Shown: positions 1-33,587 of the stretch, piece after piece
Position numbering within the stretch: the first letter of the stretch is position 1
Layout: each line of letters opens with the position of its first letter
NCBI GenBank assembly: GCA_024278975.1
Contig: JAJRSD010000032.1
Location: 1-33,587, forward strand
Reading direction: 5' to 3'
Length of the DNA stretch: 33,587 bases
From: Bacteroidota bacterium
GTDB taxonomy: Bacteria; Bacteroidota; Bacteroidia; Bacteroidales; Prolixibacteraceae
Notes under the pieces: generated by a model
What the model was told of the DNA's origin: nothing
What the model saw: only the letters and a program-made list of their open reading frames with translations
Databases searched by the model: none
Made by a program: the position numbers and the translations under genes

Positions 1-85
1 TTCCCACTTTCCCATTTCTTATTCCTTATTTTTTATTTTATAAAATACAATAGTCAACTTTTAGCACAAAACAATATTGGAACGT

Positions 86-107
86 CTTTCCCTTTTTTAA
101 GGGAAAG
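86..107. repeat. Perfect inverted repeat, terminator-like
   Basis: The arms CTTTCCCTT and AAGGGAAAG pair perfectly over 9 bp with a TTTT loop. A second arm, GAAAGACG (112-119), can compete for CGTCTTTC (83-90), so the region can adopt two folds. It could be a terminator for either flank or part of a dispersed repeat. There is no T-run, so termination is unproven. Confidence 0.45.
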
Positions 108-237
108 TGTCGAAAGACGAAAGGGTAGAGAAGTTCTGAGTTTAGAGTTCGGAGATTAGAGTTTAAAGTTTCGAGTTCACTTCGAAAAGTCATCAGATGA
201 ATGGTTTAGCAAGAGGCAGAGGAGATTCAAGCCTCTC

Positions 238-268
238 AGTCATCTGGTTGCAGATTCGTCAGATGACT
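238..268. repeat. Hairpin with CGTCAG-type palindrome
   Basis: AGTCATCTG (238-246) pairs perfectly with CAGATGACT (260-268). The right arm overlaps TTCGTCAGATGAC (255-267), which resembles the palindromic module found at 7144-7159 and twice inside the tRNA-Val repeat array. A smaller related palindrome, TCATCAGATGA, lies near 190-200. Confidence 0.5.
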
Positions 269-314
269 CGAGTTCAAAACTGAGACCGAGACTGAAAACT
301 ATCTTCCGTCTTCT

Positions 315-1073
315 TCACTCTTTCCTAAAATCTCTCGAAAAAGCCTGATCAGTTGGCATCACTAAAATATCGTCGATATTTACGTGTGGTGGTCTCGTCA
401 GAACAAATAAAATAGTTTCTGCAATATCGTTTGCAAAAAGTGGTGTAAATCCTTTGTAAACCTGTTTCGCTTTATCTTCATCACCTTTAAACCGGACTAA
501 CGAAAACTCGGTGTCAACTGCTCCCGGACTAACTGAGCTAACTTTAATACCATGTTTTAACATGTCGATACGCATACCTTTTGTAACAGACTGAACTGCA
601 TGTTTTGTAGCACAATAAACATTACCGAACGGGTAAGTCTCTTTACCGGCAATCGACGAAATATTAATAATATGACCTTTTGAGCGGCCAACCATTATTG
701 GCGAAATTAATCTGGTAATGTATAAAAGTCCCTTCATATTTGTATCAATCATTCGTTCCCAATCGTCTACAACTCCATCTTGAACAGTGTTGTACCCAAC
801 TGCTAACCCAGCATTATTTATAAGAACGTCAATGTTTTTCCACTGTTCGGTTAAACTATTTATGGCTTCCGTGGTTTCATCCAGACTACGGATATCGAAA
901 TTTAATGTATGAATTCTGGAGTTAGATTTCTGTAGAATCTGTTGTTTCAACACTGTTAATCTCTCTTCTCTTCTTCCTGTTAATATTAAGTCGTAATTGT
1001 TTTGAGCGAGTAGTAGTGCCGTAGCTTCTCCTATTCCCGATGTAGCTCCCGTAATTAAGGCTATTTTATTCAT
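315..1073 (-). CDS. Short-chain dehydrogenase/reductase (SDR), YdfG-like
   Basis: A 252-residue NAD(P)-dependent oxidoreductase of the classical SDR family. The N-terminus has the Rossmann dinucleotide motif TGATSGIG (residues 8-15). NNAG sits near residue 86, and the catalytic Ser and YxxxK (YCATK) follow in the middle of the chain. The length is normal for classical SDRs. The sequence style (ISSIAGKETYPFGNVYCATK, then a PGAVDTEF segment) is that of the YdfG/serine 3-dehydrogenase group, which oxidises 3-hydroxy acids or reduces small carbonyls, but the substrate cannot be read from sequence. It is probably soluble and cytosolic. It is transcribed alone, divergently from the PurL-like gene at 1182. 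The ATG at 1073 is the natural start because the nucleotide-binding motif follows within ten residues. Confidence 0.9.
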   Translation of the reverse strand: MNKIALITGATSGIGEATALLLAQNNYDLILTGRREERLTVLKQQILQKSNSRIHTLNFDIRSLDETTEAINSLTEQWKNIDVLINNAGLAVGYNTVQDGVVDDWERMIDTNMKGLLYITRLISPIMVGRSKGHIINISSIAGKETYPFGNVYCATKHAVQSVTKGMRIDMLKHGIKVSSVSPGAVDTEFSLVRFKGDEDKAKQVYKGFTPLFANDIAETILFVLTRPPHVNIDDILVMPTDQAFSRDFRKE

Positions 1074-1144
1074 TTCAATTATTTTTTAATTATTCCCGAA
1101 ATTAAAAAAAACATCAAAGTTTATGGAAAAATCGTGTACTTAAT

Positions 1145-1152
1145 TACCTTTG
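1145..1152 (+). promoter_or_regulatory. Candidate promoter -7 box (TACCTTTG)
   Basis: TACCTTTG matches the Bacteroidota housekeeping -7 consensus TAnnTTTG and lies 29 bp before the ATG at 1182. A weak -33 match (TTATG, 1121-1125) is spaced 19 bp upstream. It would drive the PurL-like/menG/porT genes. Confidence 0.5.
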
Positions 1153-1181
1153 CTTTCGCATAATTTTTGAAAAATTGCATT

Positions 1182-2222
1182 ATGAGCGAAGTAATTCAAA
1201 CAGAAAAAGATTTTACAATCGATTCTATTCCGGAACCGGGCAAAATTGAGGACGTTATATTCTCTTTAATGGTTAATCCAAATTTGTCGAGTATAAACTA
1301 TTTTAACGATTTTGGAGAAATAAATATCTCCCCCGATTCTATTGGTAATAATGATACTGACGAAATTGGTCTTTTCGATATAGATTCGAATGGTACAAAA
1401 ATGGCAATGACTACTCATGCTTTTCATCACCATTTGCAGAACGACCCGCAAAAGGCAATTGAAATTTTAATATCGCGGGCAGCAAGAAAAATGGTCTGTT
1501 TTGGTGCTACACCAACGGCAATTAGTGCATTTCTATATCATATCGATTTTGCCGATCCGAAGGGACATTATATTGCATCGTGTGCAAAAAAAGGTTTGGA
1601 AAATGCAGCAGAAAAGTTTAACCTGAAAGTTTCTGACAGAAAAATAAGGTTCGATCATTTCTCGGAACACGGGCCAATGCCAGCAACAATTATTGTGAGT
1701 ATGATGGCGAAAATTAATAGTGATGAAAATATTACTACGCATTCGTTCAAACAAAAAGGTAATAATATTTTCGTAATTGGTCGTAATGTTGAGGATATTG
1801 GATCTTCTGAATATCTGGAGTTTTATCATGAAATTCCTAACTCTCCGTTACCAAAATTTGACATTAATGCCGAGATAGAAATACAAAATGCTATTAAAAA
1901 ACTACATAAATTAAACCTTATTGAAAGTGCAGGTCCGGTAGGAAAAGGAGGTCTTTTCTTTACTTTGTTGCGGGCTTCGATACCCAGCGAATTAGGTTTC
2001 GATATTACAACGTCGGCTGAAACCCGAGTGGACTCGTTTTTGTTTGGCGAAGCAATGGGACGAATTATCGTTGGTGTTAACCCTGAGAAAAGTGACGAAT
2101 TTGTTGATGCCCTTTCAGAATTAAAAGTTCCGTTTTTCGCATTGGGGCATGTTACGAAAGGCGAAATTCGTATCGACGATAAATCTTTGGGATATATTGA
2201 TAAAATGACCGTTGGAGTTTAA
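1182..2222 (+). CDS. Orphan PurL/PurM-superfamily (AIR synthase-related) protein
   Basis: A 346-residue protein with the two-half fold of the PurM/PurL/HypE/ThiL/SelD superfamily. The middle segment (about residues 85-165: an AARKMVCFGATPTAISAF stretch, then a GL..AA helix and a PMPATIIVSMM strand) resembles the FGAM-synthase PurL pattern of AAR-V--GA-P-A. The C-terminal half carries AGPVGKGGLFFTLLRA, equivalent to the conserved Gly-rich loop. It is far shorter than a full PurL and has no glutaminase part, so it is a stand-alone single PurM-like unit whose substrate is unknown. The stop overlaps the menG start by one base (TAATG), implying translational coupling. I chose the ATG at 1182. A TTG five codons upstream (1167) is in frame but less likely. 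Confidence 0.75.
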   Translation: MSEVIQTEKDFTIDSIPEPGKIEDVIFSLMVNPNLSSINYFNDFGEINISPDSIGNNDTDEIGLFDIDSNGTKMAMTTHAFHHHLQNDPQKAIEILISRAARKMVCFGATPTAISAFLYHIDFADPKGHYIASCAKKGLENAAEKFNLKVSDRKIRFDHFSEHGPMPATIIVSMMAKINSDENITTHSFKQKGNNIFVIGRNVEDIGSSEYLEFYHEIPNSPLPKFDINAEIEIQNAIKKLHKLNLIESAGPVGKGGLFFTLLRASIPSELGFDITTSAETRVDSFLFGEAMGRIIVGVNPEKSDEFVDALSELKVPFFALGHVTKGEIRIDDKSLGYIDKMTVGV

Positions 2223-2953
2223 TGGCAGCCCTTCCTAATAAAAAATCGGTTCAACCTAAGAAAGAGCAAGTCGAGGAGATGTTTGATAATATCTCTCACA
2301 GATACGATTTGCTTAATCATTTGCTTTCTGCAAACATTGATAAAATATGGCGTAGAAATGCAATTAGAAAATTGAAAAAATCTCAGCCAAAAACTATTTT
2401 GGATATTGCAACCGGTACAGGCGATTTTGCAATTGCAGCTACTAAAATAAAAAATACTGAAATAACAGGGATAGATATTTCTGAAGGCATGCTTGACGTT
2501 GGTCGAAAGAAGATTGCAAGGAAAGGCCTTACAGATATTATTAAATTACAAAAAGCTGACTCCGAGAATTTACCTTTCGAAAACGATCTTTTTGATGCTG
2601 CCATAGTAGGTTTTGGTGTTCGTAATTTTGAGAATCTTGAAAAAGGACTGACTGAAATATTAAGAGTTTTAAAACCTGAAGGTGTGTTTTATGTTCTCGA
2701 ATTTTCGAAACCTCAAAAAACACCGTTTAAACAGTTTTATAAGTTTTATTTTACAAAAATTTTACCACTTGTGGGACGAATGGTTTCGAAAGATACAAAT
2801 GCTTATACATATTTGCCAGAATCTGTAAATGAATTTCCCGCCGGAGAAAGATTTTTAACTATTTTAGCCGATGTTGGTTTTACGGAAAACAGATGCTTCC
2901 CTCAAACTTTTGGAATTGCTTCGATATACGAAGCACATAAAACTAAAAACTGA
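2222..2953 (+). CDS. menG: Demethylmenaquinone methyltransferase (UbiE/MenG)
   Basis: A 243-residue class I SAM-dependent methyltransferase that adds the C-methyl group to demethylmenaquinone, the last step of menaquinone synthesis. Visible landmarks are the family opening (VEEMFDNISHRYDLLNHLLS, residues about 17-36), the SAM-binding motif I LDIATGTGDFA, the acidic GIDISEGML and the GFGVRNFENL segment typical of UbiE/MenG. The length fits the family. It overlaps the preceding gene by one base. It supplies the quinone that the Etf-linked oxidoreductase genes at 26966 and 29131 presumably reduce. Next to it is porT, an adjacency I recall from several Bacteroidota genomes. Confidence 0.95.
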   Translation: MAALPNKKSVQPKKEQVEEMFDNISHRYDLLNHLLSANIDKIWRRNAIRKLKKSQPKTILDIATGTGDFAIAATKIKNTEITGIDISEGMLDVGRKKIARKGLTDIIKLQKADSENLPFENDLFDAAIVGFGVRNFENLEKGLTEILRVLKPEGVFYVLEFSKPQKTPFKQFYKFYFTKILPLVGRMVSKDTNAYTYLPESVNEFPAGERFLTILADVGFTENRCFPQTFGIASIYEAHKTKN

Positions 2954-2967
2954 ATTGTTGCAACAAT
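2954..2967. repeat. Perfect 14-bp palindrome after menG
   Basis: ATTGTTGCAACAAT is a perfect palindrome beginning right after the menG stop codon and about 50 bp before porT. As RNA it has no room for a loop, so a protein-binding site is as likely as a terminator. Confidence 0.35.
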
Positions 2968-3015
2968 AAATAATAAAAAACTTTGTTTTGAAAGGCAGAG
3001 TTAATACTTAACCGT

Positions 3016-3777
3016 GTGAAAAAGATTTATTTCTCAATATTACTTATCTTTTTAGTGTCGAGCGTTTTTGCCCAAAAGCAAAGGGTTAAATACTTAACAA
3101 CATTCGACGATAAACTGTTGCACTTTGGTTTTACACTTGGTGCAAATGGTATCGATTTTAGGGTGCTCAATTATAATCCGATTGGAGAGAATCCAGATTT
3201 TGAGGAATTTGTAAATAAACCCAACAGAGAATTAATTACAGAGAATGACTTTATTCGGTCTGACTTGTCTGAAATAATACCCGGGTTTACCGTGGGAATT
3301 ATTACCAGTTTACGACTAACAAGAGATCTGAATCTTAGGTTTCTGCCGGGAATGTCGTTCGGAGAACGCAGACTGGTATTTAATGTCCCAATTTATGATA
3401 TTAATCAATACGAGGCACTACCATATTATTCTATTAAATCTACTTTTCTCGACTTTCCATTATTGATAAAATACAAAGCAAGGCGAATAAATAATGGCAG
3501 ACCATACGTTGTTTTTGGACCTGCATTCAGGCAAGATATTTCGAGAACTGCACAGGAAGATTTGATTAAACTGAAAAACGGAAGTTTTTATGCCGAAATA
3601 GGAGCCGGCTGGGATAATTATTTCCCGTACTTTAGATTTTCGGTGGAGGCGAAATTTAGTTTTGGAATAAACAATGTATTAGGTCCTTTGCCCGCAGCAA
3701 CCCAGCGCCCTTATTATGCACAGTCGATAAAATATTTGCGTTCAAATATATTTACACTCTCTTTTCATTTCGAATAA
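3016..3777 (+). CDS. porT: PorT family outer-membrane protein, type IX secretion
   Basis: A 253-residue protein with a clear signal peptide (MKKIYFSILLIFLVSSVFA, cut near Gln20). The mature part has alternating hydrophobic/aromatic strands and ends in a Phe-rich C-terminus (FTLSFHFE), as expected for an eight-stranded outer-membrane beta-barrel. The family match rests on the pattern LLHFGFTLGANGIDFRV near residues 35-51 and the position behind menG, as with porT/sprT in other Bacteroidota. PorT is required for type IX secretion and gliding in characterised relatives. The start is GTG (3016), which gives an ideal signal peptide; no ATG lies close by. It is probably co-transcribed with menG because I see no TAnnTTTG box in the 62-bp gap. 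Confidence 0.8.
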   Translation: MKKIYFSILLIFLVSSVFAQKQRVKYLTTFDDKLLHFGFTLGANGIDFRVLNYNPIGENPDFEEFVNKPNRELITENDFIRSDLSEIIPGFTVGIITSLRLTRDLNLRFLPGMSFGERRLVFNVPIYDINQYEALPYYSIKSTFLDFPLLIKYKARRINNGRPYVVFGPAFRQDISRTAQEDLIKLKNGSFYAEIGAGWDNYFPYFRFSVEAKFSFGINNVLGPLPAATQRPYYAQSIKYLRSNIFTLSFHFE

Positions 3778-3780
3778 TCA

Positions 3781-4548
3781 TTAAAAATTTTGCCGTTTAA
3801 ATTCAGAGCAAATTACAGCGGTTGCTACCGAAACATTTAACGACTCTGCGCTGTTCCCTTCATCTGAAAATTCCGGTATTTTAATTTTTCTATCAATAAT
3901 ACTTTCTAATTCTCGATGTATTCCGTTGCCTTCGTTGCCCATTACTAAAATTGCTTTTTTAGGTAAAGTTTCAGTATAAATATTTTTTCCTTCGAGAAAA
4001 GCACCAAAAATTGGAACTCGAGATAATTTAGCCAAATCAGTAATTTGCTCAAACTTGCTTTCAAAAATTTGCATCCTGCAAAACGAACCCATACTCGCCT
4101 GAATAACTTTTGGATTCCATAAATCTACTGTATTGGGGGAGCAAAAAAGGTATTCGATATTAAACCAATCGCAAATACGAATTATGGTTCCTAAATTGCC
4201 CGGATCTTGAATATCATCTAAATAAACCGAAAGATTGTCGGTTAATTTTTTTGGGAAGATTTGCTTTTTGGGGAGCGAACAAATAGCAAGTGCGTTTTGA
4301 GGGTTTTGTAACAGACTCGTTTTTTTAATTTCAAAGTGCTCAACTTCAAAGGTTGAGATAGCTTTATTACAACTATTTTCATTTTTGGAAATGAATGTTT
4401 TTGTTGCAAAAAGTTTCTCAGTTTTGTAACTCGATTTTAATACTTCTATAACATTTTTATCACCTTCAACTAAAAATAGTTTTTCTTTAACTCTGTATTT
4501 TTTTAAAGCGAGCGATTTTATAAGTTTTATAGTACTTTTACTAATCAT
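3781..4548 (-). CDS. TrmH/SpoU-family RNA 2'-O-methyltransferase
   Basis: A 255-residue RNA methyltransferase of the SPOUT (TrmH/RlmB-like) class. The N-terminal substrate-binding part (residues about 1-90) is Lys-rich. The knot domain shows the three SpoU motifs: DDIQDPGNLGTIIRI (motif 1), VMGNEGNGI (motif 2) and the C-terminal SLNVSVATAV (motif 3), which forms the SAM pocket in the trefoil knot. It methylates a ribose in tRNA or rRNA; which one cannot be told. It converges with porT, whose stop is only 3 bp away, and diverges from tamL across a 92-bp promoter region. Confidence 0.88.
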   Translation of the reverse strand: MISKSTIKLIKSLALKKYRVKEKLFLVEGDKNVIEVLKSSYKTEKLFATKTFISKNENSCNKAISTFEVEHFEIKKTSLLQNPQNALAICSLPKKQIFPKKLTDNLSVYLDDIQDPGNLGTIIRICDWFNIEYLFCSPNTVDLWNPKVIQASMGSFCRMQIFESKFEQITDLAKLSRVPIFGAFLEGKNIYTETLPKKAILVMGNEGNGIHRELESIIDRKIKIPEFSDEGNSAESLNVSVATAVICSEFKRQNF

Positions 4549-4581
4549 ATAAAATAATTACATTCATAAAAAATTTTGAAC

Positions 4582-4589
4582 CAAAGTTA
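4582..4589 (-). promoter_or_regulatory. Candidate -7 box for the TrmH gene
   Basis: Read on the minus strand this is TAACTTTG, a match to TAnnTTTG, 34 bp before the ATG of the SpoU methyltransferase. I do not see a good -33 element at the usual spacing. Confidence 0.4.
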
Positions 4590-4613
4590 CTGTTTCTTTA
4601 CAAAACAGTTCTT

Positions 4614-4621
4614 TATTTTTG
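4614..4621 (+). promoter_or_regulatory. Candidate -7 box for tamL
   Basis: TATTTTTG fits TAnnTTTG and ends 19 bp before the TTG start of tamL. With the minus-strand box at 4582-4589 it forms a compact divergent promoter region. Confidence 0.4.
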
Positions 4622-4640
4622 CTGAATAAAAACATTTGTA

Positions 4641-6983
4641 TTGATTATAAAAGTAGTTACCGGAAGATTTGGGTTTTTAAATATTGTAGCAATTGGGTTT
4701 GCTATGGTTCTTTTTTCGTGCTCGCCGGTTAAATTTGTTCCACAAAACGAATATCTGGTTAATAAAGTAGAGATTGAAATTGATAATCCTGAGGTTGATA
4801 AAACGGAGGCAAAAACGTTTATTCGTCAGAAGGAAAATTATAAGATTTTAGGATTTCTGAAGTTTCACCTGATGATGTATAATTTATCATCTAAAAAGAA
4901 AACCGACGACTGGTTGAAAAGAATTGGAGAGCCACCACAAATTTATAGCAAAGATTTAACAAACCGTTCAGAAGAACAACTTTTACAATACATGAATAAC
5001 AAAGGATATTTTCATGCATTGTTGGAAGATGCAGTGGTATTTGATGATAAAAAGCAAAAAGCAAATATTAAGTTCAATATAAAATCGGGCGAACGTTTTA
5101 TTATTAGCGATATTCATTATCATATCGAAGATTCCGCTCTGAATTCACTTTTTCTTAATAGCTCCGAGATCAACTATATTAATCAGGGAGACCCGTTCGA
5201 TGTTTATCTGCTCGAAAAACATCAATTAGAAATTGTAGATCTTTTTCAGAATAACGGTTATTACTATTTTCAAAAAGACGATATTTATTTCTTGGCAGAC
5301 AGCAATCAAGTCTCTAAACAAGTAGCATTAGATTTGTATATTAATGCTTCACGGAATAGTAAAAAAGATTCTGCCAAAGTTTTCAATCCATATCATTTAA
5401 ATAAGTTCTATTTTTCAATTCTTCCCGGAAATACTCCCGTAACTGCTACCCGCGATACTGTAACTACTTTTTCAGATACGCTAAAGTGGGATAATGTTGT
5501 TGTGTACAGGCATAAACAAATTTCGTATCCGGCTGAGTTGTTCGATCGTACCATGTTATTGAAACATGGTGATTTGTACAGAACAAAAGAAGTTGAACGT
5601 ACTTTTACCGCGTTTAACAGATTGCGCCAATTCCGCTTTGTTGATATACAATTTAGAGAACCAACTTTAAGTCAGGATTCCAGTTTGTTAGATTGCTATA
5701 TTCGGCTGGCTCCGTTAAGTAAACAATCTACTTCGTTTGATATTGAAGGAACCAATACCTCCGGTAATTTTGGAATAGCCGGGAATATAAATTATCAACA
5801 TCGTAATTTATTTCGGGGAGCCGAAGTTTTTCAAGTGCGTTTTAAAGGAGCAACCGAACGAATTCAACAAACCGTAGACGGTGTTTCTCAGGCTTTTAAT
5901 ACTCGTGAGCTGGGAGTTGAATCAAAAATTATTATTCCGAAGCTGTTGGGACCGGGTAATTTTATTAGCGATTTCGAAAGATTTCTACCAAAAACAGTTA
6001 TAACTTTAGGTTACAACTATCAGAAGCGACCTGAATACACAAGAACAATATCGACACTGAGATTTGGTTACGACTGGAAATCTACTCAGGATTTACGTCA
6101 TGTTTGGAATTTAGTTGATCTGAATATGGTTCAAATATTCGAATTCGATCAGGATTTTATTGATGATATTGAAGATTTGTATATTAAAAGCAGTTTTACC
6201 GACCACTTAATATTGGCGATGAACTATTCGTTAGTATATAACAATCAGAAACCTGATTCGAAGAAAAATTATACATACATTAGGTTTAATGTTGGGGCGG
6301 CAGGTAATCTGCTTTGGGCAATTTCTGAAGTTTTTAACAGGCCAAAAACAACTGTTGTAGATACAACGGGTTTGGGTACGTCGGAATTCTACAAGGTGCT
6401 AAATTTGCGTTGTGCACAATACATTAAAACAGATATCGAGGTGAGTCACAGTCATCAGTTTGATAAAGTTAATGCAGTTGTTGGACGTGCATTTCTGGGA
6501 GTTGGAATACCTTATGGTAATTTTGATGTTTTGCCTTTTGAAAAAAAATACTTTACCGGCGGCGCAAACGGAATTAGAGCTTGGCAAGTAAGAGCACTGG
6601 GACCGGGTTCGTACAAAGCTCCTGTAAATTCATATCCCAATCAATCGTCTGATATTAAATTGGAGGCAAATGTTGAATATAGATTTCAACTCACTAATTT
6701 TTTAGAAGGAGCACTGTTTTTAGATGCAGGAAATATTTGGGCAATAAACGAGAAAGACAACCGCGAAGGAGCACTCTTTAAATTTAATAAATTTTATAAA
6801 CAGATTGCAATTGGGACAGGTGCAGGATTACGTTTCGACCTAAACTATTTTATTCTGAGAATCGATACCGGAATGAAAGTCAGAGACCCCGCACAAATGG
6901 AAGACAAGGGATGGATTATTGGTAAAAGACCATTGACAGGAGATGATTTTGTATTTTCGTTTGCAATTGGTTATCCTTTTTAA
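4641..6983 (+). CDS. tamL: TamL-type BamA/TamA-family outer-membrane lipoprotein
   Basis: A 780-residue Omp85-superfamily protein. The first 26 residues form a lipoprotein signal ending in LFSC, so Cys27 would be lipidated. Residues about 30-350 look like POTRA repeats (for example NIKFNIKSGERFIISDIHY). The rest is a beta-barrel rich in aromatic strands, with the family motif FTGGANGIRAWQVRALGPG around residue 640 and a C-terminal FSFAIGYPF strand. BamA homologues with a lipid anchor are characteristic of Bacteroidota and named TamL; they are proposed to work with a TamB-like partner in outer-membrane assembly or lipid transport. The start is TTG (4641): an in-frame TGA lies at 4623-4625, and the next ATG would remove the signal peptide. 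It is probably monocistronic. Confidence 0.85.
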   Translation: MIIKVVTGRFGFLNIVAIGFAMVLFSCSPVKFVPQNEYLVNKVEIEIDNPEVDKTEAKTFIRQKENYKILGFLKFHLMMYNLSSKKKTDDWLKRIGEPPQIYSKDLTNRSEEQLLQYMNNKGYFHALLEDAVVFDDKKQKANIKFNIKSGERFIISDIHYHIEDSALNSLFLNSSEINYINQGDPFDVYLLEKHQLEIVDLFQNNGYYYFQKDDIYFLADSNQVSKQVALDLYINASRNSKKDSAKVFNPYHLNKFYFSILPGNTPVTATRDTVTTFSDTLKWDNVVVYRHKQISYPAELFDRTMLLKHGDLYRTKEVERTFTAFNRLRQFRFVDIQFREPTLSQDSSLLDCYIRLAPLSKQSTSFDIEGTNTSGNFGIAGNINYQHRNLFRGAEVFQVRFKGATERIQQTVDGVSQAFNTRELGVESKIIIPKLLGPGNFISDFERFLPKTVITLGYNYQKRPEYTRTISTLRFGYDWKSTQDLRHVWNLVDLNMVQIFEFDQDFIDDIEDLYIKSSFTDHLILAMNYSLVYNNQKPDSKKNYTYIRFNVGAAGNLLWAISEVFNRPKTTVVDTTGLGTSEFYKVLNLRCAQYIKTDIEVSHSHQFDKVNAVVGRAFLGVGIPYGNFDVLPFEKKYFTGGANGIRAWQVRALGPGSYKAPVNSYPNQSSDIKLEANVEYRFQLTNFLEGALFLDAGNIWAINEKDNREGALFKFNKFYKQIAIGTGAGLRFDLNYFILRIDTGMKVRDPAQMEDKGWIIGKRPLTGDDFVFSFAIGYPF

Positions 6984-7015
6984 ATCTTCTTTACTTATCT
7001 TTTTTTCTAATCAAA

Positions 7016-7023
7016 TATTTTTG
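7016..7023 (+). promoter_or_regulatory. Candidate -7 box upstream of the NSS transporter
   Basis: TATTTTTG matches TAnnTTTG. It lies about 210 bp before the transporter ATG, so the nested palindrome at 7068-7193 would be in the 5' leader. No convincing -33 element is visible. Confidence 0.3.
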
Positions 7024-7067
7024 CATTTTAGGGGTCTTAAAATTTTTAGAACAGAAGTTACTATTGA

Positions 7068-7193
7068 CAAGTCAAGTATAATGTTTCGTGCTCGTCATTC
7101 CGAATTCATTTCGGAATCTGCTGTTTGAAATAGAGATACTGAATTCGTCAGTTGACGGACAGCATGACGTCCTGAAATTGTACGATTGACTTG
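7068..7193. repeat. REP/MITE-like nested palindromic element
   Basis: Outer arms CAAGTCAA (7068-7075) and TTGACTTG (7186-7193) are perfect inverted repeats. Inside lie CGTCA (7093-7097) and TGACG (7165-7169), then a hairpin ATTCCGAA/TTCGGAAT (7097-7104 with 7110-7117), and the 16-nt palindrome TTCGTCAGTTGACGGA (7144-7159). A second element with the same CGTCA...TGACG architecture is at 26815-26908. It contains no ORF of its own and looks like a non-autonomous dispersed repeat. Confidence 0.65.
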
Positions 7194-7231
7194 CCCTAGG
7201 CATTCTGGTTACAATTTAACACATTTTGTTT

Positions 7232-8596
7232 ATGGCTGATAAGAATCAAGCGAGAGATAAATTCGGGTCAAGATTTGGAGTAATAGCAGCCGCAGCCGGG
7301 TCTGCTGTTGGCTTGGGTAATATTTGGAAATTTCCATACATAGCAGGTATTTATGGTGGAGCAGCTTTTTTGTTTGTTTATCTCGCATTTATTTTGGCAA
7401 TTGGGTTGCCTGTTATGCTTTCAGAGTTAATTATTGGGCGTAAATCGCAACGCAATGCTTTTGGCGCGTTTAAAGTTTTAGCACCGGGTACGCCCTGGAA
7501 ATATATCGGAATACTTGGTGTTAGTGCTGCATTTTTAATATTGTCGTTTTATGGAGTTGTTGCAGGTTGGAGTGTACAATATATTATTCTTTCAATACAA
7601 GATGGGTTCTCGAATAGAAGCCCCGAACAAATTGCATCACTTTTTACTACTTTTACTACTTCTCCAATCAGGCCGGTTATTTTGCAACTAGTATTTATGA
7701 TTGCAACCGGTGCAATTGTTATAATCGGGGTAAAAAAAGGAATCGAAAAATATACGAAAATTTTAATGCCTCTTTTGGTGGTAATTTTGGTAGGATTAGC
7801 CATTAAATCAGTTTCTCTCGAGGGCGCAAAAGCCGGGTTAGATTTTCTGTTTAAGCCAGACTTTTCTAAATTAACAGGCGAAGGAGTTTTAAGCGCGCTG
7901 GGTCATGCCTTTTTTACACTGAGCTTAGGAATGGGTACACTCATAACTTATGGCTCTTATATTCAAAAAAATAATAATTTAGTTCGTACAGTTATCGAAG
8001 TTACTCTTGCCGACACAGTAATTGCAATTTTGGCCGGCATTGCAATTTTTCCGGCAGTTTTTGCATTTGGTATCGAGCCAACCGAAGGTCCGGGATTAAT
8101 ATTTGTAACGCTTCCAAATGTATTCCATCAAATGCCGGGTGGTTTTTTATTCTCAATTCTGTTCTTTGTGCTTTTAACTGTTGCCGCACTCACATCTTCT
8201 ATTTCAATATTAGAAGTAGTTGTAGCATATTTCAAAGAAGAGTTTAATATAAGCCGGAAAGGAGCCACGGTTTTGGCAACCATATTAATATCGATGCTTG
8301 GAGTTTTATGTTCATTGTCGATGGGAGTTTTAGAACCGGTTAAAATATTCGGACTAAATTTCTTCGATTTAATGGATTGGATCTCTGCAAACTTGTTGCT
8401 GCCAATTGGCGGATTATTTATAGCACTGTTTATTGGTTGGTTCTTTGGAAGAAAAAAAGTGGAAGAAGAAGTTGCAAATGGCGGGAAATTATCTGGCGCA
8501 CTTTTGTCAGTTTTTATGTTTCTTGTAAAATTTATCGCACCAATTGCAATTGCAATTGTTTTAATGAATAAAGTTGGACTCTTAAATTTTGGATAG
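7232..8596 (+). CDS. Sodium-dependent transporter, NSS/SNF family
   Basis: A 454-residue inner-membrane symporter of the neurotransmitter:sodium symporter family (LeuT fold), which imports an amino acid or amine with Na+. The signature GSAVGLGNIWKFPYIAG lies at about residues 25-42; its unwound TM1 backbone normally binds Na+ and substrate. Eleven or so hydrophobic helices follow, including the FFTLSLGMGTLITYGSY segment of TM6. Many bacterial NSS proteins have 11 rather than 12 helices, and this length fits that type. The C-terminus is hydrophobic. I chose the ATG at 7232 over the TTG two codons upstream. The next gene begins 8 bp after the stop. The substrate cannot be deduced. Confidence 0.9.
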   Translation: MADKNQARDKFGSRFGVIAAAAGSAVGLGNIWKFPYIAGIYGGAAFLFVYLAFILAIGLPVMLSELIIGRKSQRNAFGAFKVLAPGTPWKYIGILGVSAAFLILSFYGVVAGWSVQYIILSIQDGFSNRSPEQIASLFTTFTTSPIRPVILQLVFMIATGAIVIIGVKKGIEKYTKILMPLLVVILVGLAIKSVSLEGAKAGLDFLFKPDFSKLTGEGVLSALGHAFFTLSLGMGTLITYGSYIQKNNNLVRTVIEVTLADTVIAILAGIAIFPAVFAFGIEPTEGPGLIFVTLPNVFHQMPGGFLFSILFFVLLTVAALTSSISILEVVVAYFKEEFNISRKGATVLATILISMLGVLCSLSMGVLEPVKIFGLNFFDLMDWISANLLLPIGGLFIALFIGWFFGRKKVEEEVANGGKLSGALLSVFMFLVKFIAPIAIAIVLMNKVGLLNFG

Positions 8597-8604
8597 CTAC
8601 AAAA

Positions 8605-9699
8605 ATGAGTAATCCCTTTAAACAGGTTGTAAATCAATTTAATAAATATTCCAGATCCGACAGGAATGCAATTTTAATATTAAGCGGTCTTATACTGATT
8701 GTGATTTCTGTAAATGTTGTTCTTAAAAATATTGAGTCGAAGCCAAAATTTGATTCTTCAGAATACGAAAAAATTGTAGCACAGATAGAAACTGCTTTAA
8801 ATGAGAGTTGTAAAGAGCAAAATTTGTTCTGTTTCAATCCTAATACAATTTCCGAAAACCAGCTCGATTCGCTCTTGCTACCTATAAAAATTAAACAAAA
8901 CCTGCTTGCATACCGTAAAGCAGGAGGCATATTTTATTCCGCAAATAGTTTTCGAAAACTATATGGGATCAATGATTCTGTATTTAATGCGATTGAACAG
9001 TATATTATAATTGAAGAAAAGAGACCGAAAAAGGAGCAATCAAAAGTTATTGTTAAAAGGAAAATATCCGGATACTTCGATCCAAATAACGCAGATTTTG
9101 CTGAGTTGAAAAAATTTGGATTTAACAATTATCAGGCAAATAACCTGATTAATTACCGGACTAAAGGAGGTGTTTTTTTTCGTGATGACGATTTACTGAA
9201 AATTTATGGTGTCGATACTGCATTGTATAAAACACTAAAAAGTCATATTCATATTGAACCGCTAATTGAGTTGCCGGCTAAAGCGAAAAATGTTGAAGTT
9301 TATAACATTGAGTTGAATGAGGTTGATTCTATCGGATTGGTTAACTTGCCTGGTATTGGTAAGGTTTATGCCGCACGAATAATTAAATACCGTAATCTTT
9401 TGGGAGGTTACTATTCAAAAAAACAGTTGTTAGAAGTATATAACTTTCCGGAGGAAACATATCGGAATATTGAAAAATATATTGTTATTGATACTGCGCT
9501 AATAAGTAAGGTTCGCATTAATTTTGCAGAATATAAAGATTTGTTAAGACACCCATATTTGAATAAAATGCAAGTTGAGTCTATTTTGAATTATAAAGAA
9601 AAAAATGGTGCTTTCGAGAGTATTGCCGCAATACGGATGGTTTCGGGAATCGACTCGGTTACCTATTCTAAAATTAAATACTATTTTACATGTCGTTAA
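8605..9699 (+). CDS. Membrane-anchored helix-hairpin-helix (ComEA-like) protein
   Basis: A 364-residue protein with a basic N-terminus, one transmembrane segment (about residues 22-40, AILILSGLILIVISVNVVL) and a periplasmic part made of repeated helix-hairpin-helix units. The clearest unit is LVNLPGIGKVYAARIIKYR (near residues 248-266); other diverged units occur at FGFNNYQANNLINYR and near residues 85-105 (KIKQNLLAYRKAGGIF). Such HhH proteins resemble ComEA, which binds double-stranded DNA during uptake, but Bacteroidota have many of these proteins with no proven function. It starts 8 bp after the transporter gene, so the two probably share an mRNA without an obvious functional link. Confidence 0.75.
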   Translation: MSNPFKQVVNQFNKYSRSDRNAILILSGLILIVISVNVVLKNIESKPKFDSSEYEKIVAQIETALNESCKEQNLFCFNPNTISENQLDSLLLPIKIKQNLLAYRKAGGIFYSANSFRKLYGINDSVFNAIEQYIIIEEKRPKKEQSKVIVKRKISGYFDPNNADFAELKKFGFNNYQANNLINYRTKGGVFFRDDDLLKIYGVDTALYKTLKSHIHIEPLIELPAKAKNVEVYNIELNEVDSIGLVNLPGIGKVYAARIIKYRNLLGGYYSKKQLLEVYNFPEETYRNIEKYIVIDTALISKVRINFAEYKDLLRHPYLNKMQVESILNYKEKNGAFESIAAIRMVSGIDSVTYSKIKYYFTCR

Positions 9700-9751
9700 A
9701 AATATTTAATTTGAAATTGTTGCGTAGGATTTGTGATTTTTTTCTTTTAAA

Positions 9752-9782
9752 TTTGATATCAAACGAATATTTTCTAAATTTG
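9752..9782 (+). promoter_or_regulatory. Strong Bacteroidota-type promoter for rpsU
   Basis: TTTG (9752-9755), a 19-bp spacer and TAAATTTG (9775-9782) match the -33/-7 consensus of the Bacteroidota primary sigma factor. The ATG of rpsU is 33 bp downstream, giving a short leader. Confidence 0.7.
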
Positions 9783-9815
9783 CGCCTCAATTTTTAAAAG
9801 TAAAACCGATAGGAA

Positions 9816-10007
9816 ATGATAATTATTCCGGTAAAAGAAGGCGAAAATATTGAAAGAGCCCTAAAGAGGTTCAAGAGAAAATTCGAAAAAACAGGTGTAA
9901 TCAAAGAATTACGCGAACGTAAAAAGTACACAAAACCTTCTATTAGAAGAAGGGAAGAGTTGAAAAAAGCGATTTACGTACAAGGGTTACAGGAGCAGGA
10001 AGACTAA
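9816..10007 (+). CDS. rpsU: 30S ribosomal protein S21 (bS21)
   Basis: A 63-residue, highly basic protein beginning MIIIPVKEGENIERALKRF, the family opening, followed by the KFEKTGVIKELRERK and RRREELKKA helices. bS21 sits on the 30S platform next to the anti-Shine-Dalgarno end of 16S rRNA and is usually required for initiation; in Bacteroidota it has been linked to sequestering that end. It heads the rpsU-xerC-hpf cluster and has a strong promoter of its own. Confidence 0.97.
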   Translation: MIIIPVKEGENIERALKRFKRKFEKTGVIKELRERKKYTKPSIRRREELKKAIYVQGLQEQED

Positions 10008-10043
10008 TTTTTTCAGTTATTCCTGATTTTTTGAAATGAATAA

Positions 10044-10928
10044 ATGAGTTATCAGGAATTGTTCGTCAACTATTTGAAGTATGAGAAGAGATTTTCTTCG
10101 CATACAGTGGTAGCATATAATAATGACCTCGGTCAGTTTGTGCAGTTTTGTACAAAAATGGTCGGGGAATTTAATGTTAATAGGGTAGATGCGAAACTGG
10201 TTCGACATTGGATTGTAAGTTTAATGGAACAGGAACTTTCGCCGCGCTCGGTTAATCGAAAAGTAACCACTGTAAAATCCTTTTACAAATTCTTGATGAA
10301 GGAGCAGATAGTTGAAAACAATCCGGCAATTAATTTGCCTCTTCCCAAAATTCGGAAGAAATTACCAAATTTTGTTGGAGAAAATAATTTGCACCATTTA
10401 TTAGACGATGGTTTTTTTGCTGATGATTTTTGTGGTGTTCGCGATAAGTTAATTATTGACTTACTTTATGGAACGGGAATTCGGCTGTCAGAATTATTAA
10501 TGTTAAAAGACAGTGATTTTAATACCAACGAGTTTCTGATTAAGGTTCTGGGCAAACGTAATAAAGAACGGATAATTCCATATCCAAAAAATATAAATAA
10601 TTTGCTTGAGCATTACGTTAAACTTAGAAACTAACAAGTAGAAACAGAAACATCGCAATTGTTGGTAACAGAAAAAGGAAAACCTGTTTATGCAAAGTTA
10701 ATTTACAGGGTAGTAAAAAATAACCTTTCTAAAGTTACATCGTTAGAAAAAAGAGGACCACATGTGTTGCGACATAGTTATGCAACTCATTTGTTAAATA
10801 ATGGGGCAGACTTAAATGTAGTAAAAGAATTATTGGGACATTCAAATTTAGCAGCTACTCAGGTTTATACTCATACAACCTTCGAGAAGTTGCAAGGTAT
10901 ATATAAACAAGCCCACCCAAGGGGTTAA
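10044..10928 (+). pseudogene. xerC: Tyrosine recombinase XerC interrupted by an in-frame TAA
   Basis: Read through, this is a normal-length tyrosine recombinase of 294 residues that resolves chromosome dimers at dif. The N-terminal core-binding domain (residues 1-95) and the first catalytic part (TGIRLSELL with the first Arg, then the Lys-bearing hairpin GKRNKER) lie before a TAA at 10632-10634. The second part ([12 protein letters not shown] with His-x-x-Arg, [14 protein letters not shown] with the His and the nucleophile Tyr) continues in the same frame from 10635. No frameshift is involved: one codon after RN is TAA instead of a sense codon. All catalytic residues are otherwise intact, so the change is recent, a sequencing error, or subject to read-through. 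Gene order (rpsU before, hpf after) supports the xerC name. Confidence 0.85.
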
Positions 10929-10940
10929 AACAGTTTTATT

Positions 10941-11243
10941 ATGGAAGTAAAAATAAATACAGTGCATTTTAATGCAGATCAAAAATTGATGGATTTTGTA
11001 AATAAAAAAGTAGCAAAACTTGATACTTTTTTTGATGGTATCATCAATTCTGATGTAACATTAAAGGTGCTAAAGCCAGAGGCAACTAAAAATAAAGTTG
11101 CTGAATTAAAAGTTTCAATCCCTTCTGCAGGGTATTTGTTTGCAAAAAAAGAAGCCGACTCTTTCGAAGAAGCAACTGATTTAGCAGTAGATGCAATACG
11201 CAAACAACTAGGTAAATATAAAGAGAAACTTAAAAGTAAATAA
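10941..11243 (+). CDS. hpf: Ribosome hibernation factor HPF/RaiA family
   Basis: A 100-residue short-type ribosome-associated inhibitor. It begins with MEVKINTVHFNADQKLMDFV, the family beta-strand and helix, then the DVTLKV and KVAELKVSIP strands and a final helix (EEATDLAVDAIRKQLGKYKEKL). Short HPF/YfiA proteins bind the 30S decoding region in stationary phase and stabilise 70S or 100S ribosomes. It has no C-terminal dimerisation extension, so it is not the long form. It starts 12 bp after the xerC reading frame, in the conserved rpsU-xerC-hpf order, and is followed by tRNA genes. Confidence 0.92.
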   Translation: MEVKINTVHFNADQKLMDFVNKKVAKLDTFFDGIINSDVTLKVLKPEATKNKVAELKVSIPSAGYLFAKKEADSFEEATDLAVDAIRKQLGKYKEKLKSK

Positions 11244-11504
11244 ATTATTAAGATTGCCCCTTTTATTCTTAGTTTTTTAAATAAATATTTTTACATTTGC
11301 AAACCCATTTTAGGGACGTTCAGGAAACAGTAGTATTTAGAGTAGTTTGACACGAAATAAAGGCGTTTTGAGAGTTTTTATAAATCGCCGGATTTAAGAG
11401 AAAGAGCATAAAAAAATACTTTAAATGAATGTGAAATGTATTTTTTACGTGTTGTTTCCAGAAGTATTGTAGTTTGTGCAGCATTTTTGCAGAGTGAAAT
11501 ATAA
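11244..11504 (+). other. Leader region upstream of tRNA-Gly, no gene seen
   Basis: These 261 bp hold no plausible coding sequence. A -7-like box, TACATTTG (11292-11299), could start a transcript about 200 nt before tRNA-Gly. A weak GGCG/CGCC hairpin lies around 11362-11385. A small RNA or long leader is possible, but nothing identifies one. Reading frames on the other strand here simply cross the tRNA. Confidence 0.4.
11292..11299 (+). promoter_or_regulatory. Candidate -7 box for the tRNA-tuf transcript
   Basis: TACATTTG matches TAnnTTTG. It is the best promoter match between hpf and tRNA-Gly. The -33 region is weak. Confidence 0.4.
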
Positions 11505-11577
11505 GCGGGAATAGCTCAGTTGATAGAGCATTAGCCTTCCAAGCTAAGGGTCGCGGGTTTGAGTCCCGTTTCCCGCT
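11505..11577 (+). tRNA. tRNA-Gly(TCC)
   Basis: A 7-bp acceptor stem GCGGGAA/TTCCCGC, D-stem GCTC/GAGC, anticodon stem TTAGC/GCTAA with loop CTTCCAA (anticodon TCC, 11538-11540), T-stem GCGGG/CCCGT with loop TTTGAGT, and discriminator T. CCA is not encoded. It is part of the tRNA-tuf group typical of Bacteroidota. Confidence 0.95.
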
Positions 11578-11582
11578 CACTT

Positions 11583-11617
11583 GAGATTGGAGTTGAAGTT
11601 TCTTTAACTCCCATCTC
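11583..11617 (+). repeat. Hairpin between tRNA-Gly and tRNA-Thr
   Basis: GAGAT-T-GGAGTT pairs with AACTCC-C-ATCTC, giving 11 bp with one mismatch, and is followed by TTT. It may help processing or weakly attenuate transcription between the two tRNAs. Confidence 0.45.
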
Positions 11618-11630
11618 TTTATGTATTAAT

Positions 11631-11702
<72 letters not shown>

Positions 11703-11743
11703 CAAATGATTTAAAAAAAAATAATAAATTAAAATTTAGAGTT

Positions 11744-12931
11744 ATGGCTAAAGAACATTTTAACAGGAACAAAGACCATGTCAATATCGGCACTATCGGC
11801 CACGTTGATCATGGAAAAACTACTTTGACCGCCGCCATTACTATGGTATTGGCAAAAAAAGGTTTTTGTGAAATCAAATCTTTTGATTCAATTGACAATG
11901 CTCCTGAAGAAAAAGAGAGGGGTATTACTATTAACACTGCTCACGTTGAGTACGAAACTGCAACAAGACACTATGCTCACGTAGATTGTCCGGGACACGC
12001 GGATTACGTTAAGAATATGGTAACTGGTGCTGCTCAAATGGACGGAGCTATTATTGTTGTTGCTGCAACTGATGGTCCTATGCCACAGACTCGCGAGCAC
12101 ATCCTTTTGGCACGTCAGGTAAACGTTCCGAGATTAGTTGTATTCATGAATAAAGTGGATATGGTTGACGACGATGAGCTTTTAGAACTTGTTGAAATGG
12201 AAATTCGTGAACTTTTGGATTTCTATGAATATGACGGTGATAATACTCCTGTTATTATGGGTTCTGCTCTTGGTGCAATGAACGGTGAAGAAAAATGGGA
12301 AGATAAAATTATAGAGCTAATGGATGCGGTTGATTCATGGATTCCGCTTCCTGAACGTGATGTTGATAAATCATTCTTGATGCCTGTTGAAGATGTATTC
12401 TCGATTACAGGTCGTGGTACAGTTGCAACCGGTCGTATCGAAACTGGTGTAGTACATACTGGCGACGAACTTCAGTTAATTGGTTTAGGTGCCGAAGGAC
12501 GTAAAACTGTTTGTACAGGTGTTGAAATGTTCCGTAAGATTTTAGATGATGGACAAGCTGGTGATAACGTAGGTTTATTACTTCGCGGTGTTGATAAAAA
12601 CGAAATCAAACGTGGACAAATTTTAGCTGCTCCAGGTTCAATTACACCACATACCAAATTTAAAGCTGAGGTTTACGTATTGAAAAAAGAAGAAGGTGGA
12701 CGTCACACTCCATTTCATAACAAATACCGTCCTCAATTTTATATTCGTACACTTGACGTAACTGGCGAAATTACTTTAGAAGAAGGTCGCGAAATGGTTA
12801 TGCCAGGCGATAATGTTACAGTTAATGTTGAATTAATTTATCCTGTTGCAATAAATATTGGTCTTCGTTTCGCAATTCGCGAAGGAGGACGTACAGTTGG
12901 TGCAGGTCAGATTACTGAAATTCTCGATTAA
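11744..12931 (+). CDS. tuf: Elongation factor Tu
   Basis: A 395-residue translational GTPase that delivers aminoacyl-tRNA to the ribosomal A site. All G-motifs are present: GHVDHGKT (P-loop), the switch region ending [14 protein letters not shown] (G3) and NKVDM (G4). Domains 2 and 3 follow, with the tRNA-binding segment [13 protein letters not shown] and the C-terminal [11 protein letters not shown]. The length is standard. It lies behind two tRNAs, as in many Bacteroidota. Downstream are a GC-rich hairpin and a tRNA remnant, then secE. Confidence 0.98.
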
Positions 12932-12959
12932 TTTCGAAAAGATATAAATGTATATATGT

Positions 12960-12980
12960 CCCGGGCTTTTATAGTCCGGG
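12960..12980 (+). terminator. tuf: GC-rich hairpin after tuf
   Basis: CCCGGGCT pairs with AGTCCGGG (8 bp including one G-T) around a TTTAT loop. It is not followed by a proper T-run, so it may be a weak terminator, a pause site or an mRNA-end stabiliser, letting some transcription continue into secE. Confidence 0.5.
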
Positions 12981-12987
12981 GCTATTT

Positions 12988-13048
12988 ACGGATGAAACTT
13001 AAATTAGGAAGTGGTTTTAAACAGTAAGTTCGAATCTTACCTTCCGTA
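12988..13048 (+). pseudogene. tRNA remnant lacking the anticodon arm (tRNA-Trp position)
   Basis: The ends are tRNA-like: ACGGATG pairs with CTTCCGT (one mismatch) as an acceptor stem, and GTAAG/CTTAC with loop TTCGAAT is a perfect T-arm. ACTT/AAGT can form a D-stem. Between the D-stem and T-stem only 11 nt (GGTTTTAAACA) remain where about 21-22 are needed, so there is no anticodon arm and no decoding triplet. In related genomes a tRNA-Trp usually occupies the tuf-secE gap, so this is probably its decayed or internally deleted copy. It could still be recognised by RNase P and serve as a processing mark. Confidence 0.65.
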
Positions 13049-13069
13049 CAAAATAAGGAATATTCTATA

Positions 13070-13261
13070 ATGAAATTATTAAATTACTTACAAGAGGCTT
13101 ATGATGAACTTGTACATAAAGTTACATGGCCTACTTGGAAAGAGCTACAAAGTAGCGCATTGGTTGTAATGGTTGCTTCCTTTATTATATCACTTGTAAT
13201 TTTCGCTATGGATCTAACATTTAGAAACATAATGGATTTTACTTACGGATTATTTTATTAA
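13070..13261 (+). CDS. secE: Preprotein translocase subunit SecE
   Basis: A 63-residue single-span SecE. The amphipathic helix (LLNYLQEAYDELVHKVTWPT) carries the conserved VTWPTW motif, followed by one transmembrane helix (about residues 29-48) and a short tail. SecE clamps SecY in the protein-conducting channel. It is 20 bp ahead of nusG, the usual pairing. Confidence 0.95.
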   Translation: MKLLNYLQEAYDELVHKVTWPTWKELQSSALVVMVASFIISLVIFAMDLTFRNIMDFTYGLFY

Positions 13262-13281
13262 TTAGAATCCTTTAGATCAAA

Positions 13282-13830
13282 ATGAGCGAAAATAGTAAGA
13301 AATGGTATGTTCTTCGTGCAATAGGAGGCAAGGAGAAGAAGGTAAAAGAATATATCGATAACGAAATTGCAATTGGTGATTTAAAAGGGTTCGTAGATCA
13401 GGTTCTCATTCCAACAGAAAAAGTGTATCAAATCCGAAATGGTAAAAAAATTAGTAAGGAACGAAATTTTTTCCCAGGATATATTTTAATCGAGGCTGCA
13501 TTAGTGGGTGAAGTTACACACACACTACGAAATTTTCCAAATGTAATCGGGTTCTTAGGCGACACCAAAGGTGGAGATCCGGTTGCAATAAGGCAGGCAG
13601 AAGTAAATAGAATCTTGGGACGAGTTGATGAACTTGCTGAGACTGAAGAGGAAATGAACATTCCATATGTTGTGGGAGAAACTGTAAAAGTAATTGATGG
13701 ACCATTTAACGGCTTCAACGGAACTATCGAAGATATTAACGAAGAGAAGAAGAAGTTGCAGGTAATGGTGAAGATTTTTGGACGTAAAACTCCTTTGGAA
13801 CTTAGCTTTATGCAAGTCGAAAAGGAATAG
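13282..13830 (+). CDS. nusG: Transcription termination/antitermination factor NusG
   Basis: A 182-residue protein. The N-terminal NGN domain begins KKWYVLRAIGGKEKKVKEYI and includes ERNFFPGYILIEA. The C-terminal KOW domain starts at about residue 126 (VGETVKVIDGPFNGFNGTIEDI). NusG binds the RNA polymerase clamp, increases processivity and couples to ribosomes or Rho. It has no insertion and is of standard length. It lies between secE and rplK. Confidence 0.97.
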   Translation: MSENSKKWYVLRAIGGKEKKVKEYIDNEIAIGDLKGFVDQVLIPTEKVYQIRNGKKISKERNFFPGYILIEAALVGEVTHTLRNFPNVIGFLGDTKGGDPVAIRQAEVNRILGRVDELAETEEEMNIPYVVGETVKVIDGPFNGFNGTIEDINEEKKKLQVMVKIFGRKTPLELSFMQVEKE

Positions 13831-13849
13831 TAACGCATAAGTATTTATT

Positions 13850-14293
13850 ATGGCAAAAGAAATTGCTGGATTAATTAAATTACAGATTAAAGGTGGTGCA
13901 GCTAATCCTTCACCACCGGTGGGACCAGCATTAGGTGCCAAGGGTGTTAATATTATGCAGTTCTGCAAACAGTTTAACGGGCGAACACAAGACCAAATTG
14001 GTAAGGTGCTCCCAGTTATTATTACTGTTTATGCAGACAAATCGTTTGATTTCATAATTAAACAACCTCCGGTAGCAGTGCAATTGCTCGATGCAGCAAA
14101 GTTAAAAAAAGGATCGCCAGAACCACATGTTACTAAAGTGGCGTCGGTATCCTGGGATCAAGTTAAAGAAATTGCCGAAGGCAAAATGGTTGACTTGAAT
14201 TGTTTTACTGTTGAATCAGCAATGAAAATGGTGGCTGGAACTGCCAGAAGTATGGGAATTACCGTTAAAGGTAGTTCACCATTCAATAACTAA
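13850..14293 (+). CDS. rplK: 50S ribosomal protein L11
   Basis: A 147-residue protein. The Pro-rich N-terminal domain ([16 protein letters not shown]) and the rRNA-binding C-terminal domain (about residues 75-140, with AGTARSMGI) are intact. L11 forms the GTPase-associated centre with 23S rRNA and is involved in stringent-response sensing. Confidence 0.98.
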
Positions 14294-14306
14294 TAAATCT
14301 TTTACG

Positions 14307-15002
14307 ATGGGCAGAATTACGAAAAATAGAAAAGCTTCTTTGGAAAAACTCGAAAAAGACAAAGCATATTCTATCGAGGAAGCAGCAGAATTGGTTAAGG
14401 AAATTACTCATGCCAAATTTGATGCTTCTGTTGACATTGATGTTAGACTTGGAGTTGACCCGAGAAAAGCTAACCAGATGGTTAGAGGCGTTGTTTCGTT
14501 ACCCCATGGAACTGGAAAAGAGATACGCGTTTTGGCAATGGTAACTCCTGAAAAAGAACAGGAAGCCAAAGATGCCGGAGCAGATTTTGTAGGTTTAGAT
14601 GAATACATCGAAAAAATAAAAGGTGGCTGGACGGATATTGACGTGATTATTACTATGCCTCCGGTTATGGGAAAAGTTGGGCAGTTGGGTCGTATTTTAG
14701 GTCCTCGCGGATTAATGCCGAACCCTAAAAGTGGTACCGTAACTATGGAAGTTGGTAAAGCCGTTAGCGAAGTCAAACAAGGTAAAATCGACTTTAAAGT
14801 CGATAAATTTGGTATTGTTCATACATCTATCGGTAAGGTATCTTTTACCGCCGATAAGATTAAGGAGAATGCCATTGAGTTTATGAATATGATTAATAAA
14901 CTTAAACCTTCGTCTGCCAAAGGAACCTACATCAAAAGTGTCTATATCTCTAGTACCATGAGCCCTGGTATTGAAGTAGAATCGAAGTCGTTTATAGACT
15001 AA
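14307..15002 (+). CDS. rplA: 50S ribosomal protein L1
   Basis: A 231-residue L1-stalk protein of normal length, with [18 protein letters not shown] (residues about 129-146), the family signature, and the C-terminal strand region. It binds 23S rRNA at the E-site and can repress its own operon in other bacteria. It starts 13 bp after rplK. Confidence 0.98.
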
Positions 15003-15014
15003 AAATGAGAAATT

Positions 15015-15533
15015 ATGAAGAGTTCAGAAAAACAAGTTATTATAAATAATTTACAAGAACAAATTGATTCATACAATCATTTTTACTTGGCCGACATTAG
15101 CGGTTTAAATGCTGAAGATACCAGTGATTTAAGGAGACTATGTTTTAAACAAGATGTAAAACTGATTGTTGTTAAGAATACTCTACTACGTAAAGCTCTT
15201 GAAAGTTCTGAAAAGAACGCCGATGAACTTTACGATGCACTTAAGGGAAATATATCAGTAATGTTTACCGAAAACGGGAATGTTCCTGCTAAATTGATTA
15301 AAGACTTCACTAAAACACATAACAAGCCTGTATTAAAGGCAGCTTATGTCGAAGAATCAATTTATATAGGAGCAGATCAACTAGATGTTCTGGTTGCCGT
15401 TAAATCGAAAAACGAACTTATTGCTGATGTTATTGCTCTATTACAATCACCAATGAATACTCTGCTTTCGCAGTTAAAATCGGGTGGTGATATAATACAT
15501 GGTGTTCTTGATACACTGAAAGAGAAAGAATAA
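15015..15533 (+). CDS. rplJ: 50S ribosomal protein L10
   Basis: A 172-residue stalk base protein. The N-terminal rRNA-binding part has YLADISGLNAEDTSDLRRL and VVKNTLLRKAL. The C-terminal helix (about residues 135-170) recruits L7/L12 dimers. It starts 12 bp after rplA and ends 31 bp before rplL, so L10 and L7/L12 are likely made together. Confidence 0.97.
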   Translation: MKSSEKQVIINNLQEQIDSYNHFYLADISGLNAEDTSDLRRLCFKQDVKLIVVKNTLLRKALESSEKNADELYDALKGNISVMFTENGNVPAKLIKDFTKTHNKPVLKAAYVEESIYIGADQLDVLVAVKSKNELIADVIALLQSPMNTLLSQLKSGGDIIHGVLDTLKEKE

Positions 15534-15564
15534 TTTTTTTTGAAATAATTTAAAAAGTAATAAA

Positions 15565-15942
15565 ATGGCAGATTTAAAACAGCTTGCAGAAGAGTTGGTA
15601 AATTTAACTGTTAAAGAGGTTAACGAATTAGCTGGTATTCTTAAAGACGAATATGGTATTGAACCAGCTGCCGCTGCAGTAGCAGTAGTAGGACCAGCCG
15701 CAGGCGATGGCGAAGAAGCTGCTGCTGAGCAAACAGAATTTGACGTGATTATTAAGGCAGCAGGTCAATCAAAACTTGCAGTTGTAAAACTCGTTAAAGA
15801 ATTAACCGGTCTTGGTTTAAAAGAAGCTAAAGCAGTTGTAGATTCAGCTCCTAAAGCAATTAAAGAAAAAGTTTCTAAGGACGAAGCTGAAGCTCTTAAA
15901 AATCAGTTGGAAGAAGCTGGAGCCGAGGTTGAAGTTAAATAA
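15565..15942 (+). CDS. rplL: 50S ribosomal protein L7/L12
   Basis: A 125-residue protein with an N-terminal dimerisation helix ([19 protein letters not shown]), an Ala/Glu-rich hinge (about residues 37-55) and the globular C-terminal domain ([19 protein letters not shown], then [16 protein letters not shown]) that contacts translation factors. A structured hairpin with a T-run follows before rpoB. Confidence 0.98.
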
Positions 15943-15973
15943 CGCATCAGACCTTTTCTTAAAAGGGTTATAT

Positions 15974-16023
15974 GGTTTAGAATCTTATCCCGGACAACCG
16001 GAGATGGGGTTCTAAACCTTTTT
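15974..16023 (+). terminator. Hairpin plus T-run between rplL and rpoB (attenuator)
   Basis: GGTTTAGAA (15974-15982) pairs with TTCTAAACC (16010-16018) over 9 bp. Inside, TCT pairs with AGA and CCGG/CCGG closes an ACAA loop. TTTTT follows at 16019-16023. This is an intrinsic-terminator shape placed where other bacteria attenuate ribosomal protein expression relative to RNA polymerase, so partial read-through is expected. Confidence 0.7.
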
Positions 16024-16061
16024 GTGTCTTAGTATTTTACATAATTAACTTGTATAAATAC

Positions 16062-19000
16062 ATGTCTGTACAAACAAAAAAAGAGAGGATAAATTTTTCC
16101 TCCACGCAAACCAGGTTTGATTACCCTGACTTCCTAGAAGTACAAGTTAAATCATTTAAAGATTTTTTTCAGTTAAAAACAACACCCGATAATAGAGTTT
16201 CTGAAGGTCTGTTCAGGGTGTTTGAAGAGAATTTCCCAATTACGGATACTAGAAATAATTTCGTATTGGAGTTTATCGACTATCAAGTTGACCCACCTAG
16301 ATACTCCATTCAGGAGTGTATAGACCGTGGTCTGACTTTTAGTGTGCCGTTAAAAGCAAAGCTAAAGTTGTACTGTACCGATGCTGATCACGAAGATTTT
16401 GATACCGTGGTTCAGGATGTGTACCTTGGAACTGTACCTTATATGACAGCCAAAGGAACCTTCATTATTAATGGAGCCGAAAGGGTTATCGTATCGCAGT
16501 TACACAGGTCGCCGGGAGTATTCTTTGGGCAAAGCTTACACGCCAACGGTACTAAACTTTATTCAGCGCGAGTGATTCCGTTTAAGGGATCGTGGATTGA
16601 GTTTGCAACCGACATTAACAGTGTTATGTTTGCATACATCGACAGGAAAAAGAAATTACCTGTTACCACACTTTTACGTGCCATTGGATACGAAAGCGAT
16701 AAAGACATTTTAGAGATATTCGATCTTGCCGACGAAATAAAAGTATCTAAAGCCAAACTGAAAAAAGTTATTGGAAGAAGATTAGCAGCCCGTGTTTTAA
16801 AATCGTGGGTTGAGGATTTTGTTGATGAAGATACCGGAGAAGTTGTTTCCATCGAACGTAACGAAGTTATTATAGATCGTGAAACTGATATCGAAGAATC
16901 TCATATCGAGGAAATTCTTGAGTCTGGAGTGAAGACGATTCTCTTACACAAAGAGGATCAGAATCAACAAGATTTTGCTATTATTTATAATACACTTCAA
17001 AAAGATCCTTGTAACTCTGAAAAAGAAGCTGTCCTTCATATTTATCGTCAGCTACGAAATGCTGAACCGCCAGATGAAGCAACAGCAAGAGATGTAATCG
17101 ACAAACTTTTCTTTTCTGATAAGAGATACGATCTCGGAGAGGTTGGTCGTTACAGAATAAATAAGAAACTAGGCTTAGATGTTGATGTCGAAAACCGGGT
17201 GCTTACCAAAGAAGATATAATTGAAATTATCAAGCACCTTATTCAATTGGTAAATGCAAAAACCGATGTTGATGATATCGACCACTTAAGTAACAGAAGA
17301 GTACGTACAGTTGGAGAGCAAATGTTTAACCAATTTGGTGTTGGACTTGCCCGAATGGCTCGTACTATTCGCGAAAGAATGAACGTTAGAGATAATGAAG
17401 TTTTTACCCCAATTGATTTGATCAATTCAAAAACTTTATCATCTGTAATTAACTCATTTTTCGGTACAAATGCATTATCTCAGTTTATGGATCAAACAAA
17501 TCCATTGGCTGAAATGACACATAAACGTCGTATGTCGGCACTGGGACCTGGAGGTTTATCCAGAGAAAGAGCAGGTTTCGAGGTACGTGATGTTCACTTT
17601 ACTCACTACGGACGACTTTGTCCGATTGAAACACCGGAGGGGCCAAATATTGGTCTGATCTCTTCATTATGTGTTTTTGCTAAAATCAACGAGCTTGGTT
17701 TTATCTCGACACCTTACAGAAAAGTTACTGAAGGAAAAGTTGACCTTTCAGAAACTGGTGCAGTTTATTTAACTGCCGAAGAAGAGGAAGGACATGTTAT
17801 TGCACAGGCAAATGCGCCAATCGATGAAGAAGGTAATTTTGTTAACGAAAAGGTTAAATCCAGACTTGATGGTGATTATCCTGTAGTTGAGAAAAACGAA
17901 GTCGAATTAATGGATGTTGCTCCTAACCAGATTGCTTCAGTAGCTGCATCGCTAATTTCATTCCTCGAGCACGATGATGCAAACCGCGCTTTGATGGGCT
18001 CTAACATGATGCGACAGGCAGTTCCTCTGTTAAGACCAAAAGCTCCAATTGTTGGAACAGGTTTGGAAGCCAGAGCTGCTGCTGATTCAGAAATTTTGAT
18101 TAAAGCAGACTTTGATGGCGTAATAGAATTTGTTGATGCAAAACAAATTATTATACGTTACGATGTTGCAGAGAATGATCGGTTTGTAAGTTTTGAACCT
18201 GATGTTGTAACATACCCGTTGCGGAAATATGCAAAAACAAATCAGGGAACAACTGTTGATCTGAAACCTATTGTTGAAAAAGGGCAACGTATTAAAAAAG
18301 GTCAGATTCTTTCTGAAGGTTATGCTACCGATGGTGGTGAACTGGCTTTAGGTCGAAATCTTATGGTTGCATTCATGCCTTGGCAGGGATATAACTACGA
18401 GGATGCTATCGTTATTTCCGAGAGAATTGTTCGTGAAGATGTATTTACATCTATTCATGTTGATGAATATACGCTGGAAGTACGCGACACAAAACGTGGC
18501 GTTGAGGAGTTTACTTCTGACATACCAAACGTGAGTGAAGAGGCAACTCGCAATTTAGATGAAAACGGTTTAATTCGCATTGGTGCGACTGTTAAAGCCG
18601 GAGATATTTTAATTGGTAAGATTACTCCAAAAGGAGAATCAGATCCTTCGCCGGAAGAAAAATTACTACGTGCAATCTTTGGAGATAAAGCTGGCGATGT
18701 TAAAGACGCATCGTTAAAGGCATCTCCTTCGTTAGCAGGTGTTGTTATCGAGAAAAAATTATTTTCGCGCGTAGCAAAAGATAAAAAAGGTAAAGCAACA
18801 AAAGCACTTCTCGATCAGATTGATGAAAAACTGGAACGCGAAGTTACTGCCGTTAAAACTAAACTCGAGGAGAAACTTTTTGGTCTTGTTAGTGGTAAAA
18901 CTTCGCAAGGAGTTAAGGACTACTACGGAACTGAGATTATTCCAAAAGGAGTTAAGTTTACCTTAAAACAATTACAAGAGCTTGATTACTTGAGTATTAA

Positions 19001-19871
19001 CCCAGTAAAATGGACTACCGATAAAGCGAAGAACGAACTGATCTTCAGAGTAATCAATAACTATATAATGAAACACAAAGAAGCAGAAGCTGTTTCACGT
19101 CGTGAAAGATACAATGTAACTATTGGAGATGAACTTCCTGCGGGAATTATTCAGCTTGCAAAAATTTACATTGCTAAAAAGCGGAAACTTCAGATCGGTG
19201 ATAAAATGGCAGGCCGACATGGAAACAAAGGTATTGTTTCGCGTGTTGTTCGCCAGGAAGATATGCCATTTCTTGCAGATGGAACACCAGTTGATATTGT
19301 ACTTAACCCACTTGGAGTACCATCGAGAATGAACCTCGGGCAGATATACGAAACTGTACTTGGTTGGGCAGGATTGAAATTAGGGTTGAAATTTGCAACA
19401 CCAATTTTCGACGGTGCAACTCTCGATGAAATATGTGAATATACAGACAAAGCAGGTGTTCCACGATTTGGAGAAACCCACCTTGTTAATGGTGAAACTG
19501 GAGAACCGTTTGATCAACCGGCAACAGTTGGTATTATTTATATGATGAAACTCGGGCACATGGTTGAAGACAAAATGCATGCTCGTTCAATCGGACCATA
19601 CTCATTAATTACGCAACAGCCATTGGGTGGTAAAGCACAATTTGGTGGTCAGCGTTTTGGTGAAATGGAAGTTTGGGCACTCGAGGCATTTGGAGCTGCT
19701 CACATATTACAGGAAATACTTACAGTTAAATCTGATGATGTAATGGGTAGAGCAAAAGCTTACGAAGCAATTGTGAAAGGTGAGCCAATGCCACAGCCGG
19801 GTATTCCTGAATCACTCAATGTATTATTACACGAGCTCAGAGGTTTAGGTCTTAGTGTAAGAATGGAGTAA
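16062..19871 (+). CDS. rpoB: DNA-directed RNA polymerase subunit beta
   Basis: A 1269-residue subunit of core RNA polymerase, with Bacteroidota-typical length and sequence. Landmarks include the N-terminal lobes ([18 protein letters not shown]), the rifampicin-binding region [20 protein letters not shown] followed by [13 protein letters not shown] (the classical Q, D, H and S positions are the sensitive residues), the [15 protein letters not shown] catalytic segment, and the C-terminal [20 protein letters not shown] and [12 protein letters not shown] that contact beta'. I take the ATG at 16062 as the start; a TTG four codons upstream (16050) is in frame but unlikely. It follows the rplL attenuator and lies 54 bp before rpoC. 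Confidence 0.98.
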
Positions 19872-19925
19872 ATTCAATACTCTTGATGAGAGTTGGTTCT
19901 GTTTTAATGATTTTTAAATAGTATT

Positions 19926-22900
19926 ATGGCATTCAGAAAAGATAATAAAGCGAAAACTAGTTTTTCAAAAGTTTCAATAGGTCTTTCATCACCCGAAGAG
20001 ATTCTGGAAAGATCGTTTGGTGAAGTATTAAAACCTGAAACAATAAACTACAGAACATATAAACCCGAGCGTGACGGTTTATTTTGCGAACGTATTTTCG
20101 GTCCTGTAAAAGATTACGAATGCCATTGTGGTAAATACAAACGAATCCGATATAAAGGAATTGTTTGCGACCGCTGTGGTGTTGAGGTTACAGAGAAAAA
20201 AGTACGACGCGAAAGAATGGGGCACATATCGTTAGTTGTTCCCGTGGCTCATATTTGGTATTTCAAATCGCTACCAAATAAAATTGGATATTTAATTGGT
20301 CTTCCAACCAAAAAACTCGATATGATTATTTATTACGAACGTTATGTTGTAATAAATGCAGGAGTTAAAGAGGTGGATGGTGTAAAACAATTAGATTTTT
20401 TAACTGAAGAAGAATATCTTGATATTCTGGATGCTCTTCCAAAGGAAAATCATCTTTTAGACGATGACGATCCAAATAAATTTATTGCAAAAATGGGTGC
20501 CGAAGCTCTGTTTTCAATTTTGAACAGAATCGACCTCGATAACTTATCGTACACTCTGCGACATAAAGCAAATACTGAAACTTCTCAGCAACGTAAAAAC
20601 GAGGCATTAAAAAGGCTGCAAGTTGTTGAAGCATTCAGAGCAAGTAGAAATATTAATCGTCCGGAATGGATGATTGTGAGAGTTGTGCCGGTAATTCCTC
20701 CAGATTTACGTCCGTTGGTTCCACTTGATGGTGGTCGTTTTGCAACTTCCGATTTGAACGATTTATACCGAAGAGTAATTATTCGAAACAACCGACTAAA
20801 AAGGTTAATCGAAATAAAAGCTCCCGAAGTAATTCTTCGAAATGAGAAACGAATGTTACAGGAAGCTGTAGATTCGTTATTCGATAATTCAAGAAAAGCA
20901 AACGCAGTAAAAACGGAAAATAACCGTGCTTTAAAATCTCTTTCAGATAGTTTGAAAGGAAAGCAAGGGCGTTTCCGTCAGAACCTTTTAGGAAAACGTG
21001 TCGACTATTCTGCACGTTCAGTAATTGTGGTTGGTCCAAAATTACGAATCCACGAGTGTGGTATTCCAAAAGATATGGCAGCCGAGCTTTACAAACCTTT
21101 TGTAATTCGTAAATTAATTGAAAGAGGAATTGTAAAAACAGTTAAATCGGCTAAGAAAATAGTTGATAGAAAAGACCCTGTTGTTTGGGAAATATTGGAG
21201 AATATATTAAAAGGGCATCCGGTTATGTTGAACCGGGCACCCACGCTTCACCGTCTGTCAATACAGGCATTTCAGCCAGTGTTAATAGAAGGAAAAGCAA
21301 TTCAGCTTCACCCGTTGGTTTGTACCGGTTTTAATGCCGACTTCGACGGAGACCAAATGGCGGTTCACCTTCCGTTAGGAAATGCTGCTATTTTGGAAGC
21401 ACAACTGTTAATGCTCGCTTCACACAATTTATTGAATCCTGCTAACGGAGCACCTATTCAGGTTCCTTCGCAAGATATGGTTTTGGGTCTGTATTATATG
21501 ACCAAACCACGCAAAGGTTCTAAAGGAGAGGGAATGACTTTCTATTCTGCTGAAGAAGTGATGATCGCATTTGCTGAAAAAGCCATCGATATACATGCAA
21601 TTATAAAAGTAAAAGTTCAGGATATTGATGAAAATGGTGAGTTCTTTAATCACATTATTGAGACCACAGTTGGTCGGGTAATGTTTAACGAAAACGTACC
21701 ACCAGAAGCTGGTTATATAAATCAATTGCTTACTAAAAAATCGTTGAGAACTATTATTTCTGATGTTTTCAATATCAGTGGTAATAAAACTACAGTCGCT
21801 TTCTTAGATGATATTAAGAATTTAGGTTATATAATGGCATACCGTGGAGGATTATCGTTTAACCTCGACGATGTAATTATTCCTGAGAATAAAGCTGAGA
21901 TTGTTGGCGAGGGCTACAAAGAAGTTGAAGAGGTAATCAATAACTATAACATGGGATTCATTACCAATAACGAACGATACAATCAGGTTATTGATATCTG
22001 GACACATGTTAACTCTAAACTGACTCAAACAGTTATGAATACTTTGAGTACCGACAAACAAGGTTTCAACTCAATTTATATGATGCTTGATTCAGGTGCT
22101 CGTGGTTCGAAAGAGCAGATTAGGCAGTTATGTGGAATGAGGGGATTGATGGCGAAGCCACAAAAATCTGGTTCAACTGGTTCTCAAATTATTGAAAACC
22201 CAATTCTTGCAAACTTTAAAGAAGGACTTTCGGTGCTTGAGTATTTTATTTCAACTCACGGTGCTCGTAAAGGTTTGGCAGATACAGCGTTAAAAACGGC
22301 TGATGCAGGTTATCTTACTCGTCGTTTGGTTGATGTTGCACAAGATGTTATTATATCTGAAGACGATTGTGGAACATTGCGTGGATTGAATGCTACTTCA
22401 ATAAAAAATAATGAAGAAGAAGTTGCTTCTCTTTACGAAAGAATTATTGGTCGTACAACTGTTCACGATATTTTTCACCCGGTAACCGGCGACTTAATTA
22501 TTAAGTCGGGCGAAGAGCTTACAGAAGAAATTGGTGCTATAATTGAAAATTCTCCCATCGAAAATGTTGAAATTCGTTCGGTACTTACCTGCGAATCGAA
22601 AGCCGGAGTTTGTGCCAAGTGTTACGGAAGAAATCTTGCAACCGGCAAGAAAGTTCAAAAAGGTGAAGCTACCGGAGTTATTGCTGCACAGTCGATTGGA
22701 GAACCCGGAACGCAGCTTACTCTTCGTACATTCCACGTTGGTGGTATTGCAGGTAATATCTCGGCTCAATCAATGGTTGAGGCAAAATATGATGGCTATG
22801 CTGATATTGAGGAATTACGTTCAGTAAAATATAAAAACGATGAAGGCGAGAATATTGAAATTGTTGTTAGTCGTTTGGCAGAACTTAAAATTGTAGATAA

Positions 22901-24194
22901 AAATACTAACATACCACTATCTACTCATCCAATTCCTTACGGCTCAAAACTGTATGTGAAAAATGGTGCAGAGATTAGAAAAGGAAAACTCATTTGCGAA
23001 TGGGATCCGTTCAACGGAGTTATTATCACAGAATTTGATGGTAAAATTGAATTCGAAAATCTTATTGATGGTGTAACTTATCGCGAAGAGTCGGATGAAC
23101 AAACCGGTTACAGCGAAAAAGTTATTATTGAAACCAGAGATAAAACTAAGAATGCTACTCTGAAAGTTCTTGATGGAGATGGGAATATGATTCGTTCGTA
23201 CAACCTTCCGGTGGGAGGACATATTTCTGTTGATGATGGAGAGAAAGTTGAAGCAGGAACTATTCTTGTTAAAATTCCATGTGCTGCCGGTAAAGCCGGC
23301 GATATTACAGGTGGTTTGCCACGGGTAACTGAATTGTTCGAAGCAAGAAATCCATCGAACCCGGCAGTTGTGTCAGAGGTTGACGGCGAAGTTTCTTTAG
23401 GCAAAATTAAACGTGGTAACCGCGAGATAATTGTAACTACAAAGTTGGGTGACACCAAAAAATACATGGTTCCGCTTTCTAAACAAATTCTTGTTCAGGA
23501 GAACGATTATATTAGAGCCGGAACACCACTTTCTGATGGAGCAACAACTCCTTCCGATATATTGGCAATTAAAGGACCAACAGCAGTTCAAGAGTATATT
23601 TTGAATGAGGTTCAGGACGTTTATCGTATGCAGGGCGTAAAAATTAACGACAAGCATTACGAGATTATTATTCGCCAAATGATGCGGAAAGTTGAAATTG
23701 TTGACCCGGGTGATACTCGTTTCCTCGAAAAACAAATTGTAGATAAACAATCATTTGCTTCTGAAAATGATTGGATTTATAATAAGAAAATTGTAGAGGA
23801 CTCGGGCGATGCAGAAGGATTGAAATCTGGTCAGATTATTTCGGCCAGAAGATTAAGGGATGAAAATTCTCAACTTAGAAGAAAAGATAAAAAGCTTATT
23901 GAGTCGAGAGATGCAATTCCTGCTACTTCAAGTCAGATTCTTCAGGGAATTACGAGAGCTGCACTTCAAACCCGTAGTTGGTTGTCAGCAGCATCGTTTC
24001 AGGAAACAACGAAAGTTCTGAACGAAGCCGCAATTAATGGTAAAACAGATTACCTCGACGGACTAAAAGAGAACGTAATTTGTGGACACTTAATTCCTGC
24101 CGGAACTGGTCTGAAAGAGTATAAAAGTCTTGTTGTAGGTTCTAAATCAGAGTACGACAGACTGGTGGATTCGAAGAAATACGATAACGATTAA
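19926..24194 (+). CDS. rpoC: DNA-directed RNA polymerase subunit beta'
   Basis: A 1422-residue catalytic subunit. The N-terminal zinc ribbon has Cys66, Cys68, Cys81 and Cys84 ([20 protein letters not shown]). The active-site loop NADFDGDQM is at residues 470-478 with the three Mg-binding Asp residues. The trigger-loop region and the second zinc site (an isolated Cys in DDCGTLRG, then [11 protein letters not shown]) follow. The C-terminal part ends in [20 protein letters not shown], which packs against omega. No break is seen. The gene is followed 10 bp later by a DUF3467 gene, so they are likely co-transcribed. Confidence 0.98.
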
Positions 24195-24204
24195 ATTTAA
24201 AATC

Positions 24205-24531
24205 ATGGAAAATAGTAAACCAAAATCACAACAATTAAATATTGAATTAAGTGAAGAAGTGGCTCAGGGTATTTATTCAAACCTTGCAGTTATTACACAT
24301 TCGAGTTCAGAGTTTGTGGTAGATTTTGTTCGTATTATGCCGGGTATTCCAAAGGCAAATGTAAAATCACGTATTATTTTAACTCCGGAACATGCCAAGC
24401 GACTTTTGATGGCATTGCAGGATAACGTGAAAAAATACGAAGCAATACACGGGCCGATAAAAAATATAAAGCCAGGTTCGGAGTCAATGATGCCACCAAT
24501 GAATTTTGGTGGTCCGGCAGCACAAGCATAG
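24205..24531 (+). CDS. DUF3467 protein co-transcribed with rpoBC
   Basis: A 108-residue soluble protein of the DUF3467 family. It opens with a conserved-looking core (LNIELSEEVAQGIYSNLAVI, then SSEFVVDFVRIMPG and KSRIILTPEHAKRLLMALQDN), which suggests a small alpha/beta fold. The tail (about residues 85-108) is Pro/Gly/Met-rich and probably disordered. The function is unknown. The 10-bp gap from rpoC and the strong terminator right behind it make it the last gene of the rpoBC operon. Confidence 0.85.
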   Translation: MENSKPKSQQLNIELSEEVAQGIYSNLAVITHSSSEFVVDFVRIMPGIPKANVKSRIILTPEHAKRLLMALQDNVKKYEAIHGPIKNIKPGSESMMPPMNFGGPAAQA

Positions 24532-24553
24532 ATTTTATAACTATGATATATTT

Positions 24554-24583
24554 AAGAGGAATCAGTTTTGATTCCTCTTTTTT
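24554..24583 (+). terminator. Strong intrinsic terminator of the rpoBC operon
   Basis: AAGAGGAATCA (24554-24564) pairs perfectly with TGATTCCTCTT (24569-24579) around a GTTT loop, with six T residues at 24578-24583. It lies 23 bp after the DUF3467 stop. Confidence 0.88.
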
Positions 24584-24915
24584 GTTGAATAAATAAATCT
24601 CTTAATTCTAATATTCTCTGCTATACGGAGTTTGAGCTTTGTTTTATTGCTATTTGACATTTCTGGGTTATCCAATTTTGACCTCACAAATAGTGCAATT
24701 TTGAATAAAATTGTTGTAATCCGGTCAATTTTAGGTACTCTTACTTAAAACAAGTATAAATTAGGTCGGGTGTATTTTGGACAGAAAATATTTGAAGTAT
24801 TTGTTTGATTGTTTTAAAGCTGTGTTGACATTGCTTTTGATGCGATAAAAGATGCCCAAACACATGATATACATTCTATTTTACCAAAAAATAAATTCTA
24901 TTAATTAGTATATTT

Positions 24916-24947
24916 TTTGGTTAGTTTTAACTCAGTTTTTATATTTG
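24916..24947 (+). promoter_or_regulatory. Promoter of the etfBA operon
   Basis: TTTG (24916-24919), a 20-bp spacer and TATATTTG (24940-24947) match the Bacteroidota -33/-7 consensus closely. The leader to the etfB ATG is about 90 nt. Confidence 0.7.
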
Positions 24948-25042
24948 TCAACTTGTTAAAAAAGAGCAGGATTATTGAGCTAGATATTCGTGTAATTTTG
25001 TTCTTAATAATTCAATAATAAGATTAATTTAAATACACATAA

Positions 25043-25789
25043 ATGAAGGTTTTAGTTTGTTTGGGAAATGTGCCGGATACAACAACCAAAGTTAAATTTG
25101 GTGATGGTACTGCTTTGGATAAAACCGGAGTACAATGGATTATTAATCCATGGGATGAGTTGGCGTTAACACGTGCAATGGAGTTGAAAGAGGATAGCGG
25201 AAATTCGGTAAGTTCTGTTACTATTGTTACTGTTGGCGAAAAAAATGCTGAACCAACAATGCGAAAAGCTTTGGCAATTGGTGCCGACGATGCAATTCGT
25301 GTTGATACGGTTGCAACCGATGCTTTTGGTGTTGCTTCTCAAATTGCCGAGGCGGTTAAAGATAAAGGTTTCGATATAATTCTTTCGGGAATTGAATCGA
25401 GTGATTATAATGGTTCGATGGTAGGTGGAATGTTAGCAGAAATGTTAGATGTTCCTTCTGTTTCATCAGTTTCGGGGATAAGTATTTCGGGAGATAATGT
25501 CGATATTACCCGCGATATCGATGGCGGTAGAGAGCAGGTTTCTGTTGCTACACCGTTTGTTGCTGTTGTTCAGAAAGGTATTGCGAAAGAGCCACGAATT
25601 GCTGCGATGCGTGGAATAATGATGGCACGTAAAAAACCGTTGGTTGTAGTTCCTGCTGCTGCGGTTGAAACTCTCACCGATTTTATAGCGTTCGAATTAC
25701 CGGCATCAAAACCACCATGTAAATTGGTTGATGCTGATAACGTTGCCGAATTGGTTGATTTGTTACAAAACGAAGCGAAAGTTCTTTAA
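25043..25789 (+). CDS. etfB: Electron transfer flavoprotein subunit beta
   Basis: A 248-residue EtfB of the heterodimeric flavoprotein that takes electrons from acyl-CoA dehydrogenases. The opening MKVLVCLGNVPDTTTKVKF, the segment INPWDELALTRAMELKE, and the dehydrogenase-recognition/AMP region around GIESSDYNGSMVGGMLAEML are visible, as is GIAKEPRIAAMRGIMMARKK near residues 177-196. Length is normal. It is 26 bp ahead of etfA. The genomic partner is the acyl-CoA dehydrogenase at 30029. Confidence 0.95.
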   Translation: MKVLVCLGNVPDTTTKVKFGDGTALDKTGVQWIINPWDELALTRAMELKEDSGNSVSSVTIVTVGEKNAEPTMRKALAIGADDAIRVDTVATDAFGVASQIAEAVKDKGFDIILSGIESSDYNGSMVGGMLAEMLDVPSVSSVSGISISGDNVDITRDIDGGREQVSVATPFVAVVQKGIAKEPRIAAMRGIMMARKKPLVVVPAAAVETLTDFIAFELPASKPPCKLVDADNVAELVDLLQNEAKVL

Positions 25790-25815
25790 ATCATTAACCT
25801 GAAAAAATTGAAAAA

Positions 25816-26775
25816 ATGTCAGTATTAGTATATACCGAAAATTGGGATGGAGTTTTTAAGAAATTGTCTTTTGAACTGGTCTCGTACGCAGCTAAAGTTG
25901 CCGAAATGATGGGAACGTCTTTAACAGCCGTTTCTATTGGCGATGTTGCCGACGTTGAATTAAATAAACTTGGAGCTTACGGAGCTTCAAAAATTGTAAA
26001 GATAGAAGGAAACACAGCACTCGACAATCAGGTTTACACAAGCATTCTGGCACAGGTTGCCAATGCTGAAGGTGCTACTGTTGTTGTAATATCTCATAAC
26101 AATACGGGAAAAGCAATTGCGCCGCGATTGTCAGTAAAGTTGAAAGCAGCAGTGGGAGCGGGGTTAATAAAACTTCCTGTTTCAACCGAACCTTTTACAG
26201 TTTCTAAAAAAGTATTTTCGGGAAAAGCTGCTGCAAATGTGGTTCTGAAAACCGATATGAAGATTTTAACGCTTTCTCAAAATTCATTCGAAGTTATCGA
26301 AACTGGTGGTTCTGCAACAATTGAAAGTTTCTCTGCCGAAGTTGGAGAAGCTAAAACTATTGTAAAAGATGTTCAGAAACAAACCGGTAAAATATTGTTA
26401 AGTGATGCTGAAATAGTTGTTTCCGGTGGTCGTGGATTAAAATCGGCTGATAACTGGGGAGTTATTGAAGACCTTGCCGATTTACTGGGGGCAGCAACTG
26501 CTTGTTCTCGTCCGGTTTCCGACGAAGGTTGGCGCCCGCACGAAGAACACACCGGACAAACCGGTAAAATTATCGCTCCAAATTTATATTTTGCGGTGGG
26601 TATTTCAGGAGCAATTCAGCACATGGCGGGTATTAGCTCGTCGAAATGTATTGTTGCAATAAATAACGATGCTGATGCTCCGGTTTTCGAAAATGCCGAC
26701 TACGGTATTGTTGGCGATGCTCTAAAAGTTTTGCCCGCACTTTCTGAAGCTATTAAAGAAGCAAAAAATAAATAG
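25816..26775 (+). CDS. etfA: Electron transfer flavoprotein subunit alpha
   Basis: A 319-residue EtfA. The C-terminal FAD domain is textbook: VVSGGRGLKSADNW, the SRPVSDEGW segment, then GQTGKIIAPNLYFAVGISGA, IQHMAGISSS and INNDADAPVFENADYGIVGD. It passes electrons from FAD to a membrane quinone oxidoreductase. I see no FixC/FixX or classical ETF-QO here; the downstream cytochrome b/FeS and CCG genes are the likely acceptor. The operon is then interrupted by a repeat element (26815-26908). Confidence 0.95.
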   Translation: MSVLVYTENWDGVFKKLSFELVSYAAKVAEMMGTSLTAVSIGDVADVELNKLGAYGASKIVKIEGNTALDNQVYTSILAQVANAEGATVVVISHNNTGKAIAPRLSVKLKAAVGAGLIKLPVSTEPFTVSKKVFSGKAAANVVLKTDMKILTLSQNSFEVIETGGSATIESFSAEVGEAKTIVKDVQKQTGKILLSDAEIVVSGGRGLKSADNWGVIEDLADLLGAATACSRPVSDEGWRPHEEHTGQTGKIIAPNLYFAVGISGAIQHMAGISSSKCIVAINNDADAPVFENADYGIVGDALKVLPALSEAIKEAKNK

Positions 26776-26814
26776 GGGAGAAGGCTTTTGGAGATGTATG
26801 AAATGCATTTATTG

Positions 26815-26908
26815 CGTCACCCTGATTTTATTTCAGGGTCTTTTGTAGTTAGTAGGTTTAGATTCCGAATCAAGTTCTCCCAAAGGGATCGCTACGCGGA
26901 GAATGACG
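26815..26908. repeat. Second REP-like element, inside the etf gene set
   Basis: It is bounded by CGTCA (26815-26819) and TGACG (26904-26908). A first hairpin is CCCTGA/TCAGGG (26820-26825 with 26833-26838). A second is TTCTCC/GGAGAA (26875-26880 with 26898-26903), overlapping TCCC-AAA-GGGA. The order of parts parallels the element at 7093-7169: a YCYGA...TCRG hairpin, a GATNCYGAAT box, a variable palindromic insert, then ATGACGT. A reading frame crossing it is not credible as a gene. Confidence 0.6.
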
Positions 26909-26965
26909 TTCTAATTGGCTTTTCAAACAGATTTTTCCCAAAACTAAATTCTAAAATTCTATCTG

Positions 26966-28291
26966 ATGATAAAACAAATTTTATTTGCCATTTCACTTTT
27001 AGTTACCCTTGGTGTTTTTGCATACACAACGCGAAAATTAATTGCACTATTTAAACTCACCAAACCCGCTTTTGCAGTTAAAGATTTTGGACAACGAATT
27101 GCAATTACTTTAAAAGTAGCAGTTGGGCAAACCAAAATTATGCGTCGTCCGGTAATCGGATTTATGCACGCCCTTGTTTGGTGGGGATTTCTCTTAATTA
27201 TTGTGGGAAGCATCGAAATGGTAATCGATGGATTGACAGGAACAGAACGTGTTCTTGGCTTTCTGGGAATTTTTTATGATATCATTTTCGCATCAGGCGA
27301 TATTTTTGCATTTATCATTGCTGTTCTGATTGTTGCTTTTCTGTTCAGGAGAATAGCGATGAATGTTAAACGTTTCGGCGGTGTCGAGATGAAACACAAA
27401 TCGCATGTTGATGCAAACATCGCGCTGTCGATTATTTTATTCCTGATGATTACTCTTTTGGGGATGAATACTTTTTATCTGGTTGATACGAAACTTGCCG
27501 GGCACGAAATTATTGGTGTCTATCCAGTTAGCCAAATAATTGCAGGTTGGTTTAGCGGCGTGTCTGGCGAAACTGCACATTTACTACACGAGATAAACTG
27601 GTGGGGTCATATTCTCGGTATCTTCTTTTTTGCCAATTACTTGCCCTATTCAAAACACTTTCATGTGTTTATGTCTGTTCCAAATGTGTTTCTGAGTAAT
27701 CTGAATCCGTTGGGAAAAATGACCAATATGGAGAGTATCACCAAAGAGGTTAAGTTGATGATGGACCCGGAAGCTGCTTTTGCTGAGCCTCCTGAAGGCG
27801 AAGAAGAAGCCATTGAACGTTTTGGTGTAAAAGATGTGGAAGATGTTACCTGGAAAAATTATATGGACTCGCTGGCATGTACTCAATGTGGTCGTTGTAC
27901 TTCAGTTTGCCCGGCTAATATTACCGGTAAGTTGCTCTCGCCTCGTAAAATTGTAATGAATGTTCGCGAGCGTATGAAAGAGAAGGGACCGGAGATGGTG
28001 AAAAACGGGAAAGAGTGGACAGATAATAAAGCACTGCTCGGCGATTATATTACTGCCGAAGAGTTGTGGGCATGTACAACTTGTAACGCTTGCGCACAGG
28101 AGTGTCCCATAAATATTAATCAACCTGCTATTATTCTCGATCTGCGCCGTTACATTGTAATGGAGGAGTCAGCGGCTCCCGCAGAACTCAATTCTATATT
28201 CTCAAATATTGAGAATAATGGTGCTCCCTGGCAATTTGCGCAAGACGACAGAATGCTTTGGGCTGAGAATTTAGAGATGAATAAGGTGTAG
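26966..28291 (+). CDS. Membrane cytochrome b/4Fe-4S protein, Etf:quinone oxidoreductase type
   Basis: A 441-residue fusion of a NarI-like membrane domain and a soluble ferredoxin domain. Hydrophobic helices lie near residues 4-21, 69-88, 105-127, 152-172 and 213-229. Histidines 69, 205, 208, 215, 231 and 233 are candidates for heme b ligands. Two CxxCxxCxxxCP motifs (Cys305/308/311/315 and Cys370/373/376/380) hold two 4Fe-4S clusters. The layout matches the first half of HdrDE/DUF224-type FeS oxidoreductases that serve as Etf:menaquinone oxidoreductases; the missing CCG half is encoded at 29131. It lies behind etfBA. I infer the electron path EtfAB to FeS to heme to menaquinone. Confidence 0.82.
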   Translation: MIKQILFAISLLVTLGVFAYTTRKLIALFKLTKPAFAVKDFGQRIAITLKVAVGQTKIMRRPVIGFMHALVWWGFLLIIVGSIEMVIDGLTGTERVLGFLGIFYDIIFASGDIFAFIIAVLIVAFLFRRIAMNVKRFGGVEMKHKSHVDANIALSIILFLMITLLGMNTFYLVDTKLAGHEIIGVYPVSQIIAGWFSGVSGETAHLLHEINWWGHILGIFFFANYLPYSKHFHVFMSVPNVFLSNLNPLGKMTNMESITKEVKLMMDPEAAFAEPPEGEEEAIERFGVKDVEDVTWKNYMDSLACTQCGRCTSVCPANITGKLLSPRKIVMNVRERMKEKGPEMVKNGKEWTDNKALLGDYITAEELWACTTCNACAQECPININQPAIILDLRRYIVMEESAAPAELNSIFSNIENNGAPWQFAQDDRMLWAENLEMNKV

Positions 28292-28303
28292 TCAAAAAAG
28301 AAG

Positions 28304-28311
28304 TACTTTTG
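28304..28311 (+). promoter_or_regulatory. Candidate -7 box for the MNT-HEPN pair
   Basis: TACTTTTG fits TAnnTTTG and ends 17 bp before the MNT start. The pair may thus be transcribed on its own as well as through the surrounding operon. No clear -33 box. Confidence 0.45.
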
Positions 28312-28328
28312 CATACAAACAAATCAGG

Positions 28329-28643
28329 ATGAATAATTCGGAGGCAATAAATATTATTAAGAAAACATGTAAACGAGTTTTCCCTAAAAGTCGTATTATG
28401 TTATTTGGTTCACGTGCAAGAAAAGATTATTCAGCAAATAGTGATTTCGATTTTATGATTATTACAAAGACAACTTTGGGTATTAGTGAAAAGAGAAGTT
28501 ACAAAGCCCAGTTAAGAAAAAATCTTGCTTCTAGTAAAATCCCTGCCGATATTCTGATTCAAAGCGAAGAGGAGATTAAATTGAAAAAGGAAATTGTCGG
28601 TCATATTGTTAGAGAAGTGATGAAGGAGGGGGTGATAATATGA
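28329..28643 (+). CDS. Minimal nucleotidyltransferase (MNT), MntA-like
   Basis: A 104-residue protein of the DNA polymerase beta-like minimal nucleotidyltransferase family. The catalytic motif GSRARKDYSANSDFDFM gives Gly27-Ser28 and Asp39/Asp41; Asp74 (ADIL) is a plausible third metal ligand. Family members paired with HEPN proteins act as antitoxins, in some cases by adenylylating the HEPN partner. Its stop overlaps the HEPN start by 4 bp (ATGA). The pair sits between two parts of the predicted Etf:quinone oxidoreductase and looks inserted. Confidence 0.85.
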   Translation: MNNSEAINIIKKTCKRVFPKSRIMLFGSRARKDYSANSDFDFMIITKTTLGISEKRSYKAQLRKNLASSKIPADILIQSEEEIKLKKEIVGHIVREVMKEGVII

Positions 28644-29038
28644 ATCAGGAGACTATTGTTTATTTAAAACAGTGGATACAAAAAGCAAATGAAGATTTGT
28701 TGGTGGTGGATAAACTAACTGAATTTGAAATTATAGCTACCTCCGCTATTTGTTTTCATTGTCAACAAGCTGCTGAGAAATTTTTAAAAGCCTTCTTAAT
28801 TAGTAAAGGAGTTGATATAAGGAAGACACATAATATTGAGTTTTTGCTTGCTGAATGCTCTGAGTTTGGGTCTGGTTTTTCTAAAATAGACCCAAAAAAT
28901 CTTAGTGATTTTGGTGTTGATATTCGTTATCCTGGAGATATATACACCCCGTCAGAAAGGGAGACTTTGGATCATCAAAAAATTGCAATTGAAATAAAAA
29001 AGATAGTTGAAGAAAAACTGTCAGGAATAATTGAATGA
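28640..29038 (+). CDS. HEPN domain protein, HepT-like partner of MNT
   Basis: A 132-residue all-helical HEPN protein. The signature ICFHCQQAAEKFLKAFLISKG (residues 37-57, which I cite only in part as FHCQQAAEKFLKAFL) is typical of the COG2250 type, followed by THNIEFLL and VDIRYPGD. HEPN proteins are often RNases, the toxin half of MNT-HEPN modules. The usual Rx4-6H active-site motif is not obvious here: Arg61 and His64 are too close and Arg95 has no His at the right distance. So RNase activity is uncertain. A GGAGGGGG stretch precedes the ATG. Confidence 0.82.
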   Translation: MNQETIVYLKQWIQKANEDLLVVDKLTEFEIIATSAICFHCQQAAEKFLKAFLISKGVDIRKTHNIEFLLAECSEFGSGFSKIDPKNLSDFGVDIRYPGDIYTPSERETLDHQKIAIEIKKIVEEKLSGIIE

Positions 29039-29130
29039 ATAAGTATTTATAAATAGTTGAATTGGAGAATCGTAGATTGGTCGGAGTTAAATAAACTTCC
29101 GTCTTCCGTTTTCCATCCAAATTCTTAAAT

Positions 29131-29928
29131 ATGACAACACAAATAAAAGTGGAAGTACCGGTAATGGCTGATTTGTTCGCCAAAGGAGAAAACCCGGAAT
29201 ACCTTTTTTGGGTAGGAAGTGCCGGTGCATTCGACGACAGATATAAAAAAGTAACACAGGCTTTTGTAAAAGTACTTACTCATTTGGGAGTTAGTTACGC
29301 GGTTCTCGGTATCGAGGAATCATCGAGTGGCGATGTTGCCCGCCGTGCCGGAAACGAGATGCTTTTTCAAATGCAGGCTTTAATGAATATAGAGATTTTT
29401 GATGGGTACGAAGTGAAAAAAATAATTACCTGCGACCCGCATGTTTTCAATACTTTCAAAAATGAATATCCCGATTATGGAGCAAAATTTGAGGTGATTC
29501 ACCACTCTCAATTCCTTCAAAAGTTTATTGATGAAGGGAAATTGAATATTAATTCTGAAGAGTTAAAAGGTCAGAAAATTACATACCACGATCCATGTTA
29601 TCTGGGGCGTGCCAATGGCGAATACAATGCTCCCCGAAAAGTGTTAGGCGCTATTTCTTCCAGTCTTGTGGAGATGAAACGCAACAAAAGTTTTGCTTTG
29701 TGTTGTGGTGCCGGTGGTGGGCAGATGTTTAAAGAGGCTGAAAAAGGAGATAAAGAGATTTTTATTGAACGCACTGAAGATGTGCTGGAAACTGGTGCCG
29801 ACATTGTTGCAACTGCCTGCCCGTACTGTATGGTAATGATGACAGATGGTCTGAAATATGCCAATAAAAACGAAGAGGTAAAAAATTACGATATTGCCGA
29901 ACTGGTTGCCATGTCGTTAAAATTGTAA
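29131..29928 (+). CDS. CCG-domain Fe-S protein (HdrB/HdrD-like), quinone reductase subunit
   Basis: A 265-residue protein with two tandem CCG-type domains. The second is complete: DPCYLGR (Cys156), CCGAGGGQMF (Cys191-Cys192) and CPYC (Cys230, Cys233), which would hold a noncubane cluster or one 4Fe-4S. The first has the same framework but lost its cysteines: GSAGAFDD (Ser30), ESSSGD (Ser65) and DPHVFNTFKNEYP (Asp102, Val105), where relatives have GCAGAFD, ESCTGD and CPHCFNTLKNEYP. It completes the fusion protein at 26966, from which it is separated by the MNT-HEPN pair. The role as the redox module of an Etf:menaquinone oxidoreductase is inferred from context. Confidence 0.8.
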   Translation: MTTQIKVEVPVMADLFAKGENPEYLFWVGSAGAFDDRYKKVTQAFVKVLTHLGVSYAVLGIEESSSGDVARRAGNEMLFQMQALMNIEIFDGYEVKKIITCDPHVFNTFKNEYPDYGAKFEVIHHSQFLQKFIDEGKLNINSEELKGQKITYHDPCYLGRANGEYNAPRKVLGAISSSLVEMKRNKSFALCCGAGGGQMFKEAEKGDKEIFIERTEDVLETGADIVATACPYCMVMMTDGLKYANKNEEVKNYDIAELVAMSLKL

Positions 29929-29942
29929 GAAAAGAGAATCAA

Positions 29943-29983
29943 AATAGATACATATTTAGCACGAAACTTTTATGTATTCTATT
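29943..29983 (+). repeat. Imperfect inverted repeat before the acyl-CoA dehydrogenase
   Basis: AATAGATACAT (29943-29953) pairs with ATGTATTCTATT (29972-29983), 11 bp with one bulged T, and an 18-nt loop. It lies in the 100-bp gap before the dehydrogenase and could be an operator or an RNA hairpin. No -7 box is evident in this gap. Confidence 0.35.
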
Positions 29984-30028
29984 GCGATAATATGGTTGAA
30001 GAAATAGTAATTAATAAAATAATAAAAA

Positions 30029-31804
30029 ATGGAGAAGTTAGTAAAAGGTGGCGAATTCATGGTGCAAGACCTTGAAGCCAAGGATATCTTTATTCCTGAA
30101 GAGTTTGATGAGGAACAGAAGATGATAGCGGAAACATGTCGCGATTTTTTGGATACAGAAGTGATGCCAAATCTCGACAGAATTGATAAACAAGAAGAAG
30201 GTTTTGTACGTGGATTATTAGATAAAGCAGGTGAACTTGGAATTCTCGGAATTTCTACTCCCGAAGAACTTGAAGGTTTTGGTCAGTCGTTTGTAACATC
30301 GATGCTTGCCAGCGAAGTAATGGGTTCTGCATACTCTTTTGCCGTAACTTATTCGTGCCACACAGGTATTGGTTCAATGCCAATTCTCTATTTTGGTAAC
30401 GAGGAGCAAAAACAAAAATATATCCCAAAATTGTCAACCGGCGAGTGGGCGGGTGCATATTGTTTAACCGAGCCGGGAGCTGGTTCTGATGCAAATTCAG
30501 GAAAAACAAAAGCTACCTTGAGTGAAGATGGGAAACATTATATTCTTAACGGTCAGAAAATGTGGATTACAAACACCGGTTTTGCTGATGTTTTTACCGT
30601 ATTTGCAAAAATTGATAACGACCGTGTTCTGAGTGCTTTTATTGTTGAGCGCAATTTCCCTGGATTGAAATTTAATCCTGAAGAGAAAAAATTGGGTATC
30701 AAAGGTTCTTCAACACGTCAGATTTTCTTCGAAGATTGTAAAGTGCCGGTTGAAAATATGTTATGGGATCGTGGTAAGGGGTTTCGTATTGCACTCGATA
30801 TTCTTCACATGGGACGTATTAAACTGGGTGGTAATGTAATTGGTGCTGCAAAAATGGCAATCGACCAGTCTGTGAATTACTCAAACGAACGTAAGCAGTT
30901 TGGTAAAGAAATTTCAACTTTTGGAGCCATTAAATATAAACTGGCCGAGCAGGCAATTCGTACGTATGCAAACGAGTCGGCAGTTTATCGTGCAAGTCGT
31001 AATGTGGATGAATTTGTTGAGGCAAATATCGATTCAATGAGCAAAGAAAAGGCCATTGTAAAAGCTTTTGAAGAGTACGCCGTTGAAGCTGCAATTCTGA
31101 AAGTTTATGGTTCTGAAATGCTCGATTATGTGGTTGACGAAGGAGTTCAGATTCACGGAGGAATGGGTTATTCTGCCGAAATGCCTATCGAACGCGGTTA
31201 TCGTGATTCACGTATCAACCGTATTTTTGAGGGTACTAACGAAATAAATCGTTTGGTTACAATAGATACACTTAACAAACGTGGTGCTAAAAAAGATTAC
31301 GATTTATATGGACAGGGTGAAGCAATTGTTGCCGGATTATCGAAACTTGAAGGTTGCAGTTGTTGTGTTGAAGGCTACTACGAAAATAAAAAGGAAACGG
31401 TTAGTAATTTTAAATCGGTAGCGAAAATGTTACTTACAGCTGTTTCAAAAACATTCGGTCGTAAAATGATGACCGAACAGGAAATTCTGAATAACATTTC
31501 GAATATTGTAATGCGTATTTATGTTACTGAATCGACATTGTTACGTGTTCAGAAAAAAGATGAAATTCTTGGATTAGATGCTTCGATTAATAAAAACATG
31601 CTCGACGTATTAGTTTACGACTCAGCAGAATATATTCGTAAAGAGGCAAAAGATGCAATTAATTCGTTTGTTGAAAACGATGACGAACGCAAACTGTTTA
31701 TGAAAGGAATTAACCATTATACTTGTGCAAAAGATGTAAATGTAAAAGCTGCACGCCAAAGTATTGCCAACAAAATGATTGAAGAGAATAAATATTGTTT
31801 TTAA
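30029..31804 (+). CDS. Acyl-CoA dehydrogenase, long (VLCAD-like) form
   Basis: A 591-residue flavoenzyme that oxidises an acyl-CoA to the 2-enoyl-CoA and passes electrons to EtfAB. The first signature (AYCLTEPGAGSDANSGKTKA, residues about 149-168), the WITN flavin segment, RKQFGKEI, and the C-terminal GGMGYSAEMPIERGYRDSRI and FEGTNEINRL (with the candidate catalytic Glu) are present. The extra C-terminal ~180 residues are typical of the VLCAD/FadE-like long type. The chosen start gives a slightly extended N-terminus; Met11 (30059) is an alternative. It is the last gene of the electron-transfer group and ends ahead of a bidirectional hairpin. Confidence 0.93.
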   Translation: MEKLVKGGEFMVQDLEAKDIFIPEEFDEEQKMIAETCRDFLDTEVMPNLDRIDKQEEGFVRGLLDKAGELGILGISTPEELEGFGQSFVTSMLASEVMGSAYSFAVTYSCHTGIGSMPILYFGNEEQKQKYIPKLSTGEWAGAYCLTEPGAGSDANSGKTKATLSEDGKHYILNGQKMWITNTGFADVFTVFAKIDNDRVLSAFIVERNFPGLKFNPEEKKLGIKGSSTRQIFFEDCKVPVENMLWDRGKGFRIALDILHMGRIKLGGNVIGAAKMAIDQSVNYSNERKQFGKEISTFGAIKYKLAEQAIRTYANESAVYRASRNVDEFVEANIDSMSKEKAIVKAFEEYAVEAAILKVYGSEMLDYVVDEGVQIHGGMGYSAEMPIERGYRDSRINRIFEGTNEINRLVTIDTLNKRGAKKDYDLYGQGEAIVAGLSKLEGCSCCVEGYYENKKETVSNFKSVAKMLLTAVSKTFGRKMMTEQEILNNISNIVMRIYVTESTLLRVQKKDEILGLDASINKNMLDVLVYDSAEYIRKEAKDAINSFVENDDERKLFMKGINHYTCAKDVNVKAARQSIANKMIEENKYCF

Positions 31805-31847
31805 GAACAACACGGAGTAGTTCGGGCTCAATACTTTAACAATAAAG

Positions 31848-31880
31848 AAAGCCACTTCCAATTGCGGAGTGGCTTTTTTT
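31848..31880. terminator. Intrinsic terminator between convergent genes
   Basis: AAAGCCACT (31848-31856) pairs with AGTGGCTTT (31868-31876), and the T-run reaches 31880. It lies between the acyl-CoA dehydrogenase and the convergent GH43 gene. The plus-strand T-run is strong; on the minus strand TTTCTTTATT follows, so it may also act, less well, in that direction. Confidence 0.85.
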
Positions 31881-31897
31881 ATTGTTATATGCGAAAT

Positions 31898-33220
31898 CTA
31901 TTTCTTAAACTGAAACCAGTCTAACTCAAAAAGGTCCTCATCTTTTCCATGAAATGATAACCAAACAGCATGAATATTATCTGTTTTTTCAATTTTGCCC
32001 GAAACTATTTCCCAGATATTTTTTTCGCTTGCAGGAATATTTATCCATCCGATTTGTTTTCCCCATGGCTGATTTAAATGAATGGAGACAGCACCTCCGT
32101 TTTTTAATGATTTTACGTTGAGTTCAATCTTTTCGACACCATCTTTAAAATCGATATATTTATATGCTGCTTTATCTGAATTTTTAATTCCTCCCAACTC
32201 CTCATTTCCTGGCTCGAACAGTTGAATTCTGGTGTTCCCGAAAAGCAAGCAAGCGCGTTCTGCCTCAATTTTACCAAAAGCATTTAATGCCGGCCCAGCT
32301 CCCTGCGAAGTCATTTCTGCTTCGATAATTGTACCATCATCATTAAAAAATATGGGTTCAACACATGCCTTTCGCATCATTTGACTATTGTGTGTCGAGC
32401 GATGATAAAATACATACCACTGACCGTTAAACTCTGCAATCGACCCATGATTATTCCACGTATCTGGGTCGCAGTGTGCATTATCGACAATTACACCACC
32501 ATATTTAAATGGGCCCAATGGCGAATCACTCATTGCATAACCAATAGAAGTTGGGCGATTTGCACGACTAATATCGGCATAAACAAAATAATAAATACCG
32601 TTTCGTTTGGTCATAAAACCACCTTCGTGGAAAAAATGTTCTTTTTCGGTAACTAAATTTGTAATGATGGTTGAGGTGTCAATTTCTGTCATGTTGGGTT
32701 TTAGTTTTGCAATTTTCGCTTCAAACTGCCCCCACATATAATATATTTCACCATCATCGTCAATAAAAACAGATGGGTCGATCTCCTCAATTCCGGTAAG
32801 TTGCATTTTTTTTCCGTTTACAAACGGGCCGGTTGGCGATTTGCTGGTTGCAACTCCCTCTGCAGCAGTATTGTCGGGTTGACAATAATACATGTAATAT
32901 GTACCATCTTTAAACATACAATCGGGGGCAAAAAGTAATTTATCAGAATAAGAAATCTGGTCGTTTTCTCCTTTCGATGAAAATACATTTTCGGTGATTT
33001 CCCAATTTATCATGTCGGAGGTTGACATAATATGATGCCGGTACGAGCAGTAGTAATCTGCACTCTCATCAACCGAGACGTAAAGATAAAGTTTGCCATC
33101 GTTCCAAACGTGCGCCGACGGATCGGCAATATACATTCCGGCTGGTATTATTGGATTTTGTGAAAAACAAAAAGTTGAGAGAATTAAAAAGGGAATGAGT
33201 AAAAGTAATATTTTTTTCAT
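31898..33220 (-). CDS. Secreted glycoside hydrolase family 43 with C-terminal CBM6-like domain
   Basis: A 440-residue secreted enzyme of the GH43 five-bladed propeller type (arabinofuranosidase/xylosidase). A signal peptide (residues 1-20) precedes QNPIIPAG. The three catalytic carboxylates are readable: Asp33 in ADPSAHVW (base), Asp148 in IDPSVFID (pKa modulator) and Glu199 in FFHEGGFM (acid). HGS (258-260) and the FYHRST strand are also typical. From about residue 315 the chain changes to a beta-sandwich (FGKIEAERACL, then GGAVSIHLNQPWGKQIGW) that looks like a CBM6. No SusCD or regulator genes are nearby, so it is not visibly part of a polysaccharide locus. The specificity is not decidable. 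Confidence 0.85.
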   Translation of the reverse strand: MKKILLLLIPFLILSTFCFSQNPIIPAGMYIADPSAHVWNDGKLYLYVSVDESADYYCSYRHHIMSTSDMINWEITENVFSSKGENDQISYSDKLLFAPDCMFKDGTYYMYYCQPDNTAAEGVATSKSPTGPFVNGKKMQLTGIEEIDPSVFIDDDGEIYYMWGQFEAKIAKLKPNMTEIDTSTIITNLVTEKEHFFHEGGFMTKRNGIYYFVYADISRANRPTSIGYAMSDSPLGPFKYGGVIVDNAHCDPDTWNNHGSIAEFNGQWYVFYHRSTHNSQMMRKACVEPIFFNDDGTIIEAEMTSQGAGPALNAFGKIEAERACLLFGNTRIQLFEPGNEELGGIKNSDKAAYKYIDFKDGVEKIELNVKSLKNGGAVSIHLNQPWGKQIGWINIPASEKNIWEIVSGKIEKTDNIHAVWLSFHGKDEDLFELDWFQFKK

Positions 33221-33296
33221 CCTAAAAATTGATTAATAAATTTTACCCCGGTAACACTCGTTTTAAGGTTTTCGAAGTTTAGTTTTAGAAAATATG

Positions 33297-33371
33297 TGGG
33301 ACATACTGGATTCGAACCAGTGACTTCTACCCTGTCAAGGTAACACTCTAAACCAACTGAGTTAATGTCCC
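33297..33371 (-). tRNA. tRNA-Val(GAC)
   Basis: Read on the minus strand it starts GGGACATTAACTCAGTTGG and ends ATGTCCC plus discriminator A. All arms form: acceptor GGGACAT/ATGTCCC, D-stem ACTC/GAGT, anticodon stem TTACC/GGTAG with loop TTGACAG (anticodon GAC; plus-strand 33334-33336), and T-stem ACTGG/CCAGT with loop TTCGAAT. It is 75 nt without CCA. A -7 box lies 7 bp upstream. It is the intact source copy for the truncated repeats to its right. Confidence 0.93.
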
Positions 33372-33378
33372 AAAATGT

Positions 33379-33386
33379 CAAATATA
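33379..33386 (-). promoter_or_regulatory. -7 box of tRNA-Val
   Basis: On the minus strand this is TATATTTG, a full TAnnTTTG match, 7 bp before the tRNA 5' end. Identical copies occur at 33472-33479 and 33564-33571 in front of the two truncated tRNA copies. Confidence 0.65.
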
Positions 33387-33403
33387 AATAATTGTAAAAA
33401 AAA

Positions 33404-33464
33404 CCTGCGACTTCAACCCTGTCATCCGTCGGTTGACGGACTAAACCAACTGAGTTAATGTCCC
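33404..33464 (-). pseudogene. Truncated tRNA-Val copy 1 with inserted hairpin
   Basis: It keeps the tRNA 5' end, D-arm and anticodon triplet region and stops at the T-stem (minus-strand ...GTCGCAGG), lacking the T-loop and 3' acceptor. Ten nt of the tRNA (plus 33338-33347) are replaced by TCCGTCGGTTGACGGA (33425-33440), a 6-bp perfect stem with a GGTT loop, so the anticodon stem cannot form. It cannot be a functional tRNA. Confidence 0.85.
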
Positions 33465-33495
33465 AAAATGTCAAATATAAATAATTGTAAAAAAA

Positions 33496-33556
33496 CCAGC
33501 GACTTCCACCCTGTCATCCGTCGGCTGACGGACTAAACCAACTGAGTTAATGTCCC
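33496..33556 (-). pseudogene. Truncated tRNA-Val copy 2 with inserted hairpin
   Basis: Same build and length as copy 1. The substitute hairpin is TCCGTCGGCTGACGGA (33517-33532), which differs from copy 1 only in the loop. The junction with the next leader is CCAG followed by A residues on the plus strand, closer to the parent tRNA (CCAG) than copy 1 (CCTG). Confidence 0.85.
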
Positions 33557-33587
33557 AAAATGTCAAATATAAATAATTGTAAAAAAA

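Follow-up and report, generated by a model that had tools for sequence, protein, structure and literature searches.

The tandem array of broken tRNA copies next to tRNA-Val(GAC) at the right end of the window (by which we mean the whole stretch of DNA analysed, 33,587 nucleotides from a member of the Prolixibacteraceae) is probably a scar, expanded in tandem and without an ORF, that was left by a homing-type GIY-YIG element; such elements would insert into tRNA genes and supply a rescue tRNA. In relatives it can be seen directly that the host tRNA gene is split, that a matching empty site exists, that a replacement tRNA is present and that the same site carries the hairpin in many species; in the window the locus is in an ORF-less state. 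The origin of the hairpin, the cleavage and the transfer are parts of the model that we infer from comparison of sequences.

According to this model, the array derives from a very small mobile element. In relatives its full form is a single-domain GIY-YIG gene of some 80 codons accompanied by a complete tRNA of the same kind as the one invaded. There it sits inside the host tRNA-Val(GAC) gene, which is split, with 10 nt at the junction of D-stem and anticodon stem gone and a 16-bp palindrome at the break, and the cell would rely on the element-borne tRNA. The nuclease would cut a naive tRNA gene near the anticodon, and the donor element would be copied into the break together with its spare tRNA, the tRNA halves acting as homology arms (homing). 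The hairpin would mark the break and make the occupied allele uncuttable, in some cases together with a changed anticodon stem of the rescue tRNA. Repeated cutting or unequal recombination may have generated the tandem array, and in the genome of the window the nuclease ORF would have disappeared from the Val-GAC locus, leaving units composed of tRNA 5′ half, hairpin, remnant and spacer that multiplied before the intact tRNA.

The tRNA-Val(GAC) array in the window

The window is contig C37 of an assembly of 4.65 Mb over 115 contigs. An intact tRNA-Val(GAC) gene (33296..33371, minus strand; called by ARAGORN, RF00005 64.8 bits) forms the final member of the array and is its functional copy. Upstream of it, to the right in the window, stand the repeated units, for which Tandem Repeats Finder gives a period of 92, 2.6 copies and 96% matches at 33348-33587. 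In the alignment each unit matches nt 1-24 of the tRNA, continues with a 16-nt hairpin and matches again from nt 35; therefore exactly 10 nt (nt 25-34) are missing. These 10 nt (AGTGTTACCT on the minus strand, 33338..33347 in the intact gene; junction 24|35) are absent from both window units; according to the bracket structure, they run from the 3′ end of the D-stem across the junction nucleotide and along the 5′ strand of the anticodon stem as far as the loop.

In unit 1, tRNA nt 1-24 (33441..33464, minus strand) are identical to the intact tRNA. They are followed by the hairpin TCCGTC-GGTT-GACGGA (33425..33440, loop GGTT on the plus strand), by a tRNA remnant reaching from the anticodon loop (nt 35) to the 5′ strand of the T-stem (33404..33424, minus strand), and by a spacer from the T-stem break to the 5′ end of the next tRNA (33372..33403, minus strand), which contains a T-run and then TATATTTG. 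We take the latter to resemble a Bacteroidota promoter element, as a candidate only. Unit 2 is built likewise, with tRNA nt 1-24 at 33533..33556 (minus strand), the hairpin TCCGTC-GGCT-GACGGA at 33517..33532 (loop GGCT on the plus strand) and the remnant from nt 35 to the T-stem at 33496..33516 (minus strand). The copies in the window thus break off in the T-stem and pass into a T-run on the minus strand and a short spacer. The pattern TCCGTC-NNNN-GACGGA occurs twice in the window and in 0 of 100 shuffles.

The right end of the window falls within the array. The spacer of a third unit (33557..33587, minus strand) runs into the contig end, and the array resumes in contig C76 (1 to ~297), which starts inside the array and whose first 141 nt are identical to the end of the window. 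From this overlap it follows that the array has at least four units, located between a putative NCS2-type permease gene (read by eye) and the intact tRNA. The position of the array, at the end of C37 and again at the start of C76, could point to an assembly artefact at a contig end. This is scarcely credible, given the single-unit scar at the same locus in a relative (G020) and, in other genomes, longer arrays that lie within a large or the only contig; assembly uncertainty concerns the number of units only.

These results agree with most of what the sequence-only reading had described, namely 92-bp tandem units beside an intact tRNA-Val(GAC), 10 tRNA nucleotides exactly swapped for a 16-nt hairpin in both units, a constant stem (TCCGTC/GACGGA) with a variable loop, and an array extending past the window. 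Its assignment of the lost 10 nt to the 5′ anticodon-stem strand and the junction was correct as far as it went; the 3′ end of the D-stem has to be added. Its suggestion of an unrecognised structured-RNA array gained little. A functional array of this kind, in which every unit would have a promoter and a T-run of its own and act as a decoy derived from the tRNA or as a small RNA, is highly improbable: each unit does contain a TATATTTG-like element and a T-run, and unit 1 folds better than shuffled sequences (z -3.0), but the value for unit 2 is only -0.7, G020 holds one unit only and 18 of the 33 same-genus loci compared hold none. Moreover, Rfam reports nothing but the intact tRNA above threshold at 32800-33587, and no family covers the 92-bp unit.

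No nuclease ORF was seen at the Val-GAC locus of the window, and the link between the array and a nuclease therefore rests on relatives.

Two further stretches of the window gave matches below the Rfam cut-offs. An HPnc0260 match at 33172-33332 (plus strand; 37.1 bits, cut-off 59) is probably due to chance. A degenerate tRNA-like stretch at 12988-13048 (plus strand; RF00005 28.7 bits, cut-off 29; without ARAGORN call) has a tuf-like gene on one side and a short secE-like ORF on the other. Judging from the usual gene order, we presume that it may be a dead tRNA-Trp; an intact tRNA-Trp(CCA) sits on contig C36.

The Val-GAC locus in same-genus relatives

The comparison of orthologous tRNA-Val loci with and without the array, proposed by the sequence-only reading, was made for 33 same-genus loci (26 from a first comparison, six added genomes and the window; outside this set are G001, G012 and G026, in which the stretch examined contains no Val-GAC gene, and G023). 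A hairpin scar is present at the same Val-GAC site in 15 of them, the window included. This is the opposite of a random decay of tRNA copies with no conserved hairpin, the outcome which that reading had named as speaking against it. The scars of G006 and G007 have a one-base variant of the hairpin or junction, and the junctions of G033 are changed. The units are located upstream of the intact tRNA in the window and downstream of it in G009 and G019.

An open GIY-YIG ORF accompanies the hairpin at Val-GAC in nine genomes (G002, G004, G009, G010, G018, G019, G021, G022 and G028); in G009, G019 and G022 the nuclease ORFs adjoin hairpin-marked tRNA copies or are enclosed by them. In five genomes a different, intact tRNA-Val is flanked by the two halves of the host tRNA gene. 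In G002 and G010 the 5′ half lies upstream and the 3′ half downstream; together they enclose two nuclease ORFs and a different tRNA-Val(GAC), and hairpins are found at the breaks. In G021 the gene is likewise split, with a single ORF and another allele of the tRNA; G028 has both halves with an ORF and a third allele, and G033 both halves with an apparently decayed ORF. Scar, replacement tRNA and ORF are also present in G004 and G018, where the 3′ half is not obvious. G018 (Maribellus sp. YY47) and G028 (Draconibacterium sp.) both belong to the Prolixibacteraceae by NCBI ranks and to the genus of the window by tool placement. The stretches examined at Val-GAC in G006, G007, G020 and G029 contain no nuclease motif; like the window, these loci have the scar and an intact tRNA.

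The empty site was obtained by aligning G002 minus its insert with the naive locus of G008. The two align across the permease end, the leader, both tRNA halves and the trailer, with AGCATTACCT as the sole gap within the tRNA and point changes and small indels in the flanks.

The intact tRNA has an altered anticodon stem in 8 of the 14 occupied loci with a visible tRNA, compared with 1 of the 18 loci without a scar. The altered stem reads AACGCATGCT instead of AGCATTACCT or AGTGTTACCT in G002, G004, G006, G010, G018, G028, G029 and G033; a similar one, AATACATGCT, is present in G031, where no scar was seen. The 10-nt core is unaltered in the intact tRNA of the window, G009, G019, G020 and G021, and has one changed base in G007, so that a recoded rescue tRNA is not general.

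Of 395 genomes sampled across the class, only that of the window itself matched the Val-GAC scar pattern, no other genome of its family being in the sample; a scar in initiator-type tRNA-Met was found in 7 of the 395. A different palindrome, CTTGCCTGCCGTCAGGCAGG, is nested in the D-loop of a dead tRNA-Val 5′ half in G021 (locus L054, about 1442-1461).

The GIY-YIG nuclease and scars at other tRNA genes

The nuclease is a single GIY-YIG domain of about 80 codons. All 12 ORFs of alignment A1, taken from relatives and from the Arg-CCT locus of the window's own genome, match PF01541, and residues Y6, Y17, G19, R27, H31 and E63 are invariant in the nuclease alignment. Among solved structures, UPF0213 proteins and the structure-specific nuclease SLX1 come closest. 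Between species the nuclease is under purifying selection, with dN/dS values of 0.04-0.14 (computable in 10 of 13 pairs). ORF copies within array L073 differ by few changes, with pN about equal to pS and no sign of constraint. No group I or group II intron fold was found: at the gathering threshold Rfam reports tRNA only in six element loci and in the window at 32800-33587.

Proximity to tRNA genes was scored for 30 nuclease loci among the matches listed in 16 same-genus genomes. All 20 loci with E <= 1.7e-25 have an ARAGORN call within 800 bp, versus 2 of the 10 weaker ones; 19 of the 20 have a typed tRNA, and one has hairpin-bearing '???' copies only. Likewise, each of 13 further stretches chosen by hand (12 around nuclease ORFs, including some loci already counted, and one around scars in G120) contains a tRNA, Val, Pro, Arg, Met, Asp, Leu, His, Ala and Gly being among those represented. 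At L349 (G009:C4:3731700-3735400) six tandem GIY-YIG copies lie by tRNA-His with a period of ~446 bp and a palindrome, TCGGGACGACCTCCCGA, in each unit.

Within the window's own genome, 7 of the 29 tRNA loci examined (33 genes exceed the Rfam cut-off) have a partial copy that is broken by, or ends at, a palindrome: Val-GAC, Val-TAC, Met(CAT) on C108, Arg-CCT, initiator-type Met(CAT) on C17, Ser-GCT and Tyr. The end of C77 contains two copies of a Gly-GCC-type 5′ half in which tRNA sequence is replaced in the same way, and short partial matches at Phe and Gln are hard to interpret. An open 80-codon GIY-YIG ORF follows the broken copy at Arg-CCT and overlaps the intact tRNA-Arg(CCT) with its end. 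Separately, a tandem pair of identical tRNA-Asp(GTC) genes was noted at G000:C87:34822-35000.

Beyond the genus, the genome collection yielded 294 relatives, and the best 80 of these gave the 79 loci that we analysed; L277 and L282 among them are in fact the same-genus G018 and G028. A tRNA lies within 400 bp of the nuclease, always on the same strand, at 54 loci, and 48 of these 54 contain a partial match to the neighbouring tRNA within 700 bp; a few such matches are other intact tRNAs nearby (e.g. L265). The tRNA-adjoining relatives occur in Bacteroidota, Ignavibacteria, Balneolia and CPR, and two layouts recur: broken copy, ORF, intact tRNA, or intact tRNA, ORF, broken copy. Outside Bacteroidota, a Dehalococcoidia MAG (L267) has a GIY-YIG ORF by tRNA-Val(GAC) and a copy marked by TCCCGATTTCATCGGGA. 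At L361 (G120:C4:180000-182000) an initiator-type tRNA-Met is followed by three hairpin-marked partial copies ~368 bp apart, with a nuclease-like coding sequence between the partial copies as judged by eye.

The loss of tRNA sequence differs with the palindrome. Copies with TCCG-type hairpins have lost 10 nt in 19 of 21 two-sided cases, the others having lost 11 and 7 nt, the latter in an ambiguous alignment (counted by hand, with tandem copies taken singly and two compound inserts of L275 excluded). Copies with CCTGCC-type palindromes have mostly lost 0-2 nt, and those with TCCCGAT-type palindromes 17-19 nt in most rows and 9 and 13 in two. Arg, elongator-type Met and Ser copies have other inserts, often palindromic, mostly with little or no loss, and outside the genus 26 of 50 two-sided rows have no perfect 6-bp stem. 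The nuclease tree follows the tRNA target across host families, requiring 36 label changes compared with 62.2 after shuffling (0 of 200 as low); the tree is based on 78 columns, 45 of its 88 inner branches are open, kinship of the hosts was not removed and near-copies favour clustering.

These data bear on a rival explanation, an ordinary partial tandem duplication of the tRNA to which template switching added the hairpin, with no mobile element involved. Bacterial tRNA sets do change by tandem duplication, as an eLife paper of 2020 reportedly describes, and the units are 96% alike and therefore young, as such a duplication would have it. We nevertheless judge it improbable. The same hairpin and 10-nt loss are found at the same site in other species, also in the genome's own Gly-GCC-type copy and, elsewhere along the tRNA, in those of initiator type from other families. 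In addition, the split host gene holds a foreign tRNA and a nuclease, and the empty-site comparison strongly disfavours duplication.

Dispersed hairpins and known mobile elements

The window's own genome contains 26 matches to the 16-nt hairpin pattern (0 to the reversed control); by our reading, 10 of these are in tRNA copies and 16 elsewhere. Fifteen same-genus genomes contain 1 to 45 hairpins each, with 0 or 1 in the reversed control, and in the contexts read the hairpins are mostly singlets, not paired. An inverted repeat of at least 5 bp flanks 14 of 40 distinct non-tRNA sites (from 89, minus 12 tRNA-like sites and near-duplicates); when flanks were re-paired in 1000 shuffles, the proportion averaged 3.9% and never exceeded 20%. 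In a broader set of 79 sites distinct by their flanks the proportion is 43%, versus 5.4% for re-paired flanks and 3.8% for random positions. Several host repeats exist in two forms, one with a 7-nt loop and one in which the hairpin replaces the loop; for example, GATGCTGAA-ATAAATT-CAGCATGAC has counterparts in which the same arms stand around TCCGTCAGCTGACGGA.

Hairpins number 11-45 in the 12 genomes in which a nuclease match reaches about E 1e-20 or better, and 1, 2, 2 and 22 in the four without such a match (one-sided Mann-Whitney p 0.014, kinship not removed). The genome with 22 (G007) has one nuclease match only, which is weak and stop-bearing. Hairpin and nuclease numbers are weakly correlated (Spearman 0.44, p 0.09, kinship not removed). 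Y1 transposases are present in all 16 genomes, but their number is uncorrelated with that of the hairpins (Spearman 0.15, p 0.58), and a RAYT/Y1 enzyme was set aside as a likely mover of the hairpin.

A second hairpin family, CCCGAT..ATCGGG, was set aside as a widely dispersed one: it gave only 3-6 forward matches per genome in four genomes, many at tRNAs, and the end letters of the pattern lose sites. At terminator L139 / L194 and its orthologues, beside a gene that we take to be rpsP, several species have the same TCCGTC stem with differing loops and others have unrelated hairpins; with related but drifting hairpins among the species, it was rejected as a clean empty site.

Since the hairpin is found at many non-tRNA places, it need not belong to the nuclease. 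An independent tiny mobile palindrome might land in hairpin loops, the nuclease only duplicating tRNA segments and the spare copies collecting palindromes. We consider this rather unlikely, although several observations argue for it: the 16 of 26 own-genome copies away from tRNA copies, the excess of flanking inverted repeats at non-tRNA sites, the host repeats known in both forms, and the presence of other palindromes (CCTGCC..GGCAGG, TCCCGAT..ATCGGGA) in other tRNA copies as well as the one nested in G021. However, the near-constant 10-nt loss suits a single tRNA-tied mechanism better than random landing, and hairpins are more numerous in genomes with a strong nuclease match, with the reservation about kinship given above, and do not track Y1 transposases. 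The terminator series, with gradual change rather than clean insertion, fits either reading poorly. The sequence-only reading had suggested a palindromic element that targets tRNA hairpins and whose product was amplified. A dispersed palindrome family enriched at the apices of inverted repeats, together with palindromes that interrupt tRNA copies in several phyla, gives that part partial support; the GIY-YIG gene and replacement tRNA of the fuller loci were missing from it.

The homing-type element that we favour has its closest parallels in phages. Free-standing GIY-YIG homing endonucleases are known from T-even phages (PMC13096335, PMC2988022), and one of them, SegB of phage T6, is described in PMC13096335 as cutting inside tRNA genes and as required for segmental amplification of a tRNA gene. 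The loci analysed here resemble those of SegB-type enzymes in having a GIY-YIG gene in or beside tRNA genes. They differ in being chromosomal, in encoding a bare catalytic domain of ~80 aa inside a split host tRNA gene, and in having a replacement tRNA and palindromes at the breaks. A phage origin was considered and rejected, a scan of viral contigs having given three weak relatives only. As regards the hallmarks of homing endonucleases, a nuclease of the superfamily is present in relatives and at Arg-CCT in the window's own genome (not in the window array), and the site is intact in naive alleles.

Prophages, ICEs and satellites use tRNA genes as attB and restore the tRNA. As with such elements, the insertion here is in a tRNA gene and leaves the cell with a working tRNA and a broken piece; tRNA fragments are discussed for tRNA-integrating elements in PMC9897764. 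In contrast to them, the ORF lists of two example loci (L065 and L066), inspected by eye, contain no site-specific recombinase or integrase, the insertion is near the anticodon, 10 nt are lost and a palindrome is gained, and a whole replacement tRNA is present rather than a restored 3′ end.

Short dispersed hairpin-forming palindromes are also known as REPINs or REPs, which go with RAYT transposases (PMC3116915). Unlike these, the hairpins described here are 16-nt singlets by our reading, lie at the apices of other inverted repeats and vary in number independently of Y1 transposases. Mitochondrial GC clusters and double-hairpin elements are tiny mobile palindromes (PMC4478555). Short target duplications are reported for GC clusters, and PMC4478555 mentions a proposed role of intron endonucleases in their mobility. 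In the present case, by contrast, the palindrome takes the place of a loop or of 10 nt, and the tRNA targets have a nuclease gene next to them. The SDR elements of cyanobacteria are reportedly tiny mobile palindromes too (Elhai 2008). The rtT repeats of E. coli tyrT are tandem repeats of a tRNA 3′ end located downstream of the tRNA; they resemble the array in being tandem repeats of part of a tRNA beside that tRNA, and differ from it in that the units here contain the 5′ half, lie upstream and include a hairpin, with tRNA as the only Rfam family above threshold.

Chromosomal elements of this kind were not described among the matches listed in a search of open PMC papers, with subscription papers and preprints outside its range, and the available portions of PMC1564403, PMC9897764 and PMC10714607 contain no description of them.

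A broader proposal, which we regard as possible while stopping short of calling it likely, is that the elements constitute a natural form of 'home-and-rescue' selfish DNA. Minimal GIY-YIG elements would destroy a tRNA gene, substitute their own, often recoded copy and seal the breaks by a palindrome, and the nuclease may also seed the palindrome into hairpin loops throughout the genome. Such a class would have members in both Bacteroidota and CPR and would account for the replacement of tRNA alleles.

If true, these would be among the smallest self-spreading chromosomal elements known to us, and they would attack tRNA genes while carrying the antidote as a foreign or recoded tRNA, as a natural counterpart of cleave-and-rescue designs. 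They would also offer a mechanism by which tRNA alleles of one species come to replace those of another, and a way to study how very short palindromes get into hairpin loops.
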